In this document: positions 1 through 64,000 of the stretch, piece after piece | Layout: each line of letters begins with the position of its first letter | How positions within the stretch are numbered: the stretch's first letter is position 1 | DNA from: Parietichytrium sp. I65-24A | Taxonomy: Eukaryota; Sar; Bigyra; Thraustochytrida; Thraustochytriidae | Direction: 5' to 3' | Length of the DNA: 64,000 bases | Assembly: GCA_012862575.1 (NCBI GenBank) | Contig: BLSF01000107.1 | Location: forward strand, 21,370 to 85,369 | Translations under genes and position numbers: made by a program | Notes under the pieces: generated by a model | Told to the model about the DNA's origin: nothing | Databases searched by the model: none | What the model saw: the letters and a program-made list of their open reading frames with translations, nothing else

Positions 1-720
1 TGGACAATGCTCGAAGAGGTCTGTCCAGTCACCAAATCGTGCCCGCTCATGCAAGATCCAAAGAGCAAGCGAAAGTACTCTGCAGCATTGGATAAATTTA
101 TTGATGAACTTGAGAAAGCACCGGCAAAGTCGCCTGATGGACAAGTTCCTCCTGCTTCGCAGGCACCTCCCGTCACTCAGACCAACACAGAGGTGGCAAA
201 AAGTGCGAAGATGCCATCATCGCCGCAGCTCACCTTGCCTCGTTCGCACGAAAATCACGACCTCGGGACTTATATGGACGATGATGAAGCACGCAGGATT
301 GGAAGTATGAGTGCCTATGTTCAAGGAAGTTTTCGGTCCGGCGGAACGAGCTCCAAGGACCCGGCTGCTCCAGTCGCTGCATCTCCTGATCGCCAAAGGC
401 GATCTTTCCAGAATGGAAAGCCAGTCAACAAGAGCAGACTAGGCAGGCTTAATGAGGAGGACGAAGAGGACGAAAATTTCGACGGGCTCTCCACACGAAG
501 TGTTCTTTCTGGGGTGTCGTATAATGGAGACACCGAGAAAGAACTGGACCTTGCTGAGGCAACTCTGCGCAGCAAACTTCGAGAGGCTCGAAACGCTCTG
601 ACCAGCTTAGAAGTAACGGTGGAGAGCGACCCGCGAGTTTTGGACCAATGCGTAAGCTTGGTCCGGTTGATTGAGACGTGCTGCTCTGCGCTACACAAGA
701 TGCGCCCGCCGATTCGCTAG
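1..720 (+). CDS. Unrecognised protein with C-terminal helical segment, 5' end outside window
   Basis: The frame is open from base 1, with a possible start ATG at 7, so the N-terminus may lie outside the window. About 237 residues are visible. The first ~150 are hydrophilic and low in complexity (Pro, Ser, Lys rich) with an acidic patch EEDEEDE near residue 155. The last ~60 residues (after EKELDLAEATLRSKL) look helical, with regular Leu spacing, and could be a coiled coil or helical bundle. There is no signal peptide or membrane segment. I do not recognise a family. It is probably a cytoplasmic or nuclear scaffold-like protein, but that is only a guess from composition. Confidence 0.6.
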   Translation, partial: WTMLEEVCPVTKSCPLMQDPKSKRKYSAALDKFIDELEKAPAKSPDGQVPPASQAPPVTQTNTEVAKSAKMPSSPQLTLPRSHENHDLGTYMDDDEARRIGSMSAYVQGSFRSGGTSSKDPAAPVAASPDRQRRSFQNGKPVNKSRLGRLNEEDEEDENFDGLSTRSVLSGVSYNGDTEKELDLAEATLRSKLREARNALTSLEVTVESDPRVLDQCVSLVRLIETCCSALHKMRPPIR

Positions 721-1965
721 CAAGACGATTCACCAACCCATTTCGTAAAATACCCAACTTGAAAAGTAAATCAGTCAAGCGGCGCCAAGCTCCACAAGTT
801 GTTAAATAAAAATCCGAAACTTTTGCAAACGTCTCTGCGACAGCGTGCACATATTCGCGGATATGATGGACATCCATCCTCCGCGTGCCACTCTCAAATT
901 TAGAACTCCGTCTCGACGCCTCGCATATATACAAAAACAAAAACGTAGTTGTTTTCGGTCCCATCATCGTCTTCACATCCCAAAGTCAAACGATGTCTTG
1001 TCTCTTCCGTCGCCTTTAAAACTCTCCATCGTGGCCAAGCGATTAAAAATCGATCGGTTTTCCTGTTCACTTCCCGGGGCATTGCCTCACTATTACTTCT
1101 AACTACAGTTATAGGAGCCCCCCCCGGAAATATTTTGAAAGTGAAAGTAGTGAATGTTGAACTTTGAATGTGAAAGGTTTTACTCATGAGTTTGAGCAGA
1201 GGGTCGACAACTTTGCGAAAGTTCACAGCTCATGGAGTTGAAGTGTTCTCATAGCTCATGTCGAGACTGCGCGACTGAGTTGGCAGTTGTCTCAGCGGCC
1301 TTCCGCGGCTCTAACGGTTACGCTTCTCTTGAGAATGCTATCATTTCTTTTCACTTTCACTGTCAGTTGACTTGAGTTGATGGATTGATGGCACCCCACT
1401 ATGGCAGGGGTTACAGCTGCTCACTGTCGTTTGCTTCCGCTGGAATGATGGATTGAATGGATTGCCAGTGATCGATTGATGGATTAAATTGATCAGAGTT
1501 CGATTTAGGAGTTACAAACTGCTTGATTGACCAAGAGAGAGTTGTTGGCTATTGTGGTTGTTGTTTTGTTTAGAATGAAAAGAAGACACACAATTTTAAT
1601 TGTGCTTGACCTCGTGAACAATTTGATGATCGAGCAAAAGATTGCTGATTTAGATAGTTTAGATTGACAAACTTCGAAACAAGCAAAGCTAACCTCATCT
1701 CATCTCCTTTTGATTCAAGCACCGTTGTAGCGACTGCTACTGCCAACGCTAACTAGGAGTGGGAACGAGAAGCGAGTGTGTGTGGAAAGAAAACGCGCAA
1801 CTGGCACTCTGAGTTTGAAACCAAAGTTCAATCAAAAGGTGGAAAAGGGTCCTCGGAGCACAGGTGTGGGGAAGACGGTGGGAGTGTGGGACGATTCTAG
1901 AGAGGAGCAGGAGAGACCGCGAAAGGAAGCCGGGGACCCCTGCGCGTAGGTGGTGGACGGGCGAG
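721..1965. other. Intergenic region with a dispersed repeat
   Basis: No convincing gene is seen between the stop at 720 and the condensin start at 1966. The spacer holds ATTGATGGATTGA-like simple repeats around 1375-1500. It also holds one copy of a dispersed element (about 1392-1444) that recurs at 61442-61494 on the same strand and in reverse orientation near 9003-9045. Confidence 0.6.
1392..1444 (+). repeat. Dispersed repeat, copy 1
   Basis: CCACTATGGCAGGGGTTACAGCTGCTC, then CTGTCGTTTGC(T/C)TCCGCTGGAA. The other copies are at 61442-61494 (+) and, in reverse, about 9003-9045 and 10534-10566. Confidence 0.85.
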
Positions 1966-4900
1966 ATGGATTTCGTGATTCCAGCGCTGTCGCAGAATGT
2001 GCGAGACTTGGAGCTTGAAGGCGACCATCACTTGGTGGACCAGATTGAGGACCTTGAGAATGTGGGAGAGGCCGAGCAGACGGCAATGGTGGACGGTGCA
2101 CTGGAGAATTTACAAGATGTGGAGGATGTGATGGACCTCGTCTTGAGAAACCCGGAGTGGCTGGGTCTCATGTACAGCTCGGTGAGATTCTTCCCCGAAT
2201 TGGGCTCCGCGGCCAAAGGCAAAGCAGTGGTTCTGCTGTGCTCGGCACTCACCAAGGTTGGCGCATTTGCGCGACAGATCCTCGAGCAGCCTGATGCAGC
2301 CGAAGAAGACCTGGCCGACGGACGGGCCGGATTCAAGATCTGTGTGTATTTGCTTTCGAAACTCATCGTTAACGAAGAGAGCTCATGGAGCAAGGAAGCT
2401 GCTGAAAAATCAGGACTGCCGACAAAGTCCAAATCCAAAGCCAAAAAGACTCAGGACGAGGCCTACCAGTGGCCGGACTTTCGCTCCATGGCGCTGACAA
2501 CTCTGCTGCAGTCGATCAAACAGACACCAGACGCGAACGACACCAGAATCATAGACCTTGGAAAGTTGTGGAAACATGCCCTTCCCGAAGAGGGTTTCCT
2601 GGAGCTCTTTTGGAGGACTGCGGAATCAGTCGTGTCGGATAACCCAAAGCTTGCATCAAGCGCAGAGCTTCACGAGACCCTGGAGAACCTGGTAAGCCTG
2701 GTCCTCCATCACTACCAAGACAAAATCTCACACGTGGTTGTGTCCTCGTTCGTTCATGCGATGGGCAAGCACGACGCCATGCCAATCTTTATAGCATCTA
2801 TTCTGCAGCGTCTTACCATACATTTCAAAGATGATCGCTTCGGAAGGGAACTTATCTTGGAGCTAGGGAGGGTAGAGGCCACGGACTCCTCCAAGGACAG
2901 CGCTGTGGTCAGAAGTCTCGGAGCTTTTATGGAGCTTGTTGCTAAACAGGCCCCGGCTCTTTTGTTGAGCAACCTAAGCGTGGTCCTTCCCCATCTGAAC
3001 GCACCGGCCTACCCACTTCGTTGCTCTGTCGTACGCTTGCTGGGTTCTCTCGTAGTCCACCTGAAGGAGATCAAGTCAGACTCTCCGGATCAGATCGTTA
3101 TCGGAGACGGGGAGGAGAAAGCGATGGACTCTTTCGGATCTGAGACCATGGACAAAATTCTTGATCTCATCGGCGAAAGGACGCACGACACGAGCTCATA
3201 CGTCCGTGGTGCAGCACTTGCAACATTCCACGAATTGGTCAATCTCTCTGCCCTTCCGTTATCCCACCTTCACATTGCCTGTGAGATCGCTTGTGAGCGC
3301 ATCCTTGACAAATCGTCAATTGTGCGCAAGCAAGCCATTTCCTATCTCACAGTGCAGCTGGAGAATAATCCTTTCAGCGATCGGCTCGACCCAGAGTTTT
3401 TCCGTGAGAAGATCTTGGAGCTTGAGCAGAACTCGAATCTCGTGAAAAGAGAGTCTGAGGAGAGCAAAGTCGAGGCATGCACAGCTCGGAGCGGCAGCGA
3501 AGAAGAAAGCGAATCTGCCAAAGAGCAATCGGACGACGAAGAGCAGAGCGTCTCAACGCAAACCAAAGTAAAGCAGGAGGAGACGAGTGAAGATGAAGAG
3601 GAGCAGGCCCAAGACCCAAAGATTGTTGCTGCCCTCAAATACTTTCGGAGCGCATTAGGCTTCACAGCTCGGATGGAGCTTGCATGCCAACTTGCAGAAC
3701 AGCTGGTGTGCTCCAAGTCCGTCACCGACGCACTCGAGTCCATGCGATTTTTGTCGACAGCGTTGCGCTTTAAAATCCCCGCGGCAAAAGGGTCCATGCG
3801 AAAGATGCTTGCACTTGTGTGGGACGATCGCGAGAGCGGACGAATCAAGAAGGAGATTCTGGAGATCTTTGAGCTTATCTTTATTTCAGATCCTGTGCAA
3901 GTGGGCAGAACTCAGAAGCGGAAGCTGTTTCCAATTTCTGAAATTGCAGATAACTTGCTTGGCATGGTGCTCGAGTGCACCTTGGCCGAGCTAACAAGCT
4001 TGGAGGGGGTTATCACGGAGCTTGTGAGTACGGACGGGGTTTTGAAGCGGCTATGCCTGCCGACAGTAGTCGTTGAGCAGATCTGGCACTTGGCATGCGG
4101 CTCGAAGGAGAGTTTCGAAGACGGCCAAGAAGAAACGGATCAACACGGGGACGATTCTGAAGAAGCCGAGCTCTCTAAACTGCAAGGAGTTCGACGATGT
4201 GCAGCGATGTGTCTTATCTCAATGGTCGCTTCCTCTTCATGCGCGCTGTTTGAGCGCAAGCCTTCAAATGTCAAAGCCCTTTTGCAGCTTGTGTGGGAGA
4301 CCCAAGATTTGACCATGGCTCGCTACGGGTTCCTTACTCTTCGCAGGGTCTTTGAGTCGGAGGCGGTGTCACCCCACGAGCTTCGAGAGGAAGTTGAAAA
4401 GTGTGTTTGGAGAGTTCTTAGCCTTTCTGAATCCTCTTGGGCGACGACTGCAAAGGAAATGGACAACGGGAGCTGGTACCCTGCGGCTGAGCAAGGTCTG
4501 CTTTGCCTTTCTCTTTGCACACCACGTCCAGACCAGCTCTGCTCTGCGTTGGTGCGCCGGTTGCACAAGCAAGTCTTCCAGACAAACAAGCCGCCGGCTC
4601 AGGATCACGTCGCCAAGCTCCTCTTCGTGCTGGGCCATTTCTCCGTGCTGGTGCTGGTACACGCAGAGGATACTTGCAAGGCGGCAAAACGAACTCGCAA
4701 AGCCCGAGAAGAGGAGGCGGAGGCCAAACAAAAGCTCTCTCAAGCGGAACAAGAGGAGCTCACCATGCTCGGAGCAGGCGGGGACACAGCAGAGGACTAC
4801 GAAGAACTAGTTCTGAGACGCATCGGTGAGTCGGAGCTAGTGACGGATCCCAAGGGTTCTCTCCTTGGCATGTATCTTCCCTTGGCTGTAAATGTCGTCC

Positions 4901-6129
4901 GCGCAGGGCTCGCAACGGACAGCATGAGCAGCTCGCAACAAAACCGGATGCTACTGCAGTCCGCAGTTCTTTGCCTGTGCAAGATGATGTGCATCAGCAG
5001 CGTGGTTTGCGACAAGTACTTACGCTTGCTATTTACTGTCTTGCGCGATTCGTCCGATCCGGGCGTCCGTTCCAATATAATGATTGCGCTTGGGGATCTG
5101 GCGGTCCGTTTCCCCAATTCTGTGGAGCCGTACACCTCCGAGGTGTATCGAAGGCTCCGGGATGCAGATGTCGGTGTTCGCAAAACTTCTCTTATGGTTT
5201 TGAGCCACCTGATTTTAAATGACATGATCAAAGTGCGGAGCGAGATTAGCGAAATGGTGATCTGCGTGGAAGATACGAGCAGCGATCGCATCAGCGACCT
5301 TGCATGCCTCTTCTTTCATGAGCTTTCACGCAAAGGAACGCACCCGATTTACAATATGCTACCAGACACATTGAACAAGCTCTCCAAGGACACGTCTGTC
5401 GACCGCGACAAGTTTCGACGATTGGCCAAGTTCCTCTTGCAATTCATTACACTTGACAAACACATTCAAAGCATCACAGAGAAGCTCTGCCAGCGAATCT
5501 TTTTGGGGACCGGTCTTACGAACGGCGTCGAGGAGGTGGAGTCGCTTGATGCTGTAAAGGAGCTCAAACTGTGCCAGGACCTCGCGTTCTGCATTGCTCA
5601 TTTGAAACTCTCGGACAAGGCGATCAACAAATTGATGGACCCCCTCTTCAAATTGTACAAGCCAGTACTCGCAGATGACATTGTGTTTGAAAGCATGCTC
5701 TCCCTTGCTAAAAAGGCGAAGCAGTTTTCCAAGGCCGAGCAGAAGCAACCTATCGATGACTGGATCGAAAAGATGGAGCAGGTTCGTGCTGCCCATTCAG
5801 AGAATCACGATACCACAAACAAGGCCAAGGTGACCAAAAAGAAAAAAGGAAAGACTGTTGCACGGCGAGCAAAGGCAAAGTCTTTCGAAGATGAAGATGA
5901 GGATGAAGTGGTGTCTCCACTGCCACCACCAAGGCGAAGAGCGAAAGCCAAGTCTTTTGAAGACGAGGATGATGATGATGAGGAGGAGGATGTGCTACCT
6001 CATCCATCAAGACGGCGAACAAAAGCCAAATCTTTTGAAGATGGCGATGCAGGTGACGTAGAGCCGGCTTCATCGAAGCGGTCTGCGCGTGTCGCTTTGC
6101 TGGGTAAAGAGAACGTTCCAAGCAACTAA
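1966..6129 (+). CDS. Condensin complex subunit 1 (CAP-D2/Cnd1/Ycs4 type)
   Basis: A 1387-residue HEAT-repeat protein. Condensin subunit 1 is the non-SMC HEAT subunit that helps the SMC2/SMC4 ring compact chromosomes in mitosis. The diagnostic Cnd1 core is in the last third: motifs such as RSNIMIALGDLAVRFPN, VRKTSLMVLSHLILNDM and FFHELSRKGTHPIYN match the conserved CAP-D2 block. Length agrees with the family (about 1300-1400). An acidic, Ser-rich linker sits near residues 490-550. The C-terminal tail has three imperfect repeats of R(R/A)KAKSFEDxD, a basic/acidic alternation that may be a nuclear targeting or phosphorylation region (inference). The open frame continues upstream to 1864 without an ATG; the ATG at 1966 begins MDFVIPALSQ, which fits the family N-terminus. 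No intron is needed. Confidence 0.9.
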   Translation: MDFVIPALSQNVRDLELEGDHHLVDQIEDLENVGEAEQTAMVDGALENLQDVEDVMDLVLRNPEWLGLMYSSVRFFPELGSAAKGKAVVLLCSALTKVGAFARQILEQPDAAEEDLADGRAGFKICVYLLSKLIVNEESSWSKEAAEKSGLPTKSKSKAKKTQDEAYQWPDFRSMALTTLLQSIKQTPDANDTRIIDLGKLWKHALPEEGFLELFWRTAESVVSDNPKLASSAELHETLENLVSLVLHHYQDKISHVVVSSFVHAMGKHDAMPIFIASILQRLTIHFKDDRFGRELILELGRVEATDSSKDSAVVRSLGAFMELVAKQAPALLLSNLSVVLPHLNAPAYPLRCSVVRLLGSLVVHLKEIKSDSPDQIVIGDGEEKAMDSFGSETMDKILDLIGERTHDTSSYVRGAALATFHELVNLSALPLSHLHIACEIACERILDKSSIVRKQAISYLTVQLENNPFSDRLDPEFFREKILELEQNSNLVKRESEESKVEACTARSGSEEESESAKEQSDDEEQSVSTQTKVKQEETSEDEEEQAQDPKIVAALKYFRSALGFTARMELACQLAEQLVCSKSVTDALESMRFLSTALRFKIPAAKGSMRKMLALVWDDRESGRIKKEILEIFELIFISDPVQVGRTQKRKLFPISEIADNLLGMVLECTLAELTSLEGVITELVSTDGVLKRLCLPTVVVEQIWHLACGSKESFEDGQEETDQHGDDSEEAELSKLQGVRRCAAMCLISMVASSSCALFERKPSNVKALLQLVWETQDLTMARYGFLTLRRVFESEAVSPHELREEVEKCVWRVLSLSESSWATTAKEMDNGSWYPAAEQGLLCLSLCTPRPDQLCSALVRRLHKQVFQTNKPPAQDHVAKLLFVLGHFSVLVLVHAEDTCKAAKRTRKAREEEAEAKQKLSQAEQEELTMLGAGGDTAEDYEELVLRRIGESELVTDPKGSLLGMYLPLAVNVVRAGLATDSMSSSQQNRMLLQSAVLCLCKMMCISSVVCDKYLRLLFTVLRDSSDPGVRSNIMIALGDLAVRFPNSVEPYTSEVYRRLRDADVGVRKTSLMVLSHLILNDMIKVRSEISEMVICVEDTSSDRISDLACLFFHELSRKGTHPIYNMLPDTLNKLSKDTSVDRDKFRRLAKFLLQFITLDKHIQSITEKLCQRIFLGTGLTNGVEEVESLDAVKELKLCQDLAFCIAHLKLSDKAINKLMDPLFKLYKPVLADDIVFESMLSLAKKAKQFSKAEQKQPIDDWIEKMEQVRAAHSENHDTTNKAKVTKKKKGKTVARRAKAKSFEDEDEDEVVSPLPPPRRRAKAKSFEDEDDDDEEEDVLPHPSRRRTKAKSFEDGDAGDVEPASSKRSARVALLGKENVPSN

Positions 6130-6388
6130 AATGTAATCTTTTGTTCTACAAGTTTTGGGTCGCGACTCGGCCGTCCCGTTTTTTTTTACCCTTGAGATCT
6201 TCACATAAATGTAATAGCAAAGGCTCTGGAGAATAATGAAATTTTTTTGTTGTTGTTTTTGGTGGTGAAGTTGCAAGATGGGGATACGAAGAGCTGGCAT
6301 GGTGGGTGTTAAGCCACGACGCCAAGCTTTATGACTGACATGGACTGCAGAAGATTCTGTGTGTGTGTTGTAACCCGAAAAGTTAAAT

Positions 6389-7696
6389 CTATGCACCGAG
6401 CTTTGCGCGGCGCTGTTTGACAGCTTCGGCAATGCCCTTGACAAGCTTGACGGTATCCTCAAAGTTTATGCACGCATCAGTAACGCTAACTCCGTACTTT
6501 AGAGAGCCGAGGTCGGTGTCGCCAGGGTTGAGAGACTGTTTGCCCTCGTTCAAGTGAGACTCAACCATCAAGCCAACGATGCTGGTGTCTCCATCTGCAA
6601 TCTGCTTGCAAATGTCTTCAGAGACGAGCGGCTGATTGGAGTGAACCTTTTTACTATTCCCGTGGCTGCAGTCGATCATGATACGCGCCTCCAAACCATT
6701 CTTCTCCATAAGCTCGCGAGCCTTCTTGACATGCTCTGCGCTGTAGTTTGGGCCGTCATTTCCTCCGCGAAGGATAACGTGGCATGCTGGGTTGCCCTTC
6801 GTGTGCACAATCGCAGCGAGGCCTTGCTTGGTAACACTAAGGAAGGAGTGTGGGCTAAGAGCGGACCCGCAAGCGTCCACAGCAACCTGAATGTCCCCGC
6901 TGGTACCGTTCTTGAAGCCAACAGCGCAGGAAATTCCGGAAGCCAGTTCACGGTGTACCTGGCTCTCGGTAGTCCTTGCTCCAATTGCTCCCCAGCTGAC
7001 AAGATCGGCGAGAAACTGTGGGCTACAAATTTCAAACAAACCAAACGGAACAAGCAATTTGTTTGGAAAAAAGAAAAGCGAGCTCGCTTCGTCAGAGTCT
7101 GTTCGACGCAGGTCATAACAAGCGCAACAACCTAATACTTACCTCAAGGTGTCTAAGAACTCGCAAGCACAAGGGAGTCCGAGCTTGTTGACAGCTAGCA
7201 AGAATTCGCGGGCCTTCTTCAGTCCTTTGTTGATCTCAAAAGTGGCCGTCATGTCTGGATCGTTGATCATTCCCTTCCAGCCCACCGTGGTTCTCGGTTT
7301 TTCAAAGTACACGCGCATAACGACGAGCACCTCCTGCTGCACCTCCTGCGCGAGTCCAACGAGCTTCTCGGCATACTCGAGGCAGGCCTTGGTATCGTGT
7401 ACCGAGCAAGGGCCCACAATGGCGACCACCCTGTCGTCAGCCTTGGTCACAATGCTCTGCACGGCATGGCGGGAGGCTGAAACGTGCGCCACAAGGTCCT
7501 CGTTGAGTGGAATCTCCTCGATCAGGCACGCTGGTGGGAGCAGCGGCTGGATCCAATCGATACGAACATCATCGACCTTGCCTGCAAGCTGCTCGCTCAG
7601 CTTCCTGCGCTTGCGAAGCGACTCCCTCGAAGTCGGCGACGCACCAGAAGCGAACTTGCCTGCTCCGTTTACCTGCGCTCCGTTCTGTTCACTCAT
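6389..7696 (-). CDS. 3-deoxy-7-phosphoheptulonate (DAHP) synthase, type I, two exons
   Basis: First enzyme of the shikimate pathway: condenses phosphoenolpyruvate and erythrose 4-phosphate to DAHP. Exon 1 is 7143-7696 and exon 2 is 6389-7022 (minus strand), joined across a 120-bp GT-AG intron (donor AG|GTAAGT, acceptor TGTAG|C, phase 2). The join restores EFLDTLSPQFLADL, the family sequence. The product is 395 residues. AroF/G/H-type motifs: IVGPCSVHDTKACLEYA, FEKPRTTVGWKG, GARTTESQVHRELASG and LRGGNDGPNYSAEHV. The chosen start (7696, MSEQNGAQ) is the first in-frame ATG; the ~30-residue N-terminal extension relative to bacterial enzymes shows no clear plastid transit peptide. A complete shikimate pathway implies an alga or free-living protist rather than an animal-like organism. 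Confidence 0.93.
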
Positions 7697-8794
7697 CTTG
7701 GCCTTGGCTCCAATCAAACTGCAATGACCCTCCCAACCGTCTCCGCTTCCTCAAGCCTGTACTGCTTTTGACACGTGTTTGCAAACTGGACCGTGAAGCT
7801 TCACTTCCTCCGGGATACTATTCTGTCTATCCAACTCCGACGGGCGCTCCTTCTCAGCTCAGCTCAGCTCAGCTCAGCAATACAATGCAATGCAATGCAA
7901 TGCGATGCAACTGGTTCAACTGGTTGTGAAACTGGGTGTGGGCTGTGTGGGCGCACTGGACAGTCTGGTTCACTTGTGTTCTTCGCCTCCTACTTCCACT
8001 CTCTTCCACCGTTTCGCGTAGCCTGTGTTGCAACTGTTCGTCTGTCTGTCTATGCCTGTCTGTCTGTCTGTCTCTGTGCTGCATCGTACGCCACGTCTAC
8101 GTGACTCTACCTCTGTCTGTCGCACTCTTTACCGCGCGTCGGTCAGGAGTGTGGCTATGGTCCTGGTAGCCTTCGCACCATGTCTGTCTTTTCCTATCTT
8201 TTCCTGCCTTCTTTCACACTCAAGCTCACTCATCCCATCCTTCGTTCATCTTCGTTCTCGCCCATCCTCTCGTGCTGGTGGCACCCAGTATTACTAACCC
8301 AGTAAGTTGGTCTTCTTGCTCTGCTCTTGCGCTGTCAAAGTCAATGTCAACGTCTATCAAAATCAAAATGAAAATAATGAAAATTGTCAACTGTCCATTG
8401 TCCATCGTCCATTGTCAGTGAATAGTCAACGGTGGCTGGTTCTGTGCAGTCAGTCGTACGAGACTCAAAGTCTGCCTGTCGCACACGTTCAATCGCCATC
8501 ATCGCCATTATCGCCATCACAGGGTCTCCTCTTGCTCTGGTGCTCTGTGGCGCTGTGCTTTTGAGAGTTAGTCAAAAGAGTTGTGCTCGAGCTGGTGGCG
8601 GATGGATGGAGATTGACTGATTGTTCGTGGCAGCACTGTTCGTGCCGCAGTGCCGTGTCAAACTTCTCTGTTTTTCTAGAATCCTGAATTCTGAAAAACC
8701 GAAAAGAAGAGAAAGAAAATGTCGTTGACTTGTTTTTTTTTCAGTCAAACTTCCAAAGTTTGTTTCTCTTGAATCAACAACACAATGGAAGGAC

Positions 8795-8817
8795 AAAACC
8801 TGCAAAATGCAGGTTTT
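8795..8817. repeat. Perfect short hairpin, 10-bp stem
   Basis: AAAACCTGCA, a three-base AAA loop, then TGCAGGTTTT. The same ACCTGCA-NNN-TGCAGGT core occurs at 8880-8899 and 14984-15006. Confidence 0.8.
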
Positions 8818-8879
8818 AACGTTGTTAATACAACTTGGTTTTTACATTTTAGTTTCATGACTTGAAAAAATGAATGGCC

Positions 8880-8899
8880 AAAACCTGCAAACTGCAGGT
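8880..8899. repeat. Short hairpin, same core as 8795
   Basis: AAAACCTGCA, loop AAC, then TGCAGGT followed by GTTTT, which extends the stem with one bulged base. Confidence 0.75.
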
Positions 8900-9002
8900 G
8901 TTTTGAGTTTCTAATAAATGGGCAGAGATACCTGCATTGGATACGAACTCACCAGAGACGTATGTTTTACCTATGGCAAATCCAGAAACAGCCGGCGAAG
9001 AC

Positions 9003-9045
9003 TGCGAAGGCAAACGACAGCGAGCAGCTGTAACCCCTGGGGTGA
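9003..9045 (-). repeat. Dispersed repeat, reverse-oriented copy
   Basis: The reverse complement contains AGGGGTTACAGCTGCTCGCT followed by GTCGTTTGCCTTCGC. Also present at 10534-10566 in copy B. Confidence 0.75.
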
Positions 9046-10532
9046 GAAACAGCTGGATGAGTTTTTTTACCAGGAAAACTAGTAGAGCTGAGGTGGAAAC
9101 GAGAGTGGGCCTTGTCACGAGCACTACAGAAATGTATGGGACGGACTCCTTCCGCTAAAGAAGATTAAGACTGGTAAATCCGTTATCAAGGCACTTGTGA
9201 AATTCAAGTGTACGTGAACGATCGATTTCCTCGGTCACACCCTATGCGCAGGAGTACTTCAGCGTTGAAAGTGGTCCTTTACATAGAGGTCAACAAACTC
9301 AAAATTACGCCCAAGAGGGAAGGAACTCGATGACTACAGGGAGTGTGTGAAAACTGAAAAAAATAAATTGCTTAATTAATTGATTGTGTGCAGTTGTGGA
9401 CGATGGTTAGGTCATTTGCTACAGGAAGAGGTTGTTGGCCTAGAGTGGGACTGATTGTGAGAGCAACCAAGGGACAGAATTCTAAAACGTCTGCATGTTC
9501 AGTATAGCCCTGGCGAATGCATGCGCTTTCATTCTGGATTTTGATGGTGTCCGAATTGTCCAATCTTCAAATTTGTGCGTTATCAACTTACTGTACCGGT
9601 ACTATAATCAAGCCTATTGGAACAGCTCTTTGTTCCAGCGTGGGATTTTGGGCAACCCCAACTCTATGGATTAAAATAGAAAACTGGTGTAAGCCTTACA
9701 CACATCAGGGACACACGAAAAACTCGTTGAAAATCTATCTATAGAGAGGCTGATCTACGAGCCCATCAAACGAGCACAAGTGGCGCGGCGGACATGTGCA
9801 AGCCCGTAGGCAAATTGTGGACCAGGGAAAGATATAAAGGAACGGGTATGGCCAAATGACAGAACAGATCCAGTAAAGAGGCAGTGTATGAATGAAGCAG
9901 ACCCAAAACGACAAGGGGCGGCAGGGTGAGGTGAAAGAGCGCGAAAGCATTGCAGCATCCCGTGCGCGAACTCTGGAGACGAGAATGGCGACGGAGAGAG
10001 GAGAAGAAAAGATGGGCAAGTATGAGGAGAAATGGATTGCAGGCGAGAAAGCGAGGTTTTGGTGTGTGGACTCGTTGGACGAAGGCCTTGAGGCGATCGA
10101 CGATGGTAAAGAAGCCGTGTGGTGAGTTGCCGATTCTCAGACTGTTGGGGCGGAGGACGTCGGTTCTAATGGTGCTTTCCCTTCACACAGGTTTAATTCC
10201 GGATTCAAAGTGGGGCCAGATGGGGCGAAAAAGATCGCTGCAAAGCTCGAGAGAAATAAAACGCTTCTGAAGCTTGGGTAAGTCGGCCCTCACAAGTAGC
10301 AGTCTCGAGATCTTTTTGTCATGTTTCCGAGTCTAGAGTCACTTTGACACCGGTTTGGTGAAATTTTAGCACCCTAATAAATTTTCTCGGACTTGGTGGC
10401 TGACGATTCATGTCTTTTTGTAATGAAATAGTCTTCATGATAACGAGATTGGCGATGAAGGAGCATCAGCGATCGGTCGCGCGTTGGAGAAGAACACTGC
10501 GCTGACTACATTGTTGTACGTGTGATGACACC
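9012..10532 (+). repeat. LRR-gene 5' region, copy A (duplicated as copy B)
   Basis: About 1.52 kb of promoter-side DNA and the first three exons of an LRR gene. After the N at 10533 the sequence restarts at the equivalent of 9013 and runs in parallel to about 12050 (copy B) with scattered substitutions and small indels. Whether A and B are tandem paralogues or two haplotypes placed in series by the assembler cannot be told here. Confidence 0.85.
10012..10515 (+). CDS. LRR receptor-like gene, copy A, first three exons (truncated by assembly join)
   Basis: Exons 10012-10121, 10191-10277 and 10432-10515, all joined by phase-2 GT-AG introns. Exon 1 encodes an N-terminal cap (MGKYEEKW, then RFWCVDSLDEGLEAID and EAVW). 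Exon 2 is a degenerate LRR (FNSGFKVGPDGAKKIAAKL). Exon 3 is a 28-residue ribonuclease-inhibitor-type LRR (LHDNEIGDEGASAIGRALEKN). The ATG at 10012 is chosen because it is conserved in copy B (11554) and in the array gene at 55424; an upstream ATG at 9985 is lost in copy B. There is no signal peptide, so the product is probably intracellular. It stops inside the next intron at the N (10533), so the rest of the gene is unknown. The family resembles NLRC3/NOD3-type LRR proteins. Confidence 0.75.
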
Positions 10533-10533
10533 N
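10533..10533. other. Assembly join (single N)
   Basis: The preceding sequence ends within an LRR intron, while the following sequence is the upstream flank of a second copy of the same gene. The two sides are therefore not naturally continuous at single-base resolution. Confidence 0.85.
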
Positions 10534-11553
10534 GAACGACAGCGAGCAGCTGTAACCCCTGGGGTGAGAAACAGCTGGATGAGTTTTTTTACCAGGAAAA
10601 CTAGTAGAGCTGAGGTGGAAACGAGAGTGGGCCTTGTCACGAGCACTACAGAAATGTATGGGACGGACTCCTTCCGCTAAAGAAGATTAAGACTGGTAAA
10701 TCCGTTATCAAGGCACTTGTGAAATTCAAGTGTACGTGAACGATCGATTTCCTCGGTCACACCCTATGGGCAGGAGTGCTTCAGCGTTGAAAGTGATCCT
10801 TTACATAGAGGTCAACAAACTCACAAAATTACGCCCAAGAGGGAAGGAACTCGATGACTACAGGGGGTGTGTGAAAACTGAAAAAAATAAATTGCTTACT
10901 GTTAATTAATTGACTGTGTGCAGTTGTGGACGATGGTTTGGTCATTTGCTACAGTAAGAGGTTGTTGGCCTAGAGTGAGACTGATTGTGAGAGCAACCGA
11001 GGGACAGAATTCTAAAGAGTCTGCATGTTCAGTAAAGCCCTGGCGAATGCATGCGCTTTCATTCTGGATTCTGATGTATGTGTCCGAATTGTCCAATCTT
11101 CGAATTTGTGCGTTATGAACTTACTGTACCGGTACTGTAATCAAGCCTATTGGAACAGCTCTTTGTTCCAGCGTGGGATTTTGGGCAACCCCAACTCTAT
11201 GGATTAAAATAGAAAACTGGTGTAAGCCTTACACACGTCAGGGACACACGAAAAACTCATTGAAAATCTATCTATAGAGACTGATCTACGAGCTGATCAA
11301 ACGAGCACAAGTGGTGCGGCGGACATGTGCAAGCCCGTAGGCAAATTGTGGACCAGGGAAAGATTTAAAGGAACGGGTATGGCCAAATTACAGAACAGAT
11401 CCAGTAAAGAGGTAGTGTCGCGGAGGTTATGAATGAAGCAGACCCAAAAGAGACAAGGTGCGGCAGGGTGAGGTGAAAGACCGCGAAAGCATTGCAGCAT
11501 CCCGTGCGCGAACTCTGGAGACGAGCAGACCGACGGAGAAAGGAGAAGAAAAG

Positions 11554-12420
11554 ATGGGCAAGGATGAGGAGAAATGGTTTGCAGGCGAGAAAGTGAGGTT
11601 TTGGTGTGTGTATTCGGTGGACGAAGGCCTTGAGGCGATCGACGAAGGTAAAGAAGCCGTGTGGTGAGTTGCCGATTCTCAGACTGTTGGGGCGGAGGAC
11701 GTCGGTTCTAATGGTGCTTTCCCTTCACACAGGTTTAATTCCGGATTCAAAGTGGGGCCAGATGGGGCGAAAAGGATCATTGCAACGATCCAGGGAAGTA
11801 AAACGCTTCTGATGCTTGGGTAAGTCGGCCCTCACAAGTAGCAGTCTCGAGATCTATTGTGTCATGTTTCCGAGTCTAGAGTCACTTTGACACCGGTGTG
11901 GCGGGTACTAAACTTTCTCGGACTTGGTAGCTGACGACTTCATGTCTTTTTGTAATGAAATAGCCTTCAAAAAACCAAAATTGGCGCTGAAGGAGCATCA
12001 GCGATCGGTCGCGCGTTGGAGAAGAACACTGCGCTGACTACATTGTTGTACGTGTGACTTTGACACCGGTTTGGTGAAAAAAATTTGTTCTTTGCTGAAC
12101 TTTCTCGGATTTGGAGGCTGACGACTTCATGTCTTTTTGTAACGAAATAGTCTTTCAAACAATGGCATTGGCGCTGAAGGAGCATCAGCGATTGGTCGCG
12201 TATTGGAGAAGAACACTGCGCTGACTACATTGTTGTACGTGTGACTTTGACACGGTTTGGTGAAAAAGATTTGTTCCTTGCTGAACTTTCTCGGACTTGG
12301 TGGCTGACGACTTCATGCCTTTTTGTAATAAAATAGTCTTGGGGGTAACAGAATTGGCGATGAAGGAGCATCAGCGATCGGTCGCGCGTTGGAGAAGAAC
12401 ACTGCGCTGACTACATTGAC
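11554..12420 (+). CDS. LRR receptor-like gene, copy B, first five exons
   Basis: Exons 11554-11663, 11733-11819, 11964-12047, 12151-12234 and 12337-12420; all introns are phase 2. The N-terminal cap matches copy A with six amino-acid changes. Three exact 84-nt LRR exons follow; their variable starts read LQKTKIGAE, LSNNGIGAE and LGGNRIGDE, then a shared GASAIGR(A/V)LEKNTALTTL. The intron after exon 5 runs into the N at 12488, beyond which a Roc-COR-TIR coding segment begins on the same strand. The likely whole protein is cap-LRRn-Roc-COR-TIR, but the physical link crosses an assembly join and several LRR exons may be missing. Confidence 0.75.
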
Positions 12421-12487
12421 GTACGTGTGACTTTGACACGGGTTTGGTGAAAAAAATTTGTTCTTTGCTGAACTTTCTCGGACTTGG

Positions 12488-12488
12488 N
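12488..12488. other. Assembly join (single N) inside an LRR intron
   Basis: The bases before it are the standard LRR intron (CTTTCTCGGACTTGG). Those after it are coding sequence in the middle of a Roc GTPase domain, so an unknown length is missing. Confidence 0.85.
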
Positions 12489-14516
12489 GAGAATCGTGAA
12501 ATGGTGTTCTCAATCTGGGACTACGGCGGCCAACAAGTGTTTTACCTCCTTCACCATCTGTTCCTCACGCAATTCTCGGTGTACCTTGTTGTTTTTGACA
12601 TGTTCAAGATGAAGACAGACACAGAGGCTGAGTTGGACTGCGTGGAGTTCTGGCTGCGCTCAATCATGATGCATGCCGCAGACTGTCCAATTCTTTTGGT
12701 AGGAACCCGTTTGGACGTAATTTCATCTCCCTCCGATCACGCCGCGCTGGATAAACTCCTTGAACAGCGCCTCGAGAAGATCAAGACAGATCAGACGTGG
12801 AATGTGCAGCGCAACGTTGGTCAAGACATCTGGTTTCACCCCATCGACAACATGTCCGACGACCCCGATCGTGCGGCTGACCTGCGAAACAAGCTCATTG
12901 TACAGTGCACAAGCCTCGATATTCCTTGGAACAAGTTTTTACGGGAGCCTGTATCGATAAAATGGATTGTACTACTGGACGTTCTCATGGGGATCAAAGA
13001 CAGGTCTTACTTGCGCCTTGAGGAGGTCTATGTATTGGCACAAGAGCGCGCAAAGCTTAACGACCGTGACGAAGTGGACGCGATGCTCGAATACTTTCAT
13101 AATCTCGGACAGCTAATACACCTCACTCGCACGAAAGCCCTCAAGGAGTTTGTGGTGATTCAGCCACAGTGGCTGGTGGACCAACTTGCCAGAGTGCTCC
13201 GGGAGGAATTGCATCTCAAGGCTTCCAATTGGGAAAAGGTGAAGAACGAGGTGAAAGCACAGCTGCTTCAGACAGACTACGAAGAATTGTACGGTCATCG
13301 CTTGGACGACCATCCTGCCGCCAAAGGCAAAGGCGGAAAAGCTTCGGCAAGCTTACTAAAGCTGCTGTGGAGAGACGAGCCTTTCTACTTCTTGCTGAGT
13401 ATGATGAAGGAGATGATGTTGCTGTGTCAATGGCCGGGCGATAGTGAGCGATTTGTGGTGCCAAGCCTCTCGCCGCATGCTGACGATGATGTGCAGAGTG
13501 ACATATTGGCAAAGTTTGATAGCTCAGAGACCCTCGCCTTCCGGTTCCGCTTTAAGTACCTTCCGAAAGGCGTTTTTCACAGGTTCTTGTGCGGATACCT
13601 CCGCATCTTTGACGTGCAGGACAACTGGAAGACGAAGAAGTCCATCTGGAGCAATTTCGTGGAAACTCGCGTTAGCGGCACAGACATCCTTTTTTGCTGC
13701 GATGAGCGCACCAGCACGATCACAGTCAAGCTCAAGAATCCGGGCGGTGCAATCGAGGTTGCTTACTTGACTGGAGCTCTCATGGAGGTGTTCGATGGCC
13801 AGGACACGGTATTCATGTCAGACTCTTTGAAGCCAGAATTCGAGTGCGAGTCCGAGCTTGAGAGGGGTGTATGGGCAACGTACAAAGACGTTCGCAAAGG
13901 TTGCGAGAAGGACACCAACGTGTCATCAATCTCGGATTGCCGCGACCTCGTCGCTCGTAAGCATTTTGCGCACATGGACGTTCAAGGTACGTTTCGAAGT
14001 GTTCAAGTTGCCAACCTAGACAACAGACGACCTGTCGATAAGCAGTACGACGTGTTTCTATCTCACAACTGGGGGCCGGACGAGCTCAAGCGCGACAATC
14101 ATGCCCGCGTGCGAATTCTCGATAGGCAACTCCGAAGCAAAGGGCTCAAGGTCTTCTTCGACGAAAACGAGATGGTTGGCGACATCGACGCAGCGATGTC
14201 TCGTGCGATCGATAACTCCGCCGTCTTTATCGTATGCGCCACGAGGCGATACATGCAGAAAGTCAACAGCGGCAAAAGAGCAGACAACTGCTGGGCAGAG
14301 TTCCAGTACGCCGCAGCTCGGAATCGCCCCGTGGCCACGGTTGTGATGGAGCCCAAAATGACTTGTCAGGGAGACTGGGTAGGCAAGTTTGGACTTCGAA
14401 TGCCTTCCAACCTTTTCACGGAGATGACGGATGATAAAGATCTCTGCAGCGAAGCTCTTATCCACAAACTGATGGACCAAGTCGATGCCGTAAAGAGAGA
14501 ATCCGAATTAAACTAG
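12489..14516 (+). CDS. Roc-COR-TIR protein, 3' part of a ROCO-type receptor gene
   Basis: About 675 codons without introns, 5' end cut by the N at 12488. The first ~110 residues are the second half of a Roc (Ras of complex proteins) GTPase: G3 motif WDYGGQ and G4-like TRLD are present, while the P-loop (G1) must lie upstream of the join. A COR domain follows (MLEYFHNLGQLIHL, LKEFVVIQPQWLVDQLARVL, LLWRDEPFYFLL). The last ~140 residues are a TIR domain beginning DVFLSHNWG, with FDENEMVGDI and NCWAEFQYAAA; the Glu in CWAEF occupies the place of the conserved TIR Glu needed for NAD-cleaving activity in plant and SARM1 TIRs (family knowledge; activity here is inferred). Roc-COR units dimerise and switch with GTP. 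A TIR output on this scaffold suggests an immune or cell-death signalling role. Best interpreted as the C-terminal part of the LRR gene starting at 11554 or of a close paralogue. Confidence 0.85.
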   Translation, partial: ENREMVFSIWDYGGQQVFYLLHHLFLTQFSVYLVVFDMFKMKTDTEAELDCVEFWLRSIMMHAADCPILLVGTRLDVISSPSDHAALDKLLEQRLEKIKTDQTWNVQRNVGQDIWFHPIDNMSDDPDRAADLRNKLIVQCTSLDIPWNKFLREPVSIKWIVLLDVLMGIKDRSYLRLEEVYVLAQERAKLNDRDEVDAMLEYFHNLGQLIHLTRTKALKEFVVIQPQWLVDQLARVLREELHLKASNWEKVKNEVKAQLLQTDYEELYGHRLDDHPAAKGKGGKASASLLKLLWRDEPFYFLLSMMKEMMLLCQWPGDSERFVVPSLSPHADDDVQSDILAKFDSSETLAFRFRFKYLPKGVFHRFLCGYLRIFDVQDNWKTKKSIWSNFVETRVSGTDILFCCDERTSTITVKLKNPGGAIEVAYLTGALMEVFDGQDTVFMSDSLKPEFECESELERGVWATYKDVRKGCEKDTNVSSISDCRDLVARKHFAHMDVQGTFRSVQVANLDNRRPVDKQYDVFLSHNWGPDELKRDNHARVRILDRQLRSKGLKVFFDENEMVGDIDAAMSRAIDNSAVFIVCATRRYMQKVNSGKRADNCWAEFQYAAARNRPVATVVMEPKMTCQGDWVGKFGLRMPSNLFTEMTDDKDLCSEALIHKLMDQVDAVKRESELN

Positions 14517-14983
14517 CTGTTATTTCTTACTCTAAAATGCTTTTACGTGCTTGCTCTTGCCGAAAGTGCGTCCGAGAACGCTAGAATTTTTGGAGTACGT
14601 AAGGTTCATCATCACTTCCTCTGACTTTGTCTCGTTGTGCATCATGACGTATTTGAACGACCCTGGCAGGATGTTGTTGATCACCACGAGAAAAGACGAA
14701 ATTGTGTCACGAGATGTCAGAGAAGTCGCTCCGTCGTTCTGTACAACGAACAAGACCAGACATTGTCAGGAGATGAATGATTCACTGACTTATGGGTGTG
14801 AACGTAAGCGTCAGTTTCATCTTCCAAACTCAGAGTGCAGGCGGATAGAGCAGACGGGAGCAGAAAACTTGGTTTCTCCGCGAAGAGCGGCATCGTCGTC
14901 CGTTCGCATTCGTCCTGTTGCAAGAGTTGCAAGTGTTACGAGACATTCATACATGAGACTCGTAAACGCGAGGGCATCCAACT

Positions 14984-15006
14984 AAGACCTGCAGAGTGCA
15001 GGTCTT
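14984..15006. repeat. Perfect short hairpin, 10-bp stem
   Basis: AAGACCTGCA, loop GAG, TGCAGGTCTT. It shares its core with the hairpins at 8795 and 8880 although the outer stem differs, with compensating changes on both arms. Confidence 0.8.
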
Positions 15007-15160
15007 TGCTTGGCTATCCTAGATCCTACTGAGTCTTCTCTTTTCTTGGTTCTTTGCCAGGTTCCTCGAAGAACCTAAGGCGCCCAAGAAAGAACCGAGA
15101 AGGAAGAACCGAAAAGAAAGAACCGAAAAGAAATGAAAAGAAATGAAAAGAAATGAAATG

Positions 15161-15770
15161 AAAAGAAAAGAAAAGAAAAGAAAAGAAAAGAAAAGAAAAG
15201 AAAAGAAAAGAAAAGAAAAGAAAAGAAAAGAAAAGAAAAGAAAAGAAAAGAAAAGAAAAGAAAAGAAAAGAAAAGAAAAGAAAAGAAAAGAAAAGAAAAG
15301 AAAAGAAAAGAAAAGAAAAGAAAAGAAAAGAAAAGAAAAGAAAAGAAAAGAAAAGAAAAGAAAAGAAAAGAAAAGAAAAGAAAAGAAAAGAAAAGAAAAG
15401 AAAAGAAAAGAAAAGAAAAGAAAAGAAAAGAAAAGAAAAGAAAAGAAAAGAAAAGAAAAGAAAAGAAAAGAAAAGAAAAGAAAAGAAAAGAAAAGAAAAG
15501 AAAAGAAAAGAAAAGAAAAGAAAAGAAAAGAAAAGAAAAGAAAAGAAAAGAAAAGAAAAGAAAAGAAAAGAAAAGAAAAGAAAAGAAAAGAAAAGAAAAG
15601 AAAAGAAAAGAAAAGAAAAGAAAAGAAAAGAAAAGAAAAGAAAAGAAAAGAAAAGAAAAGAAAAGAAAAGAAAAGAAAAGAAAAGAAAAGAAAAGAAAAG
15701 AAAAGAAAAGAAAAGAAAAGAAAAGAAAAGAAAAGAAAAGAAAAGAAAAGAAAAGAAAAGAAAAGAAAAG
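15161..15770. repeat. (AAAAG)n microsatellite, about 120 uninterrupted units
   Basis: Roughly 610 bp of perfect AAAAG repeat, flanked by degenerate units (AAATG, AGAACCG on the left; AGAAG, AGAGAAG on the right). All purine on one strand, so it could form triplex or slipped structures. It is open in several frames because AAAAG contains no stop. Confidence 0.97.
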
Positions 15771-16016
15771 AGAAGAAAAGAAGAGAAGAGAAAGAACCAG
15801 AAAGAGATAAAGAGACAAGCAAGTAAGAAGCAAAAGAAATGAGGAACGAGCAAGTAAGAGGAGCGAGAGATAGTGATGCATGAAAAGGGGCAAGGGAAGG
15901 CATTGCATTAATCTCAAGAGATCCCAAACGCTCTTCTTTCGAGCGTTGGTCCTGCGCAAATCGGGGCCGTTCTTATTACAGCATCTTGGCGGCGATTGAC
16001 ATCAAGCGAGCGAACG

Positions 16017-16576
16017 ATGGGAGAGCTCGACCCATTTGCGGTGTTTCTGGAGGACACGGCGCTGGCAGGATACGGAGAGGTGCGTGATTTGTATTTTCTT
16101 TGTTGTTGTGGTCCATTTTGGCGAGAGGGAATTTGCACTGGCGCTGACTCGAAGGGTTAAAGGAAGAGGACTCGGAAATGGAAGCCGCAGACGCGCAAGT
16201 CTGGAGCGCCCTCACAGAATGCCATCTGTGCCTGGTAGGTTTGGGAGACTTTGTTCCGGAGCTAGTCGAACTGGAGGAAATATTGGACAGCGCCGAACGA
16301 AAAGCCGCCGCTCAAACGGCTTGCGATGCAATTCCAAGCGCGAAACATGACATTCCGACGCGCCAAAACCCGCCCGATGCTCCAAACCAACCTGGCTCTC
16401 AACACACTACCGGAGCGACAGGGAAAAGGCAGCTAACCACAGCTACTGAATCCAGTGCAGGCCAACATCTTTGCGAACAATCTCTCTCGCTAATTGTTCG
16501 AGCCCCCGATCTCGCTGCTTCAGCAGCTGTGGGGCATTCGTCCGTGGAAGGAGGGGTCGCTTCCCAAATCGTTTAG
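16017..16576 (+). CDS. Small two-exon protein of unknown function
   Basis: Proposed exons 16017-16079 and 16163-16576, with an 83-bp intron (donor GAG|GTGCGT, acceptor TTAAAG|GAA, phase 0), giving 158 residues: MGELDPFAVFLEDTALAGYGE, then EEDSEMEAADAQVWSAL and so on. The first ~70 residues are acidic and helical (FVPELVELEEILDSAERKAA); the rest is Ser/Thr/Gln-rich and looks disordered. The splice is inferred because it joins two frames with similar acidic character. Family not recognised. The second exon alone could start at its own ATG (16178). Confidence 0.4.
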
Positions 16577-18413
16577 AGGCTCTTGGATACTCGCAGTCAT
16601 TAGGGCCTCAAGTCCATCACGGGATTCGTTCACTATCAATCAAAACAACACAAGATGAAACGCCTTCAAGAATACGCGTTAACCTATTCTAATTCTGAAT
16701 CAATAATTTGAAAATTTTCCGAAGAAAAAAAAGTACTGGACTTCGACACATCGCAGAGGCAAAGCTTTCAAGTCAAAAGCTGTCAGTTTCAGCGCTCGCT
16801 GTCAGAAGCAGTCGAGAGGACAAAAATACGGGTGCACGTACTGACTGCCAGTACGATGTTGCACCAACAGGTCAGGAGACGTTGCAATCGTGTCAGTGAA
16901 ACGATGCTCCTTCCCCTGACTGAATTCGATTCCTCGACTAGCGAGGCTTACGCGCGCCGCTTGAATTCAGAGTCATGATTCAGAGCAGTGGAAGGTCCTC
17001 CATTGGAAGCTTCCGAACGGTTTTCTGTTTCTGAAACCGTCCAGGGGCGAAGCCAATTCTCTGCCTCCCATCATGCATCGGCAAACCAACAACCGGCCAG
17101 CGCAAGTTCCACCAGGAGGCCATACAGGGCCACAGTCTTTCAGCAGAAGTCGGATACGTGCAAAACGCTTCATTTTCTTTCTTACTTCCGTTCTTTCTTT
17201 CACTATCTCCCTCTCCACTGCTCGCGCCATCGCGACTTCTCGCCAGCCGCATCGTCACAGGTCACTTCAAGCTAGTTCTTGGCGAATTCACTGCGAGTAA
17301 GCTTACAGAACAACGGATGGCGCGGGAGAGATCGACTGATAAGTTTACGTGACAAGAGAAGCAATCGCTCGTGTCTTTCTAAACTTGGACTTTGGAGGGG
17401 GGTGTTGAATTATTCACTACTCCAACCAAATTTATCAATTTTTAAAACATTCAGAAGAAAATTCTGCTAATTGGAACAGTAGCAAGTATTATGAGCTAGT
17501 TAGTACGGTAAGTTTCCTGTAACCATGCAATGCTTAATACCTTAGGACCACCGCGGCGGTACTATGGTCTCTCTCGTTAGAGGCTACCTAACGGAACACG
17601 TAGTCGTTCTTCGGTGACATACGCTCTCCTCCGCGCTGAAAAGTAGTCCTATACGGAGAGGGTAGCAAGGTGCTAGCATTGGGAGGAACTTGAGTGCGAC
17701 GGAATTTTGCCGCGCTAGCGCTGAGGTCGCTCTTGTTGTTTTGTTTGTTTGATTGATTGAATTTGATAGTTTTGATTTAGATAGCTTTGGTCGGAGAGGC
17801 TGTGGAAGCTGCGACGGTCGCGGAGCACAGGAGAACAATGACTGTGGAACGGAGTTAAGCTTAAGAATGCTTAGTTTTGAGTTTGAGTTTGAGCATGGTA
17901 GTGTTTCGCAGGCGAGTGACGAAAGCATTTTCTCTTGCGGAATTCAGGATGGTACGGTTGTTCCTGGTGATGCCAGTAGTAGCATTGGCTGTGGGATCAT
18001 CCATGGCTGTCGATGAGTGTAGTATATGTCTAACTCTGCACTGCACACGATTGGACCGCGCCAATGGTTCCAGGTGTAGAACGTAGATGCCAAGATACAA
18101 AAAGTGGCCGACAAAGACCTGAGAGCGCAAGGTGCTTTGTCCCGAGTTTTGGCCTGAAAATGAAATAGCTCGCTGTCAATGCCATTCCTATCACTCACAA
18201 AATTGGTTTTTATGTGGGTTCGCACTTTGATGTGATCAGGTAGGGGAACAACGCAGGGGAGGACCGTCTAATTATAATCTTGTTTGGCTCAACACAAGCA
18301 AACCCGATCGCACAAGTCGGAGAACGCAGATGATGCACTGATTCTTCGCCAGATCGTCTCGGCTCTGCATTCACATTCGCAGCGTGCAAGTCGTTGATGC
18401 GTGGCTTGTAAAG
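16577..18413. other. Intergenic region, nothing recognised
   Basis: No open frame with protein-like composition. Weak GAGTTT and TTGATTGAA simple repeats occur near 17740-17890. Confidence 0.5.
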
Positions 18414-20561
18414 ATGCTTGCTCGCGTTTGGCTCATCGCAGCTGTTGCAGCTCAGCTGACGGGGCCTTCTGCAGCGCAGTCGCTCTCTGAGCTGTTTTGC
18501 AATTGCACAAGCTGCTGCCAAGTCACGGAATTGGACTTTGCAACGGAAGAATACGTCACGATTCCAGGGAAACCGACCAGCACAGTCACGTGGCCGGTGG
18601 ACTCCGTCTCGTACGACATCGTCGTGGGCTGGGCACTGCCCACGCGTCTCACAAACTATGACTTTGTGGCCACACAGACAGTGGATTGTGCGAATTCGAA
18701 GGCGTATGTTACGAACGTGGCCCAGACTATGACACCCGCTGTCGTCAGCATGGCGCAGGCGAGCACCAAGGGATGCATCGTAGATTGGGATGGTGTGTTT
18801 GAGGACTCTTTCTCGTTTGCGTACGACGACCTCGTCGTTTTCTTTGCCTTCAAGGAAGTCAGGAACGCAGATACGGACCTGTACATTTTTCCAGACTCCG
18901 ATGGGGAAATTGAAACCCAATACGACCTCAACAGGCCACTCTTTGTTACGGACGTATTCGCTTTGGCCAAAGAAGACTCTGACGAATTTCAGGTCGAGGT
19001 GGGGCTGCGCTATTTTGAAGAGACTGACAAGACTGAGTGCCCGCTACCAGGATACCTCATGGTCAGCGTTGGGGATTGTGAATCCGTAAAACTCACCTCC
19101 AAAGGTGGGGACAGTCTTTCCCGGTCGTACGCTCAGGATCTGTCACTCTCTGATCTGGAAAGCTGCGCCTCAGAGAGAGTGGAACAAAATGGATACTTGC
19201 TCTATACGCTGGTATTTGTGATTCAGGAAGACGAGGCGAAGACAGCCAACAAATGCGACGACACGAAGAATCTCGTGTACTACAATACCACCGTGGCCTA
19301 CCTAAATGTGGACAGCACCGTGAGTGGCTCGACCGAGGTCCAAGATGTGTCCAACCTGCGTACAGTTCTCAAGGACTATGAAGTCCTCGAAACCTGTGAC
19401 GGCCTCTTTAGCGAACAGGCGACCTTGAGCTTTACTCTTGAGACGCGAGTTTCCGACAACAGCTTTAAGAAGCTCAAGCCTCAGGACACACTCGATTTGG
19501 AAGATGCCACATTCGAGCTCGACGACAGCAGTTTGGATTGTTCGAAATCCAACGGAGAGTATGTATGCGTGTACACGTATGTGTCTCAGATGTGCCTTTT
19601 GATGGACAACGACTACTCTGGAGATCAGGTCTCTTGCACATTTCAAAATTTGGGCCTTCTGGAGGTTGACGTGACTTATGTCCGTTCGGACAAGTCTACA
19701 TCCTCAGCGTACACGTTTGTCGGCTCTCTGCCGGATGCAAGTTTCTCCAAATGTGCCACTCCAGCTGAACTTGTTACCTACAATGTAATGTACCCTGTTC
19801 AAGTCAGTATCGCGGAAGACGTCAGCGCCATTAATGAGCCTTTCGTCGTGGAACTCAAGTTCGCCAGCGACACCATGCAGGCAGATAGCCTCACCACGTT
19901 AAAAATATACGGGGTGAAGGTCACTATCGGGCAAGTAAGCAGGTTTTTTACGGTGGAGAACAAGATAGCCTTGATGGACTATTCCTCTTCGCCATATTGG
20001 TCTGACGGGCACTTTTGCCGTTATGAGCCAGCAGGATCAGACTCTTGCGCACCGTTCTATTCTGTGTACCAGAACGAGTACACTCTTGCTGACGTCAACA
20101 CCTTTGGCAGCTCATCGAAGGGATATTACAGCTGTCAAGATGTGAACGAGCGGAATGTAGATCGGTTCGTCTTCACTCCTAGCAAGTGGGAGGCGTTTAG
20201 CGAGCTCACCACGGAGACCGCATTGACAGTATCAATAGAAGTGTCCGCGATGATAGACACTTGCGACTTTTACGGTGCAGCCCGTCTACTAGACTCCAGG
20301 AGTAGCAGCAGCACAACAGTGTACAAGGTCGTCAACTCCAGTACCACTTACGTGTTGGGCGACTCTCAAACCACAGAGGATTCTGAAGTGTTCTCTGTGG
20401 CTCTTATTTCTGGTGGAGCGGTGATGTTTGGCGCAGCTGCAGGTGCTGTAGTCCTGTTTGCGTACCGACGCAAACGAAGGAAAATGCACCAGAAAGCCTC
20501 CACACACGTCCCGTTCACTGACTTGATGTCTTATCAGCTTCCCCTTCACGCCGAAGTGTAA
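18414..20561 (+). CDS. Type I membrane protein with large Cys-containing ectodomain
   Basis: 715 residues from the ATG at 18414. Residues 1-~22 (MLARVWLIAAVAAQLTGPSA) are a signal peptide. A ~640-residue ectodomain follows with paired Cys, starting FCNCTSCCQ, and several N-glycosylation sequons (for example NTTV, NSST). A single membrane helix near residues 665-690 (SGGAVMFGAAAGAVVLFAY) is followed by a basic stop-transfer RRKRRK and a ~30-residue cytoplasmic tail. No domain is recognised; the ectodomain has alternating hydrophobic/polar segments like beta-rich modules. Probably a cell-surface protein. In-frame codons before 18414 contain no ATG. Confidence 0.8.
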   Translation: MLARVWLIAAVAAQLTGPSAAQSLSELFCNCTSCCQVTELDFATEEYVTIPGKPTSTVTWPVDSVSYDIVVGWALPTRLTNYDFVATQTVDCANSKAYVTNVAQTMTPAVVSMAQASTKGCIVDWDGVFEDSFSFAYDDLVVFFAFKEVRNADTDLYIFPDSDGEIETQYDLNRPLFVTDVFALAKEDSDEFQVEVGLRYFEETDKTECPLPGYLMVSVGDCESVKLTSKGGDSLSRSYAQDLSLSDLESCASERVEQNGYLLYTLVFVIQEDEAKTANKCDDTKNLVYYNTTVAYLNVDSTVSGSTEVQDVSNLRTVLKDYEVLETCDGLFSEQATLSFTLETRVSDNSFKKLKPQDTLDLEDATFELDDSSLDCSKSNGEYVCVYTYVSQMCLLMDNDYSGDQVSCTFQNLGLLEVDVTYVRSDKSTSSAYTFVGSLPDASFSKCATPAELVTYNVMYPVQVSIAEDVSAINEPFVVELKFASDTMQADSLTTLKIYGVKVTIGQVSRFFTVENKIALMDYSSSPYWSDGHFCRYEPAGSDSCAPFYSVYQNEYTLADVNTFGSSSKGYYSCQDVNERNVDRFVFTPSKWEAFSELTTETALTVSIEVSAMIDTCDFYGAARLLDSRSSSSTTVYKVVNSSTTYVLGDSQTTEDSEVFSVALISGGAVMFGAAAGAVVLFAYRRKRRKMHQKASTHVPFTDLMSYQLPLHAEV

Positions 20562-20816
20562 AATTTGAATAATACAGTACTCTAGTTTCAATTTGTGTAG
20601 CATTCATTCAAACACATCTCAAGTTACCTTCCAAAGAACGACTTTTACCAGGACGACGTTGGATGGGATGGAATGGGGCTGGCAGCTACAGTCGCGCGTA
20701 CATCCGCGATGCTTTTGTTGTCGGGCTATAGGTCAGCTCCAAAATGTGAAAAAACGGCACCAAAGAAATCAGGTACATGTTTATCTTTCAAGGTTTCTAT
20801 CACAGAAGAAGTTGAT

Positions 20817-21644
20817 CTAATCTCTCTCATCAACATTGAGCCGCAGCGGACCGTCAATCTTTGTGTATTCGTACATTCCTGCCAATGACTTGCAAATGCC
20901 ATAATCGGGAACCAGTGGGATGGTGACACAGGCGAAATAGCCACACTTGAGAAGCGAAACAACCACCAATTGCTTCTTAGGATCATACTCTTCGAGTGCT
21001 TTTTGCAAGGATGGTCTTACAGTAGCAAGCTCAAAGTCGTCCTCGAAGGCCAATCCATCGAACTCGCCGAGGGTCAAGTACTGCACCTGCGCATAACGAG
21101 ACAACTCCTTGCCCTGAAAATCTACCGCTGAATGGCCGTAAACCCACTCCTTCAGGGTCGCATTCGACTTTAAAAACACTGAGCCCCGGCCGCGCAGCTC
21201 GTAGAACCCCACAGCATAAGGGCACATGTACATCCGAATTCGGCGGAAGAGTTCCTCGAGCACAAAGTGCGTCTGGTCCACGTCAAGCCCCTGCTCCTTC
21301 TGAATCGCTGCTACAAGCGGGCATTCTAATTTGTGTCGCATTTTCCAGTCCGCCTTCTGGCAGTCTCTTGAGCAGTACAACGCGCCGCACTTGCCACAGC
21401 GAAGCAGCTTGACAGGCTCGCTGCTGTCCCGAATCTGCATCCTCTGACCGCAACTCGCGTTCGAGCAAGACGGCTTCTCCGTTTCCTCCACTGCTGCATT
21501 CTCGCTCATTTCCGCATCGTACTTGAGATTGTCCTCAAAGTTCCATCGCGGTTTGTCGCCCCAGCCCTGCTTGTCAAAGTCCTCCAACACTTGAGCACCT
21601 TTCTCAACCATTTCCTTCGTCTCACCGTTCATTTCGTCCGCCAT
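20817..21644 (-). CDS. MYND zinc-finger protein
   Basis: 275 residues. A MYND-like zinc finger lies at about residues 60-110: CSNASCGQ, then LRCGKCGALYCSRDCQKADW and HKLEC, giving the Cys/His ligand order of MYND domains, which bind proline-rich partner peptides. The finger has an extra N-terminal CxxxxC pair before the canonical CxxC. The ~165 C-terminal residues (FVLEELFRRIRMYMCPYAVGF, LKECVYG-like segments) form an unrecognised domain. No SET domain is present, so a methyltransferase role is not supported. The start ATG at 21644 is the first in frame. Confidence 0.8.
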   Translation of the reverse strand: MADEMNGETKEMVEKGAQVLEDFDKQGWGDKPRWNFEDNLKYDAEMSENAAVEETEKPSCSNASCGQRMQIRDSSEPVKLLRCGKCGALYCSRDCQKADWKMRHKLECPLVAAIQKEQGLDVDQTHFVLEELFRRIRMYMCPYAVGFYELRGRGSVFLKSNATLKEWVYGHSAVDFQGKELSRYAQVQYLTLGEFDGLAFEDDFELATVRPSLQKALEEYDPKKQLVVVSLLKCGYFACVTIPLVPDYGICKSLAGMYEYTKIDGPLRLNVDERD

Positions 21645-22636
21645 TCTCTTGCGATTCCTTCTCTATCTCTATTCTAAATCTTGACCTCGATTGTCCTCCA
21701 AAGAATGCGTCCAAACCGCTCCGAATGTACCGAATGTAACGATTAGAAAGATGCTGTTTCTTCCGTCGCAGTTTCTTCGCCAAATCGACTGCTTCGCTGG
21801 AAAAGTTTTATAGTTTTGCACTTGCTTGTGCAACTTTCGTCGCACTTTTTTCCGCGGACACTTTCGCGTACGAGCAGATCCTCGCAGCGGTACACAAATT
21901 ACTCGCCACGCTATTGCACCCTCTCCCGCCAACTATGCCTTCGCGCGCCGATCGAGAGCACCCCGCGCGCAATTTTGTCCCGCGCCACTCACTTTCCAGG
22001 CGCATCGGAGATCAAACGAACCGTTCCTCGTCCTTCGTACCCCAACACATACTATTCGTATTACTCACGATATGATTTGAATTTTGCATTATTTCCCACT
22101 CCACGAGTCACGATGGCGTTTGTGTGACGCGTGGTTGGTCAACTAGTAAGGTCATGTCGCGTCACATGGAGTAAAATTTCGTAACGATAATGACGACTAG
22201 GCCAACTGCACGTGCGGATAGTGCGGATAACTTACTTTTTGTTAGTGCGCAACTGAGACGGGTGACGTGGTCGCCTCTTCTGCGAGAGCGTTAGAGAGGT
22301 GCCCAGACCATCTCAGAATCATAGATTTGCCCTTTCGAAGAAGGAAAGCATTGAATTGGATTGGATTGGATTGCATTGGATTGCATTGGATTGCAATTGG
22401 AAAGCCAAATCGACAGTGTGGAGAGTTTGGAGAGTGTGGAGAGTGGAAGTGGCTTTGGCATCTCAGCGTCTATGACTTCGTGCAGCGACTTTGGTGCATA
22501 CTTGTTCGAAATTCCCACCCACTCGCAGATCTATCTCGGCCGGGCGTCCAGGTTGGCATTTTGAGAGAGGGCTGAGCGTCTGATTGTTGTGACGGCTGGT
22601 GTAGCTTGCGACTTTGGAAGAAGCGGAGCTGAGAAG
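21645..22636. other. Divergent intergenic region with ATTGG repeats
   Basis: Lies between the divergently transcribed MYND and syntaxin genes. Contains a GGATT/GCATT repeat run at about 22352-22400. No gene is recognised. Confidence 0.6.
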
Positions 22637-23836
22637 ATGGTGGATCGGTTGCAGGACTTCACCATGTGTGTGCAGAGGTACCAGGGGTCCATGCCTCAGG
22701 GCCAAGTGCAAGGAAGAGCCAAGGAAAAGACTCCGAATCCAGAGCATTCTACGTTTTTGATGGGGTCAGCGTATATTGCTCGCGAGTTGGATGGGCTTGG
22801 GGGACAAGTTAGCAAATTCGTCAAGGATTCGCAGCGGAGAAGGCTGAACGACGACTCGGGGCTGAGTCTGGCGCAAAATAGCGATGGGATACGGAAGAAG
22901 CTGGACGCTGTGACCAAGGCGATGCAGGGATTGGACAAAATTATCGAGTCGAGCGGCTCCAAGCAGCTTCGAAAACATTTTGGCATCATCTTGGAGACTT
23001 TGAAGAGGCGGTACACAACCCTTGGCAAAACATTTCAGGACACTCTGCAGGAGAAGACAAAAGAGCTGAGCACCAAACAGGCGCAGCAAACTCAGCGTTT
23101 TGGCGCCTCAAAGGTTCAGATCCGTGCTCCAAATGTGTCGGTCTTCAATCCTGGTGCTGCTGGCCCCAGAGGCGCTCCGGGACCTCGCCCGTTCGGAGCA
23201 AGCCCGCATCCTTCGGGCTACCCTTCCGCAGCCCCCCGATACCCTGGACAACCGCAGCATAGTCAGAGCCCGATGCGGCCAGGCCAATCCCCTTCTCTGC
23301 CCTATCCAAGCGGGGTTACAGGGAATGCTTCAGGCGCGCCAACCTCTGCAGGAATGCGTAGAAGAGGCGGACAGCCTGGATCCGAAACTGCCCACATGAC
23401 TCCCATGACGCCCGCACCGGCGTCCATGATGGCAGCTCAGCCGCCGGCGCCCGCTTTTAACCCGTACGGCCCGGAGTACTCCCAGAGCAAGAAGGATGAC
23501 GACAGCAGACAAGGGTACTTTGGAGATACCCAGGTCGCAAAGTATGATAGATCAACATTTCAGCAGCGCCGCAATGCCATCGAGGTGCAGAATATTGAGC
23601 GAATGATGAACGAGCTAGGGAATATGTTTACAGAAGTCGCTTCGCTGGTGTCTGTGCAAGGGGAGGTGGTCGATAGGATAGAAGATGATATTGATGTGGC
23701 TGGCGCCGAAGTCCGCGCCGGACAGAGTGAGCTGTTAAAGTACTATAATTACATTTCGGGGGAACGGGCGCTAATTCTCAAAATTTTCGCGGTGGTGATT
23801 GCGCTCAGTGTATTCTTCATCGTATGGTGGCGGTAG
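22637..23836 (+). CDS. Syntaxin-5-like Qa-SNARE (Sed5)
   Basis: 399 residues. Qa-SNARE of the Golgi that drives fusion of ER- and intra-Golgi vesicles. The N-terminus MVDRLQDF resembles the Sed5 N-peptide that binds the SM protein Sly1. A helical Habc-like region occupies about residues 35-160, and a Pro/Gly/Ser-rich linker about 165-290. The SNARE motif spans about 310-370 (QNIERMMNELGNMFTEVASLVSVQGEVVDRIEDDID) with the zero-layer Gln in VSVQGE. A C-terminal membrane anchor (KIFAVVIALSVFFIVWWR) ends the protein. The long proline-rich linker is unusual for syntaxin 5. The start is the first ATG in frame. Confidence 0.88.
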   Translation: MVDRLQDFTMCVQRYQGSMPQGQVQGRAKEKTPNPEHSTFLMGSAYIARELDGLGGQVSKFVKDSQRRRLNDDSGLSLAQNSDGIRKKLDAVTKAMQGLDKIIESSGSKQLRKHFGIILETLKRRYTTLGKTFQDTLQEKTKELSTKQAQQTQRFGASKVQIRAPNVSVFNPGAAGPRGAPGPRPFGASPHPSGYPSAAPRYPGQPQHSQSPMRPGQSPSLPYPSGVTGNASGAPTSAGMRRRGGQPGSETAHMTPMTPAPASMMAAQPPAPAFNPYGPEYSQSKKDDDSRQGYFGDTQVAKYDRSTFQQRRNAIEVQNIERMMNELGNMFTEVASLVSVQGEVVDRIEDDIDVAGAEVRAGQSELLKYYNYISGERALILKIFAVVIALSVFFIVWWR

Positions 23837-23941
23837 TTTTCGACAAGTAGATCATAGAGCTGCAACGGGCATGATTTTAATACCGTGAATCGCTGCAAAA
23901 CATGGTATCGCGTTGCGTTCAGGGAGCAGTGGACCGAGGGT

Positions 23942-24661
23942 TTAAAGGATCTGTTCAGCGAAACCGCAAGCTCTGCAGTGAATCGCTAGAGTGCCAGAGG
24001 CATCGTCCGTGTATACAACACAGTTAGGGGTATAGCGACATGCTGAGGCTCCCAAGGTATGCCTTTGGAAGGCAGCTTCAAGGCGAGCTGTAAGTTCCCG
24101 AATCCCAAAGGAGGTGTCTCTGATAGGAATGCGCAACCCACACAAGTCGCAAAAGAAGCCGCCCATATGCCCTCCGCCCTGGAAGTGCTCCTGGAAGCAA
24201 ACAGGGCACCCCATGGACACTCCCACGCCAGTATCGCTGTGCTCCATGTTTACTAAAAAGTCCAAATCTTTTCTCATCAAATCTTCCTCGCTTCGCGCAA
24301 GCTGAGCTTCCTCCTCAGCCCATAGCTCCCTTTCTATTGTTTGCTCCATCTCAAGAATCTCCGCTTCGCTCCATGCAAAACCTTCGTCGTTCATGCACTC
24401 TCGCACGCTGCTTCTCACAGCAGCGGTGAGGTCCTCTCGAGAAGCGCCGTGTCCTTGCTGGTGTTGCAGGCCGGCATTCTGTTCGCCGAAAAGCTCCACC
24501 CTCCGGGCTCGAAGTCTTTCCTTTCGCACTTTGCGAGCTCTCTCCACGCACCTTTTCTCGAACACTTTCCTGCGCCAAATCTCCGGCGCTGGCGGCGTCC
24601 GGGGACTCACAAAGTCCCTTCTTCTTCTCTCGCCATTCGTCTTTGGTGCCGTACCTCTCAT
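23942..24661 (-). CDS. RPA-interacting protein (RPAIN/RIP)-like
   Basis: 239 residues. RPAIN proteins carry replication protein A into the nucleus. The N-terminal basic helix (APEIWRRKVFEKRCVERARK) matches the conserved RIP N-terminal segment, and an acidic central helix follows. The C-terminal zinc-binding domain has CPVC, FCDLCG, a HTLGASAC segment and CRACG, the spacing of the RIP_C finger. It is convergent with syntaxin 5, with about 105 bp between the two stop codons. The start at 24661 is the first ATG; frames upstream have only non-ATG codons. Confidence 0.82.
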   Translation of the reverse strand: MRGTAPKTNGERRRRDFVSPRTPPAPEIWRRKVFEKRCVERARKVRKERLRARRVELFGEQNAGLQHQQGHGASREDLTAAVRSSVRECMNDEGFAWSEAEILEMEQTIERELWAEEEAQLARSEEDLMRKDLDFLVNMEHSDTGVGVSMGCPVCFQEHFQGGGHMGGFFCDLCGLRIPIRDTSFGIRELTARLEAAFQRHTLGASACRYTPNCVVYTDDASGTLAIHCRACGFAEQIL

Positions 24662-26293
24662 GGCTGCACGGCACGACTTCACTTCGTCCGAGTCTTTGCG
24701 ATTTTTCCGACGTCTCTCGCCAGCCTATTTCGAGAGCTCCAAGAGTCAAGACCACAAGCGCAAGACGTAACACGCAAGCGAAACGCAATCAAAATGCTAT
24801 TCAATCGGTATCGGCCGGGGAAATACGCAAGTGAGACAGCCCCAAAACAAACAACTCCGGAGCTGGAAGAACTCGATCGAGTCAGAACTCCCAAAACGCA
24901 AGTAAAATGCTATTCAATCGGTATCGGCTGGGGAAATACGCAGGTGAGACAGCCCCAAAACAAACAACTCCGAAACTCAAAGAACAAGATCAAGTCAGAG
25001 CCTCCAAAACGCAAGCAAAATGCTGTTCAGACGGTATCGGCTGGGGAAATACGCAAGTGAGACAGCCCCAAAACAAACAACTCCGAAACTCAAAGAACAA
25101 GATCAAGTCAGGGCCTCCACAAGATGTCACCTCTTGCATCAAAGTCAATCTGCGGCGTAAACAACTCTTGCAAAGGCCTTTCGCATTGCAAGATTATCCC
25201 GTCCGCGAGCGTTGAGACCTAAGCCTTCTGTTCTGCCAAACGTATTCCAAATGTTCCCGTCTGTCTCTGTCCCAAACTTTGAGCTCAGCGCCTGATCTAA
25301 GGCCCACACTGGCGACCAAATCCTCGTACTCGCCAGTATCTACTGGCGTGCTAATAGTCCGCAGAATACGCTATGATTATATTAGGGGAGCACTAAGGCC
25401 CGGGGAGGCGTACGCGAGGACACTTTTGTTCGTACCTTCTTCTCTGTTTGTCTCTAAAGAGAGAGAACCTTTTGTTATTGTTTGTATTATGTAATCATTA
25501 AGTTGAGAGCACTGTACTTTCAAAGTAGCGTTTAGTAAAGGGTACTATCACAACTGGTAATTACTCGAGAAAATTCAAATGAGAGAGCAGTTCGTCGTTC
25601 GCGAACAAATGAATGCGAGGAGTCTTTGGTAGTGGCTCAGGCTATTGAAAGCTACTGGCTTTGGTAATGAACCTAATGCTTGACTACACAAGGTGACCGT
25701 TCAGAACAGACTTTCCGAGTCCGAACTTTGCAAAATAGTCTATCTCGCTGTGAATCAATCAATTCATTCATCAACTATGAATGTTCATTGAAGTGAAAAG
25801 ACAATCAATGAATTTGTTGGAGCTCGCTGTCAATGAGCTGCTGTTGTTCATAAGCGCTGCTTTCTGTCAATCGATCGATCGATCTATCAGTCTTGAAATC
25901 AAATGAAATCAGTCAATCGATCAGTCAAAGGGACAGCATCTGTCCAATTTTTGAGAGCAAAAAGTCGAGCAGTGCACAAACCATCTCACTGTTGGAGGAC
26001 GAAAGGCACAGATGCTTGAGTTTGGAAGGAAGTCCTTGCGAGAAACTGGTCTTCTGTGCTTTGCATTGCATTGAATTGAATTGAATTGAATTGCTTTGTA
26101 TTCGCTTTTGCTTCCCATTGCCTCATTGAAGTGGAGACTCCTCCTGCGACCGAGTCGCGGCAGTCGGGCAAAGTCGGATTGCAGCGAGCAAAGGCAGCAG
26201 CAGATGAACGCGGGGCGTGGTGGGCTGAAGGCATTGTTGACACCTCGCTGCTCATGAAGAGCGTGCTCGCAGAATAGAGCGCTTTGCAATACC
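24662..26293. other. Intergenic region with a 113-bp tandem repeat
   Basis: No gene recognised. Holds three 113-bp tandem copies at 24791-25127 and ATTGA/ATTGAATTGA microsatellites near 25750-25930 and 26060-26095. Confidence 0.6.
24791..25127. repeat. 113-bp minisatellite, three copies
   Basis: Units begin at 24791, 24904 and 25017 with AAAATGCT(A/G)TTCA. The period is not a multiple of three, arguing against coding. It lies about 130 bp upstream of the RPAIN start, so it may overlap that promoter. Confidence 0.9.
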
Positions 26294-28108
26294 ATGAAAT
26301 GGCTCGGTCGACTGGTTTGGGGAATCTGCGTCGCGGCAGCGCTGCCGCTCAGTGATGGGAGCTGCAGCGCTGACGGTGGGAGAATAGCTGCTGGCGAGGT
26401 GGGTGCATGCACCTTTCCGTTCCAAGTTCAAGTTTCCGTCGTGCAAGATGGGGTGACCGTGGTGATTTCTAAGGTGTTCAAGGAGTGCGCAAAGCTGGAA
26501 GGGCCGTACGTGCCGATAGATTTCACGCTGGACGATGAAGGCAAGGTGAATGGCACGACCACAGAGCTGATATTGCCCCACTCTGCGACGACGAGCGCTG
26601 GCCACTGGTGCCCCACCAGCTCGTTTTACTCGACAATTCACGGCGAAGCCTTTCAGCCGGCATGGGGGTATTGCGACTGCGGAGAGGACTATTCTTACCC
26701 GACCTCTGCTCCAACCATCCCACCGTGTAACGAGAATGGTCTTCTAGACGCTGACGAGACCGACGTAGACTGCGGCGGAATGTCATGCGCTCAATGTGCC
26801 GAAGGCTCGAGCTGTGAGTCACACTCAGACTGCTTGGACTCGCTGTGGTGCATCGCTTCGACCTGCACTTCAAAAGCAAGCGTCCGATATGAGCTGCATG
26901 TCGTTCCAAGTCCTCAGCTCGACCTGGACTGTTATTCTAATGCAGAATTGCGAGAACTGATTGAAGGCAGTCTTGAAGAGCACGTCAACAAGAACCTTCA
27001 GGTCGGCTTTGATGGGAACCTTTCAGTCGCACAAATCGAACTCCGGACCGGTGTATCCGACTTGCCGGTTTGCTATACGGACGGGGGATGGTCTGAGCAG
27101 CACTCGAATTGTATTTTTCCGTTTCGATATGAAGGCTTGTGGTATGTCCATTGTGCCAGTGTTCAGGGAGCGACGCCGTACTTTGGAAATGACACTTTAG
27201 CTCCTCCACTCACGCCGTCGAGTCTGTATGGTGTGTATTGGTGCCCGACGGTGGAGTACTACTCCTCCACGGATGAATCCGTTCGCGAAGCGTGGGGGTA
27301 TTGCGACTGTGGAGAGACGTGGCCAACGCCGTATCCGACAAGCTACCCAACCGCGACAAACCACGCCCCAACAGCTGCTGAGGAGGACCTGAGCGGAGCG
27401 TGTGCACTGATCTCCAAAGCGAACAATGGCACGCAGCGTGTACTTGAATCATTGGCAAGCAGCTACGAATACGGAGACATTGCAGTCCTTCCCTTCGGAT
27501 CAACTGAAACGTTATCCTCTGCCCAGATGTGGGATTCGTATTCGGGCACATTTATTACACTGGCTCTTCGATTTGATGTGAATATCGATTCCAGCTTGCT
27601 TGCTGTTGCGGTAGACCATGAGGCTCTGCAAGCCGTATTTTTAGATTCAATTCGGGCATCATTTGTCGCGGAATTCGAGAATTCAAATAAGTGCAGCTCT
27701 TCGCCAACCCCTTCACCAACTTTTGCACCATCGAATGCCCCGAGTCTATTTCCAACGCCTCCTTATTCATCAACACCTACCGAGGCGGCCGACGCCACGA
27801 CAGCGAGTCCGACCGAATCGCAGAACATCGGCAATAACACCACCGTTCTCTTACTGGAGGCGGAGTCGATGATTACAAAGATGGAGTCCGCGAATTTTGT
27901 AGATCACCCGATTTGCCTTCAAGAGATTATAACGAGGGTTGCTGAATTGGCAGACTACCAAGTCTTGCACAGCTGTCTAGAAAATACCACTTCTTGTGGT
28001 TGTGCACAACTGCTCCTGCAAGCAGCAAGCAATTTTGGCTTACTATGCTTGGGAAGAATCCGGGACTTTTTGGCGGGAACAGCATCTGCTCGAAGCTGTG
28101 AGTTTTAA
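26294..28108 (+). CDS. Secreted protein with two fibronectin type II-like domains and a DxDCGG Cys module
   Basis: 604 residues. Signal peptide at residues 1-~22. FN2-like domain 1 (CTFPFQ ... HWCPTS ... WGYCDCG) spans about residues 38-135. A Cys-rich module with the widespread sequence DADETDVDCGG, then CAQC and CESHSDC, spans about 150-195. FN2-like domain 2 (CIFPFRYEGLWYVHC ... YWCPT ... WGYCDCG) spans about 275-340. A Thr/Ser/Pro-rich stalk follows near 470-510. FN2 domains bind collagen or carbohydrate-like ligands in animals; here both have long inserts between the second Cys and the WC motif. It probably acts at the cell surface or outside the cell. A GTGAGT near the stop codon (about 28097) could be a splice donor, so the C-terminus is not certain. 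Confidence 0.75.
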   Translation: MKWLGRLVWGICVAAALPLSDGSCSADGGRIAAGEVGACTFPFQVQVSVVQDGVTVVISKVFKECAKLEGPYVPIDFTLDDEGKVNGTTTELILPHSATTSAGHWCPTSSFYSTIHGEAFQPAWGYCDCGEDYSYPTSAPTIPPCNENGLLDADETDVDCGGMSCAQCAEGSSCESHSDCLDSLWCIASTCTSKASVRYELHVVPSPQLDLDCYSNAELRELIEGSLEEHVNKNLQVGFDGNLSVAQIELRTGVSDLPVCYTDGGWSEQHSNCIFPFRYEGLWYVHCASVQGATPYFGNDTLAPPLTPSSLYGVYWCPTVEYYSSTDESVREAWGYCDCGETWPTPYPTSYPTATNHAPTAAEEDLSGACALISKANNGTQRVLESLASSYEYGDIAVLPFGSTETLSSAQMWDSYSGTFITLALRFDVNIDSSLLAVAVDHEALQAVFLDSIRASFVAEFENSNKCSSSPTPSPTFAPSNAPSLFPTPPYSSTPTEAADATTASPTESQNIGNNTTVLLLEAESMITKMESANFVDHPICLQEIITRVAELADYQVLHSCLENTTSCGCAQLLLQAASNFGLLCLGRIRDFLAGTASARSCEF

Positions 28109-28357
28109 CCTCTCGGCGGACACGAAAATCAGAATTCAGAAAAGTTTGAAAGAAGGAGTTTTTGTTAACTACACATCTGCAATCCGTCGGGAAATGCTTC
28201 CAGTTGTCGAGACGAGCAGCACGCTTTTGGACCTTGTCGCGGCGAAAGAATGGATGTTTTGCTGCAGCGCGCTCGTTCACAGCACAAGAGCAGGGAGTAA
28301 AAAATCATAGCCCCCCAAAAAAAAGATGTCACATCATTTTTTCTTGTCAGGTTCAAA

Positions 28358-30232
28358 TTATTGCAACGTTCCAATTAATTCTGCCAAGCGTGGCCGAGCA
28401 CGCACATCTACAGCTTCCAGAGCATCGGATACCTCTGGGATCATTTCCGAGGGCCTGTGAGCCATATTGCAGTGCCTCCGGCGGCAAGAAATGCCATCTC
28501 TGCACATTTTGTCCGTCAAGCCGCGCATGAAGCCCTCGAGGGCTATGACTTGTTTCTCCCAAACGTCTTCCAACACAGAGATCATACCTTTGCCATACTT
28601 TTCCAGTACTTCGTCGATGGGCTGGTCCATCAAAATTGGCCTGTTGAAGGCCCCTCTTTCGGCGTTGAATCCGTATGCGAAGACTCCTTCCCCAAGCACA
28701 ATTTGCAAGCGCCGCATGAGATCCGCTCGAACTTGGTCCGTGGCGTGGAAGCCGTGGTACAGAACCCAGTACGTCTTCCTCATCGAGAATGTGGAGAACG
28801 GCTTTGTAGCGACCGCGGTGCGGCCCAAATTCTCCCATGCATACGGCTTGGGAATTTCGCGTTTCTGTGTAATTTCCTGGCGATCCATTTGCTTGCAGAG
28901 CATGTCTAACTTGGACAACGGGCGACCACCACCAGCACCAGCACCAGCAGCGGTGGCGGCGTTCTGAGGCGGTTCTGGTGGCTGTTCTGCCGCAGCAGAA
29001 CTCTCTGCGGCTTTCTGTTTGGCTTGCTTTTGCATTTCGAGCCTCTTGCGGCCGACGTCCAGGCCGGAAAACTTTTCAATAGAGAACAGCGAGAGCATCA
29101 GGCTAAGAAAATGGCAGTCCACGAGGCGGATGCTCATGTGCATGCGCATCATGACCATGCCGCCAGGTTTAAGATACTTGATTGCAAAGTAAAGCTGCGC
29201 GAAGTGCAGCAGATCCTTGAGCTCGTTCATGTTCTCCCCATCCCACGGCTGGTGAATGGTAATCCCCACGATCACAAAGTCAAACCCATCAAAGTCGTCC
29301 GGCAGCTTGCAAGCCTTCTTGAGATCCAAGTCCTCCCGCGCCATCTTAATCACGTCCCCTAAATACGGATAGAACCGCTCGTGCGAATTGAGCGAGTCGA
29401 TGTAGACATTGCCGCCCTCCTCTGGCTCCAATGTCACGCCCACGCCCTTGATGTTCGGGTGCGCCGTGAGAAGCAGGTCTGCCATGCCGCCTGGCGCGAA
29501 CCCAAAGTCCAAGAACCAGCAGCTGCCCTGCTGCGACGCAATGTCCTTAGCGCGCTCAGTATACGCGACGCCATTGTCGATGTCGATGGCGTACTTGAAG
29601 AACTGCGTGAAGATCGGACGAATCTCTGCGCCTTTGTGCGCGCCAGGGCGCTGCGAATTGCTCTCCTTGACCGAGTTCTTCTTCTCGAAGAAGTGCGCGA
29701 TGTAAGGGTTCGTGTAGCCCTCGCTACGCACGTCCGACCAACGGCGGAACATGTCCGAGTGCTCCGTGTAGAAGTTCTGCAGAGCTACTGTTTCCGCTGA
29801 GCTCATGTCAGGGTGCCGCAAGTTCTCCGCTTCCTCGCGCTCCTTCTGCGCGCGCGCCAGCTCCTGCTTGCGTTCCTCGCTCAGTTCCGGAACCTTCCGC
29901 GCACCGTCCCCGCGCGTTCCCGGACCGTTCCACCGACCGCTGTCCTCGCGCGAGCCAGAGCCAGGAACGTTCCCCGCCGGGTTCCACCGACCATCGTCGC
30001 GCGTTCCCGGAACGTTCCCCGCTGCGTTCCACCGACCATCGCGGCCGCTGTCCTCGCGCGATCCCGGAACGTTCCGGGAACGCGCGTCCGTGGAGCTCAC
30101 GCGCGAGTGGATCTCCGACCACGATGCCTTGCTCCCGGCGCCGGCGCTGGTGCTATTGCTATGGTTGTTGCTAGTGCTGTTGCTAGTGCTGGCGCCTTTG
30201 TTGCGCAGGTGCGGGGGCACGTACTTGCTCAT
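28358..30232 (-). CDS. FtsJ/RrmJ-like SAM-dependent methyltransferase with extended N-terminus
   Basis: 624 residues from the first ATG (30232). The N-terminus SKYVPPHLRNK resembles the YxPPHLR motif of DDX3-type helicases, a known eIF4E-contact sequence in some proteins. A disordered region follows with about five repeats of (N)VPG(S/T)R(E/D)D-like sequence rich in Gly/Arg/Asn (residues 45-115). The Rossmann methyltransferase core has SAM motif I DFGFAPGG, motif IV-like DFVIVG and a LKPGGMVMMRM strand. In RrmJ-type enzymes the last strand carries a catalytic Lys; here Met/Arg occupies that place, so 2'-O-methyltransferase activity is doubtful. A CCCH-like cluster (CRDGISCRRRHCNMAH) near residue 590 suggests RNA binding. 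Probably an RNA-associated protein. Confidence 0.75.
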   Translation of the reverse strand: MSKYVPPHLRNKGASTSNSTSNNHSNSTSAGAGSKASWSEIHSRVSSTDARSRNVPGSREDSGRDGRWNAAGNVPGTRDDGRWNPAGNVPGSGSREDSGRWNGPGTRGDGARKVPELSEERKQELARAQKEREEAENLRHPDMSSAETVALQNFYTEHSDMFRRWSDVRSEGYTNPYIAHFFEKKNSVKESNSQRPGAHKGAEIRPIFTQFFKYAIDIDNGVAYTERAKDIASQQGSCWFLDFGFAPGGMADLLLTAHPNIKGVGVTLEPEEGGNVYIDSLNSHERFYPYLGDVIKMAREDLDLKKACKLPDDFDGFDFVIVGITIHQPWDGENMNELKDLLHFAQLYFAIKYLKPGGMVMMRMHMSIRLVDCHFLSLMLSLFSIEKFSGLDVGRKRLEMQKQAKQKAAESSAAAEQPPEPPQNAATAAGAGAGGGRPLSKLDMLCKQMDRQEITQKREIPKPYAWENLGRTAVATKPFSTFSMRKTYWVLYHGFHATDQVRADLMRRLQIVLGEGVFAYGFNAERGAFNRPILMDQPIDEVLEKYGKGMISVLEDVWEKQVIALEGFMRGLTDKMCRDGISCRRRHCNMAHRPSEMIPEVSDALEAVDVRARPRLAELIGTLQ

Positions 30233-31240
30233 CTCCACTGTCTCCGCCGAGGACACTTTCCTCCTGCCTTCTCCTCTGTAATATGTGTGTGTTGTTTAGT
30301 TGTTTTTGTGTGGATCCTTTTTGTGCCTTCCCTCGGGAGCGCGCAGGCACGGGATGCTAATGGAGTGTAGGTCGTTGGACTAGTCCTTCCTCTTTCCTGG
30401 GTGCGTGTCCTCTCGGGAGTACGCGAGGGGTACTCGGGAAGGCCAGAATTTGATCCGTGGAGGAGTAGTTGAGGATATTTGAATGTATTTGAGAATATGA
30501 TATGTATTACAAGTTCAAATTGATATATCTTCGGTTCCTTCGACCAGATTAGAATGGAAACGTTGACGATTTGTGAACAACGGGTTGCGTTTCCGAAAAG
30601 ACACCAGAACATGATGGCAGAATGAGATGACAGCCTTCGCCGAGCTCCTCGTTCGCTCTTTTTCCAAATCTTGTCTGGCGAGTGTAGCAGGAAGGAGCCA
30701 AATACAGACCACATAGAGAAATTAGCGAAAAAAAGTGCCTCGAATCGATCAGGGGACGAGAATGTTTTTTTTCTAAGACGCGGCGCCGCGATTAGGAGAT
30801 GAAATGTCTTTGTGCCAAGAGGCTCGAAGATTGTTGGGCCGTCGAGGTCTCCACAGGTCGGGATGTGGAGCATGGTCTAACGTCAACCCTTCTCGGATTC
30901 CGTGCATCTCTTGATTGTGTTCTTACGAAGCTAAAGGGAGGAAAGAGGGAAAACTTGTAGGGAGCTAAAGATGAAGAAATTTTTTAATTTCGAATTCTGC
31001 ATTCTGCATTCTACGTACAAAATAGATAATGAAGATCTAACTCCTGAGCATCTTCAACAGCGTCAACGCGCGTGCGTGTGGTATAAGGGACCAAGTACAT
31101 ATTAATTAACGAGAAAGTGCTTTGACGAAATAATCTGGATTCTGGTCAATTGGTCAATTGGTCGTTTGTGTGTTTGTGATTTGATTCGGTTTCCAACAAG
31201 TCTACGGGCCCCTAGCGAGCTAGGAATATTTATTTGCAAA
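30233..31240. other. Intergenic region, nothing recognised
   Basis: Lies between the start of the methyltransferase gene and the stop of the hydrolase gene. No frame with protein-like composition. Confidence 0.5.
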
Positions 31241-34200
31241 CTAACTGCGAGGCATCTCTTCGCGGTGCCAGCCGGAGCGGATGAGGTGTGCGAGAACGAA
31301 CGATTCCTCCTGGGCACTCATTCTGCCATTATGTCCACAGAAAAGGGGAAGAAAGGAGAGGTGCAACTGCTCGTTGGGCTCGCCCGTATCAGAGGACTCT
31401 TCTAGCAAGGCAGACGCCTTTTGCTGACTCGTACACAGTTTTGCTAGAGAATCGTAAATGACCTGCACTGACATTTTGAGGCCCAGCGACTCCAACTCGG
31501 AGGCATACTGCGGCAAAAATTTTGCCAGGATTCGAACCACGGCTTGCAGAGGAATTGGGAGATGGGCAGCGCACACGCCATACTCACCGCACAAGTTGTA
31601 CGTGTGGCGTCTTTCGTCGGAGTTCGAGACGAGGGCGGAGATTGGAGGCGCGACCGACCCCCACACGATGTAGCAAAGGGCCCAGTCCTGGATCGCGTGG
31701 ACTCTTTCTGTGATTGCGGTGTGCTCTTGTGTGCGGATATTAGCGAGCTGCGACCTCTCTCCCAGCTCCTTGAGCTCGTCTTCAGAGGCCGGGGCAGCGT
31801 CGCGCCACGTCCCGTGATACTGGGAAAGGGCATTCCCTAAACACTGGCCGCACATCCCATCAGCGTACCACACGAGCTTGAGCAACTCTTGCAATGGCTC
31901 TCCGAAAGAGACGCGCGTGTTGTGCGCGACCCTTGCAAGCTCTCTCTGCGCTTCCACCAAGTTGGCTGCCGCAGTCCCAATCAGATCGAAGAAGCGGAGG
32001 TCAAGGGCAAAGGATGCAATATTTTCTTTTCCGCCAGTATGAATATTCGCGAGCCGCCTCAGCCGCTCCGCGCCGGAGCTCGTGTCGTCGTCGAGAGGGG
32101 AGCAAACAACCTTCGCTAGTCTGCGCGCAATGCCGACCTTTAAAGAAGCCGGGTTTCCGATTATTTCGTCGTTCGGGTCGCAGGTAACAAGGCGTCGGGC
32201 GGAGAGAGGCGCGCTTAGAAACGGGTCCACGTTATTGCCTACCCAGCCAATTTTCTTCAAGACTTTGCCGGACCATGCACCAAGCATGCATTTCGCAGTC
32301 GCAGGAAGATCGCTGAGTGTGCGGTCAGCTACAACATAGGATACTCCCAGCTTCTCCGCGTTTTCCGCCAGGTGGCTAGCAACAATCCCGCCAATGCTCT
32401 CCGCGTGCACGCCCACCCAACCACGATGAACACGATACTTTTCCACCAAAAAATTGACGATGTCTTCACCATCCTTTCGTAGCACAGGAGGAGACGGCCA
32501 TCCGTGCGATCTCCCATAACCGCGGTAATTGTACAAGAGAACATTAATACCGTAGCGCTTGTAAAACTTGAGCCATTGGCACTGATACAGCGCGAATTCG
32601 TAGATTCCGCAATTCGGGTTGCATACTATAACGGTGCGATTGTCTTCGAAATTGGAAAACTCTGGGTTGGTCCGCGCGCCAGGTACAAACATCGCGTCTA
32701 TGACAGTCCCATCGCGCATAGGAATCCAGATCTGCGTCGCTTTGAGCCTGCTCTCAATGTCGTATCTCATAAAGTCTATATTGGCAACAGCGCGAAGAGG
32801 TAGTTTGGACGCGCGATACTCATTCAATGTATTTTTCAAGGCATGAAACATTCCTCCCGTGGTCCCACTAACTGGAGCGTGTGGCGCAATGTCCAGCTTT
32901 TGTTCCTGCGGCTCGTCGCTATTGTTCTCAGCGTCCAAGGCATTGACCACAGCGGCAGTTTCCGCGTTCTTCAGGGCAATAGTGACTTCGTCTTGGCTGA
33001 CACCGCCATCCGCGCCACTTTTGCAGGCCTGTAGAACAGCATCCTGGTGTTCTTGCAGAAGGACCGACACTTTGCATACCTTGCGGATGTTTGCAAGGAT
33101 TGCTTCAAGGACCCTATCCGGGCTCTCGAGGAGAACATTGCGCAATTGCTCTGGCGAATCCATTTCCGCAAGAGTGCATGGTACCAAGTCAAGATCCATG
33201 AGGTCTGGCTCGCACAAGGCCGTCGGGTCAAAGTCTAGGCTCTCAACTGCTGGCCGGTAAACTTGGATAAAGCCTGGAATCCCCGAACTCAAAAGCCCGC
33301 CGAGCGAAGGGGTTGCGAGCTGTTCGCGGTATACGTCGTCTGCAACAAGCAAACATTGTAGAGACCGCAGTACGATCTCTCCGCCATTATTCAGCTGTTC
33401 AGGCGAAGTGGCGCGTATGTGTTCTAATGTCTGGATAATGGGCTCAAACATCTGATGCCTTGCTTCAATTGTGCCATTCTGAAGCGAGGTCAACTTACTG
33501 CTGACCTTATCGATAGGCAGGTATCGTTTTTGATTGAGCCAAATAAACCCGATGTAATTCACTTCCAGAGAATAGGTTCGGAGGCAGCGATGTATGCTGC
33601 GCTTCACTTCCTTTGCAATGTCCCGTTCGAGCGACCGCTTAATGTTGCTGAGGAAGCCGGCGTAAGTGACGGCTCGCGCGATATTGTATGCCAGTGCATA
33701 CACTGCGACGCCGAGCAAGAGAAAAAATCCAGGCACAGAGAGCAGCCAGCAAAGAAAAGAGATAAGCTCCCCAAGCCCAACAAAGACGCTGTTGATGGAG
33801 AGCCACACAATCGCCGTGCGCTTTGGGCTCGAAACGATAATTCGCAGCGGAAGTGGCCACATTACATCCGAAACAAACTTGCGATTCCAAAACGAGTTCG
33901 CTCGCGGATCATCTGCAACTGCTTCCGCACCATTTTCCGACGCTTCTGAACACGACGAAGACATAATTGTGGCTTGGTCATCCAAATCTGACTCGCTGAT
34001 CACCTGCTCCTCAAGATCGTCTCCAGCAGCGAATTGCACTTGTACCTCCACCCCACCAAATTTCGTGTCGGAATCTTCACAGCCTTCGGACTTGTCTTCC
34101 TCCTCATCAGCAATGATGTGGCCTTCACTTGCAACTTGGTCCCCCGGCTCTGCGCTGCCGTCAGGTGTAGCTTCTGAGACCTTTGCGCCTTTTGGAGCCC

Positions 34201-34246
34201 AGGGCGACCAGATCGTCGATGCCAGCTTGGCCAAAATTTTCCCCAA
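31241..34246 (-). CDS. Membrane-associated alpha/beta hydrolase (large)
   Basis: The frame covers about 1001 codons, but the first in-frame ATG is at 33964 (907 residues). The preceding ~94 codons are acidic and protein-like, so an upstream exon probably supplies the true start; a pyrimidine-rich TTTTTTCTGAG acceptor lies at about 34272-34282. A hydrophobic hairpin (WLSINSVFVGLGELISFLCWLLSVPGFFLLLGVAVYALAYNI) anchors the N-terminal part. The hydrolase core has VIVCNPNCG, NYRGYGRSHG, nucleophile elbow HAESIGG (Ser) and the acid-containing strand VTCDPNDEII. Downstream ~250 residues are helical. It resembles ABHD/Bem46-like serine hydrolases, which act on lipids or acyl groups; substrate unknown. 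Confidence 0.75.
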   Translation of the reverse strand: MGKILAKLASTIWSPWAPKGAKVSEATPDGSAEPGDQVASEGHIIADEEEDKSEGCEDSDTKFGGVEVQVQFAAGDDLEEQVISESDLDDQATIMSSSCSEASENGAEAVADDPRANSFWNRKFVSDVMWPLPLRIIVSSPKRTAIVWLSINSVFVGLGELISFLCWLLSVPGFFLLLGVAVYALAYNIARAVTYAGFLSNIKRSLERDIAKEVKRSIHRCLRTYSLEVNYIGFIWLNQKRYLPIDKVSSKLTSLQNGTIEARHQMFEPIIQTLEHIRATSPEQLNNGGEIVLRSLQCLLVADDVYREQLATPSLGGLLSSGIPGFIQVYRPAVESLDFDPTALCEPDLMDLDLVPCTLAEMDSPEQLRNVLLESPDRVLEAILANIRKVCKVSVLLQEHQDAVLQACKSGADGGVSQDEVTIALKNAETAAVVNALDAENNSDEPQEQKLDIAPHAPVSGTTGGMFHALKNTLNEYRASKLPLRAVANIDFMRYDIESRLKATQIWIPMRDGTVIDAMFVPGARTNPEFSNFEDNRTVIVCNPNCGIYEFALYQCQWLKFYKRYGINVLLYNYRGYGRSHGWPSPPVLRKDGEDIVNFLVEKYRVHRGWVGVHAESIGGIVASHLAENAEKLGVSYVVADRTLSDLPATAKCMLGAWSGKVLKKIGWVGNNVDPFLSAPLSARRLVTCDPNDEIIGNPASLKVGIARRLAKVVCSPLDDDTSSGAERLRRLANIHTGGKENIASFALDLRFFDLIGTAAANLVEAQRELARVAHNTRVSFGEPLQELLKLVWYADGMCGQCLGNALSQYHGTWRDAAPASEDELKELGERSQLANIRTQEHTAITERVHAIQDWALCYIVWGSVAPPISALVSNSDERRHTYNLCGEYGVCAAHLPIPLQAVVRILAKFLPQYASELESLGLKMSVQVIYDSLAKLCTSQQKASALLEESSDTGEPNEQLHLSFLPLFCGHNGRMSAQEESFVLAHLIRSGWHREEMPRS

Positions 34247-35238
34247 ATTCTCGCAAAGTTGAGATCCCCACCTCAGAAAAAAGCTACTTTACGCGTTCAA
34301 AACACCTTACCTTCCTCCGTACGTCGAGCAATTTCCACTTTGACAAAGACAAATTTACTCCACACTGACTACAGACAAAAGACAAAAGTCTCAAGTCTCC
34401 CACAGTCTCTGCTCACCTATCACAGCAGACAAACACACGTACAAACAAAGACACACACACACACACAAAGGCGGAGACAAAGGATCGCCAAGTTAGGGAG
34501 AGATCACTGGCCCAGTGCCCTACCCCGCTGCATCCCCGTGTGTCCGCGCGTCCGTCCGTGGCGCGGTACGCTCCGCTTACGCTCTCCGGTAGCACTTTGA
34601 CTTTGATCCAACCTTCCAGATATCGTAGTCGCTGCTCTTCCTCGCCGTGTCTCACTGCTCACCGCGGACGCACTCCGGCAGCGCCGTGCTGATATTAAAA
34701 GCCGAGCCGGCGGGGTGCGCGTCGCACAAGAACCGGCGCGGCGGTCCTCGCTGGAAGGGAGGGAAGAGACAAAAGAGAAGAAACTATTGTGTTCTATGGA
34801 TTATACTATACAGGCCTTAATAAATAAGCTATTGTTATGGTTTATTATGAGAATAGGTATCTACTAAAATGGTTAGTAAATTTCTGGTCTGAGGCGGCTA
34901 GTACTCCTATCAGACCATACGGATACTATGAGTTGCTAATGACTATTAGAGTAATCGGTGAGTGATGCTATCAGATTAGACGATTCACTGATACCATCAT
35001 ATCCTGCTCATGTACTAGTGCGAGGCGTAGGAAGGGCTGGCAGCGCTGGAACGTTCCTCAAACATTCTCAGAACCCACCTCCAAACACATCGCAAATCAG
35101 CCACACACCCACTCGAGTCCTCAAGTACACTCCCGCGAGTACCCCCCAACCAACACTCCCCCCAGGCCAGCTCCTACTCGCACCCACCGTAAACTGTAAG
35201 AGCCAGGAGGCAGGAGGCAGGAGCCAGCGGCAGGCGCC
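34247..35238. other. Divergent intergenic region
   Basis: Lies between the divergent hydrolase and DUF1853-exonuclease genes. Contains a short (AC)n run (about 34446-34468). A 5' exon of the hydrolase may lie at its left edge. Confidence 0.5.
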
Positions 35239-38200
35239 ATGTTCGGCATCCACGGCATCGCGGCGGTGCGCGAAGGGCAGTTCCAGAGCTTTATTCGTGA
35301 ATCGTTCGTCGGGCCCTCGCTGGCGGACAACTCGGTTCCCGCGGAGAGACTGGTGGACGACTTGACCTTCGCGGTTCTCTCGGTTCCCTTCGCGCTCTGG
35401 GAGACCGACCTGCGCCGCGTTGGGGACCAAAGAAGCGGCAAGGATGGGAAGAGCGCGGAAAGGGTCTTAGACGCGGGGCACGAGGGTGGAGATGATGCTG
35501 ATGATCATGATGTTGTTGTTGTTGATAAACATGATCATGATGGTGATAAACATGAACACGAACATGATCATGATGGTGATAAACATGAACATGAACATGA
35601 TCATGATGGTGATAAACATAAACATAAACATGATCATGATGGTGATAAACATGAACATGAACATGATCATGATAGTGATAAACATGATGATGATCATGAT
35701 GATCATGATGATGGTGATGAACATGATGATGATCTTGATGATGGTGATGCTGAGCGTGATGCGAAGAATGGGAGCGGAGACGGAGGTGCGGAGAAGGATG
35801 CGGCGAGTGATGCAGGTCTGCGCATCCGGAGGGAGGATCTGTCGGGCTCCAAGATGGTGGAATGGCTGCGTTTTGCGCGGGAAGCAAGTATGCCGTGGCT
35901 GCGCCGACTTGAAGCCAATGAGGACGGCGCGAGAGATGAATTTGCGAGCGAAATGCAAAAGAGTCAGCGGAAGAACCTGGCGCTGGGGGCTTACTTTGGT
36001 CTGTTGGTGGAGTTTTGGCTAAAGTCTTGCCCGGCGCTCCGGATTACGGATGTGCGCTCGGCCATAAAGGTCTCTGATGGACACAGCACTACCTTGGGGT
36101 CGCTCAAATTCGTCTGGAGGACGGAGGATGGCACCATGATGCATCTGGAATGCAGTGCCAAATTCTTTTGTAGATACAGCGATTACCTCGTAGGCCCACA
36201 CCTGTCGGAGACGCTCGATACGAGGTTTCGTTTCGCTCAGCGGAAGATTTCGGTTGCGCAGGTAGCGATGGGAAATTTGGAGAAGCTATATCCGGATGCC
36301 AAGTGCTTTGTTTCTGCGGCGATGATCCAAGGGTATGTCTTTTACGGCCTTCCTGGCGAGGAGGGAGAGATTGGAGAAACCTTTGACGTGGAACAGCATT
36401 TATCTGCCGAGAGAAAAATCGAACACTTTGGGGATGCGGACGCGGATATGTTTTCGTCTCAAGAAAAGCACTTGACCCACCTGATTCCAGGTCACCTGCG
36501 CCGATGGTACAGCCAAGACTTTGAGCGCGTGAAAGCGCAATTTTGCGCTGGCGTGGAGCAAGAGAGCGAGAGATGGTCAGTGCTTCCGAAACTGTACTGG
36601 ATGGCGCCTGTGCGATTCCCAGAGCGCCGTAAGTTGGACTATAGCTTGCCCATGCTCGACAGGGATGACATGACGAGACTGGTCAGCATGCACTTTGATA
36701 CAAAGCCGCGCCAGCGGAGGGAATACGCTTCTCGCCGCAGGCGATCGGGCCTCGTTCTTCTATCTCCGCTTTTGGTTGCTCAGCTCGTTCTGGAGACTCG
36801 CGAGAATGGCGAGCGGTTCTGGGTGGAAAGAACTCGGGGTTTTGTGCTTCCTACAGAATGGTCTCCGCTCGATCTCGTCGAAGCTGAAGACACCGGCTCA
36901 GGAGTCCCCAACGAACCGCCGCAGCTCTTGGTGTCTGAAGATTCGCGCGTGTGTTGCATTGAAGAAGGCATGGCTCATAAAAAGCCCAAGAGTTCGTCTC
37001 GTGCGAGGAGAGCCAAATCGTCAGAATCACCAGCTAGTGGCAAGGTAGCAGCTGTCCATTGTGAAGCTTGCGACAAGGTAAGCTTTTCAGAGGCAGTCGA
37101 GTCCGAAGACTGGACTGCGTTGGCCCAAAATTTGATCGACTCACTTCTTGGCGAGCCGCAGCCAGATGCGAGCAGTGATAATCTGGTGCATCGACGCGGC
37201 TTTATGTCTCACAAACACACGCAACACGTGTTCACGAGACTGACTGCCTTGCTTGAACAAAGTTGTGGCTCGGAGCAGCTCAGCAACGCTGCGATCAAAA
37301 GTTGTGAAATTGTCATGGATGTGTCCGCTGCTGAAATTATGTCGAAGGAGAGGAAGTCTATTTGCAGGCTGCTGTTGCGGTGTTGCGAGCAGGCAAATAT
37401 GCATGCTGTTGGGTTGAGTCTGTTGGAAACGCTTGCAAGCAATCCCGGGTTTCTCCCTTTCTTGCGAAACTGCATGAAGAAGGACTCCAGACAACTGCTA
37501 CATCTTATCTTATCGATGAAAAATTCGACGGCCACTTTGTCGGCGGCCGTTGCAGGCGCACCTGAAGACGACCGTGCATTCGCCAAAGACTACGTCCATA
37601 AGCTCCTTCGCTGCGTCGAGGCGTGGACAGAGGTCGAATCCAGTGTGGTAGTAGGGCTGCTCGCTTGTTTTGACATTCAGCTCGATTCTGAAGTCGTGAG
37701 ATCTGTCATGAGTGGACTAGTGGACAGCAGGAAGTTTGATTTAGCATTCGAAATTGTAGGGCTTCATCCGGGCGATGGGCTTGCTGCCGAACTTTTCAGG
37801 GCCCTCATCGTTTGCGGCAGAAACTACCGACACGCAGAATGGGCTCGGACCAAATTTGAACTGGAAGAAATTTATCCGTATCCTGTGGTGCATCGCCCGA
37901 GTCGCACAGAATCGCCTGCTTTGCTGGAGTCCAAATTTGATTGGATCATTGCCACGCAGGCCGAAACAATTCGAGAGAGCCAGGCTCGCTCGGCCCGAGA
38001 TGGCTGCCACCTCGGCCAAATTTCTCTTCTTTATGTCGACGACCTTGCAAGTCTGGAAGTTGCGATACAGCTTTTCGGCGACGCTTGTGCAAATGTTCGG
38101 GCAAACGGCGAATCGGCGCTCGTGGTAGGTATCGATGCAGAGTGGGGTCGATCAAGCCCGCCTGTGAGTACCGGACCATCTGAGCCTGAGCCTTTGAATT

Positions 38201-38790
38201 CTATTCCGGAATATCTTTCGCTGTGGCAAGTGGCCTTCGGCTCTCATCAAGCAATTCTTTTGGACCTTCGAAAAATTTTGCTTGACGAAGCCGACACTGA
38301 ACTTCGCGACAAGTCGCTAGATTTTCTGGATGACTTGTTGGACGGCGAAAACTCTATTTTGGTAGGATTCGGGCTGCACGAAGATCTGCGTCGCTTGAAG
38401 GGTATGCTTGGGCCATTTTCCAGAAGACATCCCACAATGCATATTGTCGATGCTCAGTGTGTTTTGGCAGCGTTCTCCTCGCCAAATATGGTGAATGGGT
38501 TTCTTGGAACTCCTTTCGGAGCGAGTCTCGCAAAGTGGGTCTTACTCCTTTTGGACGCCGACATGGACAAGACTTACCAATGCAGTGACTGGTCACAGCG
38601 CCCGCTTGAGCAAAGCCAGGTCAAATACGCTGCGTTGGACGCGGTTGCGCCTGTTTTGCTGGTTCGTAAGGTGCTTGGCGATATGACAACTCTGCCACAG
38701 TGGAGCACACGAGAGGAGTTGAAAGGTTTTTCCATGAGCGAAGGGTACCCGAGCCTTGTTTCTGTAGAAGTTACCTTGCCAAAAAGATAG
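35239..38790 (+). CDS. DUF1853-like domain fused to a DEDDy 3'-5' exonuclease (EXD3/Mut-7-like)
   Basis: 1183 residues, single exon. The N-terminal third matches the bacterial DUF1853 layout: LVDDLTFAVLSVPFALW, then GAYFGLLVEFWLKSCPAL, TTLGSLKFVWRTEDGTMMHLECSAKFF and YLVGPHLSETLDTRF. DUF1853 resembles PD-(D/E)XK nucleases as I recall it; the E..K pair (LECSAK) is here, but the usual acidic residue before it reads SLK. Between the first helix and this core is a ~90-residue His/Asp-rich insert encoded by a 36-bp-type minisatellite. The C-terminal ~230 residues are a DEDDy exonuclease: GIDAEWG (Exo I), LVGFGLHEDLRRL (Exo II) and VKYAALDAVAP (Exo III), as in EXD3/Mut-7 and WRN-type enzymes; all acidic residues are present. 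The middle ~400 residues are helical. Probably an RNA or DNA 3' processing enzyme. Confidence 0.8.
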   Translation: MFGIHGIAAVREGQFQSFIRESFVGPSLADNSVPAERLVDDLTFAVLSVPFALWETDLRRVGDQRSGKDGKSAERVLDAGHEGGDDADDHDVVVVDKHDHDGDKHEHEHDHDGDKHEHEHDHDGDKHKHKHDHDGDKHEHEHDHDSDKHDDDHDDHDDGDEHDDDLDDGDAERDAKNGSGDGGAEKDAASDAGLRIRREDLSGSKMVEWLRFAREASMPWLRRLEANEDGARDEFASEMQKSQRKNLALGAYFGLLVEFWLKSCPALRITDVRSAIKVSDGHSTTLGSLKFVWRTEDGTMMHLECSAKFFCRYSDYLVGPHLSETLDTRFRFAQRKISVAQVAMGNLEKLYPDAKCFVSAAMIQGYVFYGLPGEEGEIGETFDVEQHLSAERKIEHFGDADADMFSSQEKHLTHLIPGHLRRWYSQDFERVKAQFCAGVEQESERWSVLPKLYWMAPVRFPERRKLDYSLPMLDRDDMTRLVSMHFDTKPRQRREYASRRRRSGLVLLSPLLVAQLVLETRENGERFWVERTRGFVLPTEWSPLDLVEAEDTGSGVPNEPPQLLVSEDSRVCCIEEGMAHKKPKSSSRARRAKSSESPASGKVAAVHCEACDKVSFSEAVESEDWTALAQNLIDSLLGEPQPDASSDNLVHRRGFMSHKHTQHVFTRLTALLEQSCGSEQLSNAAIKSCEIVMDVSAAEIMSKERKSICRLLLRCCEQANMHAVGLSLLETLASNPGFLPFLRNCMKKDSRQLLHLILSMKNSTATLSAAVAGAPEDDRAFAKDYVHKLLRCVEAWTEVESSVVVGLLACFDIQLDSEVVRSVMSGLVDSRKFDLAFEIVGLHPGDGLAAELFRALIVCGRNYRHAEWARTKFELEEIYPYPVVHRPSRTESPALLESKFDWIIATQAETIRESQARSARDGCHLGQISLLYVDDLASLEVAIQLFGDACANVRANGESALVVGIDAEWGRSSPPVSTGPSEPEPLNSIPEYLSLWQVAFGSHQAILLDLRKILLDEADTELRDKSLDFLDDLLDGENSILVGFGLHEDLRRLKGMLGPFSRRHPTMHIVDAQCVLAAFSSPNMVNGFLGTPFGASLAKWVLLLLDADMDKTYQCSDWSQRPLEQSQVKYAALDAVAPVLLVRKVLGDMTTLPQWSTREELKGFSMSEGYPSLVSVEVTLPKR
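35490..35760. repeat. In-frame GATCATGATGGTGATAAACAT minisatellite coding His/Asp
   Basis: Four to five imperfect units containing CATGATCATGATGGTGATAAACATGA, period near 57 bp with 6-bp subunits, then GATGATCATGAT runs. Coded as KHEHEHDHDGD repeats. The period stays a multiple of three. Confidence 0.85.
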
Positions 38791-39032
38791 ACTCAATGCC
38801 AATGGCTAAATTGGTTGATTATGGCCTCGAGTGGAGCCGTGCCAATCATTTATGTCGTTGGGAAGGACAGTTTATGAAAAGTAGAAGGGATGCCCGTGTT
38901 TGCGTAGGTCCAGGCGCCAGTAAACTGAAGGCACCTACTCACATTCACAGTCAGAATTGTGTGCAGCAATTATATTTTTTAAATTAATCCTTGTGTCTCA
39001 GCTCTATTCTTACATGTCAGGCAAGTTCAAGT

Positions 39033-40514
39033 TCAAATGGCTCGAACCGATCTGATGCGATTTCGCTCGGATCGAGCAAGCAGCCAGGTTGAAAGCGCGA
39101 AGAAGGCTACTGAAAATGACCCGAGTTTGAGCTTGGCGGATCGTTCGGCATTCTGCCATTCCTTGCTCTTGGCGTAAGGTGTCTCTGAGGCAGCGTCTTC
39201 CGGGCTTACTTTTGCAGCGGAAACAAGCGGATTCATCACCCATCGGAATGCGGGCGGGAAGAGAGCAAGTACGAGCATTCCTGGGTAGCCGCTTGGTAGT
39301 TGTGGGGACTCTGCGAAGTTTCGGAGCAAGTGATATGGCCGCATGGCGAATGTGTGGTGGTCGCTGTGACGCTGCAATTTGTACAAGAAGGCATTAGAGA
39401 GCGGATGTGGAGCATTCCATGAATGCGTCGGGTTAACGGGCTCGTATGATCCGTCGCTGAGCTTTTCCCGCGAGAGTCCGTAGTGTTCGACGTAATTCAC
39501 CATTTCGAGCAGACAAGCAGCAAGGACCCCTTGAAGATAGAACAGCCGCAGCGCTTTCCATCCGCCACCAGTTGTCTTGGCAATGAATGACCCCCAGAGG
39601 AGCGGTAAAATTGTGTTCGCGATCATGCGATTGTTGAGAATTGGATGTAGGTTGTTTTCTTCGATGCGCTGCTTTTCCAACTTGAAAGCGGACCACCAGC
39701 TCCCAAAGAAGGTGCGAGGAAGGAATGCGTACAAACTCTCGTTGAGACGCGCGCTTGCCGGGTCGAGCGGCGTCGCTACGTTGGCGTGGTGCCCAGATAA
39801 GTGCTCTTCGCCCCAGTGGTTGTAGTTGACATTTGTAAGAAGCATATAGCCTAGCAGCTTCTCGAGCGCGGATGGTTTGTGCAAGAGCTCGTGAGCCGTA
39901 TTGATCCCCACCCCACCATTGAAGATGGCCAAGGACCCGAGAATGCCGCACGTCTCGTACCAATTCAGCTTGCTCCCCGGCCTCGAGATCGCTTCAATGC
40001 CCTTGTAGGTGCACACGAGCTCAAGAATCGTCCACATGTACAGGGGCAGGCGAAACTCGAGCTGGTGCCTGCTGTGCTTTTGGTCTTCCGTCCGCGGGTT
40101 GGCCCAGTCATTGGGAATGACCAGGTCCATCATTGGGATGAGCGCGAATGCGGCCCAGGCGAGGTTGCGGAAACGATGCCATGTTCCAAAGCCAGTCTTT
40201 TTATTCGTCTGGAAAAAGTTGCGACCTCCGCGAAAGATCAAATAGCATTCAATGGCATGAATGAGGGCCGGAAACCAAAACTCAATCGCTCCAGCTGGAC
40301 TTAGGTCCACAACACCGCCGGTTGTTTTGGTAAATTTTCGCTTCTTACCAGTTGACACACGCAAGGAGACCGTCTCCATTTTGTCCTCCCGACTTGCATC
40401 TTTGGCGGTTGCGAGCGTTTTGATCACTCGGCCAACAACAAACGCGATCCAGAGCAGTGCAACGGCTTCGCGCGGATGCTCTTTTGCGCCCTCTTTGCTC
40501 AAGCTCATGCCCAT
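39033..40514 (-). CDS. AlkB-type alkane 1-monooxygenase (integral-membrane non-haem di-iron hydroxylase)
   Basis: 493 residues from the first ATG (40514; another at 40508). Catalyses terminal hydroxylation of alkanes (or related fatty chains) using O2 and electrons from rubredoxin. The histidine boxes are all present: HELLHK (about residue 207), EEHLSGHHANV (about 237), the additional NYVEHYG, and LQRHSDHHTF (about 380), the last being the AlkB hallmark. Several hydrophobic segments are consistent with six membrane helices. Family length is about 400; this one has a ~90-residue N-terminal extension. No rubredoxin domain is fused and no rubredoxin or reductase gene is in the window. AlkB is mainly bacterial, so a bacterial origin is possible but not shown here. 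Base composition does not stand out from the neighbours. Confidence 0.92.
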   Translation of the reverse strand: MGMSLSKEGAKEHPREAVALLWIAFVVGRVIKTLATAKDASREDKMETVSLRVSTGKKRKFTKTTGGVVDLSPAGAIEFWFPALIHAIECYLIFRGGRNFFQTNKKTGFGTWHRFRNLAWAAFALIPMMDLVIPNDWANPRTEDQKHSRHQLEFRLPLYMWTILELVCTYKGIEAISRPGSKLNWYETCGILGSLAIFNGGVGINTAHELLHKPSALEKLLGYMLLTNVNYNHWGEEHLSGHHANVATPLDPASARLNESLYAFLPRTFFGSWWSAFKLEKQRIEENNLHPILNNRMIANTILPLLWGSFIAKTTGGGWKALRLFYLQGVLAACLLEMVNYVEHYGLSREKLSDGSYEPVNPTHSWNAPHPLSNAFLYKLQRHSDHHTFAMRPYHLLRNFAESPQLPSGYPGMLVLALFPPAFRWVMNPLVSAAKVSPEDAASETPYAKSKEWQNAERSAKLKLGSFSVAFFALSTWLLARSERNRIRSVRAI

Positions 40515-41520
40515 CTTGAATGCCGCACCTCTTCTCCCTATTCTCAAATCGAGATTCTTGCTCCGGCGGCACCGCTCCGTGAACCGATACAGGTACAATC
40601 TCTGATTGGGGACTGCCCCCCTGCTTTTGGAGCTTTGCGATTGCTAAAGGCAAACAATCAAGCAGTCCTGTGTGCCGACGGCGTGTGTGTGTGTGAACGC
40701 ATTCATTTTTTATTCGTCTCCTAGCTCATTATACCAAGCCTGTTTTATTAAAATCTCAATCAAGCGACTCTGCATTCGCAACGCAATGTCTTCATCCCAA
40801 CCCCAATCCCAATTTACCTCCTCTCAGGTGAAGAGGGAAAAGATACACTCTGACCACATGCAAACGCAATGTCTTCATCCAATCCCCGCCTCTCAGGATC
40901 TCTCAGGTGAAGAGGGAAAAGATACACTTTGACCACTTGCATGTGAGTGGGCTTGGGAACTTGCATATTTTACGGTTAGAATGCAAAAATTGCAGCAGCG
41001 GCGAAGGACATGGCCAGGCCAAAGTCAAAGGCTCGCGCGACAGTGAGTGGGTTCATTTGTACAATCAATAAGAACAGGAACTACTCGTACCAAGGTCGAA
41101 AGCGTGTGTTTGCGCAAGGTTGAGATCCACCGTTGGCCCTGTAAAGAAAGCCCTAGAAGTCGAATCGGAACAAAGAGAACATGGGCGAACAGGACTTTTC
41201 TTTGCCCAGTTCTGGCTCATTGGTGGGCCCATTGCCGCAGTTTGGTGCGCTGTACTCCAGTGCAGGCACCTGTCGTTGAGAAATCTCAAGAGAATGAGTG
41301 CCGATGCGGGCAGTTGTTGTGAATACACGAGACAAGATAGATTTTCATTATCATTGAGAAACAGTACAGTTCAGATCTGTCGATTCACTCTATTGCGCGG
41401 GATAGCGAGAGTGAGTTATATGTCTGAAAATGGAACGCTTGCCCCGGATCCAGAGATTTAGAATTTACAGTATTCACAGTCAGGAAAATAGTTCAGAGGC
41501 CAGACGATACAAAACAGAAT
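40515..41520. other. Intergenic region with short direct repeat
   Basis: Contains a duplicated segment (CGCAATGTCTTCATCC ... CTCAGGTGAAGAGGGAAAAG) at about 40782-40862 and 40866-40940, upstream of the AlkB gene. No gene recognised. Confidence 0.6.
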
Positions 41521-42453
41521 TCACTCGAGCCAGTCCGAGTCCGGATGAGCGTCATCGGGAAAGACTGCATGCGTCAAGAAGTGCCACAACAGTGGAGTGA
41601 TGTAAGCTCCAGCGACCACATCGTGCGTGTAGTGGTGACGACGCATGACGATTGAAATGGCTACCAAAGCAATGCAGATCCACAAGAAACACATCACAGA
41701 ATAATGTTTGAGCTCCGAGTACTCAAACACTTGGCGTCCGTACTTTGCGAAACAGAGTACAGGAGTTATCATCTGCATCATATGTCCGGAGAACATAAGG
41801 TCGCCGCAATTTTCACCTGGCTTTAGAGCAAACCTAGTCAAAAAGACCTCCTGTAGTGTCTTGGGCTGAGCGTCCGAGAAGTTGGCCAAGCAGACTTGCG
41901 TTGACCCAGGGTAGGTTGTCACGATGTAAGAGAGAAAGCGGAGTGTGTGGCCAACGCACAGCATCATCACGTACCGTAGCAGGATGTTGACCACAAAAGG
42001 TTTTTTGCAAAGCACATGCCGCGCGGAGTATCTCTGCCCTGGTTTGTGGTTGGGCCTGCGCAGTGTGAAGGCGCATATGACGGCAAGCCCGGCGCTCACC
42101 ATGTACATGGGGAAGTCGCCTACCCACCCCAGCGGATTGTCTTCCCAGTCAGGCAGAAGCTCAAATCCAAGATCTTTCAGCCGCCCCTGCTCGCCCACTT
42201 GGTACCTGTAGAACGCCAGGTTCCTGTACACCATCATCGCTCCGTAAAAGAGCACCACGGCGCACATCAGGAATGCCCTCAGCTGCTGCCGCACCAGGCG
42301 CACTTCGAGCCGCACCCTCTTCTGCACATACACGAACGCGTTGATCAGCCCGGCGTCCGCGGCGTTGTACTCCGACAGGTCGCTGAGCACGCGTGAGGCC
42401 GCAGTCCTCTCTCCGTCGCCCAGCAGCGTGCAGTCGTCCAAGTCCGGCTCCAT
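41521..42453 (-). CDS. Sphingomyelin-synthase-like PAP2_C membrane protein
   Basis: 310 residues from ATG 42453 (MEPDLDD). Six hydrophobic segments. C-terminal catalytic motifs CGDLMFSGHMMQ and HHYTHDVVAGAYIT correspond to the two conserved motifs of sphingomyelin synthase/PAP2_C proteins, with the catalytic His, His, Asp triad present. Such enzymes transfer a phospho-head group (choline, ethanolamine or inositol) from a glycerolipid to ceramide in Golgi or plasma membrane; the head group here is unknown. The frame extends 5' through an (AC)n(AG)n microsatellite that would encode HTHT/RERE. I reject that extension because the tract is a simple repeat and the ATG at 42453 begins the conserved-looking protein. 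Confidence 0.85.
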   Translation of the reverse strand: MEPDLDDCTLLGDGERTAASRVLSDLSEYNAADAGLINAFVYVQKRVRLEVRLVRQQLRAFLMCAVVLFYGAMMVYRNLAFYRYQVGEQGRLKDLGFELLPDWEDNPLGWVGDFPMYMVSAGLAVICAFTLRRPNHKPGQRYSARHVLCKKPFVVNILLRYVMMLCVGHTLRFLSYIVTTYPGSTQVCLANFSDAQPKTLQEVFLTRFALKPGENCGDLMFSGHMMQMITPVLCFAKYGRQVFEYSELKHYSVMCFLWICIALVAISIVMRRHHYTHDVVAGAYITPLLWHFLTHAVFPDDAHPDSDWLE

Positions 42454-42469
42454 CGCAGACACCCTCCTC

Positions 42470-42517
<48 letters not shown>

Positions 42518-45468
42518 CGTTTGTGAGCTTTCGTGTACGTGCGCAGGTCTCCTTGAATTTCGTTCTCGTCCAACGCCTCTTCTCTTTGCGGCGAGAGTGA
42601 CAGTGCGGCGAAGAGAGAAAAGACACGGGCACTGAGTCTATTGAGGGACGGATGGATGGTTGCAAGGGTCTAAGCAAGAGTAATCAGGACTCACAGTCAG
42701 TACTCAGTACCCAGTAGTACAGATAATGTTTGCTTCCATCCTCTATGGACAAGTATCTCCAAATGCAACGAGTCTGACGAATGCCTCGCGCGCTCGGTCG
42801 CCGCGGCGTGCTGAATGGCGCTCTGCAAAGGCCTCGAAGGATCGAAGGATGCTGTTGTCGCTGCTCTGCTTTGCTTTTCTTGTAGGCATGGTGGCGTGAG
42901 TGGCATGTGAGCGCCGGTGCTCTCCGTGACGGGGCCGCTTGAGCCGTTGAACTGGGTACGCGGCGCTGCGGCAAGCTCGCTCAAAGAGGGAGCATCAAAC
43001 CCGAGGCAGTCTTTGGAAGCTTTCTTTTCATTGACCTAAGGACCAGAGCATTCACTCGCGCATCGAATGCCCGTGTTTCGTTTGCTTCAAGTTCTCAAGC
43101 TGAAGCTTGTCTCTACGTGATGTATGTGGTATGATGTACTCTTACTCAGAGGTACTCGTACTCGCCAAAAAGGGAATAGAGGAAGGATGAACAGCTCGTT
43201 GTTGTCGTGTTGTTGTGAAAGTGGGCGGGTAACTTATTTTCATTGTTTGGATAGTTTGGATATGTTTGGATGCGAACTGTTTGGTGTGTTTGGTGTACTG
43301 AATATCAGGTACCGTTACTGGCACTCGTAGTACCCAAATTAAGTGTTTTGTATTTTGTGGCAGAACAGAGAGCTTGTTGCAGGAGCGAGCCTGAGCTGAC
43401 TTGTGGCCGATCTCGAGGAAGTCGAGTATCCAATCATCCTAAACACCTTCTTCGCTATTCTTTCCTTTCTGTTTGTTGTTATTTGTTATTGTTTTATTCC
43501 CACTTGCAGTGCCCGTCGGTCATCGAAGTTTTACTTGTCAATCTCTAAAACGCTTTGCATTGATTGCTGCTAGCTAGTACAGGCAGTAAGCATGCTTACT
43601 AGTACCGTACTTTGAGTACTTTGCACAGATTCACGGCATCACAGTAGTGAAAACGTCTATACATACATATAGCTGCGAGATCGTACTTCTTCAGCTGGCG
43701 AGTGTTACGTTATGTTACCGATACGTGAGACAGAAGGACTAAGAGCATTCCAGTTCGTTGTCAATCAAGCGTTTTCGAGTTATGTCAACTCAATGGATCA
43801 AAATTCGACAAAAGAGCTCCGCGTTTCTCAGTGTCGAGTCTCATGGAATCGTGCGCGTCCGGCGCAAAAGTAAAGAGACAGGCACTGACAGTGAGCAACT
43901 TGTTCCTTTACATTCTTTACATGTCGCGGCCAGGCAGGTTTACACAGTCTGCACGCGAATGGCAAGCGCACACGTGTGAGACTAGTTGAAACTTCGCAAC
44001 TCACAGTCAAGAAATTACTCGACAGAGCTGGAAATGGCGGCAGTTTGACGAAGCCGAGCTAGCCGAGCGCCATGACCTGTGCGTGCAGTGATTTGCAGTA
44101 CTAGTACCAGGTACTGGGCACTGGTTACCGAGTACCGTATCGATGAATGAGCAACCGTGTCTTTGCTCTTGGGTGGGTTGTCCCGTCATCTTTGCCAAAG
44201 TCGGTACCGCGGTACCGGTACTGGCGAGTGAATACCTCTCGCGCACGCCTTGGGAACTCGCTAGCACATCGCGGTGATTGCCTTTCTCCACGCAACTATC
44301 ACGGATGACGTGCCTGCAGTTCACATTGTCTCCAGTCTGAAAACGACTACCTTTGAAGCGGGGCTAGTACGTACCGTACAAGCTGTCTGTGAGGAGCATT
44401 TGATTGATTCCTGAGTTGATAGATTGAATACTCAGAAGAGCGCTCGTGATTCTCGTGATCGTCACTTTTGTGCCGCACCACGGTGGATGTCGGAAATGAA
44501 AAGTGACTGTGCCATGGTATGCTGTAATCATCTGTAACCCTTCGAAAGCAGTAAGTCTGTGAGTCACGGTGCCGTGTAAACAACGACGCCCAGACACAAC
44601 CCCCTCTCCCCCCACAAAAAAGGTCCAGCTGGACTTTTCGCAGTCGAGGCAAAATTTGTACGAACAGCTTTGCTCGCCCATCTCACATCTCACATCCCAG
44701 TACCTTGGGCCTTGGTTTACATGCTGTGAGCAGCTTTTTCACAGTCAGATCCAAGTCCAAAACCAAAAACATTTTAACTAAACAAAAACATCGCTCACGT
44801 GAAGAAGAAAAGTCATCCATCGATCGACGATTTTAGAAAAGAAAGAAAGAACGAGTGAATGAATGAATGAATGAATGAACTGAAAGGTGCAGGGTGAAGG
44901 GTGTGTACTTGCTGCGCCACTATCTCATCTACCAGAAACACATAACTCTCACCTCGTACTGTCTGGGGAGTCCTATCGGTAGGCCTACTATCGCAGTGGG
45001 AGTGCCTTAGTAGCACTTCTTTATCCCCTGCTACCCCTCTCCGTTTTGTGCGGGAAGGTACAGTACGAGTAGTGAGTACTATCTCCCGGTTAACCAGTAC
45101 TCTAATGCCGTGGGGAGGGGAGGGGAACTACCGCGGCGGGTAGTTGGCGCTGTAGAGAGCAGCGCCTCTCTCTCACACACACTGTGACTCACAGTGAGAC
45201 GCTATCTGAACATATCTGAAATGTCTGACCACAAAAGTTGATTGAGAGTGAAACAAACAAAAAGAGCACAAACTGTGCAGCTGTAGTACAAGTGGCACAG
45301 TTCCCATACTGGAGTCGGGAAGTTGACGAAGTGACAAGCTGTCGAGGCTGCGAGGAGCGCGGCGAGGTCAGTGCCCAGCTTGAGTACCCGAGCAGAGCGC
45401 GGTCCATTCTTCCTTAAAGGCAAAGGCAGGTGCAGTGTTTGGTGCAGTACTTTGGGCAGGAAGCAAAG
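42454..45468. other. 3-kb intergenic region with GTACCGGTAC-like palindromes
   Basis: No gene recognised on either strand. It contains clusters of GTAC/GGTACC/ACCGGT palindromes (about 43590-43625, 44095-44140, 44200-44225) and a GAAT repeat (44856-44880). Confidence 0.6.
42466..42518. repeat. (CT)n(GT)n compound microsatellite in the 5' leader
   Basis: CTCTCT run followed directly by a TGTGTG run, 13-65 bases upstream of the PAP2_C start codon on the minus strand. Probably in the 5' UTR or core promoter. Confidence 0.95.
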
Positions 45469-47664
45469 ATGTTGGAAACAAAGGTGAGACGCAAGCTAAA
45501 TTGGAAGCCACTTGTTTTTGCCACCTTTGGCATCGGCGGTATCGTGGCGCTCTTCTGGATATCAGCTACTCTTCTCGATACCTTCGCACAGCCAGAAGAA
45601 GAAGGAAAAAAGACATGGAAAAGTATAACGGTGCCTTCCGTGTTTACCACAGACGCAACAAGCTTTGTGGGTTGTCACGCCACAAACAGCAGCTCCGACG
45701 AATCATACTGCACGATTTCGAACGGCGAGACGTATTCTATTGCGCTTTGCTCGTTAAACTTTCCCAATGATTTGAGCTGCAAGAATGTCATGGAAGGCAA
45801 TGGCGTCGTGATAAATCAAGATTTTTACGTCACGAAAGACAACAAGTATGCGCTTGTTCTCGTGCTCGTGGACAGCGTGATCAACGCTCTCGCGAAGATC
45901 AACTTGGAGTCGGGTGAGGTCGAGTACCTCAAGTACGGTCTTACTAGCTTTACCGCTAGCGACGATTACATCTGCACCTCCAGAAGAAGCGGGGAGATTA
46001 CGGAGGAAATACAGTGCGCCTCTTGGAGCGGCATTGCTTCCAACGAAAATCTGCTCAACGGAACGTTGAACACTGTTCAACACTTGGGATCGGCGCAAAA
46101 TTCCCAGCTCGGGTGGAAGTTTAATTCTGCTGGATCCCGTTTGTACATAGTTGCTCTCAACGGCATTTGGGCGTTTGATACCTCCGAAGGCAAGTTCAAC
46201 GCAACAAGTGGCTTGCTCCCCGACACAGTGAATTCTCCAGCGATCTTTACTGGTATAGATGACTCAGGCTCTCGCATCCTCGTCTCTGGAAGTTACAATA
46301 ACTTTGTTGTCGATTTCGATGAAGTGGCAAAAGATTTTAATGTCTCATGGAGTCATCGTGTCGACCAGGGTCGCGCTTATTTGAGTCACTTCGCTGTCGG
46401 TGATGCGATCTACTTGTCCCGAAGTGATGATTATGCGGACGTCTTCTCCATGAGCGAGGCTGGCCCCTCTTTGGAGTCCCGTACTGGCGACTTTGCTGGC
46501 TTCGTGGGAGTGTTCAAGTCCCGATACATTGTGTCGCTCGTTTCGCAAGCTCAGCTAATTTTGGACATTGAGACTGCTGAGTCCATGGTGGTGACGATGG
46601 AGCAAACTCCTAGGCTATTTTCCTCAGATGAGGATATGTACTTCCTCTCCAGCAGCGAGACGATGTACATTTCCTCTGTGGGGCAGATTAACTTACCGCG
46701 TCCATTCCAGGTTTACGAACTGGATACCCTGAACCTCGTTCGGAGCCCATTGGTATCGTACCCAGACCTGATCTCGCCGTTCAACACGGTGGTTCAATCG
46801 CAGAAAATGGACAAAGAGGACAACATACTACGCGCGACCAGCGATGAGTTCTTTGTGTTCACCTCCATCATTGACAGTGAGCGTATCGAAGCCATTGGAC
46901 CTTTTGCTCACAATATGAGCACCACTGGATATTTAGATGCCTTCACCTTCGACAAGGCCAATCAGAAGGTCTATATTGCAACGATTGGCCATCGAGTGAG
47001 CGGCGGGACCAACATCAATGGCCTCTCAATGCAGGTCTACGACGTTGCGACCAAAGCTTTGATCGATGATGACTTCATGGACCTAGAATCGACCAACTCT
47101 TACATGAGACTCTCCCAAATTGATATTGGTGTTGTGCGTCTCTTCTATATCCCAGAGAAGTTTGATCGGCTCATGGAACAAGTCATTGACTATAAAGCAA
47201 AGACATTCAACACCCCATCGACTATTCCCGATACCTATCCTGGGCATTTTCTCGACCATGTGGTGCCCTGCGACGACTTTGTCGGATTCTCTTTGCGGTC
47301 GGACGTTGTTGGTGTACTTGAGGAAAATAAGGTGGTGCCTTTCGATACGGAGCAGGTCTCGCTCGACGTAGTGCGTGGGTTGCCAATCTGCCAAAAAGGT
47401 GACAAGGTGGCCGTCACAGGTAAAGCACACAATACTCCCGAAAATCCCGATACAGACAAATTGTGCAAGTCGATCTTTGTCTTGTCAAGAAATACCTCAG
47501 CGCTGGAGTTGGACTACCCGGCATATGGTTATTGCGGTGACAATGATCTGTCAAGTTACCGGGCCCCTCGCGTCATCAATAATGTGGTGTACTTGATGGA
47601 AGCATCTTCGTCAGATGTCACCATTTATAGCTATGATCTCTCTCAAGGCGCGCCGGAGAAATAA
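45469..47664 (+). CDS. Single-pass membrane protein with large extracytoplasmic domain, unknown function
   Basis: 731 residues from ATG 45469. A short basic N-terminus (METKVRRKLNWK-like) precedes one membrane helix (about residues 18-40, FATFGIGGIVALFWISATLL), giving a type II signal-anchor topology. The remaining ~690 residues have many N-glycosylation sequons (NATS, NVSW, NGTL, NTSA, NMST) and repeated short strand-like segments such as GWKFNSAGSRLYIVALNGIWAFDT, which resembles WD/PQQ-type beta-propeller blades. Propeller assignment is inference from pattern, not a family match. No transport or catalytic motif seen. Confidence 0.75.
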   Translation: MLETKVRRKLNWKPLVFATFGIGGIVALFWISATLLDTFAQPEEEGKKTWKSITVPSVFTTDATSFVGCHATNSSSDESYCTISNGETYSIALCSLNFPNDLSCKNVMEGNGVVINQDFYVTKDNKYALVLVLVDSVINALAKINLESGEVEYLKYGLTSFTASDDYICTSRRSGEITEEIQCASWSGIASNENLLNGTLNTVQHLGSAQNSQLGWKFNSAGSRLYIVALNGIWAFDTSEGKFNATSGLLPDTVNSPAIFTGIDDSGSRILVSGSYNNFVVDFDEVAKDFNVSWSHRVDQGRAYLSHFAVGDAIYLSRSDDYADVFSMSEAGPSLESRTGDFAGFVGVFKSRYIVSLVSQAQLILDIETAESMVVTMEQTPRLFSSDEDMYFLSSSETMYISSVGQINLPRPFQVYELDTLNLVRSPLVSYPDLISPFNTVVQSQKMDKEDNILRATSDEFFVFTSIIDSERIEAIGPFAHNMSTTGYLDAFTFDKANQKVYIATIGHRVSGGTNINGLSMQVYDVATKALIDDDFMDLESTNSYMRLSQIDIGVVRLFYIPEKFDRLMEQVIDYKAKTFNTPSTIPDTYPGHFLDHVVPCDDFVGFSLRSDVVGVLEENKVVPFDTEQVSLDVVRGLPICQKGDKVAVTGKAHNTPENPDTDKLCKSIFVLSRNTSALELDYPAYGYCGDNDLSSYRAPRVINNVVYLMEASSSDVTIYSYDLSQGAPEK

Positions 47665-50227
47665 AAAAATGTGCTTCACGACGTGTCCAAGCCCGTGTGT
47701 CTTCGTAGGCTGGTGCGCATTCTGCCCTCCTGCGCTGCTGCTCAACGAAGCAATCTTCCGCGTCGCATTCCAAATCTTCATCTCCAATAAAAGATAACAG
47801 AGAAAAATGTGTCCCCTTCTTCCATGTGATCTATAGAAATCTTAAGAGTTGGAGTTTATGAGCACTACTACCGGGACGTGGAGCTGCCTACCAGTAAAAC
47901 AAAACGCCGTCCCCAATGCCTCGCTTCAGTTGCGAACCTCTAACCTGGACGTTGCAGATGAATTAGGTTCGACAAACACCACACTCGGAGTCGTTGCCAG
48001 TGTAACCGGCCCTGGACAAACTTCTTCATCTTCGTGTCTTTGCACCTCAAACAAACCAAAAGCCAGTCTGCTTACACTGTATTTGGTCGACGAGTGAGTC
48101 GAGTAAGCCTGAAATACGAACGAAGACCCGTGACGGGCACTTTGGGCTTGTGCATTTTGGTTGGATCGACATTGGATGCACAGCCCGGTCCCGCGTGTAT
48201 GGCACCATGAGGTCCGTATGCCCATGTCGCACAGCATACGCAGCCCGCTTGTACAAGGCCAGGTGTAGGCATTCTGAAGACGATTCGAAGCCGCGTTTTA
48301 CTGTGTTTTACTGCTAAAATCTAAGGTGGCCCAGCCAATCATGGCCATTAAGTCCGGTGTGCACACGAGTATCATGATGGGAAGAAAGCGCTTCGTCACG
48401 CTCGAGAACCCAACACCCGCGCGAAATGACGATTTCAACTGCGAATTGTGCGCTGTTCGGGCGCTCCTCATACCCATCCATCACCTGACAGATTTCTTTA
48501 CTAGTGTCTAAAATTCTGGGCCAGAAGATGCCAGAAGGAATGGCTTCGCCTTGGTGACACCAGCCGATGGCGGCAGACTGGCAGAGTCAGTGGCGACTGC
48601 AGCGGACTTGCTTTTTCGGAGCCCGTTTGGAACCCAGCGGCAGTGGCGTTCGTTTATTTGCACTAAGCTTAACCCAAGTCGAAGCCTCCTTTCGTCATCG
48701 CTGGCCCCGAGAATCACACCTTCAACAGAATTCAGAATCCAGATGTGCCGCGAAGCCACGCCGCTGGGACAAGAAAGATCAAGAAAGCTCCCTTCGGACG
48801 GAGACGAGAGCGATGCATGCACTCCGCACTGATGCTTTGACTCACAGCGCTCACAGAGCTCACAGCCGAGAAACATTATCGCTAAGGAACGCGCGAGACC
48901 CAAGTTCCATCCTCGAGCTCGTCCGGAAGATACGAAATTTCCTGTCATTTCTAATTCCAAAACCAAAATAAACCATTCCATTCTTCCGCGTCTTGGAATC
49001 ATCGCGTTTTCTTTTCGAATTTTCATCCATTCAACAATCGAGATGAACGATCGATTCAACCTTTTCCCACACGCCAATTCACTCTTTACTAGTTGGGGAT
49101 AGTTGGAGCTACTCGGAGATTCGGCCTTCGATTGCGAAGAGGTGTGCGTCACTAGCTATGGTTATCCGCTAACAACAACTACGGTATCTGCACATGAGCT
49201 ACTCGATTAGTCCGCTCGCTAAGCGCGCTATAGGGCTCAGAGTTCAGGCCAGGCCCCGAGGGTTTACCGGGAGCTAGTAGTTGTGGTAGCGTAGTGTGAA
49301 GTGCTGTTGGTCTGTCCCGACAGGGCGGAGAGAAAATTTGCCTTTCCGCCGATGGATGATTTATCAGAATTCAGAATTCAGAAGTTGGTACACGTACTCA
49401 GAACTCGAGTACAAGTCGTTCGTCCTTCCTACTCCTTTCGTTCAGGGTTTGTTGGATGGTTTCCACGTACCCAGATCATCTGAATTCTGAATTCTGAATT
49501 CTGAATTCTGAATTCTGAATTCTGAATTTAGAACTCAGAAATATCATTTCACGTATCGCGGTAAGCTGATAGAAGCTTGCCATTCCGTCACAGTCGACGC
49601 TTGAGGTTGTTTGTCATTGCTGCGAGATATTTGGCCACGCTCTCCAAGTTGAACGGCGGGCCTTGACTGTATAGCACATGCACACACTCGGCGCTGCTCT
49701 GCTGGTGTGGGAGGGATTTATGTGTCAAATTATATGCGATTTGTCACCGGTTTCGGGTCGATGGAGCCCGAGGCGGGCCAATGACGACTCTCTGTGTCTG
49801 ATCATCATCATGATGACCAGAGTCAGGCTGTTCCGTTCTGCTCTGGCCGGAGGCAGTGAACGTTGGCAATAATTTACCTGAGTGTTTGCAACAAGTTGAT
49901 TGATATACTAAACAGCGACTTCGTACACGCATCGCAGCTCAGTTCAACAAAGTGGCGACATCAATCCATTGCCAATCCAAGCATTTTCTCGAGTGGCAAT
50001 GAGAGTACTCGTGTACTGCTCACACAGGCAGTACCGTGTACTTTTACCACACTGAGGGGAAATGAACGAAAATTTACTGTTGCAAAAACAAACAGACCCC
50101 AAACTAGGCCGCAGGCAACAGACAGCTTTTGAGCCCTTGTGCCGCTCTGGACAAAAGGACAGGAGAAAGGAAAAGAGACAAGCCTCAAAGACTGCGTGGC
50201 CACAGGTGCTGCGAACTCGGCAAGAAA
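47665..50227. other. Intergenic region with CTGAATT repeats and hairpin potential
   Basis: No convincing gene. A CTGAATT run at about 49484-49530 and an inverted AATTCAGAATTCAG segment at 49366-49381 could pair. A minus-strand open stretch at 48508-49152 lacks protein-like character. Confidence 0.5.
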
Positions 50228-53200
50228 ATGATTGCGGGCGGGACGAGCGAAGGTGGAGATGCCAAAAAGAAGGAGGAAAGCCCCTCCGAGGGACCTGCTG
50301 CAAGTATCCCTGCAGCAGAGCAGGAGCGCCTTGTGAGACTATTGGCAGGCCGCGTCAAGCAACACATTGAGCGAAACGGAGCCGAGGCAGCGCACATGGA
50401 AAGGTACACGTTCAAACTCACCCAAGCTGACATCGAGCTCCTGACCCAAGCATTCGGGCCAAACTTGGAGAACGCCCCAGAGGTGATGATCTCCAACATT
50501 CAGGAAACTCGGAATCTAATGTCCGCATTGGAGCTCGCCAAGGTGACGCTCAAGACCAGAAATGAGCACTGGCCAGTGAACATTTCTTTTCAGGACCTCA
50601 CTTACACCGTGAGGGTTCCTCGCTCTGCACTTAGCGCGGAGACTGTAGGGACAAAGATTCTGGGCTTGGGGAAACCAATTATGAAGCTCCTCAGCGGGTG
50701 CAAGTCCACGACCGAGGACGTCGACATTTTAAAAGGCGTAAGCGGGGTATTCCGATCAGGTGTCCCCACGCTACTTCTGGGCCCCCCCGGCTGTGGAGTC
50801 ACCACATTGTTTAAGGCATTGGGAGACCGGTTGAAAAAGTCAAACAAGCACAAATTATCCGGGAAGGTGTTTTACTCTGGGTACACCCCAAAGGAGCTGG
50901 CAGTTCGAAAACTCTCCAACTATGTGGACCAGATCGACAACCACTACCCGCTTCTCACGGTGCAAGAGACGGTGGACTTTGCGTTCAATTGCCTTCACAA
51001 CCTAGAGGAGGAGGAATCTCTGTACATGAATCCCGATGCTACCGAGGAGGAGATCGAAATGTCCAAGGAGAGCTTCCGTAACTACCCGAACTTTATCATC
51101 CAAACCCTTGGGCTTGCAAACTGCAGGAATACAATCATCGGGAATGCTTTGCTGCGCGGGGTGTCCGGGGGCGAGCGAAGGCGCGTGACAATTGCTGAGA
51201 TGATGGCTGGCCGCCGCCCTTTCACCATGTACGACCAAATTTCTACCGGACTTGACAGTGCCGCAACTTTTGACATCGTTAAAAATATCTGCGACGTGGC
51301 GCGGATTCTTGACTTGACTTCGTTGGTGTCGCTTTTGCAGCCTCCGCCAGAGGTTTACAATCTATTCGACGAGATTCTCATCTTGGCGGACGGGCGGGTG
51401 GTATTCCACGGCGCAAGAGAAAACGTTCTCCCGTACTTTGAATCAATTGGCTTTCGCTGCCCGGAGGACAAGGACATTGCCGACTTTATCCAGGAGGTAA
51501 CAACCGACATGCGTAGTAAATTCGCATTCCGCAATGACTTCCCAGCCAGCGAGCTCGAGATGGCCAAAGCTTGGGAGGCTTCTCCGTACTCTCAGCCCAA
51601 GAGGGACGAAATTTTGGAGTTCGCCACCGCAGAGAACAAGCTCGACAGTCCTCTGCGGGAACACTTGTACAGCAAGGGTTCAAGGATCTACGCCCAGAGC
51701 TTTTTCGACGAATTTAAACTTGTTTTCTCGAGGCAAGCCAAGCTTGCATTTCGCGACATTGCCTTTGTGAATGCGAGGTTGGTTCAGGCTGTTGTCATGG
51801 GGGTCGTAATCGGCACTGTTTACCTCAATCTTACGGCCGAAATCTACGGTGACTTTGGGGCCGTGACGCAAAGGTACGGGCTCTTGTTCGCGACGCTCAT
51901 GCAAGCGGCGGTGACCGGAATCGGTGGAATACCTTTGGTAGTAGAACAGCGCCCAGTTTACTACAAGCAGGATGAATCACATTTCTATCGGACCGTCAGT
52001 TATGTGGTATCGGAAATGATTGTATCCCTACCAGTATCCATTGTGGAGTGCTTTGTGCTTGCTGTCCTCATTTTCTTCCCGTCGCAAATTGTTCCCACAA
52101 ATCACAGCGACATTGCCGCTCAGTTTTTCATCTTTTTCGCGTACTTGCTGATGCTCAATATCTCTTTCGCGGCCTATTTAAGGTCGGTCGCTACCATAGC
52201 GCCATCGAGCTCCATTGCTCAGCCAATAGCCGGAGTCAGCGTGGCATTCTGCGTGGTGTTTAGCGGCTTTGTGGTCACCCCAGGCAATATCCCCCCGTGG
52301 TTTATATGGATCTACTGGATGACTCCAATTTCCTGGGCGATGCGGGCCATGGCAATTTCAGCCTTTTCCTCCTGGGACGAAGACACCGAGTTATTCGCGC
52401 TGGATGCCTTTCAATTTCAGACGAGTACAGGCTACATCTGGGGAGCATGCATTTTATTGATGGGCTACCTCCTGCTCAACATGGTGGTTTCATATCTTGG
52501 ATACAAATATTTGAGGATTGAGAAAACCCCACCGCAGCGGAGCAACATCATTGAACCAGAAGAAGATGAGGAGGTCAATGCGGCCCTCAACCACCTGGTG
52601 GAGAGTCGGAAGAAAGGCCGCGATGAATCTTCGATGGTGACGGACCTTAACGGGGATAGCACGCCTCCAGATGCAGAGGTGAGCAAGTTGGAAGGCCATG
52701 CCAGACCAGTCAACCTTGCTTTCCGAAACTTGTGGTACACGGTGCCAAACCCAGGGAACAAAAAGGAGACCATTGATCTTTTGAAAGGAGTGACCGGGTA
52801 CGCTCAAGCAGGCACGATGACAGCGTTAATGGGAAGCTCTGGCGCGGGGAAAACCACTTTGATGTAAGTTTTCTTGTGAGGCTTGTGAGGAAGGAATTGC
52901 TATTCTGGCTGCGCTTCCTCCTCTGTTGTTCGTTTGTTTTTGTGGAAGATAGAAAGGGGGCTCTGACCGTGTCTTCTTTTGTAACATCGGCCGTGATTTT
53001 TACGGCTGTCTTGGCTTGAATCGCTTTGCATAAATGCTGTGACTGGAACGCAAAATACTCAGGGATGTTATCGCTGGCCGAAAAACTGGAGGAGAGATAA
53101 AAGGGGAGATACTCGTGAACGGCAGACCAAAGGAGCCGATTTCGTTTGCAAGAATCACTGGTTATGTCGAGCAGATGGATATTCACTCCCCGCGCCAGCG

Positions 53201-54868
53201 TGTGAGGGAGGCAATCCTGTTCAGCGCACAGCTGCGACAAGATGAAGACATCCCACAGCCCGAGAAGGAAAAGTTCGTCGACGCTGTGATCAACGCTTTG
53301 GAACTAAATGAAATTGCAGATTTTGAAATTGGATCCAGAACGGAGGGCGGCCTCTCTGTCGAGCAGGCAAAGCGCTTGACGATCGCGGTGGAGATGGCCG
53401 CAAACCCGTCCGTGCTGTTTGCAGACGAGCCGACCAGCGGTCTCGACGCTAGGGCAGCGGCGCTCGTGATGAGGGGAATCAAGCGTGTGGCAAATTCTGG
53501 GCGAACAGTGGTATGCACCATTCACCAGCCTAGCCGAGACATTTTCCAGTGCTTCGACCATCTGTTGCTTCTCAAGCGAGGAGGAGAGGTGGTTTACTTT
53601 GGCAAACTTGGAGATAACTCCAAAAACCTACTAGACTACTTTTTCCAACTGTGCGGTCAGCAGATGCCTAATGCAAGGTACAACCCGGCCACATTCATGC
53701 TTGATGTCATTGGAGCTGGAACAAATACCCGCAACACAATTGATTTTGCCGCTGCGTATCGCGAGAGCTCTGTCAAGGTAGCCGAAGACGCAAAGTTGGA
53801 ATCAATCGTGGAATCTGATCTTGTCGAGCGGGAGGAAATTATTTTTGAGAATCAATACGCAGCTTCGTATGGAACCCAGCAGCGCGAACTTCTCATCAAA
53901 TGGCTGAGGACGTACTGGCGCACCCCGACCTACAACTTTACGCGTCTTCTTGTTAGCATTGTGATGTCACTCTTGTTCGGCCTGACCTACTTGCAGGTGA
54001 ACATCTCCAGCACGGCTGACGTTCAGTCACTTGTCGGGATTATTTTCATCTCCACCATGTTCATGGGCATCGTATGCATGAATTCTACGCTGCCCATGAT
54101 GTTCGAGGAGCGAGGTCCGTACTATCGAGAAAGGGCAGCGAACATGTATGGAATGTAAGTTTGAGGGGCTCGGGTGAAGAATGCGACGCCGCTCTCCTGT
54201 TTTCTCTAACGAAATTCTTTTTGTCGTTCGAAATCTCCAGCGCTCCGTATATTGTGGCTCAGACAGTTGCCGAGTTGCCTTACTTGCTTTCTTACACGTT
54301 GATTTTCCAGGTTGTTTTTTACATGCTGGTGGGACTCAATCAGAGTGCTTCCGCATTCTTCATGTACTGGTTTATCTTCTTCCTCTATCTTACCTTTGCT
54401 GCATTTTTCGGCCAGTTCCTTAGCGTGTGCACTCCGAACGAGCAGGTGGCGAGCATCATTGCAGGCATCGTTGTGGGCCTGAGCAATCTGTTTGCTGGAT
54501 TCGCTATTGGCATTGGGGATATTACGACAGGCTGGCAGTTTATGACTTTTATCATTCCCATTCGTTACGCGTGGCAAGCGCAAGTTCAAGTCCAGTTAGA
54601 GTGCAACTGCGAGGTTACTGGAGTCTCAGACGGTGGCGAATACATCTGCAACGGCAATCAGAGCTGTGACGAGGTCTGCGATCCAATCTCGCCGGGATGC
54701 CAGCGCCTCGCAGATGAACCCTACACAGCAAGCCAATATGCTACGGAAGTCTTTTACATGGATTACAGCACTACGGCGACGTTTATTGGCGCCCTCGTTG
54801 CTTTTGTTGTGGGCTTTCGCATTCTCACCGTCTTGTCCCTCAGATACTTGTCATTCCAAAAGCGTTAA
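50228..54868 (+). CDS. Full-length PDR/ABCG-type ABC transporter, three exons
   Basis: Exons 50228-52863, 53063-54154 and 54241-54868; both introns (199 and 86 bp) are phase 2 with GTAAGT donors and CAG acceptors, giving 1451 residues. Topology NBD1-TMD1-NBD2-TMD2, the pleiotropic drug resistance layout. The first splice falls inside NBD2 Walker A (GSSGAGKTTLM|DVIAGRK). NBD1: Walker A reads GPPGCGVTT, so the catalytic Lys is Val; signature VSGGERRR is intact; Walker B region MYDQISTGLDSA has Gln where the catalytic Glu is expected. NBD2: Walker A GSSGAGKTT, signature LSVEQ and Walker B FADEPTSGLDA are intact. Such asymmetric sites are known from fungal PDR pumps. Likely exports lipids or toxic organics across the plasma membrane. 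The motif style (DQISTGLDSAATFDI) is close to oomycete PDRs. Start: the first in-frame ATG. Confidence 0.9.
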
Positions 54869-55423
54869 TGGCCCGAAAACACCACTGCCACCCCAGGCGT
54901 TGAAATAGAAAAAAGAAGTGGAGATGGGTGATCTCATCAAACGTTTTACATTTTCATCTCTCTAATCCACGGCGAAGTAGTTTTTTTCTTCTCAGCTCCT
55001 ACACTCTGTCACAGTTCCCAGGGCTCATCATCGCATTCCTCTTCAAGCTCAATGAATACAAAACGAAAAGAGATTGGGCGAGCTTTCGCCTTTGAGATTC
55101 AGACTTGCTTGGCGGACATTTATCTACGTTCCCAAGAATTCAGGTTTTCGGCAGATGTTGGATGAAAGAGCCGGAAACCGCGCCCTGTCGGTCTCCACTT
55201 TCCTTGCAATTCTTGACCACGGTGCACACCACACATGAACAGAACGAAGAGCTCTTTGTTCTCTCTTGAGTAGTACCGGTACTCGTGGTAGTACCGGTAC
55301 CCGGTACCCCGTCGCAGTTAGCCAATGTCATAGCATTTGAAAAGCAGAACCACACGCACAGAGCAGGGAGAGCAGAGGTTACGACGTTCGCGCTCCTCAA
55401 AGCGTTCTGGAGGCTGAGGCAAA
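54869..55423. other. Intergenic region with GTACCGGTAC palindromes
   Basis: Contains TAGTACCGGTAC repeated twice plus CCCGGTACCC at about 55270-55310, just upstream of the LRR-array gene. Confidence 0.6.
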
Positions 55424-58102
55424 ATGGGAAGATACGAAGACCAGCAGTTTTGTGGCGCCAAGTCGAGATTCTGGTGCGTGAAGTCGTTGGGGGAAGGACT
55501 AAACGCTTTCGATCGAGAGGAGGCCGTGTGGTAAGTGAGGTGGGCTCAGCTGTGTGAAAGAGCCGGCCGAGTTGATTCACTGACGGCGCCTTTCCTTTAA
55601 CGCGCAGGTTTCATAATGGATGCGTGTGGCGAGATGGAGCGATGAAGGTCGCCATGACGCTCAACGGAAACAAAAAGCTTCGACGATTAGGGTAAGTCGT
55701 TCATGTGCTGTGATGCTGGGGCACCTGAGCTAGCGCGTGTGGCTTTGACACCGGTTTGGCGAAATGTCTTTGTCTTGTACCTTGCTAAACTTTCTCGGAC
55801 TTGGTGGCTGACGACTTCATGTCCTTTCGATGAACTAGGCTATCTCGGAATTACATTTCCCCTGCTGGAGCATCAGCAGTCGGTCGCGCGTTGGAGAAGA
55901 ACACTGTGTTAACCTCGTTGGAGTACGTGTGACTTTGACGACGATTTCTAGAAACTGTTTCGTACCTTGCTAGACTTTCTTGGACTTGATTGCTGACGGA
56001 TCCATGTTTTTTTCTCTTCTGCTGAAATAGTCTTTCGGGCGGCAACATTGGCTCTGCAGGAGCATCAGCGATTGGTCGCGCGTTGGAGAAGAACGTCACG
56101 CTGACTTGCTTAAAGTATGTGTAACTTTTAACACCGGCTCGGGGGAAAGTTCATTACCTTGCCAAATTTTCTTGGAGTTGGTTGCTGACGGTTTCGTGTT
56201 CTTTTGGTGGAATAGTCTTTCGAGCACCAACGTTTGCGATGAAGGGGCATCAGCGATCGGCCGTGCGCTGGAGAAGAACACTGCGGTAACTTTGTTGTAG
56301 TACGTGTGACTATGACACCAGGGTGGTGAGAAAATCATATCCTTGCTTTCTTTGTGGCTGACGATTTCATGTCTTTTGGTAACGGAATAGTTTTAATTCA
56401 AACAGCATTGGCGATGTAGGAGCATCATCGATCGGTCGCGCTCTGGAGAAGAACACTGTGCTGACAATTTTGTCGTACGTGTGACGTTTACACTGGTTTG
56501 GTAAAAAGATTTAGTAGAGTGCTAAATCCTCTCGGATCTGGTGGCTGACGAGGTTTGTGTCTTTCTGTAATAAAATAGTCTTCAATTTAATTACATCGGC
56601 AACAAAGGAGCATCGGCGATCGGCCACGCGCTTGAGAAGAACACCGCACTGACTTCATTGTAGTATGTGTGACGTTCAAACCGATTTGGTGAACTTTTTC
56701 GGTCTTGGTGGCTAACCTCTCCCCGCTTCTTCGATGGCATAGTCTTTATTACAACAACATCAACCATGAAGGAGCATCAGCAATTGGCTGCGCGCTGGAG
56801 AAGAACACAGCGTTGACTTTGTTGGAGTACGTGTGGCTTTGACACCGGTTCGGGGGGAAAGTCAATATCTTGGACTTAGTGGCTGACGATTTCGTGTCGT
56901 GTTGTTTTGGTGGAATAGACTTGAACGTAATCTCATCCACGCTGAAGGAGCAGCAGCGATCGGCCGTGCGCTGGAGAAGAAAGCTGCGCTGACTTGCTTG
57001 AAGTACGTGTGTTTCTGACACCGGTTTGGTGACAAAAGTTCAGCACCGTGTTAGACTTTCTCCTCGATCTCTGTGGCTGACGAATCCATGTCTTCTTGGC
57101 GGAATAGTCTTTGTGAGAGTGGGATCGGCGACAAAGGAGCATCAGCAATCGGTCGCGCATTGGAGAAAAACACTGCGCTGACTACGTTGGAGTACGTATG
57201 ACTCGCACGCTGGTTTGCCGAAATCGTTCGGAACCTTTGCTAGATCTTCTCGTTTTTGGTTGACAAGTTCGCGTTTTTTTTTCAAACGAAATAGTCTTGT
57301 TGGGAATAAATGTGGCAGTGAAGGAGCATCAGTAATTGGTCGTGCGCTAGAAATGAATACTGCGCTCACTTCGTTGAAGTACGTGTGACTTTGACAATGG
57401 GTTGGTAAAAATATTTCCTTGCTTTCTTTGTGGCTGACGATTTCATGTCTTCTGGTAACGGAATAGTTTTGGCGTAAACAGCATTGACGGTGAAGGAGTA
57501 TCAGCAATCGGTCGTGCCCTAGAAACGAATACTGCGCTCACTTCGTTGAGGTACGTGTGACTTCGACACCGGGTTGGTGAAAATATTATTTTCTTGCTTT
57601 CTTTGCGGCTGACGATGTCATGTCTTTCTTGTGAAAAGTCTTGCGTGGAATGGCGCTGGCGCTGAAGGGGCATCAACGATCGGTCGCGTGTTGGAGAAGA
57701 GCACCGCGCTGAATGAGTTGAAGTACGTGTGACGTTTGAACCGGCTCGCTGAAACGTGTAGTACCGTACTAAACTTTTCTTGGACTTGGTAACTCATGTC
57801 TGGTACCGGTAACTTATGTCTTTTTGAAATGCAATAGTCTTGCGGGAAACAGCATTGGCGCTGAAGGAGCGTCAGCGATCGGTCGCGCGTTGGAGAAAAA
57901 CACTGCGCTGACTAAATTGAAGTATGTGTGACTGTGACACCGGTTGGTAAAATGGTACCTTGCTAGACCTTCTTGGACTTGGTGGTTGACGATTTCATAT
58001 CTCTCTGCAATCGACTAGTCTTTCTGAGAATGGCATTGGCGCTGGAGGAGCATCAGCGATCGGCAGCGGGTTGGAGAAAAACACGACGCTGACTACGTTG
58101 GA
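55424..58102 (+). CDS. LRR-array gene: cap exons plus 13 one-exon LRR units (3' end lost)
   Basis: Fifteen exons, all with phase-2 junctions: 55424-55530, 55608-55691, then 84-nt exons starting at 55839, 56031, 56216, 56391, 56579, 56743, 56919, 57108, 57295, 57467, 57639, 57838 and 58019. Exon 1 encodes the same N-terminal cap as at 10012/11554 (MGRYEDQQF ... RFWCVKSLGEGL ... EAVW). Exon 2 is a degenerate LRR. Each following exon encodes one 28-residue RI-type LRR with consensus LxxNxIGxEGASAIGRALEKNTALTxLx; residues 2, 3, 5 and 8 vary most. Introns (about 80-120 nt) also share GTACGTGTGACTTTGACACCGG at the donor and GGTGGCTGACGA(T/C)TTCATGTCTTTT before the acceptor. There is no stop within the array. 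The gene runs into the N at 58122, so downstream domains are unknown; Roc-COR-TIR is a reasonable expectation by analogy with 12489-14516. Confidence 0.8.
55839..58102 (+). repeat. Tandem exon-plus-intron units, 13 copies, mean period about 182 bp
   Basis: Exon parts are all exactly 84 nt; intron parts vary from about 80 to 116 nt. The exon 3' half (GAAGGAGCATCAGCGATCGG, then CGCGCGTTGGAGAAGAACACT) is far more conserved than the 5' quarter. Confidence 0.95.
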
Positions 58103-58121
58103 GTAAGTGCGACTTTGACAT

Positions 58122-58122
58122 N
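58122..58122. other. Assembly join (single N)
   Basis: Joins an LRR intron to the inside of an unrelated minus-strand coding segment. Confidence 0.85.
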
Positions 58123-58705
58123 GGGCGCACTCTCCGTTGTGGCATGAGCCGCAGTTGTGACATTTTTTTGGCCTGTTCAGACGGTGGTAGCCCTTGCAAT
58201 GGCCGCAGAACCGGTGTTTGCAGTGATAATTAAAGTGCTTAGCAACAGGAGGTTCGATCCTGAGCGCGGCGAAGTCTAATCCGCGGCAATGTTCGCAAAA
58301 AGGATCTTCATTGAGGACAACGCTGTCCATGTTTATAGGCTGTGGAACGGAGCGTGAAGGTGCCTCATCATCACCATTATCATCATTACTTGGGGCAGCT
58401 TCTAACGGTTGTCCAGTTGCTGCACTGGCAGCTTCATTGCGCACAGCATCATCGTTCACTCGTGCGCATCTCGTACCTGCTCTGTGTCTCCTATTGCAAA
58501 GGGCACAGAGCTTTTGCGGACAGCGCGAGGGAATATGAGCCAGAAGTGGCTGTCCCAAGTCCAACCCGGAGCAGTGCAAGCAAGTACCCCTCGGTCGGGA
58601 GTCGCAACGTGTACTCGGGTGCCCAGACGCTGTGCCGCAATATTGGCATGGGTTGTCTGGACAGTAGTATCGTCTGTGGGGTTTCCCATGACATCTGCAG
58701 GACAT
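58123..58705 (-). CDS. Cys/His-rich zinc-knuckle-like protein, 3' end cut by assembly join
   Basis: About 194 residues from ATG 58705 to the N. Clusters with CxxC...H...C spacing recur: CQYCGTASGHPSTRC, CLHCSGLDLG with following H and C, CALCNRRHRAGTRC, CEHCRGLDF with H and C, and CGHCKGYHRLNRPKKC. These look like CCHC zinc knuckles of variable spacing. Two blocks begin HC(S/R)GLDxxxxL, so the protein contains an internal duplication. Such modules bind single-stranded nucleic acid or proteins. A gag-like retroelement protein is possible, but no reverse transcriptase or integrase is visible nearby. An acidic linker (DDNGDDEAP) separates the two halves. Confidence 0.6.
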
Positions 58706-58835
58706 GCAAAAAGAGTCAAAGAGTCAAGTCCTTGGCCACACCTGTCTCCTTTCTCTTCTTCCTTTCTCACTGCACTTCAACTCTCGTGCTTGCTGTATCC
58801 GTTCACACCACAAACTGCCAGTGCCAGTGCATGCT

Positions 58836-59168
58836 GGCGGCCTAGCCATGTATAAATCCAGCTAAGAAAGGCTATTACTGATTTAGTGTAAGATGAGGCT
58901 TGTGTAGCATTCTCTCTACGGTGCTGATGGTGCCGCCACTTAGACCACGTGTTTTGTTCATAAAGCTATGAGAGGCGTAGAGAAGTTCTGTTACCGGACC
59001 TGTGGCGGCCTAGCCATGTAGAAATCCAGCTAAAGAAATGTTAGTACTGATGTAGTGTAAGATGAGGCTTGAGTAGCATTCTCTCTACGGTGTCGATGGT
59101 GCCTGCACGCAGACCACGTGTTTTGTTCATAAAGCTATGAAAGGCGTAGAGAGGTTCTGTTACCGGAC
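58836..59168. repeat. 168-bp tandem repeat, two copies
   Basis: Copies start at 58836 and 59004 with GGCGGCCTAGCCATGTA, and each ends near TTCTGTTACCGGAC. About 90 percent identical by eye. No coding frame is shared. Confidence 0.9.
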
Positions 59169-59264
59169 GAAAGTGTCTGTAACCCGAACCCAGACTCGAT
59201 TCGAAAATGCATGGGGCTATTTTGGCATAGCAGAGACTTGGTTGAGTACCTCAACCAAGCCCCG

Positions 59265-59907
59265 ATTTTACCCCTTTTACTGACCAGTGACTAGACTTAT
59301 GTGTACCATGGTAGGTACGTACTTGATCAATCTCAATGATTGGCAAGAAATTTCACAGTCAGTGGAATAGCATAGGCTCTGAATCAGGATCTGGCACGCG
59401 CGATTTGATGACGAAGTCACGACTTCCGAGTTTGGTTACTAGAAAGAGCGTAGCTGATTTTGCAATTTGCAATTTGCAATTTGCAATTGGCGACACAAGC
59501 CAGGAAGATCCAGCTAGTAGTAGCTAACCTAACCTAATGCTAGCTAGAGTAGTAAGTAGTAGAGGAAGAGAAGGTGCACTCTCCTTCTTCTCCTTAGGTT
59601 AGAAAAGAAAATCACAAAAAAAAGGAAGTGATTGGAGCAGATAGCTTTAGTTATTGCGCAGGGGAGCTCCTTTGCGCATCTGCAAAGAAGCTCACCGTCT
59701 CCCCTATCCGGGCGGTAATGTGCTTGATCCTTGTGACATCGCACACTTTCCTCACCTCACTTCCCTCACATGGGGAATTCAATCCACAAGATCGCCATCA
59801 ACGTCATCACCAAGTGGCCTCTTCCTTTGTAAGCTCCCTTTACTGTACGATAAAATATGCATGATCGTACAACTTTGGGGCGAAAATTGATGTCAGCTAT
59901 TGTCAGC
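59265..59907. repeat. ~640-bp direct repeat, copy 1
   Basis: Nearly identical to 60043-60694, with small indels (for example GCACGCACCTGCGT inserted in copy 2). Copy 1 ends exactly at the N (59908). Confidence 0.85.
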
Positions 59908-59908
59908 N
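59908..59908. other. Assembly join (single N)
   Basis: Cuts repeat copy 1; the right side does not continue the homology. Confidence 0.8.
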
Positions 59909-60042
59909 TGCACTCTATACACCAATTAAGCCTAACTACAGGATACACAAGGACTAGTCCCTTGTTCTACAGAGCTCCTTGCTCGTTAGTACTCCTATAC
60001 TAGCTAGCCAGCTGTAAACCTACTCGAACTCTCTCCTCCCCC

Positions 60043-60694
60043 ATTTTACCCCTTTTACTGACCAGTGACTAAACTTATGTGTACCATGGTAGGTACGTAC
60101 AGTTTGATCAATCTCAATGATTGGCAAGAAATTTCACAGTCAGTGGAATAGCATAGGCTCTGAATCAGGATCTGGCACGCGCGATTTGATGACGAAGTCA
60201 CGACTTCCGAGTTTGGTTAGAGCGTAGCTGATTTTTGCAATTTGCAATTTGCAATTTGCAATTGGCAACACAAGCCAGGAAGATCCAGCTAGTAGTAGCT
60301 AACCTAACCTAAGGCTAGCTAGAGTAGTAAGTAGTAGAGGAAGAGAAGGTGCACGCACCTGCGTGCACTCACTCTCCTCCTTCTTCTTCTTAGGTTAGAA
60401 AAGAAAATCACATAAAAAAGAAAGTGATTGGAGCAGATAGCTTTAGTTATTGCAGGGGAGCTCCTTTGCGCATCTGCAAAGAAGCTCACCGTCTCCCCTA
60501 TCCGGGCGGTAATGTGCTTGATCCTTGTGACATCGCACACTTTCCTCACCTCGCTTCCCTCACATGGGGAATTCAATCCACAAGATCGCCATCAACGTCA
60601 TCACCAAGTGGCCTCTTCCTTTGTAAGCTCCCTTTACTGTACGATAAAATATGCATGATCGAACAACTTTGGGGCGGAAATTGATGTCAGCTAT
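60043..60694. repeat. ~640-bp direct repeat, copy 2
   Basis: Counterpart of 59265-59907; continues beyond the point where copy 1 is cut. Confidence 0.85.
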
Positions 60695-60875
60695 TGTCAG
60701 CTTTTCAGACTTGCAGGTGCACATGATGCGTGTGCGTCAGGCTCCAGGGGCTCGTAGAGAGCGAAACAGATCGAAAGGAAGCACGTGGGACCACAGACGG
60801 AAGAGATCAAATGATCGCGAGGCTCACGCGTGGCAGTCTTCTTTCTTCGGTTGCAATGAAAATTCATACCGGCNG

Positions 60876-60876
60876 G
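60876..60876. other. Assembly join (single N) with unmerged overlap
   Basis: About 200 bp ending at 60875 (from 60671) is repeated without visible differences immediately after the N, as expected when two overlapping contigs were placed end to end. Confidence 0.9.
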
Positions 60877-61441
60877 GGCGGAAATTGATGTCAGCTATTG
60901 TCAGCTTTTCAGACTTGCAGGTGCACATGATGCGTGTGCGTCAGGCTCCAGGGGCTCGTAGAGAGCGAAACAGATCGAAAGGAAGCACGTGGGACCACAG
61001 ACGGAAGAGATCAAATGATCGCGAGGCTCACGCGTGGCAGTCTTCTTTCTTCGGTTGCAATGAAAATTCATACCGGCAAGGCCCAACCTCGTAATGTGGT
61101 ACGTTTTCACTGGTCTCTACGAACTAATAATTTTACCAGTATAGTTGAATTAACAGAGCAGTCAAGTCAAATCTGTCGTTTGGAATCGCTTGTCGGTTGA
61201 TCGGAGAGCGGAAAGGCAGGAAGAAGAGGGAAAGAGGGAGGAGGGAGGGCGACTCGAAGACGATTCTCTCAGCAACCAGATCAAAAATTTACCTAGGAGT
61301 TTGGCCAAACCAAGAGGCAGAGTTGCGCGAAATCCTTCACTAACTGTAAATTGTTCTTACAGTCAGTGATGGAATCTCTTCGAAACTGGAGGCTGGGAGT
61401 AAATCTCTTCGAATCTGGACGGTGGTAAGTATGTAAACTTC

Positions 61442-61494
61442 CACCTCACTATGGCAGGGGTTACAGCTGCTCCTGTCGTTTGCCTCCGCTGGAA
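61442..61494 (+). repeat. Dispersed repeat, copy 2
   Basis: Matches 1392-1444 apart from a two-base deletion (CTCACTGTC to CTCCTGTC) and a T to C change. Confidence 0.85.
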
Positions 61495-61699
61495 CTGACT
61501 TTTCATCAGCTCAACAATGGATCAAGATAGATGAGATAATCAAGATCCCGCTCCTAGAGGTAGTAAAGCTAGAGCACCACTGTCGATTGAGCTGTGTTTG
61601 GGCCTGAGCAGAGTGCAATGGCGAGGCGGCAAATCCCAAACGAGCCTGAGGGAGCGACGCAGAAGAAGAGCGAGACTGAGAGATTGATTGACGCACACG

Positions 61700-63580
61700 A
61701 TGAAGGTGCAATCCAAGGCCATCTTGGCGATGGTGGTGGCTGCACTCCTGGCGGCAGGCAGTGAGGCAGACCGCGCGGATGTCGCCAGCAGCTCCAAAGC
61801 GAGGTCCGGGTTGCGCTCGAGCTTGAGGGAGCATTGGGGCTGGAATCCGTTTCCAACCCCTGAACCAACACCTGCACCAACCCCTGAGCCAGCCCCGGTG
61901 CCCCTTCCCGAGGGGGAAACTTGCTACAGCGATGGTGAGATGACGTTGTCCGGGGAAACCGGAGCTTGTGTTGGGGTGAAGGCAAGTAAGAAAATTGTCA
62001 CTGAACTCGTGGACAAGTTTTGTGGTGAGGACAGTTCACTCGCAGCCAAACTTGCTTGTGGGGTGTTCAAGAACGGTATGTTCTTCTTCATTATACTCTT
62101 CGATCTCTTCTTTGGTGACACCGTCAAGGGCTGCATAGGAGACTTCACTGGCGATGAAGTAGCTTCGCTTTCTTACACCGAGGGCTTGACTTGCAACTTT
62201 CCATTGGTGCCAGACCATGTGTATGGTGTGTACGGGCTGGAAATCAACTTGGGCATCTTCAGCATGGCTCAGTGGAAAGAGAAGACGGAACGGATTTCCA
62301 AGATTGCAAGCAACACATTTGCAAATTTGAATGCTCTCTCGCGCCTTTCGTATGCAGATGTGAAGGCACACGTCCCCAAAATCATGGATGATATGCAGGA
62401 GATCGGTTCAAAAAAGGCAACTATGCCCCCAACCTCAGCCACCAAGTCCGAGGCGGAAAAGGCTTATGCGGACACGAAAGACAAGAGGCTTTCTTCTTTT
62501 TTCAAAGCGTCTCAGAAAGATGTGTTCGAGATGAATCCAAGTTTCTGCGTCGCATTTCAAAGTCCGCAATCGGATTGTCCCACAAAGTTCTCATTTGCTT
62601 TCACCTTCAACTATGACTTAATCGAGGTCATGTTCGATACGGTTACGCTGCCTGTCAAGATGCCCGCGATGATGGTTCCGGCGGTAGGAGCGGGACTTCA
62701 ACTTGGAACAGACCAGGCGCAAGACATTTTGTCCATGATCTTTAGCCGAACTAGCGTTGGGTACTCATTCGACTCTGCATTCAGGAAGCAGATCAAAGTT
62801 CTCAAAGGCGACTTTTCATTTACCGACTACGAAGTCCAAGGCGATCTGTACTATCAGGGCCTAGTGTCAACGACGGTCGGAAACCTCATCCCATCCATTC
62901 CGATCCCGAGCCTCCCCGGATTCGACTTTTCTGAGCGGTTTCTCAACAAGCTTATTCCACTGTCTTCCGCTGTATATGTCACCAACATTTTCGATCTCGG
63001 GACTGGAAGTGCCCGTGATATGCTGATGGGGCAACTTGCAGAGCCTGTCGACGCTGACCTTGATGCGATGGAGAAAGCAGCAGAGATGATGTTCGGGTAC
63101 ACCAATTTCTTCGAAATCTCCGGAGGTATATTCATGGACCTGTCCACTTGGTCGTTCGGACTTGTGGCGGGTTTCTATGTTGAGGTGACGAAGCTTAACC
63201 TTCTCAGCATTGGTGCCAGGGCAAAGTCAGACCTAGCGCCCGGCTTCTACTTTACTTTGGACTCATCGGTGGCCAAAGACATTGCCGGCATTCCGGCGTC
63301 CATGTGTCGCCAGCTCCTCCAGTCCACTTATGTGATGAAGCGTTTCTGCGATTATATAACTGTAAACGTGAACAAGCTGGAGCTCAGCTATGCTCTCTCG
63401 TTTGATGGCGCCTTGGAGTTCAGAGTTTCCGGTCTTAGTCTGAGTGGATATTTTATCAATGGCTATCACTGCAGAATTGTGAGTCACGACGAGTTCAAGT
63501 GCGAAATTGACGGTGGAAAGTTTCTTGGGAACACTGTCCTCGTAGACAAGAAGCCGTCGGGCAACAGCTACTGGGGATAG
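61700..63580 (+). CDS. Secreted protein of unknown function with Pro/Glu stalk
   Basis: 626 residues from ATG 61700 (MKVQSKAI). Signal peptide about residues 1-23. A short PTPEPTPAPTPEPAP stalk at about 52-72 precedes a large domain with CYSDG, CVGV, FCGED and ACGVFKNG near its start and another Cys cluster (CRQLLQ, RFCDY, YHCRIV, FKCEID) at the C-terminus, suggesting disulfides. The middle contains amphipathic beta-like segments (LVSTTVGNLIPSIPIPSLPGF; FSFTDYEVQGDLYYQ). I do not recognise a family. Probably extracellular or in an endomembrane lumen. The stalk resembles the S/T/P-rich linkers of the FN2 protein at 26294. Confidence 0.75.
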   Translation: MKVQSKAILAMVVAALLAAGSEADRADVASSSKARSGLRSSLREHWGWNPFPTPEPTPAPTPEPAPVPLPEGETCYSDGEMTLSGETGACVGVKASKKIVTELVDKFCGEDSSLAAKLACGVFKNGMFFFIILFDLFFGDTVKGCIGDFTGDEVASLSYTEGLTCNFPLVPDHVYGVYGLEINLGIFSMAQWKEKTERISKIASNTFANLNALSRLSYADVKAHVPKIMDDMQEIGSKKATMPPTSATKSEAEKAYADTKDKRLSSFFKASQKDVFEMNPSFCVAFQSPQSDCPTKFSFAFTFNYDLIEVMFDTVTLPVKMPAMMVPAVGAGLQLGTDQAQDILSMIFSRTSVGYSFDSAFRKQIKVLKGDFSFTDYEVQGDLYYQGLVSTTVGNLIPSIPIPSLPGFDFSERFLNKLIPLSSAVYVTNIFDLGTGSARDMLMGQLAEPVDADLDAMEKAAEMMFGYTNFFEISGGIFMDLSTWSFGLVAGFYVEVTKLNLLSIGARAKSDLAPGFYFTLDSSVAKDIAGIPASMCRQLLQSTYVMKRFCDYITVNVNKLELSYALSFDGALEFRVSGLSLSGYFINGYHCRIVSHDEFKCEIDGGKFLGNTVLVDKKPSGNSYWG

Positions 63581-64000
63581 GTCAATTCAGGCTCTGCACT
63601 GGGGTTTTTTGGCGATGCAAGGATGCTGCGGGTCCATACACCGAAGAGGTCATTGAGAGGATGAGACGAGCCCAAGTAGGAGAAGCAACGCCGTCATTGT
63701 TGCTGTTGACGGAATCTTATCACCTAATTTGATCCAGCCAAACTTCCACTTTTCATACTCCATAATCCAGAAATATCTCCTTTGATTCATTCATTCATTT
63801 TAAGTGTTGGTATTGTTGCGCACAAGAATTGGTAATGGGGGCGGTGGAGGACCAGAAACATGCCCAGGGATACACATATCATCCGAGTGGAAAAAATGTT
63901 GCATGCCCACCCTCTTCTACACTCTTCGAGACACGTATTTACGTTGGGTCAGGAATCAGCCTGAGCTAGAAACCCATGGACAGAAAAAGAGCGACAACTG
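63581..64000. other. 3' flank, nothing recognised
   Basis: An ATTC repeat near 63788-63800; no gene visible before the window ends. Confidence 0.5.

Follow-up and report, generated by a model that had tools for sequence, protein, structure and literature searches.

Two adjacent copies of an LRR gene module, A and B, in which exons differ at amino-acid-changing bases beside an identical intron, raise the question of which process shapes the locus: positive selection, targeted diversification or something else. The window, that is, the whole stretch of DNA analysed (64,000 nt), belongs to contig C107, one of the 172 contigs of a 42.5-Mb genome. Among the hits listed for the condensin gene, Thraustochytrium sp. 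LLF1b is closest (49% identity), so that the host is probably a labyrinthulomycete-like protist; it is also probably diploid. The locus belongs to an expanded family of LRR-ROC-COR-TIR receptors. We find that the pattern is probably explained by diversifying selection acting together with recombination, which homogenises the repeat unit around old, exchanged recognition blocks, at a receptor locus where A and B are most likely haplotypes.

The gene consists of exon 1 (110 nt), exon 2 (87 nt), a series of 84-nt one-repeat LRR exons, a gap, ROC-COR and TIR, in this order and on the forward strand, as are all features located below. Each 28-residue LRR is encoded by one 84-nt exon between phase-2 introns, and these exons form tandem arrays. 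Copy A occupies the end of the left contig (9013-10532, delimited by alignment and dovetail) and contains the 5' flank and exons 1-3, namely exon 1 (10012-10121), followed by the phase-2 intron 1 (10122-10190, 69 nt), exon 2 (10191-10277), intron 2 (10278-10431) and exon 3 (10432-10515), the first 84-nt LRR exon. Copy B (10534-12487, delimited likewise) begins on the next contig, after the single N at 10533 that marks the A/B contig junction, and carries the 5' flank and exons 1-5, with exon 1 at 11554-11663, intron 1 at 11664-11732, exon 2 at 11733-11819, intron 2 at 11820-11963 and the 84-nt LRR exons 3, 4 and 5 at 11964-12047, 12151-12234 and 12337-12420. The ATG at 10012 in A and 11554 in B was taken as the start; it is common to 11 of 11 aligned module copies, and length changes downstream of it come in threes. 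In the repeat notation L-T-x4-L-x5-L-x1-x2-N-x3-I, x1-x5 denote the variable codons. Specifically, the hypervariable block of exon 3 lies at 10436-10447 in A and 11968-11979 in B, x4 at 10508-10510 and 12040-12042, and x5 at 10514-10515 and 12046-12047, respectively.

A further single N at 12488, where no dovetail between contig ends was found, conceals the start of ROC and probably more LRR exons. The open frame behind it (12492-14516) encodes ROC, COR and TIR, with profile matches above the cut-offs for Roc (5.4e-11), COR-A (9.9e-13) and TIR_2 (1.3e-11, at 14052-14357); because of the gap, ROC is partial and the match to the Roc profile begins only at position 55 of 119. ROC, as far as it is present, and COR stand in tandem, as in the ROCO family. 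The spliced LRR part matches, at the sequence level, the LRR_6 profile and ribonuclease-inhibitor-like chains of solved structure. No PDB sequence matched this TIR at E 0.1, and a search of the window with Rfam at gathering thresholds gave no match. Genome-wide, COR occurs at 11 places, two of which (both on C35) are probably haplotypes; TIR lies in the same frame as COR in nine of the 11, one of them (C4) with an in-frame TGA, and LRR units precede COR in the same orientation at six loci (C107, C12, C75, C35, C10 and C4). A second array of the same family in the window holds 13 clean 84-nt LRR exons (55839-58102).

Several side observations were made on the way. TIR_2 has 38 matches genome-wide, 29 of them outside COR-bearing frames. 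A long purine-rich tandem repeat with 10/15-bp spacing starts at 14977, about 460 bp past the stop of the TIR frame, and a short tandem repeat at 35492-35776, Asp/His-rich by eye, lies inside a frame with DUF1853 and 3'-5' exonuclease domains. On several contigs (e.g. C8, C21, C36, C59, C73, C91 and C169) LRR units appear often to be near contig ends or gaps; the assembly may be interrupted by the LRR arrays, or the arrays may have a subtelomeric location.

The first-pass annotation had treated A and B as separate copies, an assumption that most likely does not hold. A and B share a suffix-prefix (dovetail) overlap of 1,537 bp at 93.4% identity across the one-N gap, in which the suffix of the left contig matches the prefix of the right contig to within 7 and 2 bases of their ends. 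This arrangement strongly suggests that A and B are two haplotypes of one locus. Among the 24 gaps that could be tested for contig-end overlap in the fetched pieces, 6, including the A/B junction, show dovetails of at least 93% identity and at least 200 bp; 7 show weaker dovetails explicable by array similarity, and 11 show none. Overlaps of this kind are also found outside LRR sequence. Window positions 60671-60873 and 60875-61077 are an exact 203-bp duplicate (100%) flanking the one-N gap at 60874, an assembly artefact left by an unmerged contig overlap; nearby, 59260-59907 and 60038-60701 probably represent another, incomplete contig overlap. On C35, a dovetail of 97.9% over 1,630 bp lies in COR-TIR coding sequence. 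This haplotype-like pair differs at 20/380 silent sites (pS 5.3%) and 15/1249 replacement sites (pN 1.2%), and the resulting ratio of 0.23 indicates that selection differs by domain. Both this pS and the A/B noncoding difference of 3.3% fit heterozygosity. A second haplotype-like LRR pair, on C75, spans a 489-N gap; its first ~370 bp are identical, its 5' flank is indel-rich, its intron 1 differs at 1/69 bases, and its changes, silent ones included, cluster at the 5' end of the LRR exons. The C75 junction is also compatible with a real tandem, and A and B do sit next to each other on one scaffold, so that true tandem paralogy of A and B keeps some plausibility; given the nearly flush contig ends and the overlaps at other one-N gaps of the scaffold and the genome, we regard it as unlikely.

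Alignment of A and B confirmed the base counts reported at first: 7/110 differences in exon 1, 0/69 in intron 1 and 9/87 in exon 2. Intron 2 differs at 8/142 positions plus 3 gaps. All 14 changed codons of exons 1 and 2 alter the amino acid, as had been claimed, but not every base change is a replacement, for NG86 gives N 15 and S 1. Likewise, the 8/84 differences of exon 3 all fall in its first 24 nt, but the reported split into 7 replacement changes and 1 silent change becomes N 6 and S 2. Codons hit twice contain a silent step, as in GAC to TAT (exon 1) and GAG to AAA (exon 3). With exons 1-3 pooled, NG86 gives N 21 and S 3 (P = 0.18 against neutrality). At the A/B noncoding rate of 40/1208, zero changes in 69 bp have a probability of 0.10, and the unchanged intron 1, taken alone, is weak evidence. 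Coding differences (24/281) exceed noncoding ones with P = 4e-4, or P = 0.04 when the comparison is with the two introns. The evidence for selection from this pair alone is thus modest, and the pattern is far stronger across 230 LRR exons genome-wide.

For exons 1 and 2, comparison of seven copies (21 pairs pooled, two of them probably haplotypes) gives pN 0.160, pS 0.144 and an intron divergence of 0.117. These near-equal values point to low constraint and do not demonstrate selection; change in these exons is relaxed or weakly diversifying. In intron 1, the 3' half seems to be conserved even across two subfamilies whose exon 1 sequences differ more, which could reflect either homogenisation or a functional element.

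Next, we examined the 84-nt LRR exons across the genome. A search of 200,779 fetched bases, which cover a portion of the genome, with an nhmmer profile yielded 280 LRR units, of which the 230 with an exon of exactly 84 nt were kept and the 50 of other aligned lengths dropped. Among the 230 exons, all codon positions are diverse at x1-x3 (0.54-0.74), x4 (0.50-0.64) and x5 (0.40-0.60). The rest of the exon has a diversity of at most 0.28, except for column 45 (0.49), a silent site at the third base of the Asn codon that separates x2 from x3, and column 56 (0.58), a D/A site; the flanking intron columns stay below 0.33, except for columns 7 (0.56) and 22 (0.42). Four to five presumably exposed codons are therefore near saturation in a unit of which most, introns included, is little different. 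The boundaries of the variable region follow codons, and 207 of the 230 units carry distinct twelve-base blocks. At x1-x3, Trp, Phe, Ser and Gln are in excess and Pro, Ala and Ile are depleted, and no stop occurs at x1-x4, as against about 68 expected from base frequencies. The base composition of the variable codons in these exons shows no single-base mutator signature; all base types occur at variable positions, unlike the adenine-directed change of a diversity-generating retroelement. By analogy with the LRR consensus and with a brown-algal study (PMC11378527), x1-x5 would lie on the concave, exposed face.

Because a few units may be present twice where haplotypes overlap, per-codon rates were derived from neighbour pairs on different contigs. 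Among 180 such nearest-neighbour pairs, pN at x1-x4 exceeds the silent rate measured in the constant codons 4.8-6.8 fold; the constant codons are themselves under purifying selection (pN/pS 0.43). A naive dN/dS over the family comes to about 1 in the hypervariable codons, the outcome that the first-pass annotation had named as counting against its own reading, because silent differences are equally high there; measured against the constant silent rate, the excess of replacement stands. In neutral-index bins of at least 0.04, x1-x4 have pS 0.63-0.70 and pN 0.61-0.67, compared with a constant pS of 0.07-0.30. In the 84 youngest pairs (neutral index below 0.04), pN/pS at x1-x4 is 0.105/0.133, 0.494/0.647 and 0.511/0.463, so that pN is not clearly above pS, which simple positive selection does not predict. 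Silent differences in the block, by NG86, are elevated 5-15 fold in neighbour pairs, a figure inflated by codons hit more than once. A rate ratio of at least 50 calculated from the closest pairs was dropped, as these pairs form a low tail and several are identical ones at contig overlaps.

The elevated silent differences bring up the possibility of targeted mutation, in which hypermutation or templated diversification would alter the 12-bp block plus x4 and x5 and selection would only filter the products. High diversity at all three codon positions of x1-x4, the silent excess of the block and the youngest pairs would suit such a process, and so would column 45, which relative to its flanks has a ratio of 1.07 and is as unlinked from them as the variable codons (174/204 nearest-neighbour pairs, distance 0.02-0.12), when the other third positions listed give 0.25-0.67 in the same pairs. 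This contrast may partly reflect a comparison of a common, old variant with rarer silent sites, since the other third-position variants are rarer, hence younger, and their ratio is in part lowered by this. The ratio at column 45 therefore suggests that part of the silent excess is probably age, the block having an older, separate genealogy. At the Leu that separates x4 from x5, silent sites show no such elevation, which speaks against targeted mutation and also means that the argument for an older block rests mainly on the 5' block.

Linkage within the block bears directly on this alternative. In 75 K/E codons, the third base of x3 is linked to the choice of AAT or AAC, AAT going with A and AAC with G (36, 2, 12, 25; P = 8e-9), whereas K versus E is unlinked (P = 1.0). 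In view of the possible duplication of units by haplotype overlaps, the tests were repeated on thinned sets. With 50 units on 21 contigs, the silent linkage persists (P = 3e-5) and K versus E stays unlinked (P = 0.78); when each contig contributes a single unit, the silent linkage has a median P of 0.018. Across codons, third positions keep their mutual linkage (z 3.2-8.7), while first positions have lost it (0.3-0.7) and second positions mostly so (0.6-3.9, with one case of z 3.9). Of five silent pairs with the same spacing in the constant codons, one is linked (P = 0.003) and four are not. Since mutation is blind to codon position, silent-silent linkage that is kept where the amino acid is unlinked favours selection over targeted mutation. 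Hypermutation as the cause of the ratio at column 45 was rejected after the linkage test; CpG deamination there was also considered and rejected, for C is somewhat rarer before G, but the linkage is strongest with columns 48, 39 and 42. Together with the codon-bound limits of the variable region and the lack of an adenine-only signature in its base composition, these data make targeted mutation quite improbable; as a mutational mechanism it is unsupported, and hypermutation is not needed. Diversification of the exposed recognition face, as first proposed, is thus upheld by the genome-wide rates, and the targeted mechanism proposed with it is not, silent linkage having survived in the block.

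Units also appear to exchange sequence. Identical 12-mers on different contigs form 16 pairs (10 blocks), against about one expected, and their upstream introns are 9-22% and downstream introns 11-27% diverged, where the background has a median of 17%; in upstream intron divergence, three of the 16 fall below the 5% quantile. Furthermore, there are 11 mosaic unit pairs, nine of them free of N in the 100-bp flanks. Shared blocks and mosaic units point to exchange; some of the shared blocks may have arisen by convergence on common combinations of residues. Positive selection on point mutations without any exchange between units would account for the high replacement rate at exposed codons and for amino acids that are scrambled relative to silent sites; we nevertheless consider it very doubtful, because selection on point mutations acting by itself would need an omega of 20-50 relative to the unit-wide silent rate, and because the turnover at the silent column 45, the identical blocks beside diverged upstream introns and the mosaic units all speak against it. 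There is a slim chance that, beside selection, a dedicated process renews the 12-bp block and the two 3' codons, by codon-scale short-tract conversion or a localised mutator; if so, a protist would possess a receptor repertoire, germline or even clonal, that feeds into TIR signalling. That the differences stem from errors of sequencing or assembly or from the decay of pseudogenes, as a draft with many gaps inside its arrays might suggest, is scarcely credible, as none of the 230 exons contains a stop, all have an AG acceptor and a GT (222) or GC (8) donor, the constant codons are under purifying selection, and the changes fall in the same codons genome-wide.

We therefore return to diversifying selection combined with homogenising recombination as the probable explanation. 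Point mutations in the presumably exposed codons would be retained by diversifying selection, and recombination would reshuffle the variants across hundreds of near-identical units, through unequal crossing-over and presumably short-tract conversion. The same recombination would homogenise the introns and the constant parts of the exon, leaving a recognition block that predates its flanks and is not coupled to them. Judged by architecture and variability, the product is likely to act inside the cell as a receptor of immune or self/non-self type, in which a ligand bound to the variable face might switch ROC-COR and release TIR signalling. Where introns and constant exon parts are homogenised, intron-versus-exon contrasts or a naive dN/dS mis-state selection. 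The 230 clean exons allow selection, homogenisation and mutation to be separated base by base.

Variable concave LRR residues are known from the lamprey VLRs, and old recognition codons beside homogenised introns from MHC exon 2; the signalling domains of both are unrelated to those found here, and nothing in the present data points to somatic assembly. Brown-algal LRR-ROCO genes were reportedly treated by Zambounis in 2012.

The exon-shuffled LRR-ROCO family of brown algae appears to be the closest known kind (PMC11378527). Both share the LRR-ROC-COR architecture, one LRR per exon and phase-2 introns; here, one-repeat exons between phase-2 introns lie upstream of ROC-COR at the six loci named above. 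The brown-algal genes undergo exon shuffling and have their selected sites on the concave face, comparable to the variable face in our case. However, their exons are 72 bp long and they are plain LRR-ROCO genes, whereas the present exons measure 84 bp (28 residues, ribonuclease-inhibitor type) in 230 exons, themselves selected for that length, and are followed by a C-terminal TIR. The hosts differ as well, and the likeness is one of architecture. In the same source, Schizochytrium aggregatum, among others, is credited with at most four ROCO copies, and its main text uses none of the words 'silent', 'synonymous', 'gene conversion' and 'alleles'. Tetrahymena LRR genes resemble the present ones in that LRR exons of one length, separated by phase-2 introns, form tandem arrays, and unequal crossing-over and ectopic recombination have been proposed for them, but their exons are 90 bp long and the genes number in the thousands; 'hypervariable' and 'positive selection' are absent from the main text of that study (PMC6564038). 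At the APL1 LRR immune locus of Anopheles funestus, high replacement diversity is ascribed to gene conversion between paralogues (PMC9222773), an exchange between paralogous genes that here would take the form of exchange among one-repeat exons. Among the literature matches listed, no paper deals with such genes in labyrinthulomycetes. The labyrinthulomycete-like host, the 84-bp exons and the TIR tail are new here, and they suggest that exon-modular hypervariable LRR-ROCO receptors, known from multicellular brown algae, also exist, fused to TIR, in a labyrinthulomycete-like protist.
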